From Halorubrum vacuolatum (GTDB taxonomy: Archaea > Halobacteriota > Halobacteria > Halobacteriales > Haloferacaceae), in assembly GCF_900188065.1 (NCBI RefSeq), contig NZ_FZNQ01000011.1, positions 1-64,000 of the forward strand: a stretch of 64,000 nucleotides of DNA. The letters run 5' to 3'. Shown one piece after another: positions 1 through 64,000 of this stretch. The position numbers and the translations under genes were made by a program. Position 1 is the stretch's first letter; the number at the start of each line of letters is the position of its first letter. The notes beneath the pieces were generated by a model. It ran no database searches. It saw nothing but the letters and a program-made list of their open reading frames with translations, and was not told the origin of the DNA.

Positions 1-99
1 GATATGAGTAACGGTCGTTTGGCAAGGCCAGTAGCCTACTTGTTCAACCAAACCTCGGGGCGTTTCGCACCGAACGAACAGGCGGGTTGCAAACCTTAA
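1..99 (+). pseudogene. C-terminal fragment of an IS200/IS605 (IS1341-type) TnpB
   Basis: A frame open from the left edge of the window runs 32 codons and ends with TAA at 97-99; its last residues are NEQAGCKP. About 50 bases after the stop comes a hairpin and the end sequence of an IS200/IS605 element, which is where the 3' end of tnpB normally lies. TnpB is the RNA-guided nuclease carried by these elements. The call rests on position and orientation, because the fragment is too short to show catalytic motifs. Whether the rest of the gene is intact lies outside the window. Confidence 0.5.
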
Positions 100-1022
100 T
101 ATCCCAACGCTCGGGAATCCTCGCGCTTCAGCGCGGGGAGGATGTCAAGACCGCGGCGTTACACGGCGATGAACTCAACGGCGTCAAGGTGTTACAGGAG
201 GCCGCAGCCCGGTACGATCCGGCCGAGATCGCCGGGACGCTCGTGTTGTTACACGTGGTCAACGTCCCCGGCTATCTCGCACAGCAGCGCTATATCCCCA
301 TCTACGACCAGGACCTGAATCGGTCGTTTCCGGGGAAGGAGCGTTCGAACACGGCCGAGCGGATCGCGAACGCGGTATATAAACGGTTCATCGAACCCTG
401 CGATTACGGCCTCGATTTTCATACCTCGACGCGGAACCGCACGACGATGTATCATGCACGGGCCGACATGACGGATCCGGAGGTGAACCGGATCGCGCGG
501 GCGTTCGGGGCGAACCTCATCCTGAGCGGGGAGGCCGACCCCGGCAGCCTTCGGTCGGTCGCGACGCGGAACGGCACGCCCACGATCACCATCGAGATGG
601 GGAAGGCCCACCGGTTCCAGCCGCCGCTCATCAAGCGCGCCCTCGACGGCGTCGAGTCCGTGCTCGCCGAACTCGGCGTGTTGCCCGGCGAGTCGGTCGA
701 CTGGCCCGGCTGGCGGCGGGTGATCGACTCCGCAAAGGAGAAAACGTGGCTCCGTGCCGACCGCGGCGGCCTCGTCGACATGCGATATGATCATCCGCTT
801 GTCTATGAGGGCGACGCAGTCTGCCGGATTTCCGATCACTTCTCCCGGGAGGAGACCGTCGTCAGGGCGCCGTTTACGGGCCTGCTCGTCGGCGTCCTCC
901 AGAATCCGGTCGCCGCGCCCGGGCACCCGCTCTGTCACCTCGTCGGCGTCGACGGCGAGACCCTCGCGGAGATCGAACGCGAGATCGAGACGGGCGAGTT
1001 CACGGAGGAACCCTGGGCCTGA
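87..1022 (+). pseudogene. Aspartoacylase/succinylglutamate desuccinylase family metallohydrolase, 5' end lost to an IS
   Basis: M14-like zinc hydrolase related to AstE/AspA. The zinc site is visible: HGDE (His and Glu ligands), DLNRSFPG, a third ligand in DFHTST and the catalytic-type Glu in TIEMG; the C-terminal part is the usual beta-rich domain. Family members normally have about 50 residues before HGDE. Here the open frame before HGDE is only the IS end, with a TTG at 87 inside the transposon, and homologous sequence begins near 150. The gene therefore looks beheaded by the insertion. Catalytic residues are all retained, so a fusion product from the TTG cannot be excluded. Substrate unknown. 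Confidence 0.7.
100..148 (+). mobile_element. Right end of an IS200/IS605-family element
   Basis: The stretch holds an 8-bp stem (119-126 with 131-138) around a TTCA loop, then AGGATGTCAA ending at 148. Imperfect palindromes followed by a TCAA cleavage site are the known form of IS200/IS605 right ends. The same arrangement occurs at 57353-57382. These elements make no target duplication, so base 149 is read as flanking DNA. The hairpin also has the form of the guide-RNA end used by TnpB, so an omega-RNA could end here (inference). Confidence 0.75.
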
Positions 1023-1077
1023 TCCGGCATCCTCCCGCCCTGATCCTACCGGCCATCATCCCGTCGGGATCGGTCGC

Positions 1078-2610
1078 TCACTCCGCTCGTTCGGCATCCG
1101 CCGTTTCGGTCACGACGCCCTCCGGCGCGGCGGTATCGGTCACGACGTTTTCGGTCCACGTCCCGCGGAGGAACCACGCGACCGTGATGATCGCTGCGCC
1201 GACATAGGAGATGGCGACGGCGTACCAGACGCCGACCACGCCCATTCCGACGACGGCGAGGAGGACGAAACCGATCGGGATGCGGAACACCCAGAGTTCG
1301 GTCGTCGAGAGCACCATCGCCGTGCGGGTGCTGCCGCTTCCCCGGATCCCGCCGAGGACGATCTGAAAGACCCCCAAGAACACGTATGCCGGGCCGGCGA
1401 TCCGGATGTACTGGGCACCGATCCCGATCACGTCGCCAGTCGCGACGCTCCCACCTGCATCGACATCGAGGAAGATCGCGACGATCCCCTCGGCGAAGGG
1501 GTATGCCGCGGCGATGACGGCGGCGAAGGCGGCGACGACGATGGCCGTGCTCATATATATCGTCCGTCTCGCCCGATCGACGTGGCCCGCCCCGAGGTTC
1601 TGGCCGACGACGGTTTCGGTCCCACGGGCGAGCCCGAGCGCCGGGAGGAACATCAGCGATGAGAGACGGTTGACGATCCCGTAGGCGGCGACCGCGTCGT
1701 CGCCGGCGAGCGCGATGATCACGGTGAGCGCGGCGATGCCACCGGCCCGAAGCCCCTGTTCGGCCGCGATGGGCGCGCCGATATCGAGGATCTGTCGAAC
1801 CGTCCCCGTCTCCAGCCGGAGGTCATGGACGGTGAGTTCGAGTCCGACCCGTCCGTCAAACAGCAGGTACAGACCGACCACCGCCGCGAGCCCGCGTGAG
1901 AACACCGTTGCGATGGCGGCCCCAGCGACCCCGTAGCCCGCGAAACCGGTCGCCTCGAACAGGGTCGCTTCAAGCGATTCCAGCCCGAGCCAGATGAAAA
2001 GCGGGTTGTCCTCGAAGCCCAGGATGAGGATCGGGTCGATGGCGACGTTGAGCATGACGCTTATAAACATGAGATACAGCGGCGTCCGCGTGTCTCCCCA
2101 GCCGCGCGAGAGCGCATCGAAGATGAAAAACCAGAACATAAACGAGATGCCGATGAAGATGATCCGCGTGTAACTCACCGCCATCTCGAACGGTGGGGTT
2201 CCGGGGGTCGCCCCGACGAGCGAGATGAGCGTCGGCGACAGGACGTAGCCGAGGATCGCGACGGCGACCGAGATGAGCGTCACGAACGAGAGGGTCTGCC
2301 CGGCGACGTGGTTCGACTTCGTGAAGTCCGCGGCACCCTTGTATTGGGCGACGAGCACGGTTCCGGCGACAGTGAACCCACCGCCGACGCTCACCATCAG
2401 AAAGACGATGGCCCAGGAGTACGAGAGCGCGGCGACCGGGTCACCGCCGAGCTGGCCGACCCAGAAGGTGTCCGCGAGGTTGTATCCGACCTGGAGGAGC
2501 TGTGAGAGGACGATCGGCGTCGAGAGGATCATCAGGGGTTTAAAAAGGGCCCCGTCGGTGACGTTCACCGAACGGTCCGTTCGCTTCCCCTCTGATCCCG
2601 CTGCATCCAT
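1078..2610 (-). CDS. MATE family efflux transporter
   Basis: A polytopic membrane protein of about 510 residues with twelve predicted helices in two MatE halves. The first begins around residue 20 (LSTPIVLSQLLQVGYNLADT) and the second near residue 270. Known MATE proteins export cationic drugs or metabolites using sodium or protons. An upstream TTG at 2631 would add seven residues encoded by a palindrome, so the ATG at 2610 is preferred: a TATA-like box at about 2636-2643 fits a leaderless start there. A perfect 18-bp palindrome between the two suggests repression by a TetR-type protein. No regulator gene is adjacent. A second, only distantly similar MATE gene lies at 49039. Confidence 0.85.
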   Translation of the reverse strand: MDAAGSEGKRTDRSVNVTDGALFKPLMILSTPIVLSQLLQVGYNLADTFWVGQLGGDPVAALSYSWAIVFLMVSVGGGFTVAGTVLVAQYKGAADFTKSNHVAGQTLSFVTLISVAVAILGYVLSPTLISLVGATPGTPPFEMAVSYTRIIFIGISFMFWFFIFDALSRGWGDTRTPLYLMFISVMLNVAIDPILILGFEDNPLFIWLGLESLEATLFEATGFAGYGVAGAAIATVFSRGLAAVVGLYLLFDGRVGLELTVHDLRLETGTVRQILDIGAPIAAEQGLRAGGIAALTVIIALAGDDAVAAYGIVNRLSSLMFLPALGLARGTETVVGQNLGAGHVDRARRTIYMSTAIVVAAFAAVIAAAYPFAEGIVAIFLDVDAGGSVATGDVIGIGAQYIRIAGPAYVFLGVFQIVLGGIRGSGSTRTAMVLSTTELWVFRIPIGFVLLAVVGMGVVGVWYAVAISYVGAAIITVAWFLRGTWTENVVTDTAAPEGVVTETADAERAE

Positions 2611-2612
2611 CC

Positions 2613-2630
2613 TGACTGAACGTTCAGTCA
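2613..2630. promoter_or_regulatory. Perfect 18-bp palindrome, probable TetR-type operator
   Basis: TGACTGAACGTTCAGTCA reads the same on both strands and sits between a TATA-like element (2636-2643) and the ATG of the MATE gene at 2610, where a bound repressor would block initiation. A weaker related inverted repeat, GAACGG-T-CCGTTC, lies inside the gene near 2569-2581. Palindromes of this form are commonly bound by TetR/AcrR-family repressors; the specific regulator is not in view. Confidence 0.6.
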
Positions 2631-2836
2631 AGGTGAGTATATCGATTGCGATCGACTGTGCATCGGCCGCCGCGACAGGCGTGCTTTGTGCACACGTTTC
2701 TCGAAGTGGTGTTTATATACGACAGACTCCACCCTAGACCGTGATGCGACGCATATTCACCGGTTGCGAGAGAGCAACTGGGTCGTCCGATAGACACCAA
2801 TTCACGACGATCGAACCGACGACGAGACGGTGAAGA

Positions 2837-3502
2837 ATGAACACGCAGGCACGATTTGGAATCGCCGTTGGATTGGTCGTTGTTTCAGCGATCGTGAGCG
2901 TCATTGCAGCCCCTGAGTTGCCCGATCACGTCGTCTCACACTGAAACGCTGCAGGCGAGCCGAGTGGCACGATGCCGAGGGAGACTGCACTCTGGGCGAT
3001 ACCGGCGGTTAGTGCGGGATTGCTCGCGCTGTTCGCGCTTATTCCCCGAATCGATCCGCTTCGTGGGAACATCGAGGCGTTCCGCGCCGAATATGACTGG
3101 TTCATCGTCATCTTCACGGCCTTCCTCGCTGCTATTCATGTCGGCATTCTCGCGTTCAACCTCGGCTATGAATTTGACATGATCTCGCTGATCCTGATTG
3201 GTATCGCCGGCCTCTTTTATTACTGCGGGGTGCTGCTCTCGAAGGCGAAACAGAACTGGTTCGTCGGGATCCGGACGCCGTGGACGCTCACCAGCGAGGT
3301 GGTGTGGGACCGAACTCATGCGCTTGGCGCGAAACTGTTCAAGCTGACAGCTGTTCTCGCGGCGATCGGCGCCTTCGCGAACGAGTATGCAATCTACTTG
3401 CTTGTCATTCCATTACTGGCGACGGTGGTGATCACCATTGCCTACTCATATTACGTCTATCAGCAACTGGAGAGCGAAGGGACGAATTCGGGATCGGCGT
3501 AG
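2837..3502 (+). pseudogene. SdpI/DUF1648 family membrane protein interrupted by an in-frame TGA
   Basis: Two stretches in one reading frame together match the SdpI family. The first (2837-2941) encodes a start and helix ending ELPDHVVSH; after TGA at 2942-2944 the frame continues NAAGEPSG and then three or four more helices to 3502. The family motif at this point is normally HWNAxGxPDG, so the TGA replaces the conserved Trp codon TGG by one base. SdpI proteins are membrane proteins named for toxin immunity in Bacillus; their archaeal role is unknown. An internal ATG at 2972 could give a 176-residue shortened protein without the first helix. A sequencing error is the alternative to a real nonsense mutation. 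Confidence 0.8.
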
Positions 3503-3610
3503 CCGCGTACAAGCATTGGAGGCCGGTCTCGGACAAAACTCCGCCCGGGTGGACTGACCCGAGGTGTTTTTGATGCGCCCCAAAAAAGGATGTGAACGGT
3601 GAACACGTGA

Positions 3611-5365
3611 ATGGTCGAAGTCGGGCTCGCAAGCGACGTGGCGATCATCCTCGTGGCCGCCGCGTTCGCCGGCATCCTCGCGGTTAGACTCGGCCAGCCG
3701 ACCATCATCGGCTACATCCTCACGGGCGTCGTGATCGGTCCGGTTGGGGTGGGAATCGTCGAACCGAGCCTCATTACGGAGGCGATGGCGGAACTCGGTC
3801 TCGCGTTTCTGTTGTTCTTACTCGGGATCAAGATGCGGATCAGCGAGATCCGTCATCTCATCGCCCCGATCGTGAAGATATCGATCCCACAGATGGCGGC
3901 GATCGGGCTGATCGGCTTCGGCCTGGCCGCCCTCCTGCCGTTCACGTTCGAACAATCGGTGATCATCGGCTTGGCGGTCATGTACAGCTCGACCGCAGTC
4001 GTGATCAAGATGCTCAACGACAAGGGCGAAGCGACCTCGTTACACGGCAAGATCGACGTCGGCATCCTCCTCGCACAGGACATCGTCGTCGTCATCATCC
4101 TCGCCGTGTTGGCCGCGGGCCGCCCGGAAGGTATCGGCGACGTCGCGACCTCGCTCGGGATCGTGTTGGTGCTCGTTACGGCCACGACGGCCGCCGCGAT
4201 CGCCGCCTCCAGATACCTGTTACCGTCGCTTTTCAGGCGGATTGCCGAGGATACGACGTTGTTTTTCCTCGTCGCCATCTCGTGGCTCTTCATCTTCGTG
4301 CTCGTCTCCGATCAGGTCGACGTGTTGTTGGCTCCCGTGGGCATCGAGGCGTACCTCTCCGTCGAGATGGGGGCGTTCCTCGCCGGACTCGCCATCGCAC
4401 AGCTACCCTACAGCAAGGACCTTCAGGGCCGGGTCAACCCGCTCACGGACCTGTTCGTGATGGTCTTTTTCGTCTCCGTCGCGCTGGATTTCGAGGCCGC
4501 GGATCTCCTCGCATACTGGCAGGAGGCGATTGTCGTCGCCGTGGCGCTGATGATCGCCAAGTTCGTCGTCTTCTTCGCGCTGTTGAACTGGCAACGGTTC
4601 GACCTCGAAACGACGTTCCTCGGCAGCGTGGGGATGCTCCAGGTGAGCGAGTTCGGGATCGTCGTCGCCGTCGCCGCCGCCGAGAGCGACCCGCCGTTTA
4701 TCGGCACCGAAGAGCTCGGATTCATTACACTCGTGGCGCTCATGACGATGAGCGTCTCGGTGTATTTCATCCAGTACAACCAGCAGCTTTTCGAGCGGGT
4801 CGAACCGTACCTCACGCGGTTCGAACAGTCCGATCCCGTCAAGCCGGCCGGTACGGACCACAAAAACCACGTGCTCGTGATCGGCTACGACGAGATCACC
4901 CGCCGGGCGATCCGTATCCTCGAAGCACAGTACGACGACATCGTCGTCGTCGACCGCAACGTCGAACACATCAAGGCGGTCGAGGGGGCGGGTTACGAGG
5001 CGCTCTTCGGCGACTTCAAGTACGCGAAGATCCGAAAGGATGCCGGCGTCGCCTACGCCGATTTCATCTTCTCCTCGTCGGTCCAACTCGAGATCAACGA
5101 GATCCTCTTAGAGGAGGCGAGCGAGGAGACGACCGTGTTCGTCGAGGCCGCCACGACGGAGCAGGCCGATCGGCTCTACGACCTCGGTGCCGACTACGTC
5201 ATCATGGCCCCACAGCTGAGCGTCGTGCAGTTCATCGAGTACCTCCGTGCCTATTTCTCGGATCGCTCGACGTTCGAGCGGGCGGTCGCTGCGGACATGG
5301 AGCTGTTGGAAAGCGGACTGCTGTTTCCGGAGATGAAAGACCGCGGAGGTGAGGATAATGACTGA
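3611..5365 (+). CDS. CPA2-type cation/proton antiporter with RCK domain (copy 1)
   Basis: 584 residues. About 390 residues form a Na+/H+ exchanger (KefB/CPA2) membrane domain of 12-13 helices, followed by a TrkA-N (RCK) domain at about 419-540. Such proteins exchange K+ or Na+ for protons across the cytoplasmic membrane and are gated by nucleotide binding to the RCK domain. The RCK glycine loop, normally GxGxxG, reads VIGYDEITRR here, so dinucleotide binding is probably weakened or changed, while the acidic strand-2 end (VVDRN) is kept. The stop overlaps the ATG of a second antiporter gene by 8 bases, so the two are cotranscribed and possibly form a heteromer. Confidence 0.85.
   Translation: MVEVGLASDVAIILVAAAFAGILAVRLGQPTIIGYILTGVVIGPVGVGIVEPSLITEAMAELGLAFLLFLLGIKMRISEIRHLIAPIVKISIPQMAAIGLIGFGLAALLPFTFEQSVIIGLAVMYSSTAVVIKMLNDKGEATSLHGKIDVGILLAQDIVVVIILAVLAAGRPEGIGDVATSLGIVLVLVTATTAAAIAASRYLLPSLFRRIAEDTTLFFLVAISWLFIFVLVSDQVDVLLAPVGIEAYLSVEMGAFLAGLAIAQLPYSKDLQGRVNPLTDLFVMVFFVSVALDFEAADLLAYWQEAIVVAVALMIAKFVVFFALLNWQRFDLETTFLGSVGMLQVSEFGIVVAVAAAESDPPFIGTEELGFITLVALMTMSVSVYFIQYNQQLFERVEPYLTRFEQSDPVKPAGTDHKNHVLVIGYDEITRRAIRILEAQYDDIVVVDRNVEHIKAVEGAGYEALFGDFKYAKIRKDAGVAYADFIFSSSVQLEINEILLEEASEETTVFVEAATTEQADRLYDLGADYVIMAPQLSVVQFIEYLRAYFSDRSTFERAVAADMELLESGLLFPEMKDRGGEDND
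5345..5352 (+). promoter_or_regulatory. Shine-Dalgarno sequence for the second antiporter
   Basis: GGAGGTGA matches the archaeal anti-Shine-Dalgarno complement and ends 5 bases before the ATG at 5358. It decides the start against the in-frame GTG at 5349, which lies inside the site. It lies in the 3' end of the first antiporter gene and supports reinitiation within one operon. Confidence 0.75.
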
Positions 5366-7160
5366 CGTCTCGCTGCTCACAGCGCTCGCGATCCTGTTCG
5401 TGATCATCGGACCGCTCCTGCTCATTGCCCGAAGCTTACGCCTTTCGGTCGTCCCCTCGCTCATCCTCGCGGGATTGATCGTCGGCCAACTCGGAATCAT
5501 CGATGAGGAGCTCATGCTCGAACTCGCTCGGCTCGGGATCGCGTTCCTGATCTTCGCGTTCAGCGTACAGATCCACACGGAGCGGGTCCGTACGACCGTT
5601 TCCGATACGGAAGTGGTGGCGATCGTTCAGGCACTCGTGTTGGGGGCGCTGGGTGTCGTTTTCGCGCTCGGGATCGGGATCACACTGGAACTGGGCCTCC
5701 TCGCTAACGTCGGCTTCGAGGGGACGTTGGGGATCGAACAGGCGCTGTTCGTCGGGATCGCGGCGGCGCTCTCCTCGACGATCGTCGGCACCGCGCTGTT
5801 CGCGAAGGGACAGTCGGACATCGTTCACGACTATCTCTCCGCCGAGATCGACTCGTTCAACGACCTGCTGGCAGTGATCATTTTGCTCGTTGTGAGCGCC
5901 GGCGTCTTCACGCTGGAACCGATCGCGACACAGCTCGGATACGGCGTGATCCTCTTTGCGGCGGCGGTGATCGTGAATCGATACTTCTTCGGGGTCATCG
6001 AGCTGCTCACCGGCGGCTCCGATGAATCGATGCTCATCAGCATCGTCGCGCTGTTGATCGTCTTCCTCGCGGCGGCGGAGTTCCTCGAGACGTCTATCGT
6101 CGTCGGCGCGTTCGCCGCCGGCCTCGCCGTCAGGGACAACCCGGTCACCTACTCGGAGGTCTTCAACGGGCTGACTTCGATCCGACAGTTCTTCGTCGCG
6201 ATCTTCTTTGCGACCGTCGGTGCGCTGGTGACGCTTCCCGCGCCGGGAGCCGTCATCGCCACCCCGGCCGAGACGCTCTCGCCGTTCCTGCCCGTTGCCG
6301 CCCTCGCGTTCGGGCTTGTCGTCTTGACGGTTATCGTCAAACCGATCGTCACGGTGGCGTTGCTCGTGTACAACGGCTACGATCGGCGCTCCGCGACGGT
6401 CGCGGGGCTCGATATGGACCACGTCGGCGAATTCAGTATCATCGTCGCTATCGAGGCGCTCATCCTCGGGTTGTTGATCGAGCCGGTGTTCGAGGCGATT
6501 ATCCTCGCGGCCGCGGTGTCGATGCTGCTTTCGAACCTCACACAGACGTATGCAGAAGACATCTATCGGGCGATGCTCGATCGGGGGTGGCTCGGGCGAC
6601 CGTATCACAACGTCGACGACTGGCACACCGTTCCCGAAGGGATCACGGACCACGTCGTCATCGTCGGCTACGGTCGACAGGGCCGACGGCTCGCACAGTT
6701 CTGTGAGGAGATCGATCAGCCGTACGTCGTGATCGAGAACAACCCACAGGCGCTCTCTGCCCTCCGTGATGAGTGTGCGGCATACGTGCTCGGCGATGCG
6801 ATCGAACCGGAGACGGTTGAGGTGGCGAACTACGATCGCGCACGCCTCATCATCTCGACGGCCGAGCTGCCGGCGCTGACGGACTACTTCCTCTCGCTGA
6901 GCGACACCGTCGACGTGATCGTCCGGACCCGAGAGCTGCCGATGGCTGCCGAACTCCTCGAACGCGGTGCGACCTATGTCATCGTGCCGGACTTGCTTGC
7001 GGCCGATCAGCTCGCCTCCCGCCTTGAAGGGCTTTTAGATGGGACGTATGGGCCCGAGGAGATCCGTTCGGTCGGGCTCGAAGCGCTTGGCGTCGGGGAC
7101 ACAGCGCCCCACCCGTCCAGTACGGACCTGCCCACACAGACTGACGATTCCGAAGTGTAA
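5358..7160 (+). CDS. CPA2-type cation/proton antiporter with RCK domains (copy 2)
   Basis: 600 residues: a 12-13 helix Na+/H+ exchanger domain (about 1-400), then a TrkA-N domain from about 433 with an intact nucleotide loop, VIVGYGRQGRR, and the acidic VIENN after strand 2. A short tail follows without a clear TrkA-C domain. Membrane sequence and order match the gene just upstream, so the pair arose by duplication, but only this copy keeps the canonical glycine motif. The start overlaps the upstream stop by 8 bases and has its own Shine-Dalgarno sequence. Expected role: K+/Na+ and pH homeostasis under high salt. The transported ion cannot be read from sequence. Confidence 0.85.
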   Translation: MTDVSLLTALAILFVIIGPLLLIARSLRLSVVPSLILAGLIVGQLGIIDEELMLELARLGIAFLIFAFSVQIHTERVRTTVSDTEVVAIVQALVLGALGVVFALGIGITLELGLLANVGFEGTLGIEQALFVGIAAALSSTIVGTALFAKGQSDIVHDYLSAEIDSFNDLLAVIILLVVSAGVFTLEPIATQLGYGVILFAAAVIVNRYFFGVIELLTGGSDESMLISIVALLIVFLAAAEFLETSIVVGAFAAGLAVRDNPVTYSEVFNGLTSIRQFFVAIFFATVGALVTLPAPGAVIATPAETLSPFLPVAALAFGLVVLTVIVKPIVTVALLVYNGYDRRSATVAGLDMDHVGEFSIIVAIEALILGLLIEPVFEAIILAAAVSMLLSNLTQTYAEDIYRAMLDRGWLGRPYHNVDDWHTVPEGITDHVVIVGYGRQGRRLAQFCEEIDQPYVVIENNPQALSALRDECAAYVLGDAIEPETVEVANYDRARLIISTAELPALTDYFLSLSDTVDVIVRTRELPMAAELLERGATYVIVPDLLAADQLASRLEGLLDGTYGPEEIRSVGLEALGVGDTAPHPSSTDLPTQTDDSEV

Positions 7161-7170
7161 CGGTCGTGAT

Positions 7171-7485
7171 TCAGCTGTCAACAGCCGAGACGTTCGAGGC
7201 GACCCAGTCGGCGAACGCTTCGGGTACGTCAGACTCCTTGAATCGCTCGATACACGGGACGTCGTGCGGGTGGAGCTCCTCGATCGCTTCCCGTAGAGCC
7301 GGGTAGGCGTCGGCGGTCGTCTTGATAAGCAGTATCCGCTCCGATTCGCTGTGGACCGCGCCGTCCCAGCGGTAGGTCGACTCGCAGTCAACGACGTTGA
7401 CGCAGGCGGCGAGACGCCGTTCGACGAGGGTTTCGGCGAGTTCGTCGGCGTCCCCCTCCGGAGCGGTGACGTAGACGGTCGTCAC
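7171..7485 (-). CDS. cutA: Divalent-cation tolerance protein CutA
   Basis: 104 residues from the GTG at 7485 (VTTVYVTAP). Family motifs are present: the start strand, RRLAACVNVV, the aromatic SxYRW, and LHPHDVPCI followed by FADWV. CutA forms a trimer with a ferredoxin-like fold and is linked to copper and other divalent-metal tolerance, though its exact biochemistry is unsettled. An open frame extends to 7527 but the extra residues have no family counterpart. The GTG overlaps the stop of the zinc-finger gene upstream as GTGA, so translation is probably coupled. Confidence 0.9.
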   Translation of the reverse strand: MTTVYVTAPEGDADELAETLVERRLAACVNVVDCESTYRWDGAVHSESERILLIKTTADAYPALREAIEELHPHDVPCIERFKESDVPEAFADWVASNVSAVDS

Positions 7486-7655
7486 GGGCGCTCCGTTATC
7501 GGGACGAAGGTCCCGTTGATGTCCCACTCGTGGAGGCAGTAGATTTGGCCGGCGTCCTCATCGATCCGCCACCCTTCAACGGCGTCATCCCATCGTTCGC
7601 TCCGCCCACATCGCTCACAGGTCCGCTCGGTTGGGGGGGTGATACGCACGCCCAT
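7482..7655 (-). CDS. Small HEWDINGT-type zinc-finger protein
   Basis: 57 residues. It contains a CxxC pair (CERCGR) near residue 13 and a second half with Cys-His in YCLHEWDINGTF. The HEWDINGT signature marks a family of small haloarchaeal zinc-finger proteins of unknown function. A strong TATA box 22-33 bases upstream (7677-7688) places the transcription start at or next to the ATG, so the mRNA is leaderless. The stop codon TGA shares bases with the GTG start of cutA, suggesting a two-gene operon and a possible shared metal theme. Confidence 0.85.
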   Translation of the reverse strand: MGVRITPPTERTCERCGRSERWDDAVEGWRIDEDAGQIYCLHEWDINGTFVPITERP

Positions 7656-7676
7656 AGGTGTATGCAGGACCAGCGA

Positions 7677-7688
7677 GATATATAAGCG
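7677..7688 (-). promoter_or_regulatory. TATA box for the zinc-finger/cutA operon
   Basis: On the minus strand this reads CGCTTATATATC. Its centre is about 27 bases before the ATG at 7655, the normal archaeal TATA-to-start distance for a leaderless transcript. Confidence 0.7.
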
Positions 7689-7850
7689 TGTCCTGACCGC
7701 TTGGCGGCTCGGTCGGGATGTTCTTGCCGTACTGCCTATCGTTTGTCCACATATTCAGCTAGAATCAAACGATCAAAAATATAATTGGTATAAACATAGA
7801 TGTTCAATATCAGGGCGGGACTTATATTCGTTTGTATGTAATCTCCCCCC

Positions 7851-8006
7851 ATGACACGGAACCTCACATCGATCGATCCGTACAGTCCCTCGACGGGGTA
7901 CTACGAGTGTCGTCTGTGTTCGTTCCGGTTGCGTTCGGATGACCGAGTGGAGCGCTGTCCCGAGTGTGGCGGCGCGGTTCGGAACATCGCGGTCCCGCGC
8001 GAGTGA
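7851..8006 (+). CDS. Small rubrerythrin-like zinc-ribbon protein (DUF7129-type)
   Basis: 51 residues with two cysteine pairs, YECRLCSF and RCPECGG, forming a rubredoxin-like metal knuckle, and the ending VRNIAVPRE typical of small haloarchaeal rubrerythrin-like proteins. Function unknown; metal binding is inferred from the cysteines. A TATA-like TTATATT at 7822-7828 precedes the ATG by about 26 bases, consistent with a leaderless mRNA. The 195-base gap between this gene and the divergent zinc-finger gene is AT-rich and holds both promoters. Confidence 0.75.
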   Translation: MTRNLTSIDPYSPSTGYYECRLCSFRLRSDDRVERCPECGGAVRNIAVPRE

Positions 8007-8094
8007 CGAAGACGCGGGAAACCAAAATGCCGCCAGGTCGGTCGAGGGGTGACGAGGCCGGCCGTTTCGGGCGACGGCGGTCGTCGGCCGTCCA

Positions 8095-8961
8095 TCAGTC
8101 GGTGAACTCGATCCTGATCGTGGTCTGATGAATGAGGAACTCCGCGTCCGACCCCGGCTCGAAACATACCGTGACGTCACCGTCACCCTCACACTCCGGG
8201 GTGTCGCCGTCGTCCAGACGGATCTGCGAGTGTTCCGCCGCGAGCTCCTCGTAATGCCGCTCCCAGACGGACGCCCGCGGGGAGTCGATCTCCATCGTTA
8301 CCTCCTCTGTGTCCCGCGGTCGGTCGACCACCTCGCGATCGGCGTTCGATCCAACCACCAACACGGTTCGATCGCCCGCGATCGAGCGGCTCACGCCGCC
8401 GATCCGAATCACCGAGACGATGATTCCGTCGTCGTTGACGAGCAGGTCGGGACCGTTGAGGACCGTGCCGTGATCGCCGTCGGTCACCAGCACCGCGCCG
8501 TTCTCGTAGGCGACCGCCGAGTCACCAGCCCCGCGATAGACGATCGGTCTGGTACGTTCGACGTACTCGCCATCTTCCGCCCACCCCGTTCCATTGAAGC
8601 GGATCTCCGTCCGCTCTTCAAGCGTGAGGGTGCCGCCGGCAAGCCGGATCTCGGTCGCCCGGCTCGGCACGCCGTCGCGTGAGATATCCCGCAGGTTGTC
8701 ATGCATGACGTCGAAGGCCCGCTCCACGTTGGTGTCGCGTTCGGCGAGTTGGGCGTCCTCCAAGCCGCCGAGCCCGAAGGTGAACGTCACGGCGATGGTC
8801 GTGGTGACGAGCGCGAACACGAGGACGAACCCGAGGGTCTCGCTGACGGCACGCGACTCCCCGGTTGTCCCTGGATCGGTACGGATGGATGTGAAACCCG
8901 ACGAGTCGTTCCGTCCCGAGCCGTTCACACCTCGACCAGCTTCGCGTTTCGGACCGTTCAC
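8095..8961 (-). CDS. Pilin-like secreted protein, DUF7289 type
   Basis: 288 residues. After a basic N-terminal stretch comes SRAVSETLGFVLVFALV (from about residue 38), a class III (pilin-type) signal with one hydrophobic helix, then a beta-rich acidic extracellular domain ending in a cysteine-containing tail. Such proteins are processed by the prepilin peptidase PibD and assembled by PilB/PilC. It is the last gene of the pilus operon and overlaps the gene before it by 4 bases. Minor pilin is the likeliest role; it could also be an adhesin at the pilus tip. Confidence 0.75.
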   Translation of the reverse strand: MNGPKREAGRGVNGSGRNDSSGFTSIRTDPGTTGESRAVSETLGFVLVFALVTTTIAVTFTFGLGGLEDAQLAERDTNVERAFDVMHDNLRDISRDGVPSRATEIRLAGGTLTLEERTEIRFNGTGWAEDGEYVERTRPIVYRGAGDSAVAYENGAVLVTDGDHGTVLNGPDLLVNDDGIIVSVIRIGGVSRSIAGDRTVLVVGSNADREVVDRPRDTEEVTMEIDSPRASVWERHYEELAAEHSQIRLDDGDTPECEGDGDVTVCFEPGSDAEFLIHQTTIRIEFTD

Positions 8962-9434
8962 GTCTCGATCACCTCGATTCTATCGTCATCCCATCGGATG
9001 ATGAGGTCGCCACCGCCGACCGTCGTCGGCTCCACGTCATTGGTTGCCCGATACGGCACCTCGACGCTCACGTCGCTCCGTGGATGCGTCAAAATGACCA
9101 CCTGCGATCCCGCGTCGATCTCGACCGTGTAGTCGTCACCGGAGACCCGTGGGGGGAATTCGGCGGTTCGCGTCGCCGTGAGCTCTTCGGCATCCCCCGA
9201 GTCGCTCGCGAGCCGATCGACGGTCATGATATCGGCGGCGACGCGTTCGCCGATCACGGTCATTTCCCCGTGGATCGCCTGCTCGCGTTCCCCCTGCACG
9301 AACGAGCCCCCGGCGATAAACAGCCCTGACAGGAGGAGGGTAGCGATAGTGAGCGTGAGGACGTAGCCGACGGTGACCGAGACGGCGCGTTCCTCCCGCC
9401 GTGTATCGAACGACGCCCGGCGACGATCACGCAT
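8958..9434 (-). CDS. Pilin-like protein, DUF7266 type
   Basis: 158 residues starting at the ATG at 9434. The N-terminus has Arg-rich residues and ERAVSVTVGYVLTLTIATLL, a class III signal followed by a single membrane helix, then a small beta-rich domain. It overlaps both neighbours (8 bases upstream, 4 downstream), which shows tight translational coupling in the pilus operon. Predicted minor pilin, processed at the AVSVT site. The DUF number is from memory of the family's appearance; the pilin-like nature is visible in the sequence. Confidence 0.75.
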   Translation of the reverse strand: MRDRRRASFDTRREERAVSVTVGYVLTLTIATLLLSGLFIAGGSFVQGEREQAIHGEMTVIGERVAADIMTVDRLASDSGDAEELTATRTAEFPPRVSGDDYTVEIDAGSQVVILTHPRSDVSVEVPYRATNDVEPTTVGGGDLIIRWDDDRIEVIET

Positions 9435-10458
9435 CGCGCTCACCCGGGGCGACCCGAACCTGATCCTCATACCGGAGTTCCGGCGTGTGGTGACGCATCT
9501 CGAGATTGACGTCGTAGACCGCTTCGACGGCGTACGGCGACCCGGCAGTCGGGTCGTCATAGAGCGGCTCGTCCGGCCCGGCCTCCGCGGCCGGGTCGGG
9601 CGTGTCGAGGATGAACTCGTAGGTCCCGGACACCGTGTCGCCGTTCGCGTAGCTGATCGTATACGTCGTCCGACCGGTCAGATCGTCCGCGTCGTCCTCG
9701 ACGCCCGCGGCCCACGCGAGCGGCTCCTCCCGTTCTCCGTCGATCGTTCCGCCGGTGAGATCGAGGGACACGTCATCGCCGTCACCGGTCCACGACTCGG
9801 TTCCATCCTCCGACTCGACCATCACGGTCACGTCCTCGTTTTCGAGTTGATAGACATAGAGCGTCCACTCGTCGCCGTCGTCGGACTCGACGTGGAGCCG
9901 AAACGCGTCCGATTCCCTCTGAGTGACGTTCTCAAGCTCGGTCTCGACCTGCAGATCGAGCACATATGATCGGGTACGGGTCGCATCCTCGACGAGCGTC
10001 CACTCGTCGCCGGCAGTCCCGGAGTTATCGAGATAGTCATCGCTCGGATCGAGCGTCCGGTTCTCCTCCTGTGCGATGTACGTCCCGTCCGTCAGCTCGC
10101 CATCGATACGGGCGAGTACGCCCTCACGGGTCCGGTGTTCGGCCGTCGTCTCCGCGTACCGGTCGAAGTCGTCTTCGAAGTCGTCGGTCGCATCCGGCGC
10201 AGACCAGTTCGCCCGCGTGAGGAGTCCGGTGACGTCGGCCGCGGTGCCTTCCCGGAACTCGGTCGCTTCGGTGCCGCCGGCATCGACGCCGCGGGTGGCG
10301 AGGTTCTCGGTGTAGATGGCGGTATTTAACAGCAACACGACGGCGACGAGGATGACCGCGAGGGTTAGCCCCGTGATGATGATAAGTTGGGCGCGCTCCG
10401 ACTCGGTGCAGCCGCGTGCATCCGACCCGCCGTGGGTGTCCGGCCTCAGAGCTGCCAT
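9427..10458 (-). CDS. Pilin-like protein, DUF7261 type
   Basis: 343 residues with a short hydrophilic start, ERAQLIIITGLTLAVILVAVVLLLNTAIYTENLATRG-type helix (first 55 residues), then a long acidic ectodomain rich in Asp, Glu and Thr. The helix starting right after a charged ESER segment, and its place among pilin-like genes, suggest a membrane-anchored pseudopilin. It overlaps the next gene by 8 bases and the previous one by 13. No enzymatic motif was seen. Extracellular exposure is inferred from the single N-terminal helix. Confidence 0.7.
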   Translation of the reverse strand: MAALRPDTHGGSDARGCTESERAQLIIITGLTLAVILVAVVLLLNTAIYTENLATRGVDAGGTEATEFREGTAADVTGLLTRANWSAPDATDDFEDDFDRYAETTAEHRTREGVLARIDGELTDGTYIAQEENRTLDPSDDYLDNSGTAGDEWTLVEDATRTRSYVLDLQVETELENVTQRESDAFRLHVESDDGDEWTLYVYQLENEDVTVMVESEDGTESWTGDGDDVSLDLTGGTIDGEREEPLAWAAGVEDDADDLTGRTTYTISYANGDTVSGTYEFILDTPDPAAEAGPDEPLYDDPTAGSPYAVEAVYDVNLEMRHHTPELRYEDQVRVAPGERDA

Positions 10459-11078
10459 ACGGTAATTCGCACCTCCACGACCGCATACAGCAGCTGACCG
10501 TCCTCCTCTCCCTCGATGAAGAAGGCGTCCGACTCGCCGAGCGGTGTTCCGTTGTATGCGCCATCGAGGTCGTCGCCGTCGGGATCGAAGAGTCTGTCGT
10601 CGGTATATAACGTGACGCGTGTCGCTGCCGTCGCCGCGTTGTCGCTCGGCTCGCCCATGTTGACGAGTCGCTGTCGTTCCCGCGTTTCGCCGGGCTCGGC
10701 GGGCCCGTACACGTCGATATTGAACGCGACCTGCCGCGAATCGAACGCCTCATCGAGCGGGTCGGAAAGGGGATGTTCATCCTGCGGCATCAACCCGGAG
10801 TAGTGGTCGGCGTTGGTCGCGCCCGTAAACTCACGGTCGCTTTCGTTCCATGCGAGCAGTCCCTGTTTGAGATCGCCGCGCTCTTTCGTCGTCGCGAGCA
10901 GATCGGCGGCGGCGATCTCCCCCTGATTTTCGACGTGCTGGTTCGACGTGCTCGCCGACAGCGGGGTCACGGCGGTCGCCTGCGTCGCGAAGATCAATCC
11001 CGTCACGAGCAACAGCGCGGCGACGAACGCCTCCAGCGTGTGTGCCTGTCCCCGGTCTGAAAGGTGTTCGATGAACAT
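10446..11078 (-). CDS. Pilin-like protein, DUF7288 type
   Basis: 210 residues from the ATG at 11078, two bases after the stop of the upstream gene; a GTG at 11087 is the alternative start. DRGQAHTLEAFVAALLLVTG near the N-terminus is a class III-like processing region plus one helix, and TLEAFVA has the Glu found at position +5 of pilins. The remaining ectodomain has no recognisable enzyme motif. Its place between two other single-helix proteins of the same operon supports a pilus subunit or assembly role. Confidence 0.75.
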   Translation of the reverse strand: MFIEHLSDRGQAHTLEAFVAALLLVTGLIFATQATAVTPLSASTSNQHVENQGEIAAADLLATTKERGDLKQGLLAWNESDREFTGATNADHYSGLMPQDEHPLSDPLDEAFDSRQVAFNIDVYGPAEPGETRERQRLVNMGEPSDNAATAATRVTLYTDDRLFDPDGDDLDGAYNGTPLGESDAFFIEGEEDGQLLYAVVEVRITVWQL

Positions 11079-11080
11079 GG

Positions 11081-11611
11081 CTACCACACCCGCACCGTGA
11101 GACGGTGCGTCTCCCCGTTGAGGTCGACGATGCGACTCGCCGTCGATATGCTTGCATCCGGCGGCGGATCGTCGCCGCCAGCGAGCGACTCCCTCCCGAT
11201 GCTTACGACCTCACCACCTCGTGTAATGGTGACGTTCACCGAGGTGAACTCGCCCGCGCCGATCTCCTCCTCGAGCGCGTCGGCGTCGTGCGTCCAGCCA
11301 CACGCTTCACCACTGGGATCTTCCCCCTCGAAGAAACCGACCGTACACGCCGTTGAGAGCACTCCCGGCGCGCTCCCCGCCGAGAGGGACGTCTCGGTGA
11401 GATGGGCCGCCCCGCGCTCGGCGATGATGGTGTTCGCACCCTTGTTCGTCGCGAACGGCTCCAAAAGTGACGGCACGAACGCGAAGACGAACGCCACCGC
11501 GAGCAGGAAGACGGACATCCCGATGGCGAAATCGAGGACGGTTTGTCCCCGGTCGATCGCGCCGCTCCGGGAACGTGCCGGTGGGTGCCCGCACGGCCGC
11601 TCATCCGACAT
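11081..11611 (-). CDS. Pilin-like protein, DUF7287 type
   Basis: 176 residues. DRGQTVLDFAIGMSVFLLAV (about residues 20-40) resembles a class III signal and membrane helix. The ectodomain has two Cys (TACTVG and EACGW) that could form a disulfide outside the cell. It starts 11 bases inside the 3' end of pilC and ends three bases before the next ATG. Together with the four downstream pilin-like genes it probably supplies the subunits assembled by the PilB/PilC machine encoded just upstream. Confidence 0.75.
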   Translation of the reverse strand: MSDERPCGHPPARSRSGAIDRGQTVLDFAIGMSVFLLAVAFVFAFVPSLLEPFATNKGANTIIAERGAAHLTETSLSAGSAPGVLSTACTVGFFEGEDPSGEACGWTHDADALEEEIGAGEFTSVNVTITRGGEVVSIGRESLAGGDDPPPDASISTASRIVDLNGETHRLTVRVW

Positions 11612-13637
11612 AGATCCACACCCCGAGCGCGAGCGTCATCAACGAGACCGCGAACTTGACCCCCGAGAGGACGTCGGCGTTCCTGATGTATCCGGCGATG
11701 AACCCCGAGAGCACCGCTTGGATCGTCACGGCGTGGAAAAAGAGCATCGAGAGGACCTCCGGGTCGACGCCGCCGCCGAAGTCCATCTCCCCGGGTGCGT
11801 CCTCCGCGCCGTTGCCGCCCTGCTCGACGAGCCCGCCCATGACGTCTATGAACTGCGTCTGGAGGATGGCCATCACGCCGAGCAGCGTGACGTACGTCAT
11901 GAGGATGATCGCCACCTGCATGCGGGTCCGTGAACGACGTTCCCGCTCGATGTCGTCCTGGTTCTCGGAGGCCTGTGCGGCCGTCGTCAACACATCCGTG
12001 ATCTGTGAGGAGGCCTCCTGTGCCTTCGAGATGAGTTTTACCGTCCGGGCCAACCGCGGGACCGCATAGCGGTTGTTGAACTCGATCATCGCCTCCTTGA
12101 GGCTCATCCCGTAGTTGACCTTCGCGTGCATCACCTCGAACTCATCGGCGAGTTTCCCCGAGGAGGTCTCCGCGACCGTCTCCAACGATTCAAGCAAGGT
12201 CTGTCCGGTGTCGTTCGCCGAGGAGAGCTTCCGGAGGTTCTCGGAGAGCGTCCCCGTGACCGCACGACGTGAGTGCTGGTTCCACTCGTGAAAGACCGCA
12301 AGCGGGACCAACACGAGGTAGGCCGGTACGTAGACCCAGATGAACGCCGACCAGACGGGACGGTCGATCCAGCCATCGACGGTGAGGGGCGCGCTGTCCG
12401 CCGCGACGGCGATGACGAGCAGCGCGAGCGCGGCCGGGACGGTAAATGCCATCGTGTAGAGCGGGTTCTCCTTTAAGAAGAGATGTGGGGCGCTCAGCAG
12501 CTGTTTGGTCTTGTAGGTCCCCTCGCGGTCCCGGATCCGCTCGAAGACGGTGAACTCCCCGACGAAGCCCTCGATCAACCCGAAATGAAACAGGCCCTCC
12601 TGGCTGGACTGTTCCAAGCGTTCGCTCTCGCCCTCGGCGCGGAGATAGCCCGTCCCCGGTTCGTCCTGTTTGACCGTCGAGACGAGCACGAGGAAGCCGA
12701 TCCCGGTTAGGGGAATGAGCAGGTAGACGGTGGCATACAGCAGCATCTCGTCCGATTCGCCCATCATACCCATAATGACCAGAATGATGATGAGCAAAAG
12801 CGGGAACAGCGAGAGCGTCATATACATCTCGCCGAACAGCTCCAGCGTCTCCAGGGTCATCTCCTGTTCCTGTTTGGAGGTCCGCATGTGTTTGTCCTTC
12901 TTGTCGGACAGAAAGCTCTCCATATCGCCCCCGGAGTTGACGATGGAGAGCATATCCGCGAGAAACTGTGAGAGCTCCTCCGAGGGGGTTTCAAGCGACT
13001 GCTGGCGGATCGCGCTCCGATAGTCGGTGCCGAAGTACTCCGTCTCGTTGATGATGCTCTGGAACTCCGTGGAGACCTCCCCGTAGGTGTCTTCGGCGTT
13101 CGCCATCGCCCGCAGGATCTCGAGCTGGTTCAGCCCGCCGACCGAAAGGGCGTACATGAACGAAACCGCGTCGGCGAGCAGCAGGTTTATCTCCCGTTCG
13201 CGTGCGGACGCCCGGGAGTACGGAATGACGAGGAGGCTCCCGAAGCCCAACAGAAACCCCACGGTTCCGAAGAAGAGACCGCTTAAAAACACCGCCGTGG
13301 GAACGACGAGCGCCCGCAGCAGCTCCGCGGTGGCCGGATTCGGCGCGGGGATGCCGAGCGAGAGCACGTCCGGATCGAGAAACCCGAGCGCGAACACGCC
13401 GTACCCTCCCACCGTCCCAACGATCCAGAGAAGTATCCCCGCGATCAGGCCGAGCCCGAGCGATCGAGAGAGGTACATCTCGACGGGGTCCGGCATCCGG
13501 GCCTCGATGAGTTTTCGTTCGACGTCGGCGACGAACTGACCGTCCGGATCGAACAGGAACCGAAAGACCGGATAAAACAGCGCGGTGAAGAGGTCCTCAC
13601 CGGCGGTTCCGCCGCCGGGCTGTTCCGTGAGGCTCAT
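11601..13637 (-). CDS. pilC: PilC-type archaeal pilus platform protein (type II secretion F family)
   Basis: 678 residues with two T2SSF domains (about 150-290 and 470-600) and several flanking helices, the double-domain form of archaeal PilC/TadC-like platform proteins, which run longer than bacterial PilC. The protein sits in the cytoplasmic membrane and couples the PilB ATPase to pilin insertion. The first domain contains LLLADAVSFMYALSVGGL and the second a matching KLADEFEVMHAKVNYGMSL. It lies 69 bases downstream of pilB and overlaps the first pilin-like gene, so the locus is one operon. The paralogue number cannot be assigned from this window. Confidence 0.88.
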   Translation of the reverse strand: MSLTEQPGGGTAGEDLFTALFYPVFRFLFDPDGQFVADVERKLIEARMPDPVEMYLSRSLGLGLIAGILLWIVGTVGGYGVFALGFLDPDVLSLGIPAPNPATAELLRALVVPTAVFLSGLFFGTVGFLLGFGSLLVIPYSRASAREREINLLLADAVSFMYALSVGGLNQLEILRAMANAEDTYGEVSTEFQSIINETEYFGTDYRSAIRQQSLETPSEELSQFLADMLSIVNSGGDMESFLSDKKDKHMRTSKQEQEMTLETLELFGEMYMTLSLFPLLLIIILVIMGMMGESDEMLLYATVYLLIPLTGIGFLVLVSTVKQDEPGTGYLRAEGESERLEQSSQEGLFHFGLIEGFVGEFTVFERIRDREGTYKTKQLLSAPHLFLKENPLYTMAFTVPAALALLVIAVAADSAPLTVDGWIDRPVWSAFIWVYVPAYLVLVPLAVFHEWNQHSRRAVTGTLSENLRKLSSANDTGQTLLESLETVAETSSGKLADEFEVMHAKVNYGMSLKEAMIEFNNRYAVPRLARTVKLISKAQEASSQITDVLTTAAQASENQDDIERERRSRTRMQVAIILMTYVTLLGVMAILQTQFIDVMGGLVEQGGNGAEDAPGEMDFGGGVDPEVLSMLFFHAVTIQAVLSGFIAGYIRNADVLSGVKFAVSLMTLALGVWIYVG

Positions 13638-13706
13638 ACGGAACGCCTCGCCGCGAACATCACCACACCCCCACCACCGTAGTCGATGCCTCGTGGTGCA
13701 TTCCGC

Positions 13707-16700
13707 TCATTGTTCTTCCTCGTCGACCTCACGGCCGTCGGCGTCCGTTTCCCCTCCGGCCTCCCGTTTATCGACCGGATCCTTCTCATTCCTCTCACCT
13801 TCGATTTCGATCGACGGATCGGATCCCTGATCCCGGTCGTCAGGCTCTTCGGCCGGCTCCGTCCCGTCGGGTTCATCGGTATCGGTCCTGCCGTCGGGTT
13901 CCTCGACATCGGTCCTGCCGTCGGGTTCCTCGACATCGGTCCTGCCGTCGGGTTCCTCGACATCGGTCCTGCCGTCGGGTTCCTCGACATCGGTCTCAGC
14001 GGTGAAGCCGTCGGTCCCCACACGGTGGTCCTTGTGACCGCCGTCATCGACCGCTCGGTTCGGCTTCGAGGGATCATCGTTCGACCCTCCCATCGAGGGC
14101 GGTGCCGATCGATCAAGTGGCGTCGCGGAGACGGCGTCATCGTCCGGTCCGTCGGGCTCCTTCCGACTGACGTCGAGATACGGCTGGTCCTCCGCTCTGG
14201 CGATCGGATCGGGTTCCAACACGTCGATCCCTTCGTTCGGAAGGGCATCGAAGTCGGGCCGAGCCTCCGCATCAGCGGCGGTCGCCATCACCTCGGCGTC
14301 CCGCGTTTCAGCCTCGCGAGCGGTTGCCTCAAGCAACTCGTGCTCACCGTCCGGATCGGCCTCGACCGTCGGCGCGGATGTGATCTCGAGGAGGGCGTCC
14401 GTGACCGAATCCGGCGTCCCGCCACGATATTGCTCCAACAGATCCTCCGCCTCCTCGAGGATCCCTTTTGCCTCCTCACGGCCCGCCTCGTCGGGGTCGG
14501 GACGGGGAACCTGCGCTTCTTTTTCCGGGTCGACGTTGATAAGCACCGACTCCATCTGTCGGAGATCCTCGAGGGATCGCTCCAGTTTGTCGGTCGCTAT
14601 CAGCGCGAGGATCGTCTCCGGGTCGTTAATGAACGCCTGGAACGTCGCCGCCACCTCGGCGTAGGTGTTAAGCCCCCTGTCGATCAGGTATGCGAGCACG
14701 ACCCGCCGCTTTTGCAGCTCGTCATCGAGCGTCTCACGGCTCCATCCCCGGTCGAACATGATCTCCTCCAAGGTGTTCGAATTACCCATTCGGAGGAACT
14801 CGTCCGTCTCAGCTTGCCACTGGAAGACGTCTTGGACGTTTATTTCGTCGTTTTCGGCGTCGTAGTGGTTGATCTCGGTGATCGACTTGTTCCGGCGGAC
14901 CTTCCGTCCCTGCACCCGGGTTGACGACTGGACGGACACCAGATCCAGCGCCGTGAACATCGTCTTCGAGACGTTGATCGGGTCCGTCGTGAACCGCTTG
15001 AGCACCTCCCCGACGCTATCCGCGTGGAAGGTCGTGTAGGTGGTGTGACCCGTCGACATGACCTGGAACGCCGTCCTCCCTTCCTCACCACGGATCTCAC
15101 CCATGACGATGTAGTCGGGGCGCTGGCGAAGCGCCGCCTCCAGCAGGTCGAACTCGTCGACGTCGCCCTTGTCGTCGTCCGAAAAGGAGGGCCGGGTGAC
15201 GCTCGCGATCCAGTTCCGCTGTGGCAGTTCGACCTCCCGGGTGTCCTCGATGGAGACGATCTTCGCGTTCGAGGGAATAAACAGCGAGACGGCGTTCAGG
15301 CTCGTCGTCTTCCCGGAGGCGGTTCCGCCGGCGAAGATCAGGCTCTTGTGGTTCTCGATACAGAGCCAAAGGAACGCCATCTCATCGAGCGAGAAGGTCC
15401 GCCAGTTGACCAGATCGACGGGGGTGTAGGGAACGTCGTTGAACTGGCGGATGGTGTAGTTCGTGCCGTGATCCGACACCTCCCGTCCGAGCGTGAGCTG
15501 TGCGCGGGAGCCGTCCGGGAGCGTCGCATCGACCTGCGGCCGACGTTTCGAGATCCCCTTCCCGGACCGCTGTGCAAGCTTGACGACGAAATCGTCGAGT
15601 TCGTCGGTCCCGTGGTGGATGTTCGAGATGATCTGTTCGTATTCGGTGTGATAGACGAACACCGGCGAGCTGTAGCCGTCACAGGAGATGTCCTCTACGT
15701 TGATGTCGTGTTTGATCGGATCGATCCGCTCATACCCGATGAAATCCCGGACGAGATAATAAAGCAGCTTCTCGACCTGATATTCGGTGAGCGTCTCGGC
15801 GTCCTCCGCGAGCACCGCCGGCTCCGGTCTCGCGGCGATCCCCGAGAGTCCCGGTCCGGACTCACGCGGTGGACGGTAGCCGAGCGCGTCAGCGATGCGC
15901 CCGAGCCGCCCTGCGGTCGGATCGACCCCGATCCGCTCCTCGACGGCACCGGGACCGCCGAGCCAGTCGAGCAACTCGTTCGCGATCCCCCGATCGGTCC
16001 CCTCCTCGTAGAGGTCATACCGGGCGAGCAACCGACGGGTCTCATCGACGATAATGTCCCGACGAAATTCCTCGTCGCCGCCGGCTATCGACTCGTCGGC
16101 GTATTTGATCGAGGTCCGAAGCTTTCCGGTTAGAAACTCCTTGAGGTCGGCTTCGATCCGCGTCAGATGTGGCTGAATCGCGTAGTACTTTCGCTCGTTC
16201 TCCTTCGTCGAGTGGAAGACGATCACGAACGCGTACGGCTCGTTCACCCAGTAGCGCTCGACTTCGCGGAAATGGGTTTTTTTTCGACGATGGAACCGCC
16301 TTCTCGAGGTCATATCGGTTGGCGATCGTCGTCTCGCCGTCGACGGTCGAAAAGAAGGCGTCCTCATCGAGGTCCGGATCGACGGTGACGGTCCGCTCAT
16401 CGACCAGCGTACCGAGGGCTTCGGCCGCTCCCGCTCCGTTCGCCAGTCGGTCGACGAGCTCATTCGGATCGAAGCCGAGCGCCTCCGTTTTGTCCTCGTG
16501 GGTGAGTTCTGCCGATCGATCCTCCGAGTCGGTCGGTCCCTCCTCGTCGGCATCGACGACGAACTCGCGGCGATAATCCTCCCACGTGTACTCCCCTTTT
16601 CGGACCGGTGTCGCGAACCGCTCGGAACGGTCGCGACATCGATCGAACACCTCCTGTGCGGTCCGAACACCCGATCGGAGCGTGGACTCCGTCTCCGCCG

Positions 16701-17268
16701 GATGAAAGCCGAGAAGCTCGACCGGATCGACAGCCATCCGATCCCACTCCGCCGCCGTCGGCGGTCGTTCGGGCTGGGTTCCGACGTCCGTGGCCGCGAC
16801 GAGGACCGGACCCGTCGAGCCGATCGCCTCGCCGTCGGGGGTTCGTTCGGAGCCGACGACCGCATGGCCGCTGACGACGACATCGTTGCGGTCGGTGTCA
16901 TCGTTGCGGTCGGTGTCATCGTCGCGGTCGGTGTCATCGTCGCGGCTTTCGATCCCGTCGCGCCCGACGCCGTCGTCGCCATCGGCGCCTCGACCATCGT
17001 CCACCTCGTCCGGCCGTGTCCATTCCGTGCCGTCGCGGACCCACTCCGGTTCGAGCGTGTCTCCATTGAGCGTCGCTTTGACGGCCGACGCCGGAACCGC
17101 GGGCGCCGTTCCGATATCACGGTACAGCCGCTCGGCGGCCTCAGTGTGTCCGTGTTCCGTGAGAAACGTCCACCACGTGTAACGCTTTCCGGACACGTCG
17201 CTCATGGACGCCGACGACTCCCTCCCGCCCGTCCCGCCGGGCGAGCGTTCGGCATCCCTCGTAGCCAT
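13707..17268 (-). CDS. pilB: PilB-type pilus assembly ATPase, frame broken at an A8 tract
   Basis: The N-terminal part (17268 to about 16284; starts MATRDAERSPGG, with MSDVSGKRYTWW at 17205) is in one frame and the rest, from HFREVERYWVNEP onward, in another. The frames meet at eight A residues (16277-16284 on the plus strand). Removing one A would join them as SSKKTHFREV into a protein of about 1187 residues. The ATPase core has Walker A GGTASGKTT, an Asp-box-like region (VSIEDTREVELPQRNW) and the Walker B-region VMGEIRGEEGRT. Both tails are acidic and repetitive: RDDDTD-type near the N-terminus and four exact TDVEEPDGR copies near the C-terminus. The protein powers pilin assembly with PilC encoded next. 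The break may be a sequencing error, a mutation, or a slippage site. Confidence 0.8.
13887..13994. repeat. Four exact tandem copies of a 27-base unit in pilB
   Basis: Units 13887-13913, 13914-13940, 13941-13967 and 13968-13994 are identical and encode TDVEEPDGR four times near the PilB C-terminus; a degenerate fifth copy (TDTDEPDGT) lies at about 13860-13886. Exact identity at silent sites points to recent expansion by slippage or unequal recombination. The product is a flexible acidic linker. Confidence 0.9.
16277..16284. other. Eight-base homopolymer at the pilB frame break
   Basis: Eight T on the plus strand (eight A in the pilB mRNA) in otherwise GC-rich coding DNA. The reading frames on either side differ by one base and would join if the tract held seven A. 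Such tracts are typical sites of replication or transcription slippage, and also of base-calling errors. Confidence 0.85.
16882..16947. repeat. Tandem 18-base repeat in the pilB N-terminal region
   Basis: Units at 16882-16899, 16900-16917 and 16918-16935, with a partial fourth to about 16947. They differ at one position (GTT/GTC) and encode alternating DDDTDR and NDDTDR, an acidic linker between the N-terminal domain and the rest of PilB. Confidence 0.85.
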
Positions 17269-17441
17269 GGTAACTTCCATACCGTGCCCGGTGAAAAAGA
17301 TTCCCCGCCGATGCTGATATTTGATAACGCCGGGGCGATCGATTTCATCGGATCCTGTGGCCCTCAATTCGGCTCTCGACCGTCGATCGGTTCACGCTCC
17401 GATCGCGGGAGTTCTATAGCGTTGACGACCGAACCCCGACC

Positions 17442-18134
17442 GTGCGTCGTCTCGAACGGATCGGTCGCCTCCGCGACCCCGTCGTCCGCCGTCTGGTCAG
17501 GGACGCCTTCGCCGAGGAACTCCTCGGCGAGCCTCGGAGCCTCGGCGTCGTCGTGGTCCTGACGGCGTTCATGTTCCTCGTCGGGGTCGCCTATTACGTC
17601 CCCACACTCACGGACGTGCCGCCGATACTCTGGCTGCTCTATGCGGACTCGGCGGTCGCCGTCGGCTTGGGGTTGCTCTCGCTCGCGACGCTCGTGCCGA
17701 CGGTCCGCTCCGGCGAGGATCTGGGCGCCGTTCCGGCGAACCGCCCGCTCGCATACCTCCATACGCTCGCGTTCGTCTGGCTCGTCACCTTCGGGCTGTG
17801 GCCGCTCGTGGCGTTGAACCTCGCGTTCGAGGCGTATCTCACCGCGCCGGACGCGTGGATCTACTACTGGGGCGTTCTCGGAACCCACCTCTGTTTCGTC
17901 GCGCTCGCGCTGTTGTTTCCGGCCTTCGGATACACGACGCCCGGAGCGCTCGCGCTCGCGGCGGGGCTCGGCGTCGCCAACGTCATCGTCGACTACGGGT
18001 TTGGCTATCACCCGCCGCTTTTATACGAGCCTGGGCCCGGGCTCGCGGCGGCGACGCTCGGCATTACGGCGTTCGCCGTCTGGCTCGCGGCCCGATCGTT
18101 TCCGTGTCTCGGGGCGGACACACACGTCGAATAG
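17442..18134 (+). CDS. DUF1405-like multi-helix membrane protein
   Basis: 230 residues with about six helices. After a basic start (DPVVRRLVRDAFAEELL), the stretch VAYYVPTLTDVPPILWLLYADSAVAVGL matches the DUF1405 pattern, in which a YY, a PPILW and an acidic DS lie between two helices. Function of the family is unknown. It is divergent from pilB across 173 bases that hold no other gene, and ends before a truncated kinase. No signal for secretion of a large domain; the protein is essentially all membrane. Confidence 0.7.
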   Translation: MRRLERIGRLRDPVVRRLVRDAFAEELLGEPRSLGVVVVLTAFMFLVGVAYYVPTLTDVPPILWLLYADSAVAVGLGLLSLATLVPTVRSGEDLGAVPANRPLAYLHTLAFVWLVTFGLWPLVALNLAFEAYLTAPDAWIYYWGVLGTHLCFVALALLFPAFGYTTPGALALAAGLGVANVIVDYGFGYHPPLLYEPGPGLAAATLGITAFAVWLAARSFPCLGADTHVE

Positions 18135-18180
18135 GCGTCTCGGGAAGCACACACACGTCGGATAGGGATGTATGCCACCT

Positions 18181-18783
18181 TCAGGAGCTACCGTCGGCCT
18201 CCTGCAACGTGATGACGACCTCCTCGCCGTCCTCGGTCGTGTTTCGGGTTAGTTGTCCACCGTTCGATTCCGTGATCCACCGAGCGAGCCACAGGCCGAG
18301 GCCGCTCGCATGTGTCAACTGGTCGACTTCCTCTTGCCCGGAGATCACCGCCCATTCGTGATCGGGGATCCCGGTACCGCCGTCGATCACGGCGACTTCG
18401 ACGGTATCGGCAGTCGAAGACCGGACCGCAACCGTCACTTCCGGTTGTGATCCGCCGTGAAGGATGCCGTTTTCAATGAGTTCCCTGATCGCTCGCTGGA
18501 TCGTTTCATCGGATTTGACATGGATGGTCTCCGTGGTGTCGGTTTCGAACTCGAGTGAAATCTCTGCATCCGGATGCTCGGCCGCCGCCCATGAAACGAC
18601 GTTTTGAAGCGGCTCGCTCAGATCCACCTGCTCCCGCTCGTCACTGCGGGTACCGATCACCTGCTCGATCTCTTTGGCTTTCTCCCCGAGGGTGACGACC
18701 CGTTCGGCGTTTCGACGCAGGATCTCCGCCCGCTCGGCGAGTTGTTCATCCTCAACTTCGGTCGCTCCGTCGAGTTCAACTAC
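18181..18783 (-). pseudogene. C-terminal fragment of a sensor histidine kinase
   Basis: The minus-strand frame holds the end of a dimerisation helix (AERVVTLGEKAKEIEQVIGT), then a HATPase domain: N-box IRELIENGILHGG, G1-type DGGTGIP and G2-type HASGLGLWLA. The phospho-acceptor H-box (usually RHNLRN) and all sensor domains that should precede it are missing: homology stops near 18783, where a DoxX-like frame on the other strand takes over. A first internal ATG at 18660 would give only the ATPase half. The fragment is most simply a deletion remnant. It could still be expressed as a stand-alone ATPase domain. Confidence 0.7.
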
Positions 18784-18807
18784 TCCGAGACGTGGCTCGC
18801 CTACTCC

Positions 18808-19296
18808 ATGCTCGGGTTACGACTCGTGATGGCGTGGGTGTTTCTCCAAGCCGGCCTGGAGAAGCTGCTCGACGGCGGGATCGGTGACCCCTTGGCGTGG
18901 TCGTCCGCCGGGTTCCTTCAGAACGCCGTTCCCGAGGCCAACCCGCTGCAGGGGCTGTTCTTGTGGTTTGCGAACTTCTCGACGATCATCGACCCGCTCG
19001 TGATCTTCGGGCAGATCCTCATCGGCCTCGCGCTGCTTTTCGGCGTCTTCTTCCGATTTGCGGCGCTTATGGGGGCCATCCAGATGGCGATGTTCTGGAC
19101 GGCCGCCTGGCAGGGTGGGCTGATGGAGGGGTTCCCCGTCGAGAACGGCTACTTCATCGACAGTTCGTTCGTCTACATGCTGTTGCTGTTCGGACTCGGC
19201 GCGTGGGGCGCGGGCCGGCTGCTCGGTGTCGATCGGGCGTTGGAGGGGACGGCATTCGTACAGAACAACCCTTGGATGCGCTACCTCCTCGGCTAG
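18808..19296 (+). CDS. DoxX family membrane protein, N-terminus uncertain
   Basis: 163 residues from the ATG at 18808: LGLRLVMAWVFLQAGLEKLLDG, followed by three further helices and the ending NNPWMRYLLG usual in haloarchaeal DoxX-like proteins. Family members often have about 20 more residues, and the sequence just upstream (FNYSETWLAYS) looks like part of that lead but runs into the antisense kinase fragment without a good ATG. The 5' end may therefore have been trimmed by the same rearrangement. DoxX proteins are small quinone-related or oxidoreductase-associated membrane proteins; the exact role here is unknown. Confidence 0.75.
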   Translation: MLGLRLVMAWVFLQAGLEKLLDGGIGDPLAWSSAGFLQNAVPEANPLQGLFLWFANFSTIIDPLVIFGQILIGLALLFGVFFRFAALMGAIQMAMFWTAAWQGGLMEGFPVENGYFIDSSFVYMLLLFGLGAWGAGRLLGVDRALEGTAFVQNNPWMRYLLG

Positions 19297-19324
19297 CGCC
19301 ACCGTTTTATAACCACCGGTGACG

Positions 19325-20122
19325 TCACCGATTCCAGGCGGCCGCCTCGGGATCGATCTTCCGGTCGCCGTCGACGAGTCCGTCGATGGCGGCGAGATCC
19401 GCATCATCGAGCTCCAGTTCTAAAGCCGCCAGATTTTCGGTCACGTGGTCCCCGGTCGCTTTTGGAATCGGAACGACGTTCCGCGCGAGCGCCCAGGCGA
19501 GCGCGACGATCGCCGTGCTCGTTCCGTTTCGTTCGGCGACCTCGACGAGCGTCGGCTCATCGAGGATCTCCCCCCGGCCGAGCGGCGAGTAGCCGACGAG
19601 GTGGTGGTCGAACTCCGTTGCAAGTTCACGGAGTTCGGGCTGTTTAAATAGGGGATGACACTCGACCTGATGGGCGGCGATCGGCGCATCGAGGATCTCG
19701 CGTGCTTCACGGAACAGTTCGGGAGTGAAATTGGAGACTCCGATGTGTTCAGTTACACCCGCCTCATGGAGGGCATCGAACGCCGGAAGCGTCTCCTCGG
19801 GGTCGTACTCGCCCATCGGCCAGTGGACATACAGGAGGTCGATCCGTTCGAGGCCCAACCGTTCGAGGCTCTCGTGTGCGGTTTCCCGGACGTCCTCGGG
19901 CGCGAGGTTGTCGTGGTGGATCTTCGTCGCGATCACCACGTCCTCGCGATCGACGTCGCTGGCGCGAAGGCCCTCGCCGACGGCCGCCTCGTTGCCGTAC
20001 ATCTGTGCGGTGTCGATGTGACGGTATCCCGCCTCGAGCGCGGCTTCGACCGTGTCAGCACAGATCTCCGGGTCATCGAGCCCGGACGTTCCGAGCCCCA
20101 GTTCCAGCGTGAGCGATGGCAT
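19325..20122 (-). CDS. Aldo/keto reductase
   Basis: 265 residues from the ATG at 20122. The catalytic tetrad of the AKR (beta/alpha)8 barrel is visible: Asp in HIDTAQMYGNE, Tyr in the same motif, Lys in IATKIHH and His in LLYVHWP; NADPH-binding IPKAT is near residue 220. The family reduces aldehydes and ketones using NADPH; closest in style are 2,5-didehydrogluconate reductase-like enzymes. A GTG at 20128 is an alternative start. It lies 45 bases downstream of a PfkB kinase on the same strand, so both may act on sugars or sugar acids. Substrate not determinable. Confidence 0.87.
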   Translation of the reverse strand: MPSLTLELGLGTSGLDDPEICADTVEAALEAGYRHIDTAQMYGNEAAVGEGLRASDVDREDVVIATKIHHDNLAPEDVRETAHESLERLGLERIDLLYVHWPMGEYDPEETLPAFDALHEAGVTEHIGVSNFTPELFREAREILDAPIAAHQVECHPLFKQPELRELATEFDHHLVGYSPLGRGEILDEPTLVEVAERNGTSTAIVALAWALARNVVPIPKATGDHVTENLAALELELDDADLAAIDGLVDGDRKIDPEAAAWNR

Positions 20123-20167
20123 ACCCACATGTCCTCCCCGACGGGATAAAAATCGGCCCGTTCGGGG

Positions 20168-21226
20168 TCACCGGGACGCCCGGTCACGGAACGAACCGAC
20201 CGCTGCCCGCGTCGGCAACGACGACATCGCTCCCCGACCGGTCGTACTCCGGGCCGCCACCGCGTTCGCGAACGCGAGCGTCTCACGGAGGCGATCATGG
20301 GGTTCATCCTCGACGCCGACCCCTCCCGTACCGTCATTCGTCGTTCTCGATTCCGCATTCGGCCCTATCGCCCCGGAGAGTGCGGCGATAGATCCCGCGG
20401 TGAAGGCGTCGCCTGCTCCGGTCGTATCGACCGCATCGACCGAATAGCCGGGGTGTTCGACCACGAGGGGATCGTTCGTCGGATTCCACGGTGCCTCCGG
20501 CTCCGCGCGAACGAGTGACCCATCGGCACCGCGCGTGACGAGCGCCGTGTGCGGCCCGTATTCACAGACGGTCTCGGCGACGACGGCTGCGTCATCGTTC
20601 GTGGTTTCCGACGGGACGAGCCCCGCGACTTGGAGGTCCTCCACCGTCGTCTTCACCACCCCGGCGCTCCTGAAAGCCCGTTCGAAGCTCGCTCCAAGCT
20701 CGTGTCCCTCGAACAGCTCCGGACGGGCGTTCGGATCGAACGAGACGACCACGTCCTCGCGTGATCCCGCCCGTTCGAGGAGTTCAAAGGTCGCCTCACG
20801 GCTTGAACCGGACGTGAGCGTCACCCCGCCAGCATGGACCCAGTTCACGGTGGAAAGCGTCCCATCCGGTATCGTCCCGGGCTCCATGCGGGTGTCGGCG
20901 GTGTCGTCACGGTGGAAGCTGAAAGAACTCACCGCATCCGAGTCGAGACCCACGAACACGAGCGACGTCTTCGCGTCCGGGTCCCGCATCACGTAGCGGT
21001 CGTCGACGCCATTGTCCGTGAGCGTCTCACAGAGGAACTCGCCGAACGGGTCGTCGCCGACCCGCGTCCAAAGCAGCGGACTCGTTCCCAGCCGGGCGAG
21101 GCCGACGGCAACGTTGGCGGGTGCACCGCCGGCCCGACGGTGAAACGTCTCGACAGTCGGCAACGGCCCCTCAGTCTCCGGAATAAAGTCGACAAGCGCC
21201 TCGCCGGCAACGAGAATCTGTGTCAT
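20168..21226 (-). CDS. PfkB family carbohydrate kinase (fructokinase-like)
   Basis: 352 residues from the ATG at 21226 (MTQILVAGEALVDFIP). The family signatures are present: the N-terminal glycine motif RRAGGAPANVAVGLARLG and the C-terminal DTTGAGDAFTAG with the catalytic Asp. These kinases phosphorylate sugars such as fructose, ribose or 2-keto-3-deoxygluconate with ATP. An insertion of about 30 residues between the DTTGAGDAF helix and the last helices is acidic and variable. It is divergent from a TbsP-like regulator (155-base gap), which may control it. The exact sugar is unknown. Confidence 0.87.
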   Translation of the reverse strand: MTQILVAGEALVDFIPETEGPLPTVETFHRRAGGAPANVAVGLARLGTSPLLWTRVGDDPFGEFLCETLTDNGVDDRYVMRDPDAKTSLVFVGLDSDAVSSFSFHRDDTADTRMEPGTIPDGTLSTVNWVHAGGVTLTSGSSREATFELLERAGSREDVVVSFDPNARPELFEGHELGASFERAFRSAGVVKTTVEDLQVAGLVPSETTNDDAAVVAETVCEYGPHTALVTRGADGSLVRAEPEAPWNPTNDPLVVEHPGYSVDAVDTTGAGDAFTAGSIAALSGAIGPNAESRTTNDGTGGVGVEDEPHDRLRETLAFANAVAARSTTGRGAMSSLPTRAAVGSFRDRASR

Positions 21227-21381
21227 ATTCGGTCGGTCGATGCGATCGGATAAGTGGATTTGGGTCCGATCTATTCGGCCACAACCATCTGTCCACATCG
21301 GTCCGGCCACATCCAACATCCTTCCAGGCACTGCCGACCCCACCCGCAGGCTTATTCGGCTGGATCGGCTCTCATGAACCG

Positions 21382-22275
21382 ATGGCGACGATCCCCGCGC
21401 TGGAACTCGTCTCGGGGACCCTCCGATTTGACCGATATGTGGAGCCGTTGCTTGTCGATCCGGACCCATCGCTGTTTCAGTCCACGGTCGAGACGCTACG
21501 CTCGTCGCTCCCGGCGGTCGAAACTGACCACGATGCGGCGAACACCCGTCATCCTGAACCGTCCGACCCGAACATCCCTCGGCTCCGTGTTCTCGCGCGT
21601 GAGTCGACGCTGACAGCGATCACCGACGGGTTCCATCCGGCGGGCCGGGTTGCGGCGCTTCTCGAACGTGACTTGCTCTCGCTTCGGGTGTTGTCCACCC
21701 CCCAGCCGAACACGGTTCTGCTCGGACGAACCGAGACGACGGTACTGGTTTCGACGCCGGCTGGGGTGTATGCGATCGAGGCCGGAAACGACAGCCGTCT
21801 CCGGGACCGCTACGAGCCACGGTATCTGGAGAGCGACCGCTTCCGGCTCAGGGTTCCGAGCCGCCGGCGGATCCACCAGGCGTTCACGGCGCGCTGTGGT
21901 GCGTCGGTCGCATCGGACGTCCTCGCGGTACTTGCGGCCGGGGCCGACCCCGACGAGGACACGCTCGACGCCAGGCACCGGGCGGCGCTCGCCGCCGCTC
22001 GGTGTGGGGTCGACGACTACGAGTTCCGACGGGCCTGTGAGGAAGCCGGCCTCGGGAGTCCCTCGACGTTCACGGCGGTCAAACGGCGGCTCGTCGATGC
22101 CGGACTCCTCACCACCGAACGTGTTCCACAGCCGGTCGGTCGGCCACGCCAGCGACTCCGACCCGGAACGGTGCTCGATGAACGTGTCGACACGGACGAT
22201 CCACCGGCGACGCTGCTGTCGGTCGCGAGGGAGCGACTCGACGTCTCGGACGCCACCGTCGACCCGGACGATTAA
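21382..22275 (+). CDS. TbsP-like transcriptional regulator (DUF5821 family)
   Basis: 297 residues from the ATG at 21382. The C-terminal third aligns with the haloarchaeal regulator TbsP: a helical region, SPSTFTAVKRRLVDAGLLTTERVP (winged-helix recognition segment), then GRPRQRLRPG. The central part (RYLESDRFRLRVPSRRRI) also matches. TbsP is known in Haloferax as a regulator of glycolysis and gluconeogenesis genes that acts with TrmB. This protein is more Arg- and Ala-rich than typical TbsP, so it is best seen as a paralogue. Divergent promoters with the PfkB kinase gene suggest that kinase as a target (inference). Confidence 0.75.
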   Translation: MATIPALELVSGTLRFDRYVEPLLVDPDPSLFQSTVETLRSSLPAVETDHDAANTRHPEPSDPNIPRLRVLARESTLTAITDGFHPAGRVAALLERDLLSLRVLSTPQPNTVLLGRTETTVLVSTPAGVYAIEAGNDSRLRDRYEPRYLESDRFRLRVPSRRRIHQAFTARCGASVASDVLAVLAAGADPDEDTLDARHRAALAAARCGVDDYEFRRACEEAGLGSPSTFTAVKRRLVDAGLLTTERVPQPVGRPRQRLRPGTVLDERVDTDDPPATLLSVARERLDVSDATVDPDD

Positions 22276-22300
22276 CGTCACGCCCGCGAAGACACCACTC

Positions 22301-23338
22301 ATGTACGTCCTCTCCGACGACGATGTCGCGGCCGTGTTGGACCTCGAAGCGCTCCTTGACGTGGTCGCCGACGGGTTGCGGGCACAGGGTCGCGGCGACG
22401 TGGAACGACCGCCCCGCCCGCACTTTCCGGTCGGGATCGACCTCGACGATGACTTCGAAGAGACTGGGGGGCGGAACGACGGTTCCGCTCCCGACGGGAA
22501 CGACCGCGCGCTCGGTACGGGACTCGTTATGTCGGCGTACGTCCACGGCGCGAGCACGTACGCGACGAAGATCGTCGGCGTCCACGAGGGTAACTCGGCC
22601 CGGGGACTTCCGACCGTCAACGCCAGCATCACGCTCACCGCGGCCGACACCGGACGCCCGCTCGCGACGATGGACGGGACGCGGATCACGAACGCGCGAA
22701 CGGGTTGTATCGGCGGGCTTGCTGCCCGCCATCTCGCCGTCGACGGCCCGGTGCGCGTCGGGGTCATCGGCGCGGGCCAGCAGGCGAGGTGGCAGACACG
22801 GGCGATCGCGGCCGCCGTCCCGGTCGAATCGGTCCGAATATACGCCCCGAGCGAGTCGCGGGAGCGCTGTGCGGCCGATCTCCGTGCCCGCGATATTCGG
22901 GCACAGACGGTCCCGTCCGCGGCCGATGCCGTCCGCGACGCCGACGTGATCGTCACCGCGACGACGGCTACCGAACCGGTGTTCGATGGGCAGGACCTCC
23001 AGCCCGGTGCGCTGGTCGTCGCGGTCGGCGCCTACACGGCGACGACGCGGGAGCTTGACGACCGAACCGTCGAACGCGCGGCCGCGATCTATGCTGACGT
23101 CCCCGAGGAGGTCGCGGCGACCGGCGATTTTCCGACACACGATCCGGCGGATCTCCTGCCGTTCGCCTCGGTGTTGGCGGGCGATCGTGGCCGGGAGCGC
23201 GAGACCGACGTGATCGTCGTTGCCTCCGTGGGAACCGCCGTGATGGATGCGGTCGCCGCGGAGGACGTCTACGAACGGGCGGTACGCGAGAACGTGGGAA
23301 CTGACGTTCCGCTATCGGGGGACGAATACGGCCGGTGA
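22301..23338 (+). CDS. Ornithine cyclodeaminase / alanine dehydrogenase family protein
   Basis: 345 residues. Mu-crystallin/OCD fold: substrate-side motifs in the first 130 residues (ATKIVGVHEGN with the conserved Lys, TAxRTG-like NARTGCIGG), then an NAD-binding Rossmann domain with GVIGAGQQARWQ and DVIVTATT. Family members form proline from ornithine or act on alanine, lysine or other amino and imino acids. An acidic insertion near residues 48-65 (ETGGRNDGSAPDGND) is unusual. It starts 26 bases after the TbsP-like gene and may be cotranscribed. The specific reaction cannot be told from sequence. Confidence 0.85.
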   Translation: MYVLSDDDVAAVLDLEALLDVVADGLRAQGRGDVERPPRPHFPVGIDLDDDFEETGGRNDGSAPDGNDRALGTGLVMSAYVHGASTYATKIVGVHEGNSARGLPTVNASITLTAADTGRPLATMDGTRITNARTGCIGGLAARHLAVDGPVRVGVIGAGQQARWQTRAIAAAVPVESVRIYAPSESRERCAADLRARDIRAQTVPSAADAVRDADVIVTATTATEPVFDGQDLQPGALVVAVGAYTATTRELDDRTVERAAAIYADVPEEVAATGDFPTHDPADLLPFASVLAGDRGRERETDVIVVASVGTAVMDAVAAEDVYERAVRENVGTDVPLSGDEYGR

Positions 23339-23351
23339 AGCGGATAGACGC

Positions 23352-23921
23352 TCAGCCGTCGAATCCCTGAAACAGCTGTTCGAACTCGTCGTGCTCGTCG
23401 ACCTCCGAAAGGACCCGATCGAGATCCGCGCGTAACTCCTCGATGCGTTCGGTTAGTCGCTGGTACTCCTCGTTGTCCGCGAGTTCGCTCGCGTTCTTTT
23501 CGGCCTCGAGGACCGCGCGTTTCGAGGTCAACGAGAACAGCTCCTGGACGCCGGCATCGTAGCTCCCGCGACGGAGCAGTCCCTCGACGGTCTCACGGAG
23601 TGCCTCCTTCGTCACGGGCTTGACGAGATAGTCGTCGAAGCCCATCTCGAGGATATCGAAATCCGGCTCGACGGCCGTCACCATCGCGACACGGCAGTCG
23701 ATGCCGCGCTCGCGAACCTCCACGAGCACCTCGTCGCCGGAGAGCCCGGGCATGCGTCTGTCGAGGAGAATGGCATCCACGTCCGGATCGAGTTGGTCGA
23801 GCGCCTCCTGGCCGCCGTAAGCCGTCCGGACACGGTAGTCATCGCCGAGCCACGCGGCGTAGAGGTCTGCGAGATCTCGTTCGTCCTCGACTACGAGGAT
23901 CAGCGGAGGATGCTCATTCAT
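23352..23921 (-). CDS. HalX-domain response regulator
   Basis: 189 residues. Receiver domain 1-125: acidic pair VVEDERD, phospho-acceptor Asp in AILLDRRMPG (about residue 55), Thr/Ala switch at MVTAVEPD, Lys in LVKPVTK. A HalX domain follows (about 125-189), a coiled helical segment restricted to haloarchaeal response regulators. There is no DNA-binding domain, so output is by protein contact. No partner kinase is adjacent: the only kinase sequence nearby is the broken one at 18181. A TATA-like element lies near 23965-23975. Confidence 0.9.
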   Translation of the reverse strand: MNEHPPLILVVEDERDLADLYAAWLGDDYRVRTAYGGQEALDQLDPDVDAILLDRRMPGLSGDEVLVEVRERGIDCRVAMVTAVEPDFDILEMGFDDYLVKPVTKEALRETVEGLLRRGSYDAGVQELFSLTSKRAVLEAEKNASELADNEEYQRLTERIEELRADLDRVLSEVDEHDEFEQLFQGFDG

Positions 23922-24099
23922 ATGTCACCGAACGGGCGACGGACTCGCTCACACTCATTATCTCGGCGCACGCTATATGAAAATACCCCTTCATCGCTCG
24001 CCGTCCTCGACCAGTGCCGGCATACATCTCCGCGATCCGGAACACGTGGGTACCCCGACCGCGGGGTTGGTCTCCACGGATACTCGCGCACCGTCGGCC

Positions 24100-25206
24100 T
24101 CACGCATCGATCCCTCCCACGGCGACGTCCGTCGGATCGTCGATCCCGGTGATGGTAAGCCGGGTTGCCTCGACGTCCTCGACGACGGCCCCCCACCCGC
24201 CGACGGACACACGGCGCTCCCCGTCGTCAAGCTCGACGGTCACCTGTCCGGCGAGCTGGCCGATCGGGATCTCGCCGTCGGCCCGCGAATCGCCCGAGTA
24301 GACCACATCGACGATCTCGCCGGCCACAGTGACCGCCCGACCGGTTCCGACCTCCGAGCCTTCGACGGTCGCCTCGACGGCGAATCCCTCCGCGAGCAAC
24401 GGTTGCACGTCACGGACGAACCGGCGGAGGTTCGCGTACACGATGGGTGGATCCGTCGCCCGATCATCGTACACGACGTCCCAGACCTCCCAGAGGCTCG
24501 TATCGAAGTACCACCGGAAGACGTAGGTCAGGGAAAAATCCTCGACCAACACTCCATATTCGTTGATCGACCGGCGATGCGGGGCGAAACAGGTCGTCGT
24601 TCGATCGACGATCGCGACGAACGGCGTCGGAAGGGTTCGATGGCGGATCTCGGTCGCCGCATCCTCGTAGCCGGTCGGAAGGCTCGCGGTCTCATCCTGT
24701 GTATGTATCGATACCTTGACCACCGCGCCGTTCGCCTTCGCGGTCGCGAGCGAGTCGCGCAACGTTTCGAATCCCTCGGGGGTGACCGCGACTTGGACCT
24801 CGGTCGTCGCTCCCTCGATCGCGCTCGCAGCGTGCTCAAAGACCGTTTCGAACCGCTTGACGATATCGACTCGGTGGTGATCGAGTGCCGGTGCCTCCCA
24901 TCGGCGTTCTATCTCCTCGGCCGCGGCCGTCAGCCGCTCCGAGCGGCTTCGGAGGTCGGTGAGAACTTCCGCTGGGTTGCCCGCTCTGGCCCTGAGGCTA
25001 TCGCTTTCATATGTTTCGACGTAGCCACGGTCCTCCAGATCACGGAGTACGTCGTAGATCCGCGCGGCCGGTACGTCGCTGGCGTTCGCGAGCTCCGTGG
25101 CGCTCGCGGTCCCCAATCCCAAAAGCGTCGTATACGCTAGCGATTGGTATTTCGAGAGCCCGGCGTCCCGCAGGACGCCACGCAGCTCGGCTGAATCCAT
25201 ACCCAT
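24100..25206 (-). CDS. TrmB family transcriptional regulator
   Basis: 368 residues. An N-terminal winged helix (about 1-75; GLSKYQSLAYTTLLGLG, ATELANASDVPAARIYDVLRDLEDRGYVE) is followed by a linker helix and a C-terminal sugar-binding TrmB domain (about 110-360). In haloarchaea TrmB represses or activates genes of glycolysis, gluconeogenesis and cofactor synthesis according to glucose level. Tandem ATGs (25206, 25200) leave the start uncertain by two residues. Whether this is the global TrmB or one of several paralogues cannot be decided here. It sits 3 kb from a PfkB kinase and a TbsP-like gene. Confidence 0.87.
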   Translation of the reverse strand: MGMDSAELRGVLRDAGLSKYQSLAYTTLLGLGTASATELANASDVPAARIYDVLRDLEDRGYVETYESDSLRARAGNPAEVLTDLRSRSERLTAAAEEIERRWEAPALDHHRVDIVKRFETVFEHAASAIEGATTEVQVAVTPEGFETLRDSLATAKANGAVVKVSIHTQDETASLPTGYEDAATEIRHRTLPTPFVAIVDRTTTCFAPHRRSINEYGVLVEDFSLTYVFRWYFDTSLWEVWDVVYDDRATDPPIVYANLRRFVRDVQPLLAEGFAVEATVEGSEVGTGRAVTVAGEIVDVVYSGDSRADGEIPIGQLAGQVTVELDDGERRVSVGGWGAVVEDVEATRLTITGIDDPTDVAVGGIDA

Positions 25207-25273
25207 ATCACGGTCACCGTCGGCTTAATCCCTGTGTTCGGGGCAGTCCGCTTTCGGCTCGCCGGATCGGCGT

Positions 25274-25341
25274 GTCGGTGCTCGTTGGGCCGGCGCGTCG
25301 GTACTCGTTGGGCCGGCGCGTCGGTGCTCGTTCGGCCGTCC
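25274..25341. repeat. Three tandem copies of a 23-base unit between trmB-like gene and guaB
   Basis: Units begin at 25274, 25297 and 25320 and share the core GTCGGTGCTCGTTGGGCCGG; the third diverges in its last bases. The block lies between the trmB-like gene, which starts at 25206 and reads leftward, and the guaB stop at 25348. It contains no gene and ends seven bases before that stop. It is noncoding and possibly affects transcription termination. Confidence 0.8.
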
Positions 25342-25347
25342 TCTCGT

Positions 25348-26832
25348 TCACTCGGTCGGGCTGTAGTTCGGGGCCTCGTCGGTTATCATTACGTCGTGGG
25401 GGTGGCCCTCGGTCTGTCCCGCGCTGGAGACGCGCACGAACCGCGCACGCTCGTGGACCTCCGGGATCGTGTGCGCGCCGACGTACCCCATCCCCGAACG
25501 CATCCCGCCGGTCAACTGGTACAGTTCCGACGCGAGGCTCCCTTTATACGGCGTCGCGGCCTCGACGCCCTCGGGAACGAACTCCTCGTCCTCGTCGGCG
25601 TCCTTCAGGTAGCGGTCGCCCCCGCCGGACTGCATCGCGCCGACGGAGCCCATCCCGCGGTACTGTTTGTACTTCTTCCCCTGCATCGTGATCACCCGAC
25701 CCGGAGCCTCGTCGGTTCCCGCGAAGTACGACCCGAGCATGACCGCGTCCGCGCCCGCGGCGATCGCTTTGATCGCGTCGCCCGAGTAGCGGATCCCGCC
25801 GTCGGCGATAACCGGCACGTCGTGGTCGCTCGCGACGTCCGCGACCTCCGAGACGGCGGTGATCTGTGGCATTCCCGCGCCGCTCACGACCCGCGTCGTA
25901 CAGATCGACCCGGGACCGATCCCGACTTTTAATCCGTCGGCGAACTCGACGGCGGCCTCCGCGGCCTCCCGTGTCCCGATGTTGCCGACGACGACGTCCG
26001 CCTCGACGGTGCCTTTTATCTCCGCCGCCGAATCGAGCACGTTGAGGTTGTGCGCGTGGGCACAATCGATAAAGAGCACGTCCGCGCCCGCCTCGTCCGC
26101 GGCGACCGCGCGCTCCTCCTCGAACGGCCCGACGGCGACACCGACGAGCAGGCGACCGTCCTCGTCGCGTGCGGCGTTCTCGTGCTCGCGCCGCCTCAGG
26201 ATTTCGCCCATCGTGACCAATCCAACGAGCCGATCGTCGTCGACGATCGGTACCCGTTCGATCTTGTGGTCGTACATCAACTCGAGTGCGCCGCGCGCGT
26301 CGATGTCCGCGGAGGCGGTGATCACCTCGTCCGTCATCGCCTCACTGACCGCGTCCTCCTCGCCGACCTCGAGGTATGGACGGATGTCGGTCCCGGAGAT
26401 GATCCCGAGGACGACGTCGTCGTCGTCGACGACGGGGGCACCGGAGACACCCTCACGCTCCATCGTCGCGTCGGCCTCGCTTATCGTGTCCGTCGGGCTT
26501 ACGGTGACGACGTTCTCACGCCGGATGATGAGTTCGTGTGCCCGCTTGACCCGCTCGACCTCCGCGACGGTCTCCTCCACGGTCATGTTCCGGTGGAGCA
26601 CGCCCAGGCCCCCCTCACGGGCCATCGCGATCGCGAGGTCGCTTTCGGTCACCGTGTCCATCGCCGCCGAGAGCACGGGGACGTTCAGATCGACGTTTCT
26701 CGAGACGCGGGTCGAGAGGTCCGCGTCGTCCGGCTCGACCCGACTCTCCATGGGTCGCAACAGCACGTCATCGAAAGTCAACGCCTCCGGCACCTCGAGT
26801 TTCGCCGAAAATCGTCCGGAATCGCTCGCCAT
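25348..26832 (-). CDS. guaB: Inosine-5'-monophosphate dehydrogenase
   Basis: 494 residues from the ATG at 26832. IMPDH oxidises IMP to XMP with NAD+, the committed step to GMP. The (beta/alpha)8 barrel is interrupted by two CBS domains (about 97-220; GVSGAPVVDDDDVVLGIISGTD and KIERVPIVDDDRLVGLVTM). The catalytic Cys is in GPGSICTTR (about residue 310), the IMP-binding loop in IADGGIRYSGD and the flap in KQYRGMGS. Full family length, no defects. Longer frames extend upstream, but homology starts at SDSGRFSAKLEVPEALTFDDV. Confidence 0.95.
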   Translation of the reverse strand: MASDSGRFSAKLEVPEALTFDDVLLRPMESRVEPDDADLSTRVSRNVDLNVPVLSAAMDTVTESDLAIAMAREGGLGVLHRNMTVEETVAEVERVKRAHELIIRRENVVTVSPTDTISEADATMEREGVSGAPVVDDDDVVLGIISGTDIRPYLEVGEEDAVSEAMTDEVITASADIDARGALELMYDHKIERVPIVDDDRLVGLVTMGEILRRREHENAARDEDGRLLVGVAVGPFEEERAVAADEAGADVLFIDCAHAHNLNVLDSAAEIKGTVEADVVVGNIGTREAAEAAVEFADGLKVGIGPGSICTTRVVSGAGMPQITAVSEVADVASDHDVPVIADGGIRYSGDAIKAIAAGADAVMLGSYFAGTDEAPGRVITMQGKKYKQYRGMGSVGAMQSGGGDRYLKDADEDEEFVPEGVEAATPYKGSLASELYQLTGGMRSGMGYVGAHTIPEVHERARFVRVSSAGQTEGHPHDVMITDEAPNYSPTE

Positions 26833-26915
26833 GTAAACCGTCGTCAGGCCCCGCTCAAAAGGATTGCGAGTCGGCGAGGACGAGTGCGAGGAATACCGAC
26901 CCTCCGTGCTTGATG

Positions 26916-27383
26916 TTAACGGAGCGAGCTGACTTCGGCCACGAGTACGGAGAGCCCCTCGGAACGCGCTTCCGAGTCGCGTTCGCTGAACCCATGATCG
27001 TGATAAAACGCAGCCACACCGGGTATGTCCGACTCGACGGTCACCCGGACCCGGGCGATCCCCCGTTCGGTCAACGCGGTTGCGACCCTCGTTAACAGCC
27101 GGTCGGCAACACCGCGTCCGCACCGTTCGGGATGGACCCACAGCGCCAGCAGTTCGGCCTCCCGGCCGTCCTCGTCCGGATGGGCGATGGCGATACCCAC
27201 CGGTTGGCCGTTCTCCTCGACGACGAACGAACAGTCGGCCTCGCCGGCCGCCTCACGAACGCTGGCGGGCGAGGCGGGGAGCGGCGGGAGGTCGGCGTCC
27301 GCAAGCACCGACTCCCCTCGGGACCGTGCGACCGCCGCACGCAACCGCTCGGCATCGTCCGGGTATGCCGGTCGAACGCGCAT
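26916..27383 (-). CDS. GNAT family N-acetyltransferase
   Basis: 155 residues from the ATG at 27383 (MRVRPAYPDDAERLR). GNAT core: VGIAIAHP (beta 3), AELLALWVHPERCGRGVADRLL with the acetyl-CoA pyrophosphate loop RCGRGV, and the C-terminal AAFYHDHGF. These enzymes move acetyl groups from acetyl-CoA to amines; the substrate is unknown, and ribosomal-protein or small-molecule acetylation are both possible. It lies 83 bases from guaB on the same strand. Confidence 0.87.
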   Translation of the reverse strand: MRVRPAYPDDAERLRAAVARSRGESVLADADLPPLPASPASVREAAGEADCSFVVEENGQPVGIAIAHPDEDGREAELLALWVHPERCGRGVADRLLTRVATALTERGIARVRVTVESDIPGVAAFYHDHGFSERDSEARSEGLSVLVAEVSSLR

Positions 27384-27504
27384 GTTCGGATCCAAACCGC
27401 GACGCCGCCTATACCTTTTGGGCGGGGCAAAGAGCGTCGGGGGAGAGACGTATTCACTCGGATGCGTGTATCGACTATTCGCAAAAGTGCTCCCCGATCG
27501 CTCG

Positions 27505-30500
27505 TCACTCGGCGACCGGCTCCACGCCGAGCCTGACGGTCACGTCTTCGACGTCCCAGCGCTCGATCAGGCTGTCGGTACCCTCGGCGGCGTCCGGCGC
27601 CTCAAGCCAGGCGTCGGCACGGACCTCACCGGCGATCAGGTCGGCGTGCTCCTCGATGAAGCCGGCGACGCGGTCGTCGTCGATCTCGACGCCGACACGG
27701 ATCCGTGCCTCGACGTCGAGGTCCAACTCCTTGCGCATCTCCTGGATCCGGCGGATCACGTCCCGTGCGTAGCCCTCGGACTCGATCTCGTCGGTAAGCG
27801 AGGCGTCGACATAGACGGTACCGCCGTCGAAATCGGTTCCCGAGACACCTTCGGGCGGCTCCGCGACGTACTCGACCATGTCCTCGTCGAGTTCGATCGG
27901 CTCGCCGTTCACCCGCACCTCGCCGCCTTCGATCGCCTCGCGGGTGGCCCCCTGCACGGCCGTCATTACCTCCTGTGCCTCGCCGCCGAACGCGGGGCCG
28001 ATGGCCGCCATCACGGGCCGTGCGCGCTCGACCAACTCGTCGAAGACGTCGGTGACGACGACCTCCCGGGCGTTCACCCGGTCGGCGATGAGCGCCGTCA
28101 AGTTCTCCACGGCGTCGGCGACCGCCGGATCGTCCGTCTCGATGATGACACGGGGGACGGGCCAGCGGAGCTTTCGGCCGGCCTGCTGACGGGCGTTCGC
28201 GGCCGCTTCCTCAACGTCCCGAAGCACGCCGATATCGCGCTCCAGCTCCGCATCGCGCAGCGACGGATCCGGTTCGGGGTACGACAGCGCGTGGACCGTC
28301 GTCGCGCCGCCGTCGAACCGCTGGTACATCCGCTCCGTCAGATACGGCGCGATCGGCGCGAGCAGACGGATCGTCTCCGCAAGCACGGTCGAGAGCGTCG
28401 CGTACGCGCCGCGTTTGGAGGCGGAGTCGGCCTCCTCCCACATCCGGTCGCGGACGGCTTTCACGTAGAACCGTGAGACGTCCTTGGTGATGAACGACAA
28501 CACGGTGTTCACCGCGTCGTGGACGCGGTAGTCGTCCCACGCGTCCGCGACGTCCGCTTCCACCGACTGGAGCCGTGAGAGCACCCACCGGTCGACGACT
28601 TCGAGTTCCCCGTCCTCGAGGGTCGCCGCCGCGGGGTCGTAGCCGTCGAGCGCCATGTATTCGAGCGGGAACCGGAAGACGTTCCAGAGGATGTTGAGTT
28701 TTCCCTGGATCTCGCCGAGTCCCTCCCATTCGAACGCGAGATCGACGCCCTGCTGGTCGTGGCTCAGGAGATACGTGCGGAGGGGGTCGCGCCCGACACG
28801 GTCGATGGCCTCCTGCGGCGTGACGATGTTGCCGACGGACTTCGACATCTTGCGTCCCTCGCTGTCGTTCGCGAAGCCGTGCATCAACACCTCCTCGTAG
28901 GGGACCTCGCCGACCGCGGCCGTGCCCATGCCGAGCTGTGACCAGAACCAGCCGCGCGTTTGGTCGTGCGCCTCGATGATCAGGTCAGCGGGCCACAGCT
29001 CGTCGAACGCCTCATCCGCGCCCGGATAGCCGAGCGTTCCCCACGTGGCGACCGAGGAGTCGAGCCACACGTCGAAGACGTCCTCCACGCGCCGATAGGT
29101 AGTTCCATCCTCGACGATCGTGAGGCCGTCGACGCTCGGGCGATGGAGGTCTATCGTCCCCGGATCGATCTCCTCTTCGACGCGTTCGGCCAGCTCCTCA
29201 CGGCTCCCGATCACGATCATCTCGTCATCGAGCGCGCCGGGCTCGGCGTCCTCCGGTACCCAGATCGGGATGGGGATCCCCCAGTAGCGTTGTCTGGAGA
29301 CGTTCCAGTCGGGCGCGTCCTCGATGAAGTCGCGGAACCGGTTGTCACGCGCCCACGACGGGTACCACTCGGAGGTCTCCATGTTCGCGAGGAGGTCCTC
29401 CTTCACGTCCGTGATCGAAATGAACCACTGGTCGGTGACGAGTTGGATCACGCCGGTATCACAGCGCCAGCAGTGCCCGTAGCTGTGGTTCACCGTGCCG
29501 GAAGCGAGCATGTGGCCGTCGGCTTCGAGGTCCGCGATGATCGCCTCGTTGGCGTCGCGGACGAACGTGCCCGCGTACGGTCCCGCCGCCTCGGTGAACT
29601 CGCCGTTCGGCTCGACGGGACAGAAGATCTCGAGGCCCAGATCGCGACCGCGATGGAAGTCCTCCTCACCGTGTCCGGGCGCGGAGTGGACGAGCCCGGT
29701 GCGGTCGGCCTCGACGTACTCGGCGGTGTAGACCTGTCCGGCACCTTCGAAGTCCGGGTACTCCGCGACGCGATCCGCGAGCGGGTGGTCGTAGGCCCAG
29801 CCGACCATCTCCTCGCCGGTGTACTCGTCCTCGACGGTGTAGTCGTCGTAGCGGCCCTCCTTCAGGACGTCCTCGACGCACTCGGCGGCGATGTAAAGCA
29901 CCTCCTCGTCGCCATCCCGCTCGGCGCGAACGGCCTGATACGTGAGGTCGCCGTCGACGGCGACGAAGGTGTTCGCGGGGATCGTCCACGGGGTCGTCGT
30001 CCAGATGACGAGGCTCCCCTCCCGTTCCGCGAGCGGGAACTTCACGTAGATCGAGGGGTCATCGACGTGTTCGTACTCGACCTCGTTGTTCGCGAGTCCC
30101 GTCTCACACCGTGGACACTGTGAGATCGAGCGTTTCCCCTGCTCGACCAATCCGTTCTCGGCGACCTTCGAGAACGCCCACCAGGCCGCCTCCATGTACT
30201 CCGGCGAGACGGTCTTATAGGGGTCCTCCCAGTCCATCCAGACGCCGATCGACTGGAAATCCTCGTCCATCGCCTCGCGGTTCTCCTCGGCGAATCGGAG
30301 ACACTCCTCGATGAACGGCTCCATGCCGTACGCCTCGATGTCGCGTTTACTCTCGAAGCCGAGCTCCTCCTCGACTTTTACCTCGATGGGAAGCCCGTGC
30401 ATGTCGTAGCCCGGCCGGTCGGTCACCCGGTGGCCGGTCATCCGCTTATGCCGGATGACGGCGTCCTTCAGCGTCTTGTTCCAGGCGGTCCCGAGGTGCA

Positions 30501-30657
30501 TCTGTCCGGAGGTGTACGGCGGGCCGTCGACGAAGAAGAACGGCGGGTCGTCGGCGTGTGCCTCCGTGGCCGCCTCGTAGGCGTCGTGTTCGTCCCAGTA
30601 CCGCTCCACCGTGGACTCGACGTCCGCGGGGCGGTATTGGTCGTCGATCTGCTCCAT
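27505..30657 (-). CDS. ileS: Isoleucyl-tRNA synthetase
   Basis: 1050 residues, the normal length. Class I synthetase that charges tRNA-Ile and edits misactivated valine. The HIGH-equivalent motif is in SGQMHLGTAWNK (about residue 50) and KMSKS in GRKMSKSVGN (about residue 600). The CP1 editing domain lies between, with CWRCDTG as a zinc knuckle; the C-terminal anticodon-binding domain follows. Intact and probably monocistronic; the start at 30657 (MEQIDDQYRPADVE) fits the archaeal family. Confidence 0.97.
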   Translation of the reverse strand: MEQIDDQYRPADVESTVERYWDEHDAYEAATEAHADDPPFFFVDGPPYTSGQMHLGTAWNKTLKDAVIRHKRMTGHRVTDRPGYDMHGLPIEVKVEEELGFESKRDIEAYGMEPFIEECLRFAEENREAMDEDFQSIGVWMDWEDPYKTVSPEYMEAAWWAFSKVAENGLVEQGKRSISQCPRCETGLANNEVEYEHVDDPSIYVKFPLAEREGSLVIWTTTPWTIPANTFVAVDGDLTYQAVRAERDGDEEVLYIAAECVEDVLKEGRYDDYTVEDEYTGEEMVGWAYDHPLADRVAEYPDFEGAGQVYTAEYVEADRTGLVHSAPGHGEEDFHRGRDLGLEIFCPVEPNGEFTEAAGPYAGTFVRDANEAIIADLEADGHMLASGTVNHSYGHCWRCDTGVIQLVTDQWFISITDVKEDLLANMETSEWYPSWARDNRFRDFIEDAPDWNVSRQRYWGIPIPIWVPEDAEPGALDDEMIVIGSREELAERVEEEIDPGTIDLHRPSVDGLTIVEDGTTYRRVEDVFDVWLDSSVATWGTLGYPGADEAFDELWPADLIIEAHDQTRGWFWSQLGMGTAAVGEVPYEEVLMHGFANDSEGRKMSKSVGNIVTPQEAIDRVGRDPLRTYLLSHDQQGVDLAFEWEGLGEIQGKLNILWNVFRFPLEYMALDGYDPAAATLEDGELEVVDRWVLSRLQSVEADVADAWDDYRVHDAVNTVLSFITKDVSRFYVKAVRDRMWEEADSASKRGAYATLSTVLAETIRLLAPIAPYLTERMYQRFDGGATTVHALSYPEPDPSLRDAELERDIGVLRDVEEAAANARQQAGRKLRWPVPRVIIETDDPAVADAVENLTALIADRVNAREVVVTDVFDELVERARPVMAAIGPAFGGEAQEVMTAVQGATREAIEGGEVRVNGEPIELDEDMVEYVAEPPEGVSGTDFDGGTVYVDASLTDEIESEGYARDVIRRIQEMRKELDLDVEARIRVGVEIDDDRVAGFIEEHADLIAGEVRADAWLEAPDAAEGTDSLIERWDVEDVTVRLGVEPVAE

Positions 30658-30779
30658 ACACCGTCAGTTTGCGTCCGCGTATTTCAATACGACGGAGTCG
30701 CGGGGGCGTTCTCACGCGAGACGGCCGCGTCGCTCGTGGGTCTGTCCGAATGAAAACGGGTCAGCAGGTGATCGGCGCC

Positions 30780-31703
30780 TTACAGCAGGCCGGTCTTCTG
30801 GAGCTTCATCAGGTCCTCGGTGTCGAGCGTCTCGCCCTCCTTGAACTTCTGATAGATCTCCTCGGCTTCCTCTTTCTCCTCCTCGCGTTTCTCGGCGCGC
30901 TCGTCCTTGCGCTCGCGCTCCTCCTTCTTGTCGAGCTCGCGGAGTCGCTTCTGGACGCGGACGAAGTCCTCGTGGTGGCGGTCGGCGGCCTCCTGGGCCT
31001 CCACGAAGAGCTCGTGCATCTCGTCGGCCTCGTCACGGACGTCGTCGGCCTCGCGGTAGGCTTCGATCATCCGGTTGTGGTGTTCCTGGGCCTTGTCGGC
31101 CAGCTCCGTCACCTTCTGGTGGTGTTTCGACGCCTCCGAACGGACCTCCTCGGCCTCCTCGACGAGCTCGTCGAGTTCGCCGGTGTCGCCGAGTTTCGCC
31201 TGCTTTTCGGCGAGTTGCTCGCGCTTGTCGTCGATCTTCTCGATGAGTTCGCGCTCGTCCTCCGCGGAGAGGACCTCCGTCTGCTGGCGGAACTCGAGCT
31301 TTTGGATCTCCTCTTTAAGCTCCTCGACGGACTTCCCCGAGCCGAGCTCGAGGTCCTGTTTCATCTCCTCGACGTTGTCGAACAGCTCGTTGGCTTTCGC
31401 GTTGAGCTCGTTCCGTTTGTCCTTGTGCTCTTGGACCTGTTCGTTGAGCTCGTCGCGTTTTTCGCGGTGTTCCTGGGCCTTATCAACCTTCTCGCGGGTC
31501 TTCGCGTTGAGGTCGTCGCGCTTGGAGGCGCGCTCGGAGGCCATCTGGTTGAGTTCGTTCCGTCGGTCACGAAGCTGGCCGGCTCGTTTGATGAGCTGGC
31601 CCTTCGAGCCGTTCTCCAGGTCCTCTTCAGAAAGGTCCACGTTGTCCGCCGATTCCATTGCTTCGATGCCGTACTGTTCGATGACTTCGTCTTTCGTTAC
31701 CAT
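30780..31703 (-). CDS. Long coiled-coil protein
   Basis: 307 residues, almost entirely charged alpha helix with heptad patterns from about residue 35 to 290 (RAGQLRDRRNELNQMASER, repeated KRDELNxK segments). No membrane segment, no enzymatic motif. Archaea carry a conserved family of such proteins, sometimes loosely annotated as SMC-like or phosphoserine phosphatase; no function is established. The N-terminal EVIEQYGIEAMESADNVDLSEEDL and C-terminal LMKLQKTGLL look like short conserved caps. It is convergent with nothing and lies 122 bases downstream of ileS on the same strand. Confidence 0.8.
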   Translation of the reverse strand: MVTKDEVIEQYGIEAMESADNVDLSEEDLENGSKGQLIKRAGQLRDRRNELNQMASERASKRDDLNAKTREKVDKAQEHREKRDELNEQVQEHKDKRNELNAKANELFDNVEEMKQDLELGSGKSVEELKEEIQKLEFRQQTEVLSAEDERELIEKIDDKREQLAEKQAKLGDTGELDELVEEAEEVRSEASKHHQKVTELADKAQEHHNRMIEAYREADDVRDEADEMHELFVEAQEAADRHHEDFVRVQKRLRELDKKEERERKDERAEKREEEKEEAEEIYQKFKEGETLDTEDLMKLQKTGLL

Positions 31704-32023
31704 TTTTCTATCTCTCCATCACCGCTCCGAGCGTGGCGAAGGCTCGCCGATGTGCGTCGAGTCGTCCACGAGAACTCCCGTTCATTTCAGCGTGCGATTC
31801 CACCAGCGCCGGAGGCGTTCTGGTAGCTGAAAATATGCCACTCCAGTATATAAATCCGTCGATGAATCCGAGCATGAAACTCGGTAACACGGGGCTTGAA
31901 ACGGACGAATTCAACGGAATCGGTGAAACACCAAGAACTGACAGTACTGCATTTTTCACAGTCGGTACAGCGGTCGTTACGGTGGTCAAACGAACGAAAA
32001 ACGGTCCCCCTACAGCGTCGGTG
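31704..32023. other. Noncoding gap with a TATA element
   Basis: 320 bases between two minus-strand genes. A TATA box (GATTTATATAC on the minus strand, about 31847-31857) probably drives the coiled-coil gene with a leader of about 120 bases. The remainder (31878-32010) is AT-richer than average and I see no gene or repeat in it. Confidence 0.5.
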
Positions 32024-32500
32024 TCACCGTGCGAGGGCCGCGTAGATCACGCCCGCCACGACGCCGTAGACGGCGTGCCCCATCAGACTCTGCATGTTCC
32101 AGTCGGGGACGGGCGGGGCCATCTCGGTCATCGCGCCGACCCACGCGGGCATGACGAACGACGCGAGGACGATCCACAGGACGACCCCGTAGACCAGCCC
32201 GACACCGGCGATGGCGGGAGCGCTATCGAGTTTCTTGTCGAGTCCCGTCGGTTCCAAAATCAGTGCGAAGACGACGCCGAGAACGACCGAGTGAAACATG
32301 TGGATCACCCAGCCGACGGCAAGCGACGGCCCGAGCCCGTACATTCCCGGGATCGCCATCTCCATGATCATTCCCATCTGCATCGTCATCATCACGCCGA
32401 AGATGAGTCCGCCGCCGATTCCGCCGGCCAAGCCGGCCTGCCACGATGCGATCTCGGTTCCTGTCCCTGTGTTCGTCGGGGTGGCTGTTTCGGATGCCAT
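32024..32500 (-). CDS. Haloarchaeal four-helix membrane protein of unknown function
   Basis: 158 residues: a Thr-rich start (SETATPTNTGTGTEI), then WQAGLAGGIGGGLIFGVMM and three more helices, with a Met-rich loop (MTMQMGMIMEMAIPGM) and a conserved-looking GWVIHMFHSVVLGV. Relatives in haloarchaea are often mislabelled histidine kinase but carry no kinase motif. The methionine clusters and His residues in membrane loops could bind copper, which is speculation. It is followed upstream by another membrane protein gene on the same strand, 150 bases away. Confidence 0.7.
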   Translation of the reverse strand: MASETATPTNTGTGTEIASWQAGLAGGIGGGLIFGVMMTMQMGMIMEMAIPGMYGLGPSLAVGWVIHMFHSVVLGVVFALILEPTGLDKKLDSAPAIAGVGLVYGVVLWIVLASFVMPAWVGAMTEMAPPVPDWNMQSLMGHAVYGVVAGVIYAALAR

Positions 32501-32650
32501 GGTTACCCGTGGGGGGGATACGGTACTAGCGGTATCTCGGTAGCGCGTTGGAGATGCACAACAGCGAAAGAAGGCCCGAAACTGACTGATGAATGGGTCC
32601 CAACACGGGGAGACGGACGTCTCGCGGTTCAAGCAAGAGAGATTACGATG

Positions 32651-33262
32651 TTACCCGTGCGCCGATCCCGAAACGTCGATCTTCCCGGCGACGTATATCA
32701 GACTCACGAACAACAGGCCGATCCCGAGGGGTAACAGCCACGTGAACATCGTCAACAGCAGCCCGCTGGCCTGAATTCCCAGAACGAGTAGGACCACGGG
32801 ACCACAACAGACCGTGCCGGCAAGCAAGGCAGGCATGGAAGCGAGCAGACCGGAACCCGTCCCGAGCCCGCAAGCAGCCGGCTGAACGACCGCGAGATAG
32901 CTCATCGCGAGGTTGAGGCCGACGAGTCCGGCGACGAAACCGCCGAGAAGCAGGTTACCCGGCGAAAATAGCAGCCGGGCGACGCCGGTGTCAACGATAG
33001 CGATCGCCTCGAACGTCGCCGGGCCGGTTCGATCGAAGACGCGCCACAGGGGATCGTCGACGATCAGCAATCCGGCAGGCATGTCGGGTCGCACGGAGAG
33101 GTCTCCGACGGCCCAGAGAAACGCCGTTAGATACCCGACCAGTACGAGGCCTGCAACCGCCACCGAATCATTCCGTCGGAGGACCAGCCGCGTCGCCGCG
33201 GCCGTCTCCGCGATCCGTGACCGCGGGCGGAGTTTCCCCGCGAGTCGCGTATCCACGCTCAC
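32651..33262 (-). CDS. Membrane protein with a conserved CC motif, coupled to a DUF3179 lipoprotein
   Basis: 203 residues from the GTG at 33262, which overlaps the TGA of the upstream gene as GTGA. About five helices; LAGTVCCGPVVLLVLGIQASG lies at the start of the penultimate pair and holds adjacent cysteines within a helix, as seen in several haloarchaeal metal-related membrane proteins. PAACGLGTGSG carries a third Cys. Function unknown. The coupling to a DUF3179 protein suggests a common cell-surface task. Confidence 0.7.
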   Translation of the reverse strand: MSVDTRLAGKLRPRSRIAETAAATRLVLRRNDSVAVAGLVLVGYLTAFLWAVGDLSVRPDMPAGLLIVDDPLWRVFDRTGPATFEAIAIVDTGVARLLFSPGNLLLGGFVAGLVGLNLAMSYLAVVQPAACGLGTGSGLLASMPALLAGTVCCGPVVLLVLGIQASGLLLTMFTWLLPLGIGLLFVSLIYVAGKIDVSGSAHG

Positions 33263-34377
33263 TCGTGCACCTCCGTCGACGGATAGTAGCCGTACCAGGC
33301 GAACCACATGGCGTCGAATCCGATCTCGCGGTCGAGCGGCAGCGCGTCCGGCGCGTGGGTCTCGCCATCGACGAGGAACGTGTCCCCGTCCGGCTCGACG
33401 GACGTATCGTCCGGGTTTCGATACACATAGCCGGTGTCGAGCGCCTCGTCATAGACGGTCGCGTAGGGCGTCCCGTCGACCGTCCCCTCGATCACGGTCC
33501 GTTCACGGAGCGCGTCTTTGGGAACGGCCATCGCGCCATCGGCGTTTCGAGCCCCGATGACGACCTCCTTTCTCGGGAAGCGATCGTCGGACGCCAGCGG
33601 GGGAAACAGCGTTCGCTCGTTATCGTAGTAGCCACTTGGAGGATTGTACTCCCCGTACGGATCGCTGCCGTAGTCGCGGGCGTGACCGGTCTCCTCCGTG
33701 AGCACGGTCGTCTCGGGATACTGATCACGCCACCGATCCCACGTCGTCCAGATCACCTGAAACTCCTCAAGATACGCGCCTTCATGGGGCCCAGAGATAC
33801 CGACCGGAAGCATCTGAGGCCACCAACTGTCCGTTCCGCGGTCGAACATCACGAGGTTGCTGTTGATTAAGCGACCGGAGACGCCGAACTCGCTTGCGCC
33901 CCGGTAAAAGCCTTGAGCGGTCCCGGTCAACGGACAGTACGTCACCGCCACCGACTCGTCGCCGACCACGTCGTTAACGATCTCGTGCCACACGAGGATG
34001 TACTGCGGATATGCCTTCGCCTCGCCGTCGAATTCGACCCCAAAGACGGGGTCGCCCCCGTCGAGGTTCGCCGGTGGATCGTCGGCGGCGGTGAACCTCG
34101 GATCGTCGATCGATGGAATGCCGTCCGGACCGGGCCCACCGGACATGCTCTCCTCGTTCAACCGATCGATCGAATACGCCTCGGGTATCGAGCGCTCGAC
34201 GGTCGGTGGACCGTCGTTCACGTCGGCCGCATCGTCGTCATCGACCTCCTCGTCGGTCGATCCGGCGGGCATACCGGAGCCTTCGAGACAGCCCGCGAGT
34301 GCGGTTATACCGACGGCACCGATCCCACCAAGTACCTGCCGGCGACGTCTGCGATCACCCGTGGGAGTCCGTTCCAT
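33259..34377 (-). CDS. DUF3179 domain lipoprotein, Tat-type signal
   Basis: 372 residues from the ATG at 34377. The N-terminus has a run of arginines (DRRRRRQVLGGIGAVGITAL) and a lipobox with Cys30 (LAGC), fitting Tat export and lipid anchoring as usual for haloarchaeal lipoproteins. After an Asp-rich linker comes DUF3179 (about 75-365) with AYPQYILVWHEIVND, VTYCPLTGTAQGF and SWWPQMLP. The family is of unknown function and lies outside the cell. GTGA overlap with the membrane gene downstream indicates an operon. Confidence 0.85.
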   Translation of the reverse strand: MERTPTGDRRRRRQVLGGIGAVGITALAGCLEGSGMPAGSTDEEVDDDDAADVNDGPPTVERSIPEAYSIDRLNEESMSGGPGPDGIPSIDDPRFTAADDPPANLDGGDPVFGVEFDGEAKAYPQYILVWHEIVNDVVGDESVAVTYCPLTGTAQGFYRGASEFGVSGRLINSNLVMFDRGTDSWWPQMLPVGISGPHEGAYLEEFQVIWTTWDRWRDQYPETTVLTEETGHARDYGSDPYGEYNPPSGYYDNERTLFPPLASDDRFPRKEVVIGARNADGAMAVPKDALRERTVIEGTVDGTPYATVYDEALDTGYVYRNPDDTSVEPDGDTFLVDGETHAPDALPLDREIGFDAMWFAWYGYYPSTEVHE

Positions 34378-34472
34378 ACGTGAATGACCCACTCTCATAG
34401 ACATATCCATACCGCGGTTGTGCGTTCACGATGCACCAGCGTGAGCGGTCGATATCGGTGAAACGGGCGACC

Positions 34473-34482
34473 AATTTATACC
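34473..34482 (+). promoter_or_regulatory. TATA box before the 34551 gene
   Basis: AATTTATACC stands out in GC-rich DNA. The predicted transcription start near 34505 would leave a leader of about 45 bases for the gene pair beginning at 34551. Confidence 0.5.
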
Positions 34483-34550
34483 ATGGTCGACGTATGATGG
34501 GCGTGTAGATAGCGAGTCGAGATGAACGACTGCAACAGCGTCCCCCACCA

Positions 34551-34826
34551 ATGACGAACGTTCTCCGTGTCGACAGAAAGGAGCTGACCTCCGGCGAAAT
34601 CCTCGATGAAGTCGAGGCCGGCAAGCGTGTCATCATCGAGGTAGACATGCTCGGAAAAACGGTCCGAATGGCCATCCGAAAGCGGGAGGATACGTACTAC
34701 TGTGATACGCCGATCAAACTCCTCACGTTCGACACCGAAGCGGAGTTACAGACGTGTCTGGAACGATATAAACTCGCAAAGGTGGAGGAGGGAATGGATG
34801 AAACCGGGGTGTCGCGGACCGAATGA
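34551..34826 (+). CDS. Conserved small haloarchaeal protein, unknown function
   Basis: 91 residues, soluble: TNVLRVDRKELTSGEILDEVEAGKRVIIEVDMLGKTVRMAIRKREDTYYCDTPIKLL and a helical tail ending near the stop, no metal or nucleotide motif. Pattern of beta strands followed by helix suggests a small alpha/beta fold. Its stop overlaps the start of a winged-helix regulator gene (ATGA at 34823-34826), so the two are translated together; it may be a ligand or partner of that regulator. I do not recognise the family with certainty. Confidence 0.65.
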   Translation: MTNVLRVDRKELTSGEILDEVEAGKRVIIEVDMLGKTVRMAIRKREDTYYCDTPIKLLTFDTEAELQTCLERYKLAKVEEGMDETGVSRTE

Positions 34827-35197
34827 CCCGTGGGGATCCGGAGGATATGGAGGATCTCATGCGCATCGACGACCCGGCGTTCGATCGGGTCCTCGAGTGT
34901 GTGTTCGGGATCCATGCCCACGAGCGGCGGACGTATTTCGCGTTGCTCGAGATGCCCGGCAGCACCGTGTCGGAGATCGCGGACGAACTGGATCGCGATC
35001 GGAGTAACGTCAATCGCTCACTGTCGACGCTCGCTGAAAAGAGCCTGATCGAACGCGACCGCAAGATCCTCGACGGTGGCGGGTACATCTATCAGTACTA
35101 TCCGACCCCGATCCCCGAGGCGAAGGAGCTGATGCACGACGCCGTCGATCGGTGGGCGGCCGACGTTCACGAGAAGATCGATTCGTTCGATACCTGA
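34823..35197 (+). CDS. Winged-helix transcriptional regulator (TrmB-like HTH)
   Basis: 124 residues. HTH region about 30-90: FGIHAHERRTYFALLEMPGSTVSEIADELDRDRSNVNRSLSTLAEKSLIERDRK, with a wing containing a Gly/Tyr stretch (GGGYIYQYYP). It resembles the DNA-binding part of TrmB without the sugar-binding domain. The tail (AKELMHDAVDRWAADVHEKI) is a dimerisation-type helix. ATGA overlap with the small protein upstream. Targets unknown; autoregulation of the pair is likely. Confidence 0.75.
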   Translation: MTRGDPEDMEDLMRIDDPAFDRVLECVFGIHAHERRTYFALLEMPGSTVSEIADELDRDRSNVNRSLSTLAEKSLIERDRKILDGGGYIYQYYPTPIPEAKELMHDAVDRWAADVHEKIDSFDT

Positions 35198-35203
35198 GCC
35201 GAA

Positions 35204-35650
35204 TCACCCGAGTACGGCGACGCGGATCTCGTGACTGACGCCGTCGGGATCGATCTCGATCCGATCGACGACGGCCTCCCGAACCGCCACACGCCACTCC
35301 TCGATCGCCTCCAGATGACGCTCCCGCCGAGTCTCGAGGTCGACATCGGGATACCGCCGTGCGGTCTCATCGGCTTCCGGGTATGCCGGCACGTCGTCGA
35401 CGAGCGTACGCGGGTCGAGGTGGATCGAACCGGCCGAGGCGGTCGGGTCCTCGCCGCCGCGTTCGTGGATCCGGGCCCGCATCCGGCGATAAAACGGCGG
35501 CGTGATACGCAAGACGACGTGGCGATCCGTTCGTAACGTCGCCTCGAGCGCGGTCGCGACGTCCTCACGATGGACCGCGATGGAGCGGATGCGCCGTGGG
35601 TCGTCGGTGTCATCGCGCGCGTCGCCATCGTTCTCACCGGTATCAGTCAT
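35204..35650 (-). CDS. Haloarchaeal conserved protein, unknown function
   Basis: 148 residues from the ATG at 35650 (MTDTGENDGDARDD); an ATG at 35656 is equally possible. After an acidic lead, VHREDVATALEATLRTDRHVVLRITPPFYRRMRARIH looks like an alpha/beta domain with a basic surface; a central IHLDPRTLVDDVPAYPEAD and a C-terminal helix-strand (WRVAVREAVVDRIEI) follow. No catalytic motif seen. It is immediately upstream of the MutS-like gene on the same strand in transcription order reversed (that gene starts at 37499), so the two are not an operon. Confidence 0.6.
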   Translation of the reverse strand: MTDTGENDGDARDDTDDPRRIRSIAVHREDVATALEATLRTDRHVVLRITPPFYRRMRARIHERGGEDPTASAGSIHLDPRTLVDDVPAYPEADETARRYPDVDLETRRERHLEAIEEWRVAVREAVVDRIEIDPDGVSHEIRVAVLG

Positions 35651-35690
35651 CGTCACTCTCGGGTTTATCAGTCATCCTCCCTCTCCCCTC

Positions 35691-37499
35691 TCAGTCATCA
35701 TCGGGTGACCAACGGGCGTCCGAAAGCGTTCGTTGCACGGCCTCCTCGCCGACGGCGGCCGCGAGGTGTTCGAAGCCGCCGCGGACGCCTCGGTCCGTCG
35801 CGTTCGCGACGAGCCGTGAGACGATGAACTCCGGGGTCGACTTCCCGATCGTCCCGTATCGCGGCTGGTAGTCGACCCGAAGTTCGAGGTCGTTGTTCAA
35901 CCCTTCAGCGAAGATGCCATCGATCCGGGCCGCATCGGGAAGCGGACTCAAGTCCTCCGCGAGATGGGTGACGTAAACGCCGAGGGCGTCGCGCTCGACG
36001 GTCAACTCGACGAGTCCATTGAGGAGATCCGCGGCTCGCCCCGGCTCCGTGATCGCCTCGAACTCGTCGACGAGCATCAGGGTTCGCCCCTCCTCGACGA
36101 GCGGCGGAACGACCGACTTCAGCGTCGATTCGAGCACCCCCGCGTTGAACGAGGCGTGGCGTCGATGAAAGACGACGCGGTCGAACGTGCCGACCTCGGC
36201 CTCCTCGGCCGGCACCGGCAGCCCCATCGAGGCGAGCAGCGCGACCGCACAGAGCGTCTCCAAGAGCGTCGTCTTGCCCCCGGAGTTCGCCCCCGTGAGC
36301 ACGCTCACACGGTCGCCGGAGGGCGGTCGTTCCGTCCCGCTCAGATCCGGCACGTCCGCCAACCCGTGCGTCCCGATCCCGTACGTGACCGGCTGAACGT
36401 CACCCGTAATGAAGAGGTTCCGGGCGTTTCGGACCGCGATCCCGTCATCGACAAACCTCGGGCGACGCAGATCGTGTTCGGCGGCAAACCGCCCGAGTGA
36501 GAGATGAACCGCGTTCGCCGAGACCGCCTCGACCGCGCGGGTGACGTCCTCGCCGGCCTCCGCAAGCCGCGCCTGGAGCGTCTCGGCCACCGCCTCCTCG
36601 CGCTCCGTGACGTCGGCTTCCAGCTCCGAAACGAGTTCGCGAAGGGTGCCGGAGACGAAGTCCGCGGCGTCGAGCGCGTCGTCCGGGGCGGCCGACCGGA
36701 TCGTCGCCGGCTCGATCCCCGTCTCGCTTGCGAGATGCTCGACGACGCCCGCGCGGAACGCCTCGAAGTCCCGAGCGGAACCGTCACGCACCGCGTCGAT
36801 CACGTCGAAGGCGGCGTTCTCCAGCCCCCGTGCCGCTTCGAGACGCTCGCGTCGGCGATCGAGTTCCTCGTCGGCCCCCGTCGCGATGGTCGCTTCTGTC
36901 GGGTCCCCGGAGCCCACGTTCGCAGCGTCACCGAGCGATCCCCTGACGCCCCCGAGCGCCCCGACGGCGTCACGCAGGGCATCGACGTCGAGCGCCGCGA
37001 GGGTGTCGAACGCCTCCCCGGACAGCCCGGCCTCACGAAGCGTGATCGCCGCCTCGACGGCGGCCCGATCGGTGGCGCCGGCCTCGTCATAGGCCCTGAA
37101 CGCCTCGACGACCCGATCCCGCTCGGTCTCGGAGAGCCCTTCCCAGGCGTCACGGGCCGTCATCACCTCCGTCAACCGGTCCTCGATCGCCTCGCGGTCG
37201 GTGAGTGGTGTGAGCACGCGGATCCGATCGCCGGCGTGTGCGGTCAGCGCGTATTCGGCCGCCAAAGAGAGCAGTTCGTCGTAGACCGCGCGGGCGTCGC
37301 CCGTGGCGAGGACGTCCATCCCGGCCTTGCCGTTGGCCCGCCGGAGGATCCGGGTCGCGCGGCCGCGTTGGAGCCCGGCATCGGAGAGCGCCCGAACGTC
37401 CGCCGACTCGATCGCCTCGACGGCTCGCTCGGTTCCGAGCGCCTCAACGAGCGTCTCGCTCGTCTTCGGCCCGATACCCCAGTAATCCTCGAGTCGCAT
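35691..37499 (-). CDS. MutS-family ATPase with N-terminal helix-hairpin-helix
   Basis: 602 residues. N-terminal HhH region (YWGIGPKTSETLVEALG, ALSDAGLQRGRATRI), a long helical core (about 90-370), then a MutS-type ABC ATPase: Walker A LTGANSGGKTTLLE (about residue 400), the signature region near LESTLKSVVPPLVEEG, Walker B TLMLVDEFEAITEP and a His switch VYVTHL. It lacks the mismatch-recognition domain of MutS1, so it belongs with MutS-like/MutS5-type proteins whose archaeal role (recombination or structure-specific DNA binding) is uncertain. Confidence 0.88.
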   Translation of the reverse strand: MRLEDYWGIGPKTSETLVEALGTERAVEAIESADVRALSDAGLQRGRATRILRRANGKAGMDVLATGDARAVYDELLSLAAEYALTAHAGDRIRVLTPLTDREAIEDRLTEVMTARDAWEGLSETERDRVVEAFRAYDEAGATDRAAVEAAITLREAGLSGEAFDTLAALDVDALRDAVGALGGVRGSLGDAANVGSGDPTEATIATGADEELDRRRERLEAARGLENAAFDVIDAVRDGSARDFEAFRAGVVEHLASETGIEPATIRSAAPDDALDAADFVSGTLRELVSELEADVTEREEAVAETLQARLAEAGEDVTRAVEAVSANAVHLSLGRFAAEHDLRRPRFVDDGIAVRNARNLFITGDVQPVTYGIGTHGLADVPDLSGTERPPSGDRVSVLTGANSGGKTTLLETLCAVALLASMGLPVPAEEAEVGTFDRVVFHRRHASFNAGVLESTLKSVVPPLVEEGRTLMLVDEFEAITEPGRAADLLNGLVELTVERDALGVYVTHLAEDLSPLPDAARIDGIFAEGLNNDLELRVDYQPRYGTIGKSTPEFIVSRLVANATDRGVRGGFEHLAAAVGEEAVQRTLSDARWSPDDD

Positions 37500-37592
37500 A
37501 CGTTCGCGTCTCGGCGAGCGACCTTGGCGTTTTCGTCACTCGTCGCCATCCCGGCGATCAAAAAGCGGCTCACTCCGGCAACAAAAAGCGAG

Positions 37593-38111
37593 TCAGTCCG
37601 CCGGTGACGGGGCCGCTGCATCCGCGCGCGTCTCGCGGAGATAGCCCTGCAGATACGCACCGATAAACATCCCGAGCACGCCGTAGAGGATGACGACGTT
37701 GCCGATCCCGAGGCTCGCATAGGCGGCACCCGGGCAGATCCCGGACAGCCCCCAACCGACCCCAAAGATCCCGCCGCCGACGATCACGTCCCGATCCATC
37801 GACTTGAGTCGGCGACCGAACCGTTTGCCGGTCATCGGAGCCGAACGTCCCGACAGCGTCAACGCCCAGAAGGTGATCCCGACGACGACGCTTGCCCCGC
37901 CCATCACGAAGAGCAGCCCGAGGTCACGAAACTGCAGGAACTCTAAGACGATCTCCGGGCGGGCCATCTGACTCATCGCGAGTCCGACGCCGAAGATCGC
38001 CCCACCGAGGAAGACGAGCGGCAAAAAGAGCGGGTGGCTCTCGTGTTCGGCGATGATCCCGGCGCCGCTCATCGGCGACGCACCTCGCTCGGGCGGGGTC
38101 GGGTCGGTCAT
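37593..38111 (-). CDS. YeeE/YedE (DUF6691) family membrane protein, half 2
   Basis: 172 residues, four to five helices. FLGGAIFGVGLAMSQMARPEIV and GGGIFGVGWGLSGICPGAAY contain the repeated Gly-rich loops and the membrane-embedded Cys (GICPG) of YeeE/YedE sulfur transporters, which import thiosulfate or related sulfur species. Its ATG overlaps the stop of the upstream YeeE gene by 4 bases, so both halves form one transporter. Acidic tail, no rhodanese fused or adjacent. Confidence 0.87.
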   Translation of the reverse strand: MTDPTPPERGASPMSGAGIIAEHESHPLFLPLVFLGGAIFGVGLAMSQMARPEIVLEFLQFRDLGLLFVMGGASVVVGITFWALTLSGRSAPMTGKRFGRRLKSMDRDVIVGGGIFGVGWGLSGICPGAAYASLGIGNVVILYGVLGMFIGAYLQGYLRETRADAAAPSPAD

Positions 38112-38596
38112 GGTCGCACCCCCAGCGCGAAGACGAACTGGGCGACGCCGATGGCGACGAGCATGAAGATAGCCACGTTGAGGATCGACGCCCGTGAGCC
38201 CGATCCGACGCCACAGACGCCGTGCCCGGAGGTACAGCCCTTGCCGAGCCGCGTACCGATCCCGATGAGGACGCCGCCGAGCAGGAGCCGCCACGGCTGA
38301 ACCTCGGTCGTCCAGCCGAACTCGCCCGTCACGAGCGAGTACGCGGCCGCGCCGGCGACGATCCCGAGCGTGAAGACGACCCGCCAGTCACGCGAGGCGA
38401 TAAACCGGGGCTGTTGGAAGCGGCGCAGCTTCGAGCCGTACGACAGCGTCGATTCGAGGAACGTACTCGCGCCCGCGTGTATGCCGGTTCCGGCGTAGAT
38501 CACGGCGGTTCCGAGCCCGATCAGCAGCCCCCCGAACAGGTAGTGTTCCCACCCGCGCGGGAACAGCGTGTCGACGAGCAGGACGATCTCGTGCAT
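38108..38596 (-). CDS. YeeE/YedE family membrane protein, half 1
   Basis: 162 residues, four helices. FGGLLIGLGTAVIYAGTGIHAGAS and GVLIGIGTRLGKGCTSGHGVCGV carry the family's Gly-rich loops with two Cys in the conserved GKGCTSGHGxCG motif, thought to pass the sulfur substrate. In many haloarchaea the pair is followed or preceded by a metallo-beta-lactamase/rhodanese protein; none is visible here. Start at the ATG at 38596. Confidence 0.88.
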   Translation of the reverse strand: MHEIVLLVDTLFPRGWEHYLFGGLLIGLGTAVIYAGTGIHAGASTFLESTLSYGSKLRRFQQPRFIASRDWRVVFTLGIVAGAAAYSLVTGEFGWTTEVQPWRLLLGGVLIGIGTRLGKGCTSGHGVCGVGSGSRASILNVAIFMLVAIGVAQFVFALGVRP

Positions 38597-38690
38597 ACCC
38601 GTTCGCTGGTGTCGAAAGGTGGAAAGCGCTACGCTCCCGGCGGGATCTTGCCGTGCTCGCTGACGGACGGGGAGGAGATATACACAGCCG

Positions 38691-39143
38691 TCAGCCGCCG
38701 AATTCCGATTCGCTCACGCGGACGACGAGCGTCTCCTCAACCTCGCGAAGATCGTACTCGGGAATCGATCCCTGAACCCGTCGGACGAAGAGCGGTTCGA
38801 CGAGTTCGTCCTCGACGAGCCCGAATATCTTGAGCCGCTGGTCGGTCTCCTCGGGCGGCACATCGCCGTCGCGGACCGCACCGGCGAGTTCGCGCGAGAG
38901 CCACTCGGTCCCGGAGATCGACGGTTCAAGCACGAGCGCTTCCGCGACGAAGCGGACGCAGTACCAGTTGAGGTCGTTGAGCAGCGCCACCGCGGCCCCG
39001 AGGCTCACCGTATCCACCGCGACGCTGTTCGCGAACGGCTCGTGGATCTCGTAGGTCGCGAGCGCGTCACGGGCGGTCTCCCGCGAGAGCAGCTCATACA
39101 GCAGGTTGATATCCGGGTCCCCGACGAGACACACCCGCGTCAT
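38691..39143 (-). CDS. DUF5804 family protein
   Basis: 150 residues from the ATG at 39143. The sequence (TRVCLVGDPDINLLYELLSRETARDAL at the start, WLSRELAGAVRDG in the middle, YDLREVEETLVVRVSESEFGG at the end) matches the haloarchaeal DUF5804 family throughout and at full length. Function unknown; no metal or nucleotide motif. It follows the PLP dehydratase gene by 69 bases on the same strand. Confidence 0.8.
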   Translation of the reverse strand: MTRVCLVGDPDINLLYELLSRETARDALATYEIHEPFANSVAVDTVSLGAAVALLNDLNWYCVRFVAEALVLEPSISGTEWLSRELAGAVRDGDVPPEETDQRLKIFGLVEDELVEPLFVRRVQGSIPEYDLREVEETLVVRVSESEFGG

Positions 39144-39212
39144 GTTCGGTCCAAGCCGCGGCCCGTGCAAAGCGATTGTGGTCCGGGCCGGCCTCGTTCG
39201 AGAACGGACGCC

Positions 39213-40238
39213 TCACCGATCGACGAGCACCTGCTCGACCTTCGCTCCCGGCAGGTTCCGACCGGTGACTGGGATGACGATCGTTTGACCGTTGATCTCC
39301 TCGCTGAGATCCTCGAGAAGGGCGAACGGTGGGGCACACGCGCCCTCCATCAGGATCCGCTCCTCGCGAAACAGCTTCCCGACGGTCTCGATGATCGCCG
39401 CTTCGCTCACCGTGTACATCTCGTCTACGTGCTCGCGCATGACGGCCATCGGAAGGGCGTACGGGACGCGTGCGGCGATGCCGTCGGCGAAGGTGTTGGC
39501 CTCCTCCTGTGGGATGAGTTCCCCGCTGCGCCATGCCCGAGCGGCCGCATCCACTTCGGCCGCCTGCACGCCGATCACCTCGGCGTCCGTAACCGCCCCG
39601 ACCGACAGGCCGTAGCCGGCCCCGATGCTGCCGGCGCCGATCGGTCCAATGACGAGGTCCACGTCGGGGAGGTCCTCGGCGATCTCGAGTCCCGCGGTGC
39701 CGGTCCCGGCGATCACCCCCCGTTCGTTTCCGGGATGGACGTATCGGTAGCCCTCCTCGGCGGCGAGGTCGGCGGCCCAGTCCGCGGCGTCATCGTAATC
39801 CGCCCCGACGATTTCGACCCGCCCACCGAGCCGTTCGATCCCCTCGATCCGGTTCTTCCCGGTTCCCTCCGGGACCGCGACGATCGCCTCGGTGTCGAAC
39901 CAGCGGGCGGCCTGTGCGAGCGCCCGTCCGTAGTTGCCGACGCTCGCCGTTATCACCCCTTGCTGCCGGAACGCGGGGTCCAACCCGGCGACGAGCGTGG
40001 TAATGCCACGGATCTTGAACGATCCCGTCGGGAGGGTGTCCTCGCGTTTCAGGTAGATCTCGGCCCCGTACGTTTCCGACAGCCATTCGCTTTTTATAAG
40101 CGGCGTCCGCGGGAGGTGATCGCTGAGCACCCGTCTGGCGCGGTAGACGTCGGCGGTCGTCGGCGGGGTCAGATCGTGATACTCGAAGATGGTCGAGGCG
40201 TCGGGGGACTCGACACGCTCGAACGATGACGGTGGCAT
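39213..40238 (-). CDS. PLP-dependent threonine/serine dehydratase family protein
   Basis: 341 residues from the ATG at 40238. Fold type II PLP enzyme: Schiff-base Lys in PTGSFKIRG (about residue 72), the substrate loop that is usually SSGNHGQ reads TASVGNYGRA here, and the phosphate-binding loop is GPIGAGSIGAG. Family members deaminate threonine to 2-oxobutyrate or serine to pyruvate, or racemise serine. The altered substrate loop suggests a changed substrate or an ancestral variant. No ACT domain, so not the feedback-regulated biosynthetic IlvA. Confidence 0.85.
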   Translation of the reverse strand: MPPSSFERVESPDASTIFEYHDLTPPTTADVYRARRVLSDHLPRTPLIKSEWLSETYGAEIYLKREDTLPTGSFKIRGITTLVAGLDPAFRQQGVITASVGNYGRALAQAARWFDTEAIVAVPEGTGKNRIEGIERLGGRVEIVGADYDDAADWAADLAAEEGYRYVHPGNERGVIAGTGTAGLEIAEDLPDVDLVIGPIGAGSIGAGYGLSVGAVTDAEVIGVQAAEVDAAARAWRSGELIPQEEANTFADGIAARVPYALPMAVMREHVDEMYTVSEAAIIETVGKLFREERILMEGACAPPFALLEDLSEEINGQTIVIPVTGRNLPGAKVEQVLVDR

Positions 40239-40427
40239 ACCGAACGCAGTGTTTCCGAGGAGCCTGAAACTATCCCTTGCCGTCTCGGTCCGTCGATCCG
40301 TACTCTGCAAGCCTCCACAGCCTCGTCGCGACCGATCTCCGCGGGCTCCGGTACAGCTGCGCGGTCTCCTCGCACCCTTGGGGCGCTCGGAGTCGTGCGC
40401 CGGAATCAGCTTATAGGAATTCGAAAA

Positions 40428-40461
40428 GAATGCCCACGGCTTTCGTCGCGGAAGATGTCAA
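40428..40461 (+). mobile_element. Degraded right end of an IS200/IS605 element
   Basis: GAATGCCCACGGC, a TTTC loop, a partly complementary arm, then GGAAGATGTCAA. This has the layout of the two clearer right ends in the window (100-148 and 57353-57382), with several stem mismatches. No tnpB sequence is recognisable before it. The seven bases after TCAA (TCGGTGT) are the same as those after the right end at 57382. Confidence 0.45.
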
Positions 40462-40589
40462 TCGGTGTCTTCGTCCAGTTCGTCACTCAGGAGATCTCGA
40501 ACACGCTCGAAATGCTGGCTAATGCGGTTCGGCATCTCCATATATTCCGCCTCGCTCACGGGTCGATCCCGCCGTTGACGTCGTGTCAT
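40458..40589 (-). CDS. Possible 43-residue protein ending in an IS relic
   Basis: ATG at 40589, with GGGTGA about 5-10 bases before it (Shine-Dalgarno-like) and a TATA element TATAATATAT at 40627-40636. The product is Arg-rich at the start (MTRRQRRDRPVSEAEYMEMP) and acidic at the end (SDELDEDTD). The stop TGA lies within the relic IS end, so the natural C-terminus may have been lost. I know no function. The upstream signals make it more likely real than most short frames. Confidence 0.5.
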   Translation of the reverse strand: MTRRQRRDRPVSEAEYMEMPNRISQHFERVRDLLSDELDEDTD

Positions 40590-40679
40590 GACTCACCCTT
40601 TTGATATACGATTCGACGTTTTCGTGTATAATATATCCGGCCAAAGAACGGTTCAACTACCCGATCTCCCCCGATCCAT

Positions 40680-41663
40680 TTAAAACAGTCCGTCGACCGC
40701 CTCGGCGGCGAGATCGATGCTCGCCTCCAGATCGGGCCCGAGCGGCGATCCGACGACGAGGCCATCGGCGTACTCGGCGACGGCAGCGGCCCGCTCGCGC
40801 ACCGTTTCGGGCGTCCCGGCCATACAGAACGCGTCGATCATCGCCGGCGTCACCCGCTCGAAGGCCTCCGAGAACTCCCCGGCGGCGACGTGCTCGCCGA
40901 TCGCTTCGGCCGCCTCGGGATCGATCCCATGACGTTTCAGGACGGGCGGGGCCGCCCCCGCCGTTATAAAGGCGACCGGTGGACGGGCGGCCTCGCGGGC
41001 GGCTTCCTCGTCGGTATCGACGCTCACGGCGGCGTAGGCGATCAGCTCGAACGCGCCGCGCTCGTCGGGGCGGGCGTCGAGCCCGTCGTCGACCTGCTCG
41101 CGGGCCCACGCGAGGTCGTCGGGGTGTGAGCCGTTATATAAGAGGCCGTCGGCGTGTTTCGCGGCCATCCGACACATGTGTGGGCCCTCGCCGCCGACGT
41201 GGACGGGGATCGACGCGCCCTGTGGCGGTTCGTAGTTCAGCCCGGCGTCGGTCGCATCGAACGTGCCGTCGTGATCGACGCGCTCGCCGGCCCAGAGCCG
41301 CTGGGCGACCTTGAACGCCTCCAACACGGACCGGAGCCCGCGCTTGTCCGCCAATCCGAGGTTCGAAAGCGTGGAGGGGTCACCGGGGCCGAGCCCGAAG
41401 ACGGCTCGCCCGCCGGAGGCCTCATCGAGGGTGGCGATCCGGGAGGCGAGGGTGACGGGGTGGGTCTCATACGGGTTGGCGACGCCGGGTCCGAGTCGGA
41501 CCTCGTCGGTCGCCATCGCCAGCCGTGAGAGGAACGCCCACGGGTCGCGGTTGTTGTAGTGACACGTCGAGTAGACGGCGTCGTAGCCGGCCGCTTCGGC
41601 GCGGACGCCGAGGTCGACGAGACGATCCAACTCGTGTTCGGGGGTGAGTTCGATTCCAAGCAT
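40680..41663 (-). CDS. mer: 5,10-methylenetetrahydromethanopterin reductase (F420-dependent)
   Basis: 327 residues, a luciferase-like (beta/alpha)8 barrel of the F420-binding family. Start GIELTPEHELDRLVDLGVRAE, then AVYSTCHYNNRDP, LGPGVANPYETHP and IPVHVGGEGPHM. Mer reduces methylene- to methyl-tetrahydromethanopterin with reduced F420; haloarchaea, which are not methanogens, keep it for one-carbon folate-like metabolism. The gene ends at 40680 and its start is three bases from the cofE stop, which makes an F420 operon with cofE upstream. Confidence 0.88.
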   Translation of the reverse strand: MLGIELTPEHELDRLVDLGVRAEAAGYDAVYSTCHYNNRDPWAFLSRLAMATDEVRLGPGVANPYETHPVTLASRIATLDEASGGRAVFGLGPGDPSTLSNLGLADKRGLRSVLEAFKVAQRLWAGERVDHDGTFDATDAGLNYEPPQGASIPVHVGGEGPHMCRMAAKHADGLLYNGSHPDDLAWAREQVDDGLDARPDERGAFELIAYAAVSVDTDEEAAREAARPPVAFITAGAAPPVLKRHGIDPEAAEAIGEHVAAGEFSEAFERVTPAMIDAFCMAGTPETVRERAAAVAEYADGLVVGSPLGPDLEASIDLAAEAVDGLF

Positions 41664-41666
41664 CGG

Positions 41667-42431
41667 TTAGTGTATCCCTCCAGTATATCGCCACTCGCGA
41701 AGCGCCTGCCGGACGTAGTCGCCGTCGACCTCGCGGAAGTGCGCATCGGAGCCCGCATGGTCGCCGAAGGACCACCCGCGGACGACGACGACCGGCGTTC
41801 CGCCGTCGCCCTCGCCGGCGACGAGGTTGGCCGCGCTCGCTAGCTCATCGATCACGTTCTGGACGGTGACGCCGAGTTCGCGGCCGTCGCGGTCGCGTTC
41901 GCCGCGCCAATCGCGGCTGGCGGGCAACCCGGCCCAGCCGAGCGCGACGCCCCGCTGTCCGTGTCTGAACGGCCGCCCGCAGGTGTCGGTGACGATCACC
42001 CGATCGGCGTCGAGTCCCGCGCGGATCCGTTCGGCGCTCTCGGTGGGGCGTTTCGGCAACAGGAGGAGGTCGCCGTCGGCGACGTTCGAGCGGTCGATGC
42101 CGGCGTTGACGCCGACGTGACCGAACCGGGTGGCGGTGAGGAGGAACGGGGCCTCCATGATCAACTCGGTCGATTCTTCGAGAACGGCCTGGGCGAATCG
42201 CGGGTCTTTCTCCTCGCCGGTCAGCTCGCCCAGCCGGGTCGCGAGCTCGTTCGCCCGTGGGCTCGGCGGGAACTCCTCGAGGTCGAAGAGGCGACCTTCG
42301 GCCTTCGAGACGACGGTGCTCGCGACACAGACGACGTCGTCCTCGCGGAGGTCGACGCGCTCGCGAATCAGCGCCGCGAGGTCGTCCCCTTCCCGGATCT
42401 CCGGGAGGTCCGGCACGGCGAACAGCTCCAT
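41667..42431 (-). CDS. cofE: Coenzyme F420-0:L-glutamate ligase
   Basis: 254 residues from the ATG at 42431. CofE adds glutamates to F420-0 using GTP. Family motifs: VVCVASTVVSKAEGR, MEAPFLLTATRFGHVGVNAGIDRSNV and TDTCGRPFRHGQRGVALGWAG. Single-domain archaeal form, without the bacterial FMN domain. Stop three bases from the ATG of mer, so the enzyme that completes F420 and an enzyme that uses it are cotranscribed. Confidence 0.93.
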   Translation of the reverse strand: MELFAVPDLPEIREGDDLAALIRERVDLREDDVVCVASTVVSKAEGRLFDLEEFPPSPRANELATRLGELTGEEKDPRFAQAVLEESTELIMEAPFLLTATRFGHVGVNAGIDRSNVADGDLLLLPKRPTESAERIRAGLDADRVIVTDTCGRPFRHGQRGVALGWAGLPASRDWRGERDRDGRELGVTVQNVIDELASAANLVAGEGDGGTPVVVVRGWSFGDHAGSDAHFREVDGDYVRQALREWRYTGGIH

Positions 42432-42566
42432 ATCACCCCTGCGTGTCGGCGAGTGAAAACCCCGCCGGTACCGGGTGGACTTGACGGCGTTCACCACGGG
42501 CGTCTCGGGGAAGGTTCGGCCCACGGGTCGCCGTGTGTTTAACACGCTTCGGGACGTGGATGAGAC

Positions 42567-43556
42567 ATGGCAGGGTCCGCGCTCTATTTCACCGCGCCCG
42601 GCTCCGTCGAGACCGAGCCGATCGACGGAGGACCACCCGATCGCGACGAAGTCGCCGTCGAGACGGTCGCCTCCGCCATCAGCGCGGGGACCGAACTCCT
42701 CGTCTATCGGGGGCAGGCACCGACCGAAATCCCTCGGGACAAGACCATCGAGGCGCTTTCCGGCGAGTTCTCCTATCCGATGCGCTACGGCTATGCGGCC
42801 GTTGGTGAGGTACAGGCAGTTGGCGAACACGTCTCGAACGAATGGGCCGGACGGACGGTCTTTTCGTTCACCCCACACCAGACGCGTTTCACCGCGTCGC
42901 CGGACGTGCTGGTTCCGGTGCCACCCGAAATGGACGCCGAGACGGCGACGCTCATCCCCTCCGTTGAGACGGCGACGACGCTGGCACTCGATCTCGGAGC
43001 CCGACTCGGCGAGGAGATCGTCGTCTTCGGGGCCGGCGTGATCGGGCTCTGTCTGGTCCGACTGCTCGCCGCGTTTCCGCTCGATCGCCTCGTCGTCGTC
43101 GATCCGATCGAGCGGCGGCGAACCGTCGCCCGTGAATTAGGTGCGGACGAGACGATCCATCCCGATGACGGTGCGGAGGGCATCGACGGGTTCGATGCCG
43201 CCGTCGAACTCTCCGGCCGTCCCGCCGTGCTCGATGACGCCGTTTCCGCCGTCGGGTACGGCGGTCGGGTTATCGTCGGCTCCTGGTACGGAACGAAACG
43301 GGCACCGATCGATCTGGGCGGCCGGTTCCATCGTGACCGGATAACCATCAGATCCAGTCAAGTGAGCACGATCGCCCCCGAACTCCGGGGTCGGTGGGAC
43401 ACCGAACGGCGGATCTCGACGGTGCTCGACCGATTGGACGGCTCCCTCGCCGAGACGCTGATCAGCCACCGGGTTCCCTTCGAGCGTGCCGAGGAGGCAT
43501 ACGAGCTCCTCGATGGGCGTCCCGAGGAGGCGCTTCAGGTCGTATTGACCTACTGA
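42567..43556 (+). CDS. Zinc-type alcohol dehydrogenase-like MDR oxidoreductase
   Basis: 329 residues, GroES-like domain then Rossmann domain. NAD(P) loop VFGAGVIGLCLVRLL, with VVDP at the end of strand 2 suggesting NAD. The classical catalytic Cys-His zinc ligands of ADH are replaced (SAISAGTELLVYRG, GYAAVGEV), and no structural four-Cys zinc lobe is visible, so it is a zinc-independent or atypical member. It is divergent from cofE with a 135-base gap. Substrate unknown; related proteins in haloarchaea are found with pterin or lipid genes, but none of those lies next to it here. Confidence 0.8.
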   Translation: MAGSALYFTAPGSVETEPIDGGPPDRDEVAVETVASAISAGTELLVYRGQAPTEIPRDKTIEALSGEFSYPMRYGYAAVGEVQAVGEHVSNEWAGRTVFSFTPHQTRFTASPDVLVPVPPEMDAETATLIPSVETATTLALDLGARLGEEIVVFGAGVIGLCLVRLLAAFPLDRLVVVDPIERRRTVARELGADETIHPDDGAEGIDGFDAAVELSGRPAVLDDAVSAVGYGGRVIVGSWYGTKRAPIDLGGRFHRDRITIRSSQVSTIAPELRGRWDTERRISTVLDRLDGSLAETLISHRVPFERAEEAYELLDGRPEEALQVVLTY

Positions 43557-43576
43557 TCGCTCGCTTGAGCGTCCGG

Positions 43577-45421
43577 TCAGTAACTTCGCACCTTCGGTTC
43601 GTACGTCCGCATCTCACCCCTCAGCAATACCGGCCCGAAGTGAACCGCCGGCCGCCCACCGTTCCACGTGACGTACGTGTGGCGTAACCACTCCTCGTCG
43701 TCGCGCGTCTGATGGTTCAGCCGCCAGTGTGCTCCGCGGAACTCCTCGCGGACGAACGCGCCGATCGTGATCGCCTCGGCGACGTCCAGCATGTTTCGCG
43801 TCTCGATCGTCTGGATGAGATCGGTGTTGAACGTGTGGGATGGATCCGAAACGCCGACCTCCTGATACTGCCGGCGGCATCGTGCGAGCGTCTCCAGCGT
43901 CGATTCGAGCCCGGAGCGCGTCCGGAAGACGTTGACGTGCTCCTCGAAGGCACGTTGAAGCGTCGAGCGGATCACGGCGTGGTTGGTTCCATCGCGTTGC
44001 ATCAGCCGGTCGATCCGACGGCGCTCTCGTTCGACTGCGCGGGAGACGACCGCTGCTGGGGAGTCATCGACCGTGGATTCATCGGCCCGTCCACCGTCCA
44101 TCGCCGTGAGCGGATCGGGCTCCGGATCCCCGATCGGCGCGTCGATCGATCCGCCCCACGTCCGGGTCCTCGCCTCCGCGCCGGTCGGGATCGACGCCGA
44201 AACGGGATCGTCGCTCGCGGCCCGCTCGCCGGCCCGTTTCCCGAAGACGATCAGCTCGGGAAGCGCGTTACCGCCTAGTCGATTCGAGCCGTGGACGGAT
44301 GCACAGGCACACTCGCCGGCGGCGTAGAGTCCCTCGATACTCGTTTGTCCGTACTCGTCCGTCTCGATCCCACCCATCGCGAAGTGCTGTCCGGGTTTAA
44401 CCGGCATCGGCTCCGCGGTCGGATCGACGCCTTCGAAATCCTCAGCGAGGTGGATGATGTTCTCCAACCGGTCGCGGATCCGACCCTCGCCGATGTGTCG
44501 CATGTCGAGATGAACGTGGTCGTCATCGAAGCCGCGCCCGTCCTGAATCTCGAATAGCTCCGCCCGCGAGACGACGTCGCGGGAGGCGAGCTCGCCGGCG
44601 TTGTTCGCGTAGCCGCGTTCGAACATGAACCGCTCGTTCTCACGGTTGTAGAGGACCCCACCCTCGCCGCGGACGCCCTCGGAAATGAGCACGCCCGTGG
44701 AGGGAAGCGTCGTCGGGTGGAACTGCACGAACTCCATGTCCTGTACGGCCGCGCCGGCCCGGTAGGCCATCGCGACGCCATCGCCGGTGTTCGAGACGGC
44801 GTTCGTGGTGTGGTTGTACACCTGTCCGAGCCCGCCGGTGGCGAGGACGACGCCGCCGTCCGCCCGGAAGCCTTCGAGCGAGCCGGTCGCGAGGTCGTAG
44901 GCGACCACCCCGTGACATCGACGGTCGTCCGGGTTCGGCACGTCAGTCACGGCGAGCGAGAGCACGTAATACTCGTCGTAGATCGTGATCCCACGCTTCA
45001 CGACCTGCTGATAGAGCGTGTGAAGGAGGTGATGGCCCGTTTCCGCACCGGCATACGTCGTTCTCGGCGCGGAATGACCCGCGAGATATCGCAGGTCGAT
45101 CTCGCCCGCGTCGTTTCGTGAAAACGACATCCCCCAGCGTTCGAGTTGGATCACCTCTTTGGGGGTCTCCCGACACAACGCCTCGACGGCGGGCGCATCG
45201 GCGAGATAGTCAGCGCCCTTCATCGTGTCGTACGCGTGGGTTTCGGGCGAGTCCCGCTCGTGGAACGCGGCGTTGATCCCTCCCTCAGCGGCACCGGTGT
45301 GCGAGCGGACCGGATGGAGTTTCGAGACGATCGCGACGTCGGCGCCGGCTTCGTGTGCGGCGACCGCCGCGCGCAACCCGGCCCCGCCGCCACCGACCAC
45401 GATGACATCGTGCTCCCTCAT
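43577..45421 (-). CDS. Succinate dehydrogenase/fumarate reductase flavoprotein-like protein, without partner subunits
   Basis: 614 residues. FAD-binding start VIVVGGGGAGLRAAVAAHEAG; the loop with the flavin-linking His is RSHTGAAEGGINA; active-site regions HPTTLPSTGVLISEGVRGEGG and the Arg/His in HGSNRLGGNALPE; C-terminal helical domain. Close to SdhA, which oxidises succinate to fumarate in the membrane. No sdhB, sdhC or sdhD is adjacent, whereas haloarchaeal sdhA normally sits in an sdhCDBA operon. It could be a paralogue such as a fumarate reductase or L-aspartate oxidase-like enzyme. A TATA-like element lies at about 45452-45462. Confidence 0.82.
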   Translation of the reverse strand: MREHDVIVVGGGGAGLRAAVAAHEAGADVAIVSKLHPVRSHTGAAEGGINAAFHERDSPETHAYDTMKGADYLADAPAVEALCRETPKEVIQLERWGMSFSRNDAGEIDLRYLAGHSAPRTTYAGAETGHHLLHTLYQQVVKRGITIYDEYYVLSLAVTDVPNPDDRRCHGVVAYDLATGSLEGFRADGGVVLATGGLGQVYNHTTNAVSNTGDGVAMAYRAGAAVQDMEFVQFHPTTLPSTGVLISEGVRGEGGVLYNRENERFMFERGYANNAGELASRDVVSRAELFEIQDGRGFDDDHVHLDMRHIGEGRIRDRLENIIHLAEDFEGVDPTAEPMPVKPGQHFAMGGIETDEYGQTSIEGLYAAGECACASVHGSNRLGGNALPELIVFGKRAGERAASDDPVSASIPTGAEARTRTWGGSIDAPIGDPEPDPLTAMDGGRADESTVDDSPAAVVSRAVERERRRIDRLMQRDGTNHAVIRSTLQRAFEEHVNVFRTRSGLESTLETLARCRRQYQEVGVSDPSHTFNTDLIQTIETRNMLDVAEAITIGAFVREEFRGAHWRLNHQTRDDEEWLRHTYVTWNGGRPAVHFGPVLLRGEMRTYEPKVRSY

Positions 45422-45516
45422 TCGTCTGTCCGTCAGCGATGAAGATCCATTAACATATGGGTATGCCGGAAGCCTTCGCCGTTCGGGAGGGCTTCGGCGC
45501 GTGGATCGAACACTCC

Positions 45517-46293
45517 CTATCGGTCGATGTGCGCCGCGTACCGTCGCTTGAACCCCTCGTACGCCGCCGGTTCGATGTCGATACAGCGGAACCGCGCGTC
45601 GTCACCGAAGGTCTGCCGTGCCGCGATCGCCGCCGGCGCGGTGCCCGCACAGGGGATGATCACGAGTTCGCCGGGCTCCACCAGCCCGGAGAGCCACGCC
45701 GCATACGGCTCGACCGGTTTGGCGCGTCCGCCACGGCCGTACGTCTCGGTCGGCCATCGGGCTACCTGTCGGGCCGAGACGGCGGTGCGTCTCTCGGTCG
45801 GGCCCTTGTGGGCGAAGACGACGCTGTATCCGCCGGTTGAGAGAAACGGACCGTGGGTGTCGCGGTCGGGCTGGCCGTCCGCGGTGAGGTACGTGACGCC
45901 ACCGATCCGCCGGAAGCCGCCGCCCTCGTGCTGTTCGGTCGCATCGCCCCACGTCTCTCGGAGGTACGAGACGAATCGAGGGAGGAGCCAGTCGTCGACG
46001 TCGGCGATGAGCCATCCGCCCGGCATGAGCGCCCCATAGCAGGCGTCGATGATCTGGGTCGTCGTCAACGCGTCGGTAACCTGCGGGCCGTCCGCGGGTT
46101 GATCGTCGTCGAACGGATGCAGTTGGTAGCTGACGCTCGTCTGCTCGCGCCGACCGGGTCGTGCCCAGGCGTCGTCGAGGAAGATCGCTGCCGCCTCGTC
46201 GTCATCGTCCGCAAGCGCCGCGAGCGCGTCGCCAACGATGTACTCGCCGCCGGGGCCGACCGTGTGTCGCTCGAACCCATCACCGGTTGTCAT
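45517..46293 (-). CDS. Beta-class methyltransferase-like protein with altered catalytic motif
   Basis: 258 residues from the ATG at 46293. Motif order is that of beta-class DNA amino-methyltransferases: first a motif IV position (AIFLDDAWARP, where DPPY is expected), then a target-recognition region, then motif I near the C-terminus (VIIPCAGTAPAAIAA) followed by RCIDIEPAAYEGFKRRY, like the CIDIDxxY of site-specific methylases. The DDAW in place of DPPY leaves activity and target base open. It is the last of four overlapping genes (ATGA with the gene before). No restriction gene is nearby, so it would be an orphan modification enzyme or a methylase recruited for another substrate. Confidence 0.6.
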   Translation of the reverse strand: MTTGDGFERHTVGPGGEYIVGDALAALADDDDEAAAIFLDDAWARPGRREQTSVSYQLHPFDDDQPADGPQVTDALTTTQIIDACYGALMPGGWLIADVDDWLLPRFVSYLRETWGDATEQHEGGGFRRIGGVTYLTADGQPDRDTHGPFLSTGGYSVVFAHKGPTERRTAVSARQVARWPTETYGRGGRAKPVEPYAAWLSGLVEPGELVIIPCAGTAPAAIAARQTFGDDARFRCIDIEPAAYEGFKRRYAAHIDR

Positions 46294-47135
46294 CGATCGC
46301 CTTTCGGCTCGCCCGCCCCTGAACGTTCCCCATCGTGCACCGTCCAGCCTCCATCGCGCACCGTTCTCCCTCGACGTCCGCGACGGCCCGAAACCCCGAA
46401 ATAATCCCATACGAAGTGTGCGAGGATCGGTCCGGTGACGAGCCAGCCGACCGCCCGCGAGACGGCGGGATCGACCGTCGGAAGCAACCCGAGGGCGATG
46501 GTTCCCATGATCAGCGCGCCCGTCACCTTTCGGTACCGACTCGCTTCGAGGTCATACACCGGCAGCCCACGCCGTCGTCGGAGCGCGACGCCGCCAACGA
46601 ACCCGTAACGGGCGAGTCCGACGAGCAGGAACACGGCGGGTACGAGACCGAGCGCGACCGTCGCGACCGTCCCGACGAGCACGATGAGCGCGTCGACCTC
46701 GGTGTCGAGACGCGCGCCGAGTGCCGTCTCCGTCTCGGTGCGACGGGCGACCGCGCCGTCGACGGCGTCGAGCGTGATCGCCGCGAGGAACAGCCCGAGG
46801 GCGATCCACCCGATCCGTGTGGCGGTGGGTGCGAGCGCGACGACCCCCGTGAACACCACGAGCGCCCAACCCCGACAGAGCGTGATCCACGTGGCTGCGG
46901 TGATACGTCGTTCTCCCGCCCGCGGCGTCGTCGACGCCATCACCCAGCCGATGACGACCGTCAGCGCTGCGAACGAGCCCGCGACACCGCCACCGACCCA
47001 CCCGGTGATGGCCACCGTCTCCATCGTTGCGAGCAACCCCACCGTCCCGCTGACGACCAGCAGACCACAGAGCGTCACCAACGCGTAGGGCCGCCACGGC
47101 GGTGTGCGTCCCGCCGCCCCGACCGTGGCGGTCAT
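46290..47135 (-). CDS. CDP-alcohol phosphatidyltransferase family protein
   Basis: 281 residues from the ATG at 47135, six or more helices. The catalytic signature D-x2-DG-x2-AR-x8-G-x3-D-x3-D is complete at DAVDGAVARR and GARLDTEVDAL. Members join a CDP-activated lipid to an alcohol such as inositol phosphate, glycerol phosphate or serine, in the membrane. An extra helix pair precedes the catalytic domain. Both ends overlap neighbours by ATGA, placing it between a ParB-like gene and a methyltransferase-like gene, which is unusual company. The alcohol acceptor is unknown. Confidence 0.85.
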   Translation of the reverse strand: MTATVGAAGRTPPWRPYALVTLCGLLVVSGTVGLLATMETVAITGWVGGGVAGSFAALTVVIGWVMASTTPRAGERRITAATWITLCRGWALVVFTGVVALAPTATRIGWIALGLFLAAITLDAVDGAVARRTETETALGARLDTEVDALIVLVGTVATVALGLVPAVFLLVGLARYGFVGGVALRRRRGLPVYDLEASRYRKVTGALIMGTIALGLLPTVDPAVSRAVGWLVTGPILAHFVWDYFGVSGRRGRRGRTVRDGGWTVHDGERSGAGEPKGDR

Positions 47136-47944
47136 CGTGTCACCGCTCGCGTGCCGCCGGTGCGTGTCGTCAGCGGAGTGAGGTCCGGATGATCGACGGT
47201 CGCCTTGGTCGCACCCGTTAGCCGACGGCGGTCCCGTTTTGCCTGCCATTGCCGGTGTCGTCGATGGCACAACACGGGGATCGATTCGAGGTCGAGCAGT
47301 TTGGCGATGGCGAGTCGATGTTGACCATACGCCCGCCAGTACAGCGTTCCGTCCCGCCCGATGTCGACGTTTATCTCGTCGGCGCGATCGGCAAGCGTCG
47401 GTCGGTCGCGGCCCGCGAGCGTCTCCTGTCGTCGGTAGCCATCGGTCGAGAGCGACGTATACAGCCGCTCGATCTCTCGGCATCGCGGCTCGAACCCCTC
47501 GATGCTGCGGTAGCCCCAGGCGTTGCCGAATCGCGAGAGCTGCTCACGGAAGGCCGCAAGCAACGCCGTCTCGCGCCACGGCGTCCCCTCCTCGAAGTGT
47601 TCACGGAGCCCGCGGACGACCGCACGGTCGGCGAACCGCTCGGCATGCTGATCCCAGTCGCCGTCGATCACCCGGCCCCACTGGGGTCGTTTCGGCGCGT
47701 GCGGAAGCAGGCTTCCGGTGATCGAGGCGGGGTCCACCTCGATCAGACGGAACGGATGAGCGTCGGTATAGCGCCTTGGCTCAAGCCGTCGTCGCAGTCG
47801 GTGTATCCGTCGACACCACGCGATCGGTATCCGACGGGCCACCGGTTGGGTGAGGCCGTCGCGGACCGCTAGCACGCCGTGAGCTCGAAGGCGTTTCCTA
47901 AGCGGGGGCGACTCGGCCGCCACCAACGGGGGTGACTCACTCAC
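47132..47944 (-). CDS. ParB-like domain protein
   Basis: 270 residues from a GTG at 47944. Basic N-terminal part (RKRLRAHGVLAVRDG, RRIHRLRRRLEPRRY), then a middle WGRVIDGDWDQHAERFADRAVVRGLREHFEEG, and a ParB/sulfiredoxin-like end: NVDIGRDGTLYWRAYGQHRLAIAKLLDLESIPVL, where ParB-like proteins carry a GxHR motif and a loop before IPV. Similar proteins occur in haloarchaeal glycan, sulfotransferase and mobile clusters. DNA binding or a nucleotidase role is possible; neither is shown. Coupled to both neighbours by overlaps of 8 and 4 bases. Confidence 0.6.
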   Translation of the reverse strand: MSESPPLVAAESPPLRKRLRAHGVLAVRDGLTQPVARRIPIAWCRRIHRLRRRLEPRRYTDAHPFRLIEVDPASITGSLLPHAPKRPQWGRVIDGDWDQHAERFADRAVVRGLREHFEEGTPWRETALLAAFREQLSRFGNAWGYRSIEGFEPRCREIERLYTSLSTDGYRRQETLAGRDRPTLADRADEINVDIGRDGTLYWRAYGQHRLAIAKLLDLESIPVLCHRRHRQWQAKRDRRRLTGATKATVDHPDLTPLTTRTGGTRAVTR

Positions 47945-48308
47945 GGCGGAGCAACACGACGAGCGCCACGATCAACCCGATCTGTGCGAGTTTATCGACC
48001 ACTTCTATCGTCTCGATCGTCGCGAGCGTCGGTTCATTAAGCAGGGCCCATAACACGATCTGCCCGGCCGTGAACGGGATCCCGACGAGGTAGACAAGCC
48101 GCCGCCGGACGTCGAACAATACGAGCAACACGCCTCCGATGAACCCGGCAAAGGCGATCAGGAAGCCGATCCCGAAGGGGCTCGTCAACGGCAGGTCTAC
48201 GACCGCGATAATGAGATGGACGGCTGCGCTCACGAGCGCCATCGCGATGGCCCCCCAGTGTAGCGGGGTCAATGAGGCCGTCTCCAAACCGAGGCGGCGA
48301 GCGGACAT
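47937..48308 (-). CDS. Four-helix membrane protein, DUF7475-type
   Basis: 123 residues: LTPLHWGAIAMALVSAAVHLIIAV, FGIGFLIAFAGFIGGVLLVLF, then DVRRRLVYLVGIPFTAGQIVLWALLN and a last helix ending VVLLRRE. This pattern matches a haloarchaeal family of small integral membrane proteins, function unknown. It is the first of the four overlapping genes 48308-45517, with its promoter in the AT-rich bases after 48309. Confidence 0.75.
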   Translation of the reverse strand: MSARRLGLETASLTPLHWGAIAMALVSAAVHLIIAVVDLPLTSPFGIGFLIAFAGFIGGVLLVLFDVRRRLVYLVGIPFTAGQIVLWALLNEPTLATIETIEVVDKLAQIGLIVALVVLLRRE

Positions 48309-48493
48309 GCCGATCCGATGGGACTACGGTTAAAAAGGTGTTTTCCCCGAAAACGGCGAACGTTCCATCGGCCGTGAATCGCTGGATTCAGCATTATGCA
48401 ACATGGTGCTCCGTCGCCGACTCACTGTGGCTCCGCTCCCCAGCAACGTGCCGGCTTCGTCAATTACTACCCGCCGCGGGTGCCACTCACGGT

Positions 48494-48928
48494 ATGAGTG
48501 CTGCCTCGTATCTCCCGTACGCCCTGCTCTCGATGGGTGCGTATGCACTCGTCTCCCCGCTCATGCGGGTCGCAACGACCGGTCCCGACGCCATTCCGAG
48601 CGACGTCGCCGTCATCATCACGAACCTGATCTTGGTCGGGCTCGCGGCGAGTATCGTCGTCTACACCGGTCAGGAGGTCACCGGGACGCTCGGTTCCTCG
48701 AAACTCCCGCACGTCATCGCGGCCGGGATATTCCTCGGGATCGGGATCATCGCGCTCTATCGGGCGCTCGCGTTGGGTCCGGTGAGCGTCGTCACCCCGA
48801 TCTTCGCGATGTTCCTCGTGTTCTCCTCGGTCATCGGCATCGTCCTTCTCGGCGAGTCGTTCACGGCACGGAAGGGTATTGGTATCGTGTTCGCGGTGAT
48901 CGCCGTCTATCTCGTCTCCGGGACGTGA
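48494..48928 (+). CDS. EamA-type (DMT) half-size transporter
   Basis: 144 residues, five helices, one EamA repeat rather than the usual two. SYLPYALLSMGAYALVSPLMRVA starts the domain; GIIALYRALALGPVSVVTPIFAMFLVFSSVIGIVLLGESF is the hallmark final pair. Half-size members work as dimers in the membrane and export or import small metabolites; the substrate is unknown. Start at the ATG at 48494. The 185 bases before it hold only promoter-like AT stretches. Confidence 0.82.
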   Translation: MSAASYLPYALLSMGAYALVSPLMRVATTGPDAIPSDVAVIITNLILVGLAASIVVYTGQEVTGTLGSSKLPHVIAAGIFLGIGIIALYRALALGPVSVVTPIFAMFLVFSSVIGIVLLGESFTARKGIGIVFAVIAVYLVSGT

Positions 48929-49005
48929 GCGTTCCCGTGGCATCGTCCGCTGATGATCTCCCGTCGGGCCCGGAGGCGGTGACCGCTGCCGGGTAAGGAA
49001 GGCCC

Positions 49006-49013
49006 TTTTATAC
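49006..49013 (+). promoter_or_regulatory. TATA box for the second MATE gene
   Basis: TTTTATAC lies about 30 bases before the GTG at 49039, so the transcript is probably leaderless. This favours the GTG at 49039 over the GTG at 49030. Confidence 0.55.
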
Positions 49014-49038
49014 CGAGATAAAACTCCCCGTGTTCGCA

Positions 49039-50481
49039 GTGTCCCGCGTCCCCAACCCGATCCGCCTCGTCGTCCTCTCCATCGGCCTCGCGCTGGCTCG
49101 CGCCGGGCTGATCGACCGCCACCGAGTCGTCCGCACTACGGATCTCGCCTGGCCGCGGATCGTCACCGGTATCGCCCGCATGTCGAAGAACGCCGTCGAC
49201 GTGGCGATGGTCGGCGTCGCCGTCGGGACCAGCGCGGTCGCGGGTGTCGGGTTCGCCGGGCCCTTTTGGGGGCTGGCGTTCGCCATCGGTGGCGGCGTCG
49301 CCGGCGGAACCATCGCGCTCGTCTCCCAGCGATACGGGGCGGAGGCGTTCGCGGAACTCGGGGACGCGGTCCGGGCGAGCGCGCTCCTCGTCGTCCTCAT
49401 CAGTCTCCCCGTCACCGCCGTCTTCTGGACCATACCGCACGAGCTTATCGCGCTTCTCAGCAGCAACGAGCGGGCTATCGGCCTCGGTGCTGAGTACCTT
49501 CGGATCGTCGGGCTCGCCGTCCCGCTTGCGGGATTGAACCTCGTCGGGAGCCGTATCCTCGTCGGCTGTGATGACGCCTACACCGCCATGCTCGTGCGGG
49601 CCGGCGGAGCGGTCGCGAACGTGATACTCACGGCGTGGCTGGTGCTCGGGCTTGGCTGGGGTGTTGCGGGGGCGGCGATCGGCACCGTCCTCGCGAACGC
49701 GACGGTGACCGGGGCCTTCGCGCTCGGGCTCACGTGGGGTCGGCTCCCCGGGATCGGCGAGTTCCCCGTGCGGATCGACCCGTTCGGCTCGTATCTGAAT
49801 CCGGATATGCTCCGGGATCTCGTCGAGATCGGCCTGCCGGTCGGCCTCCGGAACCTCGTCTGGGTCGTCGCCGAGTTCCCGATGCTCGCCATCGTCGACG
49901 TCTTCGGCGAGAACACCGTCGCGGCGTTCGTCATCGCCCGCCGTATCTGGGGGATCATGAACACGCCCGGGTGGGGGTTCGGGCTCGCCTCCTCCAGCCT
50001 CGTCGGCCAGGAGCTCGGCGTGAACGATACGGCGGAAGCGGAGGCGTATGCCCGCGACATCATTCGGTTCTCGGTCGCCACCTACCTCGTCTCCGCCGCG
50101 CTGATCGCGTCCTTTGCCCCGAACATCGTGCGGCTCTTCGCGGAGCGCCCGGAGAGTCCCGAGGTGCCCATCGCGGTGACGCTCGTCTACGCGGCGTGCG
50201 TGGCGGTGACCTTTCAGGGCGTCTCGGGAGGTGCCGCGGGCCCGCTCGATGCCGCCGGCGACACGAAGGTGCCGTTCGTGAGTCAGTTCATCGGGATGTT
50301 CCTCGTCGCGATCCCGCTCGCGTATATCGGTGCGACGACGGCGCTCGGGCTCTGGGGGCTCTATCTGGCATTTCTCGCGGAGACGAGCGTGCCAGCGGCG
50401 ATCAACTACTGGCGCTTCCGATCGGGCAAGTGGAAGGGTATAAGCGAGGCGTATCGTCCGGACATGGCGCGGAACGATTGA
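49039..50481 (+). CDS. MATE family transporter
   Basis: 480 residues, twelve helices, two MatE halves (about 45-200 and 260-420). The lead SRVPNPIRLVVLSIGLALARAGLIDR and the first helix segment AWPRIVTGIARMSKNAVDVAMVGVA are typical of a haloarchaeal MATE group distinct from that at 1078. These carriers use ion gradients to export organic cations or metabolites. Chosen start: GTG at 49039, placed by the TATA box at 49006. A T-rich terminator-like CTGCTTTTT follows the stop at about 50510. Confidence 0.85.
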   Translation: MSRVPNPIRLVVLSIGLALARAGLIDRHRVVRTTDLAWPRIVTGIARMSKNAVDVAMVGVAVGTSAVAGVGFAGPFWGLAFAIGGGVAGGTIALVSQRYGAEAFAELGDAVRASALLVVLISLPVTAVFWTIPHELIALLSSNERAIGLGAEYLRIVGLAVPLAGLNLVGSRILVGCDDAYTAMLVRAGGAVANVILTAWLVLGLGWGVAGAAIGTVLANATVTGAFALGLTWGRLPGIGEFPVRIDPFGSYLNPDMLRDLVEIGLPVGLRNLVWVVAEFPMLAIVDVFGENTVAAFVIARRIWGIMNTPGWGFGLASSSLVGQELGVNDTAEAEAYARDIIRFSVATYLVSAALIASFAPNIVRLFAERPESPEVPIAVTLVYAACVAVTFQGVSGGAAGPLDAAGDTKVPFVSQFIGMFLVAIPLAYIGATTALGLWGLYLAFLAETSVPAAINYWRFRSGKWKGISEAYRPDMARND

Positions 50482-50645
50482 GACGGCGGGGGACGACTGA
50501 GAGGGCGAGGGCTGCTTTTTGACGGATGGGATGCCGACCGTTTCGGATCTCGTAGCGTCGACACAGCCGATATTCACGAGGGTGCATACTGACTGGCGGC
50601 CCCCAGCCGGGAGATTCAAGGTCGCTGCCCGCACCCTCTCTGACG

Positions 50646-51560
50646 ATGCGTCAGGACCACCTCATCACCGCGACACAGCTCTCGCGGGATGACATCGAGG
50701 CGGTGCTCGACCGGGCCCGCAGGATCGCGGCCGACCCCGCCGCGTTCGCGGACCGGCACGCCGAGACGGTGCTCGCGCTCTGTTTTTTCGAGCCGAGCAC
50801 GCGAACGAAGATGAGCTTCGATACCGCCGCAAAGCGGTTGGGGGCGGACACGATCGACATGGGGACCGTCGAGTCCTCGTCGGTGACCAAAGGCGAGTCG
50901 CTCGCGGACACCGTCCGCGTCATCGAGGGCTACGCCGACGCCATCGTGCTTCGCCATCCGAGCGAGGGCGCGGCGACGCTCGCCGCCGAGTTCGTCGACG
51001 TGCCGGTTATCAACGCCGGCGACGGCGCGGGTCAACACCCCTCACAGACGTTGCTTGATTTATATACCGTTCGGGAGAATCACGGTCTCGACGGGCTGAC
51101 CGTCGGGATCATGGGCGATCTGAAGTACGGACGGACGGTCCACTCGCTGGCGGCGGCGCTCACGAACTTCGACGTCAACCAGCACTTCATTAGCCCCGAC
51201 TCGCTTCGGCTCCCACGCTCGGTGCGGTTCGATCTGCATGAAGCGGGCGCACAGCTGCGTGAACACACGGATCTGGAGGACGTGCTCCCGGAACTCGACG
51301 TCCTTTATGTGACCCGGATTCAAAAGGAGCGGTTCCCCGATGAGAACGAGTACCACCGGGTCGCTGGCCAGTACCGGATCGACGCGGGGACGCTCGCGGA
51401 CGCACGCGAGGATCTCATCGTGATGCACCCGCTTCCCCGCGTCGATGAGATCGCCGCCGACGTGGACACCTCCGGTCACGCGCGGTATTTCGAGCAGGCA
51501 CACAACGGCGTCCCGGTACGAATGGCGCTTTTGGACACCTTACTGGAGGGCACACAATGA
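50646..51560 (+). CDS. pyrB: Aspartate carbamoyltransferase catalytic subunit
   Basis: 304 residues. Condenses carbamoyl phosphate with aspartate in pyrimidine synthesis. Carbamoyl-phosphate site [11 protein letters not shown] (about 48-58), [17 protein letters not shown], and aspartate-site residues near [11 protein letters not shown]. Full length. The stop overlaps the ATG of pyrI by 4 bases, the standard archaeal pair forming the c6r6 holoenzyme. Confidence 0.97.
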
Positions 51561-52015
51561 GCGACCACGAACTCCGCGTCTCGAAGATCCGCAACGGAAC
51601 CGTCATCGACCACGTCGAGGGGGGACAGGCGCTGAACGTGCTCGCCATCCTCGGGATCGACGGCTCGGAGGGGCTTGGCGTCTCCATCGGCATGAACGTC
51701 CCATCCGATCGGCTCGGCCGCAAGGACGTCGTCAAGGTTGAGGATCGCGAACTCTCCTCCTCGGAGGTCGATGTCCTCTCGCTCATCGCCCCGGAGGCCA
51801 CCATCAACATCATTCGGGAGTTCGATGTGGTCGAAAAGAATCGCGTCATTCGGCCGACGCACGTCTCCGGTGTGCTCTCGTGTCCAAACCGGAACTGTAT
51901 CACCAACGCCGGCGAGCCCGTCGAGACGGAGTTCGCGGTCGTCGGCAACGGCGTTCGGTGTGGCTACTGTTCGACGATCATTCGCGACGACATCGCTGCA
52001 CACATCGACGTCTGA
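51557..52015 (+). CDS. pyrI: Aspartate carbamoyltransferase regulatory subunit
   Basis: 152 residues. N-terminal nucleotide-binding domain ([21 protein letters not shown]), allosteric site for CTP/ATP, then a zinc domain with four Cys: CPNRNCITN and CGYC. It connects catalytic trimers and gives feedback control. Starts inside the pyrB stop (ATGA). Confidence 0.97.
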
Positions 52016-52080
52016 CCGACGGACCGATCGGCAACGCGTTCGGCGGTAGATTTTAGCCGCCACCCGTTCGATATGTATCC

Positions 52081-52176
52081 ATGAGCAAGAAGGCCAAGCT
52101 CGTCCTCGTGCTGTCGCTCGTAGTCCTCGCGTACTTCCTTCTCGCCGGCGACAAGGAGCCGGTTGAAGTGGAGTAA
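52081..52176 (+). CDS. Very small single-helix membrane protein
   Basis: 31 residues: SKKAKLVLVLSLVVLAYFLL then GDKEPVEVE. A Lys-rich start, one hydrophobic helix and an acidic tail give a clear inside-positive membrane peptide. A TATA-like AGATTTTAGC at about 52050 precedes the ATG by roughly 30 bases. It lies 65 bases after pyrI on the same strand. Function unknown; short length keeps confidence moderate. Confidence 0.6.
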   Translation: MSKKAKLVLVLSLVVLAYFLLAGDKEPVEVE

Positions 52177-52223
52177 CCTGGGTTCACGCCAGTCCGATCG
52201 TACCGCCCGGTGACTGCCGAACC

Positions 52224-52273
52224 GTTGCGCGCCCATGTCCGCGTCGTTGCGGGTCCATGCCCGCGTTTTTATG
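52224..52273 (+). promoter_or_regulatory. Direct repeat and TATA element before the 52296 gene
   Basis: Two 22-base copies (52224-52245 and 52246-52267, five mismatches; core CCATGnCCGCGT) run directly into TTTTTATGAC (52265-52274), about 26 bases before the ATG at 52296. Tandem sites just upstream of a TATA box could bind an activator. Confidence 0.45.
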
Positions 52274-52295
52274 ACCCGCACCCGTAGCGTTGGGC

Positions 52296-53156
52296 ATGTA
52301 CGGTGTCGTCACGCGAAACGCCGACGAGGTCGACATGGACCCGTTCGACCTGGGATTTTATGAAGTTAAGGACGTCACGGGGCGTGCGGCCGCGCCGCTT
52401 CCGAACGCCATCAACATGGTGTCGTGTTTCGGGGACAACGCGGCCGCGGGCGAGAACGCCGACCTCGTGCCGGTCAACGAACGGGGCGAGCCGGCCAACC
52501 GCGACCGCACGTACTTCGATTGGGCCTACGTCTGCCCGACCCATCCGGAGTATCGTGCCGGGCTGTTGGAGATCATCGACGACTGCGTCGCCGTGAACGA
52601 CGACGTGCGCCTCGATGACGTGGGCTTTCCGCGGGAGGGATACTGTCGCTGTGACCGCTGTCGACGGCTCTTTGCCGAGAGCGACCACGACGAGTGGACC
52701 GACTGGCGTGCCGCAGTTATCACCGAGTTCGTCGCCGAGGCGGCCGACCGAATCCCCGGACGGACCCTCCTGACGCTCTACCCCGACCCGTACCCTGGAC
52801 ACCTCCATGCGCGCGCCGGACTCGATATCGACGCGCTTGCCGAACACGTCGACGAGTTCGTCGTCCCGGTCTATGACCTCCACTACGGGACGACCTACTG
52901 GCTGGAGTCCATCGCACGTGGATTCCGGTCGCGGCTCGGTGGCGACTACGACGTGCACGGTGCGCCGCCGGAGACGCCGTTTTCGATCGAGCTGTACGCC
53001 GTGAACGTCGACGTGGACGACCTGATCCATGCGACGGCGGTCGCGGAGACCTACGCGAAGGACGTCTTCTTCGGCTACGACGCGAGCAACGCGGCCGCGG
53101 CGCTCCGCCGGAAGGCCGCCGACGCCCGGGAGGGGAAGGTGCACCGGCCGGAGTGA
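52296..53156 (+). CDS. TIM-barrel glycosidase-like protein
   Basis: 286 residues from the ATG at 52296. Features recall glycoside-hydrolase-like barrels: CPTHPEYRAGLLEIIDDC, then VRLDDVGFPREGYCRCDRCRRLF, where an acidic pair on a strand is followed by the Cys cluster C-x-C-x2-C, probably metal-binding, as in GH42-type and related putative glycosidases. VPVYDLHYGTTYWLES and FGYDASNAAAAL lie in later strands. No signal peptide, so it is cytoplasmic. It faces thuA across 46 bases, which hints at a role in carbohydrate use. Catalytic residues and substrate are not established. Confidence 0.65.
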   Translation: MYGVVTRNADEVDMDPFDLGFYEVKDVTGRAAAPLPNAINMVSCFGDNAAAGENADLVPVNERGEPANRDRTYFDWAYVCPTHPEYRAGLLEIIDDCVAVNDDVRLDDVGFPREGYCRCDRCRRLFAESDHDEWTDWRAAVITEFVAEAADRIPGRTLLTLYPDPYPGHLHARAGLDIDALAEHVDEFVVPVYDLHYGTTYWLESIARGFRSRLGGDYDVHGAPPETPFSIELYAVNVDVDDLIHATAVAETYAKDVFFGYDASNAAAALRRKAADAREGKVHRPE

Positions 53157-53202
53157 TCGCGGGCCGGATAGGTTGCGGTCGCGCCGGGTTTATAACCAGC
53201 CC

Positions 53203-53946
53203 TCAGTGGACGGTTCGGTCGTCGGAGGTATCGATCCCCTCTATCGGATCGGCGTTACCGAAGGCGGGGGTCGGCCCGTCGGTGGGCGCGGCCCACTCGA
53301 CGGCGTTGCAGAGCACCCGCTGGACGTCCTCGTCGTAATACACCGGATAGGTCTCGTGGCCGGGGCGGAAGTAGAACACGTTGCCCGCGCCGCGCCGATA
53401 ACAACACCCCGAGCGGAAGATTTCGCCGCCCTCGAACCAGGAGGAGAAGACGAGCGTGTCGGGTTGCGGGATGTCGAACCGTTCGCCGTACATCTCCGTC
53501 TCCTCGAGTTGGATGTACTCGTCGATCCCCTCGACGATCGGATGGCCGGGCTCGACGACCCAAAGTCGCTCACGTTCGGCCGCCTCACGCCACTTCAACG
53601 AACAGGTCGTGCCCATGAGCCGGGTGAATATCTTGGAGTAGTGGCCCGAATGGAGGACGATCAGCCCCATCCCATCGAGCACGTGTTCGTGAACGCGGTC
53701 GACGACCTCGTCGCGGACCTCGTCGTGGGCGGCGTGGCCCCACCAGGTGAGGACGTCGGTCTCCGCGAGGACCTTCTCGGTCAGCCCGTGCTCGGGACCC
53801 TCATCGAGCGTCGCCGTCCGAACCTCGTGGCCGGCTTCCTCGAAGACGTCGGCGAGGACCGCGTGGATGCCGTCCGGATACACCTCGGCGACGACCTCGC
53901 TTTCGCGCTCATGGCGGTACTCGTTCCAAACGGTTACTCGGACCAT
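53203..53946 (-). CDS. ThuA-like (trehalose utilisation) protein
   Basis: 247 residues from the ATG at 53946. A class I glutamine amidotransferase-like fold of the ThuA family: [14 protein letters not shown] at the start, [27 protein letters not shown] (His in place of the usual nucleophile Cys) and [17 protein letters not shown]. ThuA is needed for trehalose breakdown in rhizobia; its reaction is not well known. TATA-like bases lie near 53965 (ATGGCTTATAAAC read on plus). It is convergent with the TIM-barrel gene. Confidence 0.88.
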
Positions 53947-54040
53947 AGTGAACGTTTTCGGAGATGGCTTATAAACATGGGCCTCCCGGCGGGGCGATCG
54001 TCCGAGTTGCACCGTGGCGGCTGACGTAAGCGGGACGTTG

Positions 54041-54439
54041 ATGACCGTCCGTTCCGTAGTATGGAACGTGAACGCACACGACGCGACGACCCCCGGAGAG
54101 ACACCCGAGCGTCGGTTCAACGGGCCGTGGCTTCGGATCCTGCTCGCCGCGGTCGTCGGCTGGGGACTCCTATATGGACTCGATCAGCTGTTCCTCTCGC
54201 CGGCGACGCCCGCCGGTGCCGCGATCGGGTTCGGTCACGCCTACATCCTCGCGCCGCTCGTCACCGCCGCGATCCTCCTCGATGCGCTCTCGCTGGCCGA
54301 ACAGGACGTTGCGGATCTGGGCCTATTTAAATGGCTCTACGGCCTCATCGCGCTCTTTGCCCCACCGATCGCGATCATCTACTACCTCCACCGCGAGTGG
54401 CTGAAACCCGAACACCCGGAGCTGCTCGGAGCGATATGA
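54041..54439 (+). CDS. Three-helix membrane protein, unknown function
   Basis: 132 residues from the ATG at 54041; a GTG at 54068 or 54014 is possible. After a hydrophilic lead come [40 protein letters not shown] and a last helix [22 protein letters not shown], ending with a charged [13 protein letters not shown]. No motif I recognise. The stop is inside the ATG of the MOSC gene (ATGA), so the two are coupled. Confidence 0.65.
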
Positions 54440-55014
54440 TGGAGGGGGCGGATTCGCCGGTGGACTCCGCCTCGGGAACGGTCACGTCGTTGGTTACCGC
54501 GCCGACCGCCGGCGCCGATCCGGTCCGAAAAGACCGGGTTGCGATCGTCGCCGGCGGCGTTGCCGGCGATCGCTACTGTGTGGATGAGGACGTGGGCGGG
54601 GAGGGTGGGCACTTCGCGCTGGACGCCTGTGCGGTGACGCTCGTCGCCGCCGAGGCGCTGGCAGCGGTCCAAGACGCGACCGGGATCGACGTCTCCGACG
54701 GCCGTCATCGGCGGAACATCGTCGTCCGTGGCTTTGGGGAAGGGATGGATGCGCTCCTCGATGCGACGGTCGCGATCGGGGACGCACGCGTACGCCCCAC
54801 ACGCCGGAGACCGCCGTGTGCTCACGTCGAGCAGCTCGCGGGCGAGGAGGGGCTCGCCTCCGCGCTCTCGGGACGTGGCGGGCTCTGTTGTACGGTGCTC
54901 GAACCGGGCGCCGTCGGCGTTGGCGACCCCGTTCGGATCGTCGAGCCGGATCCCGGGACTGCCGGGGAAGCGATCGCGGCGCGGCTTCGCGAGGCGGCGG
55001 ACGACGACACCTGA
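54436..55014 (+). CDS. MOSC domain protein
   Basis: 192 residues. The molybdenum-cofactor-sulfurase C-terminal domain is visible in GGVAGDRYCVDEDVGGEGGHF, DGRHRRNIVVRGF and RVRPTRRRPPCAHVEQLAG, the last with the Cys expected to carry sulfur or metal, then GLCCTVLEPG. MOSC proteins deliver sulfur to molybdenum cofactor or reduce amidoxime-type compounds. It is translationally coupled to a membrane protein and convergent with a VOC gene 5 bases from its stop. Confidence 0.87.
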   Translation: MMEGADSPVDSASGTVTSLVTAPTAGADPVRKDRVAIVAGGVAGDRYCVDEDVGGEGGHFALDACAVTLVAAEALAAVQDATGIDVSDGRHRRNIVVRGFGEGMDALLDATVAIGDARVRPTRRRPPCAHVEQLAGEEGLASALSGRGGLCCTVLEPGAVGVGDPVRIVEPDPGTAGEAIAARLREAADDDT

Positions 55015-55019
55015 GCCCC

Positions 55020-55475
55020 TCAGCCGGTCTCCAGCACCTCCACGAGGTTGCCCTCCGGGTCGCGAACGAAGAGTATCTCGGTCCCACTTTCGGTCCGTTT
55101 CGGATCACTGATCGTCTCGACTGCCGGATCGAGGGTCGAATGGAAGACCTCGAGGTCCTCGACGCAGAGTCCGAAATGGACGGCGCCGGATCGGTTGAGC
55201 GATGGCGACGGAAGCGGCTCACCCGCCGGCTCGTACTCGACGAGTTCGAGGCGAACGCCGTCGGCATCGAGGTGGGCGAACGTGCCGGTCGCATCGGGCA
55301 CACCGACCCCCGACGAAAACGCCTCGCCGCCCACGGAGAACTCCGCGATCAGGTCGAAGCCGAAGGTCTCGGTATAAAAATCGACGGCGCGGTCGAGGTC
55401 CGCGACGGTGATGCCGACGTGGTGAGCGCGTGGCTGGGTCGTCGTCTCGTGGTCATCCGCTGCGGGATCGCTCAT
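55020..55475 (-). CDS. VOC/glyoxalase family protein
   Basis: 151 residues. Two beta-alpha-beta-beta-beta modules: HHVGITVADLDRAVDFYTETFG and VHFGLCVEDLEVFHSTL, with the final metal-ligand Glu in DPEGNLVEVLE. The His of each module and Glu can coordinate a divalent metal. Reactions in the superfamily include glyoxalase I and ring-cleaving dioxygenases; the substrate here is unknown. Confidence 0.88.
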   Translation of the reverse strand: MSDPAADDHETTTQPRAHHVGITVADLDRAVDFYTETFGFDLIAEFSVGGEAFSSGVGVPDATGTFAHLDADGVRLELVEYEPAGEPLPSPSLNRSGAVHFGLCVEDLEVFHSTLDPAVETISDPKRTESGTEILFVRDPEGNLVEVLETG

Positions 55476-55570
55476 GCGGATGCATCGATCGACGGGGGCA
55501 AAGCCATGTCGACCGACCGGGCGTCCACGCGATCGAAACGACCATTCGGGGTGCGGGCGACCGACCCGAT

Positions 55571-56242
55571 ATGCACGTCGTCGTCAACGCCGCCCAGAGC
55601 GTCGACGGAAAGCTGTCCACCCGCCGCCGCGAGCAACTACGGATCTCGGGACCCGAGGACTTCGACCGCGTCGACCGGATCCGCGCGGCCGCCGACGCGG
55701 TCTTGGTGGGGGTCGGAACGGTCCTCGCCGACGATCCGAGCCTCACGATAAAAGAGGAGGCACGGCGCGTGAGCCGGCTCCAGAACGGCCGTCCCGGAAA
55801 TCCCGCCCGGGTCGTCGTGGACTCACGAGGCCGGACCCCGACGGATGCCGCCGTCCTTGACGATGCCGCGGAGACGTTCCTGCTCGTATCCGAAACAGCG
55901 ACATCCGATCGGCGAGAGGCCCTCGAAGCGGCCGGTGCGGAGGTCATCGTCGCCGGCGAGGAGCGTGTCGACCTCGAAGCGGGATGCACCGAACTCGCGA
56001 AACACGGTGTCGATCGGCTGATGGTCGAGGGCGGCGGCGAAGTGATCCAGTCATGTTTCGCGGCGGGGCTCGTCGACGAACTCGACGTGTACGTTGGGTC
56101 GCTCGTCGTGGGCGGACGGGATGCCCCGACGCTTGCTGACGGCGACGGTTTCATCGAGGCGTTTCCGCGGTTGGAACTCCGTGGAACCGAGCGGCTCGAC
56201 GACGGTATCGTGCTTTCGTATGCCGTCGGTGAAACCCGGTGA
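55571..56242 (+). CDS. arfC: 2,5-diamino-6-(ribosylamino)pyrimidinone 5'-phosphate reductase
   Basis: 223 residues. RibD-C/DHFR-like fold of the archaeal riboflavin and F420 pathway enzyme: HVVVNAAQSVDGKLSTR at the start, RAAADAVLVGVGTVLADDPSL and the NADPH region VDRLMVEGGGEVIQSCF. It reduces the ribose ring of the diaminopyrimidine using NADPH. It stands alone here, but the window also contains mer and cofE of F420 metabolism, and flavin precursors feed F420. Confidence 0.9.
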   Translation: MHVVVNAAQSVDGKLSTRRREQLRISGPEDFDRVDRIRAAADAVLVGVGTVLADDPSLTIKEEARRVSRLQNGRPGNPARVVVDSRGRTPTDAAVLDDAAETFLLVSETATSDRREALEAAGAEVIVAGEERVDLEAGCTELAKHGVDRLMVEGGGEVIQSCFAAGLVDELDVYVGSLVVGGRDAPTLADGDGFIEAFPRLELRGTERLDDGIVLSYAVGETR

Positions 56243-56257
56243 TGAAGGGCGAAGCGA

Positions 56258-56995
56258 TCAGAACGTGTCCGCGAGTTTGTCCCGCCGGTAGCAGTCGATC
56301 TCGAGCGGGGCCGTCCCGCCGGCGGCGGCCGCGAAGGCGATCGCCTCGGCGATCTCAGCCGGTTCGGTGACCGTTCCCGGCTCGAATCGCTCCTCGAACG
56401 GATCACCGTCCGCGCTCCCGAACTCGGTCCGCACCTCCGAGGGGTTGATCACGGAGACGGCGACGCCGTCGTCGCCGACCCGTGCGGCGACGCTCTGGGC
56501 GAACCCGCGCACCCACCACTTCGTCGCGGCGTAGACCGGGTTGAACGGTCGTGGGAACTTTCCGGCGAAGCTCCCGACGAGGAGGAGGCTGCCCTCGCTC
56601 GCGCGAAGCGCCGGGAGCGCCGCACGCGTGAGGTAGAAGACGCCGTCGACGTTGGTGTCCTGCATCGCGTGAAACTCCTCGTCGGTCATCGTCTCGACGT
56701 CGCCGCCCCGGCCGAGGCCCGCGTTCGCGACGACGACATCGAGACTGCCGAATCGGTCGACCGTCGCCTCGATCGCCGTATCCGAGGTCGATCGCTCCCG
56801 CACGTCGCCTGCATGGACGAGGACGTCGACGTCATATGCATCACGGAGCGTCTCCGCGAGCGACGCCAGCCGTTCCTTCCGCCGCGCAACGAGCGTCAGG
56901 TCTACGCCCCGTTCCGCCAGCTCGTGTGCTGTCGTCTCGCCGATCCCCGCGCTTGCTCCGGTGACGATCGCGGTTGCATCCTCTAGGGAAGCCAT
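56258..56995 (-). CDS. Short-chain dehydrogenase/reductase
   Basis: 245 residues, classical SDR: TGASAGIG (NADP loop, with RRKE after strand 2 favouring NADPH), NAGLG, catalytic Ser in VGSFAGKF and YxxxK as YAATK. The end IDCYRRDKL is family-like. Substrate unknown. It is convergent with arfC (15 bases) and lies beside the glpA remnant. Confidence 0.9.
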   Translation of the reverse strand: MASLEDATAIVTGASAGIGETTAHELAERGVDLTLVARRKERLASLAETLRDAYDVDVLVHAGDVRERSTSDTAIEATVDRFGSLDVVVANAGLGRGGDVETMTDEEFHAMQDTNVDGVFYLTRAALPALRASEGSLLLVGSFAGKFPRPFNPVYAATKWWVRGFAQSVAARVGDDGVAVSVINPSEVRTEFGSADGDPFEERFEPGTVTEPAEIAEAIAFAAAAGGTAPLEIDCYRRDKLADTF

Positions 56996-57059
56996 ACGAT
57001 CGGGACCGTCCGAACCGACTTAAAAGGAAACGGGGAAGCGGCGACGGTTCGATTAACCG

Positions 57060-57269
57060 TTAACCGGTTGACACCACGATATCTTCGTCGGCCTCCGGAA
57101 GTCGCTCGGGTTCCGTAGTAACGGCGGCGTCGACGGCAAGCACGTCGGCGACGTGATCGGCGACCGATTCCGCCATGAGCCGATAGGTGGTGAGCTTTCC
57201 GCCGCCGACGCTAGAGCAGTTCTGGACGCCGTCCGCGTCGTGATCGAGGAGGGAAAAGCCACGTGAGAT
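57060..57269 (-). pseudogene. glpA: Fragment of glycerol-3-phosphate dehydrogenase subunit A
   Basis: In one frame the minus strand reads ISRGFSLLDHDADGVQ, GGGKLTTYRLMAESVADHV, ending TG and TAA at 57060-57062. This is the part of GlpA around residues 330-400 (E. coli GlpA: VSRGIVLLDHAERDG and GGKLMTYRLMAE). The FAD domain before it and about 140 C-terminal residues, including the iron-sulfur-type domain, are missing. It is bounded by an IS right end, and glpB, glpC and glpK are absent. A clear deletion remnant. Confidence 0.85.
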
Positions 57270-57382
57270 GCCACGCTCCGCACCGGTACCGGAGGGTGGA
57301 TCTGCGTGAAGGCGTCTGCTCCTGTCCCGATTTTACGGAGAATCGAAGCAAGCCGCGCGCTTCAGCGCGTGGAGGATGTCAA
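57270..57382 (+). mobile_element. Right end of an IS200/IS605 element with the last codons of its tnpB
   Basis: A stem of 8 bp (57353-57360 with 57365-57372) around TTCA is followed by AGGATGTCAA ending at 57382; it matches the right end at 119-148 almost exactly. Before it, a plus-strand frame ends in PVPEGGSA and TGA at 57307-57309, consistent with the tail of tnpB. The left boundary with the glpA fragment is approximate. The TCA of the end, read on the other strand, is the stop codon of the APC gene. Confidence 0.7.
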
Positions 57383-59580
57383 TCGGTGTTGGCTATGTCC
57401 TCGGTCGGACCGCGAACGATGCTTACGTTACCCGTCCCGCTTCGAGCGATCCGCTCGGCGATCGAGCCGAAGAGCTGTCGCACACGCTTGTCCTTCGCTG
57501 ACAATCCGACACAGACGATGTCGTATTCCGCGGCGGCCGTAACGAGCGCGGAATCGATGTCCTCGGCGACGATGACCTCCGATTCGTACTCACCGGGGTC
57601 GAGCCCGGCGCGCTCCGCGATCCACTGGATCGCCTCCTGGCCGCGGTCAAACGGCACAGCACCATCCCCGTCCGGCCGCTGTGCGTTCAGCAACACCGGC
57701 AGCGTCCCGGCGGCGTCCGCCAACTGCTTGGCACGTTTGACGGCGGCATCCGTGTTCGGGCCGGGGCCGGCGAGGGCGGCCGCGGTAGTGACCTCCGCCT
57801 CGGTCACTTTGACGAGCGAGAGTTCACAGTCGACGTCGGCGAGGACGGTATCGATCACGCTTCCGAAGACGTGGGTACCCTGCTCGATCTCGCCCGTCCA
57901 GCCGAGCAGCACCTCGTCGGCATCCACCTCGTCGACGAGGGTGACGATCCCCGACCCGACCTCCTCGGCAACGACCGCCTCGGTACGGATGTTGACCGGG
58001 AGCCCCTCGGCGATCTCGGACGCACTGGAGAGGAGTTCGCGCTGGCTCTCGAAGCGTTCCGCCTCGACGTTGCGTCCGTCGGCGTCCGTCGCCTGCACCA
58101 CGTTGATGACGACGAGTTCCGCGCCGTTTTCACCGGCATGCCGCTCTGCCGCCGCGGCCGCAAAGCGCAACAGCCCCCGCTGTGTCTCCGGGTTCATCAC
58201 CGGCACGACGACGCGATACGGCTGCTGTCCGCGACTCCGGTACGCCCGCTCTACGACGCCCGCGTCAAGCCCCTTCGGGCGCCCATAGACGAAGTACCAG
58301 CCCACCCCGATCCCGACGATACCGGTTCCAACGATGAGGACGAGCGGTGCCATCTGGGAGATAACGACGAACGTCATCACCACCCCGAGGATCGGCACTC
58401 CCGGGTAGAGGCCCCGAGGGAGACGGAACGCCGGATCGTAATCGGCCGGCTCGGCATACCGGAATCCAACGAGTGAGATATGAACCAGCGCGTAGGAGAC
58501 GAGGAAACTGAAGCTTGCGACCTCGGCCAACAGTTCGACGATCGCCTCCACCCCCAGACCGAGGCTGATGAGCAATCCCGTCACGAGGCCGGTCGTGATG
58601 ACGGCTCGATGGGGCGTGTTGAACGAGCCGTGCGTCTCGTTGAGCCAGGAACTCATCAGCCCGTCTCGGCCCATCGCGTAGATGACCCGTGACGCCGCGA
58701 GCGTGGAGGAGTTCGAGCTCGAGATCGCCGCGACGGCGGCGGCGAAGACGATGAGTCCGACGCCGAGCGGGCCGGCGATCACCGAGGCGACGTCCGAAAC
58801 CGGGACGAGCGACCCGCCGAGCTCCTGATACGGGACCACCCCGGTGGTCACGAGCATCAAGACGACGTAGAGGATCGTCACGAGCACGACCGAGAGGATC
58901 ATGGTCAACGGGATCAACTTCCCCGGTTTCTTGATCTCGCCGGCTACCGTGGCGATGATCTCAAAGCCCAAAAAGGTGACAAACACGATGCCCGTCGTTG
59001 CCACGATCCCGCTCGCGCCCCTCGGTGCGAAGTCGACGAGGTTACCGAGCGAGACGAAAAACAGCCCGAAAACGAGGTACAACAAGACGATCGACACCTG
59101 CGTGCCGATCATGATGTTCTGGGCTTTCCCGGTCTCCTCCGTGCCGTAGTAGTTGATAGAGAGGATCAACAACAACCCGATCAGTCCGACCAGTACCACG
59201 AGCACCCGCCCGTCGAGAAACGGCAGCGGCTGGACGATATACTGGCCGAAGCCGATCATGTAAAACGCGGTCGCGAACATCAGTCCAGTCCACATCCCCC
59301 AGCCGACGATGCTCCCGAAGAGTCCCCCGAGCGATCGATTGACGTAGTGGTAACTGCCGCCGGCCAGCGGCATCGCCGTCGCCAGTTCCGAAAGCGAGAG
59401 CGCAGCTAACAGCGCGACGAACCCCGCGATAGCAAACGACACCGAACTCGCCGGGCCGGCACCGTCGGCGGCGATCCCGGGAAGGATGAACATCCCAGCA
59501 CCGATCATCGTCCCACCGCCGATCGTCATCGCCTCAAGGAAGCCTAAGTTCCGCTCGAGTTCGCCGGATTCAGCAGTCAT
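57379..59580 (-). CDS. APC superfamily amino acid permease fused to two UspA domains
   Basis: 733 residues. About 430 residues of permease with 12 helices (GGGTMIGAGMFILPG as the first-helix motif, GFVALLAALSLSELATAMP, then SSNSSTLAASRVIYAMGRDGL), then two UspA-type domains (about 455-590, RVVVPVMNPETQRGLLRFAA; and about 600-733, VCVGLSAKDKRVRQLFGS). Such fusions are common in haloarchaea; the UspA part may bind ATP and regulate transport of cationic or neutral amino acids. The TGA stop lies in the IS right end, so the native C-terminus (possibly a few residues) may have been replaced. Confidence 0.88.
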   Translation of the reverse strand: MTAESGELERNLGFLEAMTIGGGTMIGAGMFILPGIAADGAGPASSVSFAIAGFVALLAALSLSELATAMPLAGGSYHYVNRSLGGLFGSIVGWGMWTGLMFATAFYMIGFGQYIVQPLPFLDGRVLVVLVGLIGLLLILSINYYGTEETGKAQNIMIGTQVSIVLLYLVFGLFFVSLGNLVDFAPRGASGIVATTGIVFVTFLGFEIIATVAGEIKKPGKLIPLTMILSVVLVTILYVVLMLVTTGVVPYQELGGSLVPVSDVASVIAGPLGVGLIVFAAAVAAISSSNSSTLAASRVIYAMGRDGLMSSWLNETHGSFNTPHRAVITTGLVTGLLISLGLGVEAIVELLAEVASFSFLVSYALVHISLVGFRYAEPADYDPAFRLPRGLYPGVPILGVVMTFVVISQMAPLVLIVGTGIVGIGVGWYFVYGRPKGLDAGVVERAYRSRGQQPYRVVVPVMNPETQRGLLRFAAAAAERHAGENGAELVVINVVQATDADGRNVEAERFESQRELLSSASEIAEGLPVNIRTEAVVAEEVGSGIVTLVDEVDADEVLLGWTGEIEQGTHVFGSVIDTVLADVDCELSLVKVTEAEVTTAAALAGPGPNTDAAVKRAKQLADAAGTLPVLLNAQRPDGDGAVPFDRGQEAIQWIAERAGLDPGEYESEVIVAEDIDSALVTAAAEYDIVCVGLSAKDKRVRQLFGSIAERIARSGTGNVSIVRGPTEDIANTD

Positions 59581-59757
59581 CGGTCATACGTTGCTGTAAC
59601 CCGGTCTCTCCAACGGCTGATCGGCCCAACGGCACCCCCGATCAACCTGCATGACCTATCCATGGGAACCCGTCCATGCTGCTTTCGTTTGGATACTGTG
59701 GCCGCGCCATAGTAATCCCTCGGATACCCACACGACAGGAGCCCCCACGCTGCCAGT

Positions 59758-60486
59758 TCATGAGTCGAGACGCCGAACGACGATCTGTGGGATGGTAAGC
59801 GTCGGTTGCAGCGCGCGGTATATTCCTCCGAGGATGTTCGTTCGTGATACCGGTTCGCTTTCGCCTGCGACTATCAGATCGAACCCCTCGGCTTTCTCGC
59901 GGATCCCTGCCGCGGGGTTCCCGGGGGCGGCGACGTTCGTATCGATTCGGGACGGGCCGATACCTCGGTCGATGAGTTGGTCCCTCGCGGTCGCAAGCAA
60001 CGCTTCACCCGATTCGACCCCGTCAGCCGCTTCGGGAACGTGAAAGAGCGTTACTGACGTGTCGGCGTCACTGAGGAGATCGGCGGCGACGGCAAGGATC
60101 CGCTCGGCGTTGCGTCGGTCACGTAGCGGAACCAGCATCCGTGCGAACGGTTCGTCGGTGCCATCGCCCGGGATCAACACCGCATCGCAGCTTTTCTGTG
60201 CGGCGATTCGGTCGATCGGATCCTGGCGGTCGTGGGTGAACACTATCCGCGTCACAAGGCTCCCGTTCGATGAACCGAACTGTCCGGCCACTGCGGACAA
60301 CCGCCGTTGGGCCTCTTCTCCCTTGGTCTCCCGAAGTTGTGATGGGGCCGTCTGTGCCGGCGTTGGGTAATACCCAAGCAGGACCACGTCGACCTGCTCT
60401 AGGAGCGAGACGAGTCCCGGAGAAAGCGTGGCCTCCGCCGAGAGGTCGACGGGCACAAGGACGACCGACTTACCCGTGAGTTCCAT
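59758..60486 (-). CDS. Universal stress protein family protein
   Basis: 242 residues, start ATG at 60486 (or 60495). Two Usp-like halves: KSVVLVPVDLSAEATLSPGLVSLLEQVDVVLLGYYP and a second, MLVPLRDRRNAERILAVAADLLSDADTSVTLFHV, ending in FDLIVAGESEPVSRTNILGG, the part that holds the ATP-binding GxxG-type loop. Probably cytoplasmic; possibly a partner or regulator of the permease-UspA fusion downstream, 177 bases away on the same strand. Confidence 0.82.
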   Translation of the reverse strand: MELTGKSVVLVPVDLSAEATLSPGLVSLLEQVDVVLLGYYPTPAQTAPSQLRETKGEEAQRRLSAVAGQFGSSNGSLVTRIVFTHDRQDPIDRIAAQKSCDAVLIPGDGTDEPFARMLVPLRDRRNAERILAVAADLLSDADTSVTLFHVPEAADGVESGEALLATARDQLIDRGIGPSRIDTNVAAPGNPAAGIREKAEGFDLIVAGESEPVSRTNILGGIYRALQPTLTIPQIVVRRLDS

Positions 60487-60707
60487 ACTGGCCATTTGTT
60501 CGATCGCCCGATAAGTGTGTGGTGAGTTGTGAGACCGCTCGATCGCCCCTTATCGAACTGGCCGTAACCGACTCGCACCCATGGGAACACTCCAACTCCG
60601 GTCGGGATCGGTTGCCGCTACAACGCACCAACTCACGGCTCCAGAGTGGGGTATTAGTTATAAAGAAGCCGCGCCGTATGGGGAATGTTCCTCAGGCGCT
60701 CCCGTCA

Positions 60708-60779
60708 TGGACTCGCCGGGATTTGAACCCGGGGCCTCTCCCATGCCAAGGGAGTGATCTACCGCTGATCTACGAGCCC
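60708..60779 (-). tRNA. tRNA-Ala (GGC)
   Basis: Read on the minus strand from 60779. Acceptor GGGCTCG pairs with CGAGTCC and includes the G3:U70 wobble that identifies alanine tRNA; D-arm GATC/GATC; anticodon stem CTCCC/GGGAG with loop TTGGCAT, anticodon GGC; T-arm around GGTTCAAATCC; discriminator A73 at 60708. No intron. The CCA end is not encoded. T-rich bases near 60655-60670 may end transcription. Confidence 0.95.
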
Positions 60780-60887
60780 GCGTACGCACTCATCGGTTTC
60801 GCCGTGTATCTCTTAAGGGCTTCGACTCGCGGGTAAGCGGGAGCGCTGACTCATGCCGATCGAGGCTTCTCGATGCGACAGCGCGGC

Positions 60888-61670
60888 TCAGACGACCGCG
60901 CTGTCGCCGTCGCCCTCGGAGTTCTCGGGCGACCCATATCGCTCGGTGAGGTAGTCGATCATATAATCGACGGTGCTCGGATCGTAGCTCCAGAAGCCGT
61001 AGAACTTCCCGGATTCGCGTTCCTCGGCGAGCAGGGCACACTTCGCTTCATCAACCCCGCCACCGTCGAAGGCGACGAACCACGTCTCGCGTATTTCGGG
61101 GGTCCGCTCGATGTGGACGGTGAAGTGTTCGGGCGTCGGCGCATCGCCCTCCGCGACGGCGTACGCGTGGACCTCCAAGTCGGGCTTCTCGCCGAGCCGG
61201 TCGTACGTCCGCGTTTCGCCCGTCAAGACGTCGAGCGTCTGAAAGCCGGCATGCAACTCGCCGCGGCCGACCCGCCATGCCCGATCCTCGATCTCGCGTG
61301 AGGCGGCGACCATGTCTGCCCGCGAGTAGGAGGTGAACATGGTCTCATCTAAGTGATCAAGGATCGGCTTGCCGGGACGTGCGGGCGTCGCCTGCGGTGA
61401 CCCATCGCTCCCGGCGTCCGCACCGCGTCCATCCCCGTCCGGGCCGTATTCCGGTAACAGCTCCGAGACCGGCACCGCCGCGACGAACGCACCGTCGCGC
61501 GCGAGGACGGTAAACGAATCCGGCGCGTCCGGCGCCACCGCGGACTCGATCCGGATGTTCCGGTCGGAGAAGTACTCCGCGAGGTCCTCGGCGACCCCGG
61601 GGTCGGCGTTAAAGACCGTAAGCGTCGCCTCATGGGCCTCAACGCCGGCGATGAGTTCGATCAGCGACAT
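60888..61670 (-). CDS. DICT sensory-domain protein
   Basis: 260 residues. SLIELIAGVEAHEATLTVFNADPGVAEDLAEYFSDRNIRIESAV and FTVLARDGAFVAAV form the first half, MFTSYSRADMVAASREIEDRAWRVGRGELHAGF the second, as in the DICT domain (a sensory domain found with bacterial and haloarchaeal signalling proteins). A C-terminal segment of about 110 residues (FVAFDGGGVDEAKCALLAEE) follows. No DNA-binding or kinase domain, so it signals through a partner. A TATA box near 61717-61728 on the minus strand precedes it. Confidence 0.85.
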   Translation of the reverse strand: MSLIELIAGVEAHEATLTVFNADPGVAEDLAEYFSDRNIRIESAVAPDAPDSFTVLARDGAFVAAVPVSELLPEYGPDGDGRGADAGSDGSPQATPARPGKPILDHLDETMFTSYSRADMVAASREIEDRAWRVGRGELHAGFQTLDVLTGETRTYDRLGEKPDLEVHAYAVAEGDAPTPEHFTVHIERTPEIRETWFVAFDGGGVDEAKCALLAEERESGKFYGFWSYDPSTVDYMIDYLTERYGSPENSEGDGDSAVV

Positions 61671-61842
61671 ACGTCAGTAGGATCCTCTCGCGGGGGGTAT
61701 ATGGTAGTACCCCTCCCAACAGTATAAGTCGTGTTGTTTGAGAACACGGATCACGGATTGGCGGCAAGCGAACCGATACCGTCACCGGTTCCATCGACCA
61801 CGAATATGAAGCTATTTGCGCTCACGGCTCACGAGTACCGGT

Positions 61843-62487
61843 ATGTTCATCCTGGTGAACCTGAAGGCGTACCCGTGTGATCCGATCGAGGTCGCGACCG
61901 CCGCACGCGACGTCGCGGAATCCTCCGGCGTCCGAATCGCTGTCGCCCCACAGGCGGCGGACCTCTCGCGCGTCGCGGAAACGGATGTGGAGACGTGGGC
62001 ACAACACGTCTCCTCGAACGGTCATGGCTCGTACACGGGGTCGACGCTCGCGGAGGCGGTCGCGGACAACGGCGCGGCCGGGACGCTCATCAACCACTCG
62101 GAGAACCGCCGCAAACTCGCCGACATCGACGGGTCGGTGACCGCCGCCGAACGCGCCGGCCTCGAAACGATCGTCTGTGCGAACAACCCGACACAGACGG
62201 GCGCGGCGGCCGCACTCGGACCGGACGCCGTCGCCGTCGAGCCGCCGGAGCTCATCGGCGGGGACGTCTCCGTTTCGACGGCCGATCCCGGCATCGTCGA
62301 GGACGCTGTCGCGGCGGCTGCGGCCGTCGACCCCGACGTCGAGGTCTTCTGTGGCGCCGGCGTCTCCACCGGCGAGGACGTCGCGGCCGCCGCCGACCTC
62401 GGCGCCTCGGGGATCCTGCTCGCATCGGGCGTGGCGAAAGCCGACGATCCGGAGGCGGCCCTGGTGGACCTCGTCTCCGAGATCTGA
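61843..62487 (+). CDS. tpiA: Triosephosphate isomerase
   Basis: 214 residues, the short archaeal form. Interconverts dihydroxyacetone phosphate and glyceraldehyde 3-phosphate. Asn6 and Lys8 (LVNLKAYP), catalytic His in NHSENR (about residue 85) and Glu in AVEPPELIG (about 133), phosphate loop GAGVSTGED. All catalytic residues kept. Start by the ATG at 61843. Confidence 0.95.
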
Positions 62488-62583
62488 GGTCACTCCGGCG
62501 GGCGACGAACTGGATTTGCGGATCAGTATAAAGACACCGTCTCACACGACCAGTGGTTTCTCAAAATCGCATGACAGAGCGAG

Positions 62584-62612
62584 GATACGCTGAACCGCGG
62601 TCTCGGCGTATC
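62584..62612. promoter_or_regulatory. Near-perfect palindrome upstream of the dnaK TATA box
   Basis: Arms GATACGCTGA and TCGGCGTATC flank an ACCGCGGT core that is itself palindromic; one unpaired base and one mismatch break perfect symmetry. It lies directly before the probable BRE/TATA (TAACCTTTAACC, about 62615-62627) of dnaK, about 42-70 bases before the ATG. This is a good position for a repressor or heat-shock regulator site. It is equally able to form a hairpin. Confidence 0.55.
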
Positions 62613-62653
62613 TAGTAACCTTTAACCGACGGAAGCCGATAGAATATCCCAAG

Positions 62654-64000
62654 ATGGCGAGCAACAAGATCCTCGGTATCGACCTCGGTACCACGAACTC
62701 CGCATTCGCGGTGATGGAGGGTGACGAACCCGAGATCATCGCGAACGCGGAGGGCGATCGGACGACGCCTTCCGTCGTCGCGTTCTCCGACGACGGCGAA
62801 CGGCTCGTCGGGAAGCCGGCAAAGAATCAGGCCGTTCAGAACCCGGACCGGACGATCCAATCGATCAAACGGCACATGGGCGAGGGGGATTACACCGTCG
62901 CGATCGGCGACGACGAATACACCCCCGAGCAGATCTCGGCGATGATCCTGCAGAAGATCAAACGCGACGCCGAGGAGTACCTCGGCGACGACGTCGAGAA
63001 GGCCGTCATCACGGTCCCCGCCTACTTCAACGACAAACAGCGGCAGGCGACCAAGGACGCCGGCGAGATCGCCGGCTTCGAGGTCGAACGGATCGTCAAC
63101 GAGCCGACCGCCGCCTCGATGGCATACGGGCTCGACGACGAATCGGATCAGACCGTCCTCGTCTACGACCTCGGCGGCGGCACCTTCGACGTCTCCATTC
63201 TCGACCTCGGCGGTGGCGTCTACGAGGTCGTCGCGACGAACGGGGACAACAGCCTCGGCGGCGACGACTGGGACGAGGCGCTCATCGACCACCTCGCCGA
63301 GGAGTTCAAAAACGACCACGGTATCGACCTTCGCGAGGACCGTCAGGCGCTCCAGCGGCTGAAAGACGCCGCCGAGGAGGCGAAGATCGAGCTCTCCTCG
63401 AAGAAGGAGACGACGATCAACCTCCCGTTCATCACGGCGACCGATAGCGGCCCGGTCCACCTCGAACAGTCCGTCACGCGGGCGACCTTCGAGAGCCTGA
63501 CGACCGACCTGCTGGATCGGACGGTCGAACCGACCGAGCAGGCGCTTTCGGACGCCGGCTACGCGAAATCCGACATCGACGAGGTCATTCTCGTCGGCGG
63601 CTCCACCCGGATGCCACAGGTCCAAGAGAAAGTCGAGGAGCTGGTCGGCAAGGAGCCGAAAAAGAACGTCAACCCGGACGAGGCGGTCGCGCTCGGTGCG
63701 GCCGTGCAGGGCGGGGTGCTCTCGGGCGACGTCGACGACATCGTCCTGCTTGATGTCACCCCGCTCTCGCTCGGTATCGAGGTGAAAGGTGGCCTCTTCG
63801 AGCGGCTGATCGAGAAGAACACGACGATCCCGACCGAGGAGTCGAAGGTATTCACCACCGCCGCCGACAACCAGACCTCGGTCAACGTCCGGGTGTTCCA
63901 GGGTGAACGTGAGATCGCCGAAAAGAACGAGCTGCTCGGCGCGTTCCAACTGTCCGGCATCCCGCCAGCACCCGCCGGCATGCCGCAGATCGAGGTGTCG
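62654..64000 (+). CDS. dnaK: Molecular chaperone DnaK (5' part)
   Basis: 449 codons from the ATG at 62654 to the window edge, so the C-terminal part is cut off by the window. Hsp70 ATPase domain: [15 protein letters not shown], then [36 protein letters not shown] and [11 protein letters not shown]; substrate-binding domain begins near residue 375 ([16 protein letters not shown]). With grpE and dnaJ it folds and refolds proteins using ATP. Upstream are a TATA-like element and a palindrome. No defect seen in the visible part. Confidence 0.97.

Follow-up and report, generated by a model that had tools for sequence, protein, structure and literature searches.

The four overlapping genes described here probably belong, for the most part, to an uncharacterised metabolic pathway rather than to a defence system. 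They lie in a window of 64,000 nucleotides, the whole stretch of Halorubrum vacuolatum DNA that was analysed. Two of them, encoding a DUF7475 membrane protein (TM) and a CDP-alcohol phosphatidyltransferase (the transferase), are an ancient pair within a larger gene cluster, which occurs in some 60% of the sampled haloarchaea and probably makes a sugar-decorated molecule joined to phosphate or lipid. The other two are a ParB-like gene, an optional third member of the cluster that forms one clade, and a methylase-like gene, a later addition acquired a single time in a Halorubrum-type clade. The preliminary description had regarded all four as one set complete in itself, but the old and widespread part consists only of TM and the transferase, with the ParB-like gene in one clade. 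A search of the accessible literature gave no described function for the set of cluster genes, comprising a PTPS-like enzyme, a GT4 glycosyltransferase, a SAM methyltransferase, the transferase and TM, and it turned up no paper on the HVO_1280-1283 genes, the DUF7475 family or halopterins.

The features of the window that are relevant here are as follows:

42567..43556, + strand: BchC-like zinc-type dehydrogenase of the conserved cluster, with 48-77% identity to cluster dehydrogenases
43577-45421, - strand: succinate dehydrogenase/fumarate reductase flavoprotein gene (sdhA-like), TIGR01812 above cut-off
45517..46293, - strand: methylase-like gene, ATG start, fourth in transcription order
46290..47135, - strand: CDP-alcohol phosphatidyltransferase, ATG start, third in transcription order
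47132..47944, - strand: ParB-like gene, GTG start, second in transcription order
47937..48308, - strand: TM (DUF7475 membrane protein), ATG start, first in transcription order
48330..48336, - strand: TATA-like element TTTTTAA, recognised from the sequence, 22-28 bases upstream of the TM start codon

The junction of TM and the ParB-like gene reads GTGAGTGA, an overlap of 8 bases, and the ParB-like/transferase and transferase/methylase junctions are ATGA each, overlaps of 4 bases, exactly as initially claimed. The TM/ParB-like overlap is also seen in relatives, where it measures 4 or 11 bases, and pairwise dN/dS is about 0.13-0.42 across all four genes; it follows that the four genes are real, constrained and coupled. 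The initial view that they form one translation unit is borne out by overlaps beyond chance and by this recurrence in relatives. In haloarchaeal leaderless transcripts, a TATA element is usually located 22-28 bases before the start codon, and the TTTTTAA element, which fits such a transcript, would be the promoter of the four-gene unit. The proposed gene order is kept in other haloarchaea, completely at two loci (L007 and L010) and from the ParB-like gene onward at another (L009); Halorubrum alkaliphilum DSM 23564 has the complete four-gene unit. Genes were called with a simple, composition-based caller, by which some A+T-richer regions were poorly called. The domain guesses of the preliminary description have also stood up: those for the transferase and TM by matches to PF01066 and DUF7475, that for the methylase by its structure and that for the ParB-like protein with weak support for its fold.

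TM matches DUF7475 (PF24287) in Pfam with an E-value of 1.1e-10 (42.2 bits, cut-off 31.3), and four helices can be counted from its sequence; a DUF7475 protein is also present in Haloferax volcanii. The transferase matches PF01066 in Pfam (E 5.2e-16; 59.8 bits, cut-off 22). Its catalytic motif, D-xx-DG-xx-AR-x8-G-xxx-D-xxx-D, is complete, and D123, D126, G127, A130, R131, G140, D144 and D148 are invariant in 17 homologues. In its PF01066 domain, full DxxDGxxAR...GxxxDxxxD motif and membrane character, it resembles the archaeal-lipid CDP-alcohol phosphatidyltransferases, such as PgsA and the archaetidylinositol phosphate and archaetidylserine synthases. It differs from them in having an additional N-terminal membrane region, in having PTPS, GT4, dehydrogenase and DUF7475 protein genes as neighbours, and in falling below every NCBIfam equivalog cut-off: it scores 37.3 bits for PGP synthase (PgsA; cut-off 109.1) and 28.5 bits for archaetidylinositol phosphate synthase (cut-off 180), which are the nearest models, and 19.2 bits for archaetidylserine synthase (cut-off 240). 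A profile search of the PDB with the transferase matched cholinephosphotransferase and PgsA (7drj, E 2e-7).

A conserved run recurs in many genomes, in which TM and the transferase are followed by a BchC-like dehydrogenase, a PTPS-like enzyme, a GT4 glycosyltransferase and a SAM methyltransferase. TM is present in 150 and the transferase in 153 of 242 haloarchaeal genomes, and strong matches to the dehydrogenase are found in about 140 of the 242. Among the matches listed, at least 135 genomes have TM, and the transferase is present in all 135; the two genes are within 1 kb of each other in 76 of these listed genomes and within 5 kb in 99, and the transferase and dehydrogenase, likewise among the matches listed, are at most 5 kb apart in 94 genomes. 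The PTPS gene was found in 29 of 30 genomes with TM and in 2 of 30 without it (Fisher p 2e-13, only a guide because the 60 genomes, picked from match lists, are non-random and mutually related). Strong matches to the SAM methyltransferase in these same genomes gave identical counts (29/30 and 2/30), with two more marginal matches (E about 1e-4) in genomes lacking TM. One genome (G110) has TM and the transferase without the other cluster genes, and two (G004 and G034) have the soluble cluster genes without TM and the transferase, indicating that the cluster has two submodules.

In H. vacuolatum itself the cluster genes are scattered. The dehydrogenase in the window, strong orthologues of which lie near the transferase in other genomes, is divergent from the four-gene unit, and the sdhA-like gene lies in between. 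No other sdh gene was called alongside this sdhA-like gene, and one is likewise located between the methylase and the dehydrogenase at L009. Another locus of this genome (L073; G000:C39:97000-112000) contains the cluster's PTPS gene together with PAP2, FkbM, flippase and small c8 genes, the latter four in the same order as at L007. Between c8 and the following gene, remnants of TM and of the methylase are found at 7276-7397 and 7456-7650 of this locus, with nucleotide identities of 71% over 125 bases and 87% over 154 bases, respectively; the site has neither the ParB-like gene nor the transferase. The SAM methyltransferase of this genome is on a third contig. The remnants are a scar of relocation or decay, and, taken together with the scattering of the cluster genes, they lead us to regard the unit in the window most simply as an intact, relocated piece of a formerly contiguous cluster.

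The ParB-like protein has no family match in Pfam or NCBIfam, its E-value against the ParB family of PHROG is 0.23, and sequence searches of solved structures with it gave no useful match. Its AlphaFold model has a pLDDT of 81; the structure models in this study were built on 5-8 sequences from the window and related loci. In Foldseek searches of the PDB the model matched Srx (E 0.029), ParB (E 0.13) and SbnI (E 0.15) weakly, and also Noc and SerK, with probabilities of 0.85-0.95 over about 70-100 residues and none with E <0.001. Judging from this model, the protein likely has a ParB/Srx-type core. The weak structural match and a GxHRLAxA motif are its likeness to the ParB/sulfiredoxin-fold proteins, which include the free serine kinases SerK and SbnI; it differs from them in the lack of a Pfam ParB match and of parA, and in its occurrence in glycan/lipid loci with many paralogues per genome.

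The cluster-borne ParB-like gene is located between TM and the transferase, or nearby, in about 9 of 242 genomes and at loci from further contigs, a minority that comes from several families of haloarchaea. All 17 cluster-borne sequences fall into one clade, specific to the cluster, with support of 100/99. When presence of the gene is mapped on the transferase tree, 5 changes are required as against 10.2 in shuffles, which suggests an early gain and, on several later occasions, loss or movement of the gene. Members of the wider family occur in 87 of the 242 genomes, often in multiple copies. In H. vacuolatum, five divergent paralogues lie at 7191-13820 of L015 (G000:C39:200000-219000), in the AglB N-glycosylation region, with glycosyltransferases, a flippase and nucleotide-sugar genes as neighbours, and a flippase is found in 14 of 19 other paralogue regions fetched, mostly with sugar epimerases and dehydrogenases. 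The ParB-like family is thus a glycan/lipid-locus family. A role as partition protein is out, given the absence of a ParB profile match and the location of the paralogues in glycan loci, and given that no parA adjoins the gene, whose neighbours are TM, the transferase and pathway genes. No relatives were found in viral contigs. At the paralogue loci L088-L103, a set comprising a ParB-like gene, a Gfo/Idh-like dehydrogenase, an epimerase, a flippase, a small "MWPW" membrane protein and a phosphodiesterase-like gene recurs in many haloarchaea, and this set is perhaps another uncharacterised glycan pathway.

The main rival to the reading that we favour, set out below, is a surface-glycan pathway, in which the cluster would make a glycan, either lipid-linked or decorated with a phosphodiester, for export by the flippase located close to it in several genomes, with the PTPS-like enzyme repurposed. 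GT4, Polysacc_synt flippase, PAP2 phosphatase and FkbM methyltransferase genes near the cluster at some or all of L007, L073, L074 and L078 would fit such a pathway, as would the ParB-like paralogues in loci with AglB and a flippase. However, the flippase, PAP2 and FkbM genes are outside the conserved core in most genomes, and the core PTPS has no known glycan role, so that we consider this reading possible but somewhat unlikely.

What, then, might the PTPS-like enzyme contribute? It matches PF01242 in Pfam with 81 bits (cut-off 22.4) and retains the His-x-His zinc motif, and, where the motif is found, it has Glu at the position of the catalytic Cys of QueD/PTPS (ExxLHSH). This replacement is conserved among the cluster PTPS genes, for example that at L078:8014-8391 on the - strand. 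Charged, glycosylated pterins (phosphohalopterin and sulfohalopterin) were reported from haloarchaea long ago. The Glu-for-Cys replacement in an enzyme with an intact zinc motif, combined with a glycosyltransferase, suggests a pterin conjugate: the cluster would make glycosylated, charged pterins, to which the transferase would add a phosphodiester or lipid anchor. The location of PTPS, GT4, SAM methyltransferase and dehydrogenase in one conserved run is in favour of this, and so is the gene for GTP cyclohydrolase IIa (arfA), which adjoins the cluster in several genomes. Such an arrangement, GTP cyclohydrolase IIa beside PTPS and a dehydrogenase in several genomes, is the likeness to the neighbourhood of haloarchaeal arfA (HVO_1284) and to the COG0720 PTPS family. 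However, ArfA serves riboflavin synthesis, and deletion of arfA causes riboflavin auxotrophy (PMC8305020). The adjacency is perhaps unrelated to the cluster and alone is no proof of a pterin product, and this reading seems doubtful to us.

The methylase has, according to its structure model, the fold of beta-class DNA amino-methyltransferases: in Foldseek it matched CcrM with an E-value of 2.5e-10 (probability 1.00), and also M1.HpyAVI and RsrI. Its likeness to this class, which includes the Adineta vaga N4-cytosine methylase, lies in the fold and in the motif order IV-X-I. Unlike these enzymes, however, it lacks the canonical motif IV (D/S)PP(Y/W/F) and motif I FxGxG, having LDDAW in place of DPPY/SPPY and PCAGTAP in place of FxGxG, both of which are invariant in 13 of 13 aligned homologues. 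It is present in 13 of the 242 haloarchaeal genomes. The transferase-adjacent methylases (window, L007, L009, L010 and L063) form one clade with support of 100/98 in the methylase tree, and the transferases of the matching loci form one clade with support of 99/98 in the transferase tree, which means that the methylase joined once. At L063 the methylase is still beside the transferase, with TM and the ParB-like gene absent from the locus. Other relatives are found in provirus- or plasmid-like regions (L070 and L071) and on an IMG/VR contig (L083), where the gene is next to a C5 methylase; a single-sequence scan of viral contigs gave no match, and it was a profile scan that revealed the viral copy. 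On one viral contig of 80.9 kb the methylase occurs near both ends, and a contig of 53.6 kb has the same stretch (L083, L084 and L085 in IMG/VR); this has the look of a redundant assembly, and the copy comes after a C5-methylase gene. At both proviral loci an unclassified gene (MRLYYTGAS...; L070:9796-10479 and L071:9765-10436) lies immediately upstream of the methylase, and its L070 copy has no match in Pfam or NCBIfam. The methylase is a DNA-methylase-type protein that was captured from a pool of mobile elements and has stayed next to the transferase, where purifying selection acts on it.

Could it have become a working part of the pathway, methylating a non-DNA substrate or the pathway product? 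Each of the five members of its clade has it beside the transferase, even where TM and the ParB-like gene are missing, it is under the strongest purifying selection of the four genes (dN/dS 0.13-0.29), and its motifs IV and I are unlike those of DNA methylases. Nevertheless, its relatives in proviruses and viruses, which do not lie in a cluster of this kind, have the same altered motifs, and we think such a role improbable. As for the initial suggestion of a membrane-tethered DNA-modifying or defence module, it is very unlikely and disfavoured by PADLOC results, neighbourhoods and distribution: apart from the fold of the methylase and its viral relative beside a C5 methylase, which speak for it, the methylase is in the unit in one clade only as a late acquisition with proviral and viral relatives, the ParB-like paralogues lie in glycan loci, PADLOC gave no match for three of the four genes and only a weak MTase_II match (E 0.00098) for the methylase, and the remaining genes of the unit are found together with metabolic ones. 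On the chromosome the unit is surrounded by housekeeping genes, for example pyrB. The other branch of the initial suggestion, modification of a lipid-linked product, finds support here.

We thus return to the reading that we favour, in which TM, the ParB-like protein and the transferase are the membrane module of the cluster, conjugating a glycosylated head group via a phosphodiester, a proposal for which we see the chances as evenly balanced. The soluble enzymes (dehydrogenase, PTPS-like enzyme, GT4 and SAM methyltransferase) would assemble a head group, either a polyol or a pterin-like compound, and add sugar to it. The kinases SerK and SbnI suggest by analogy that the ParB-like protein, where present, might phosphorylate the alcohol or activate it in some other way. 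The transferase would then join the head group via a phosphodiester, most simply to archaeol from CDP-archaeol, or alternatively move a CDP-linked alcohol onto the head group, giving a conjugate with archaeol or a phosphoalcohol, and the DUF7475 protein would assist the transferase in the membrane. In favour of this proposal are gene order, co-occurrence, the invariant transferase motif, the single clade of the ParB-like gene with its paralogues in glycan loci, the one-time addition of the methylase, and the TM and methylase remnants beside cluster genes at L073; the substrate, product and direction of the pathway, as well as the roles of the ParB-like and DUF7475 proteins, are inferred. On the other side, the function of the cluster PTPS-like enzyme may have changed, the fold match of the ParB-like protein is weak, the two submodules occur separately in G110 and in G004 and G034, and the compound on which TM and the transferase work might have nothing to do with the PTPS branch. 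A more specific version is rather a long shot. In it, a dedicated six-gene cluster makes a glycosylated compound of pterin type that is anchored in the membrane or linked by a phosphodiester, and in some haloarchaea a ParB/Srx-fold enzyme, translationally coupled to the CDP-alcohol phosphatidyltransferase, activates its head group with ATP or CTP; if it were true, a fold of chromosome partition would serve in lipid/glycan chemistry.

If the reading of a membrane module is right, haloarchaea would have a new lipid or glycoconjugate pathway. It would provide a functional context for DUF7475, a family of unknown function, and a context for a large ParB-like family whose members are likely mis-named as partition proteins.
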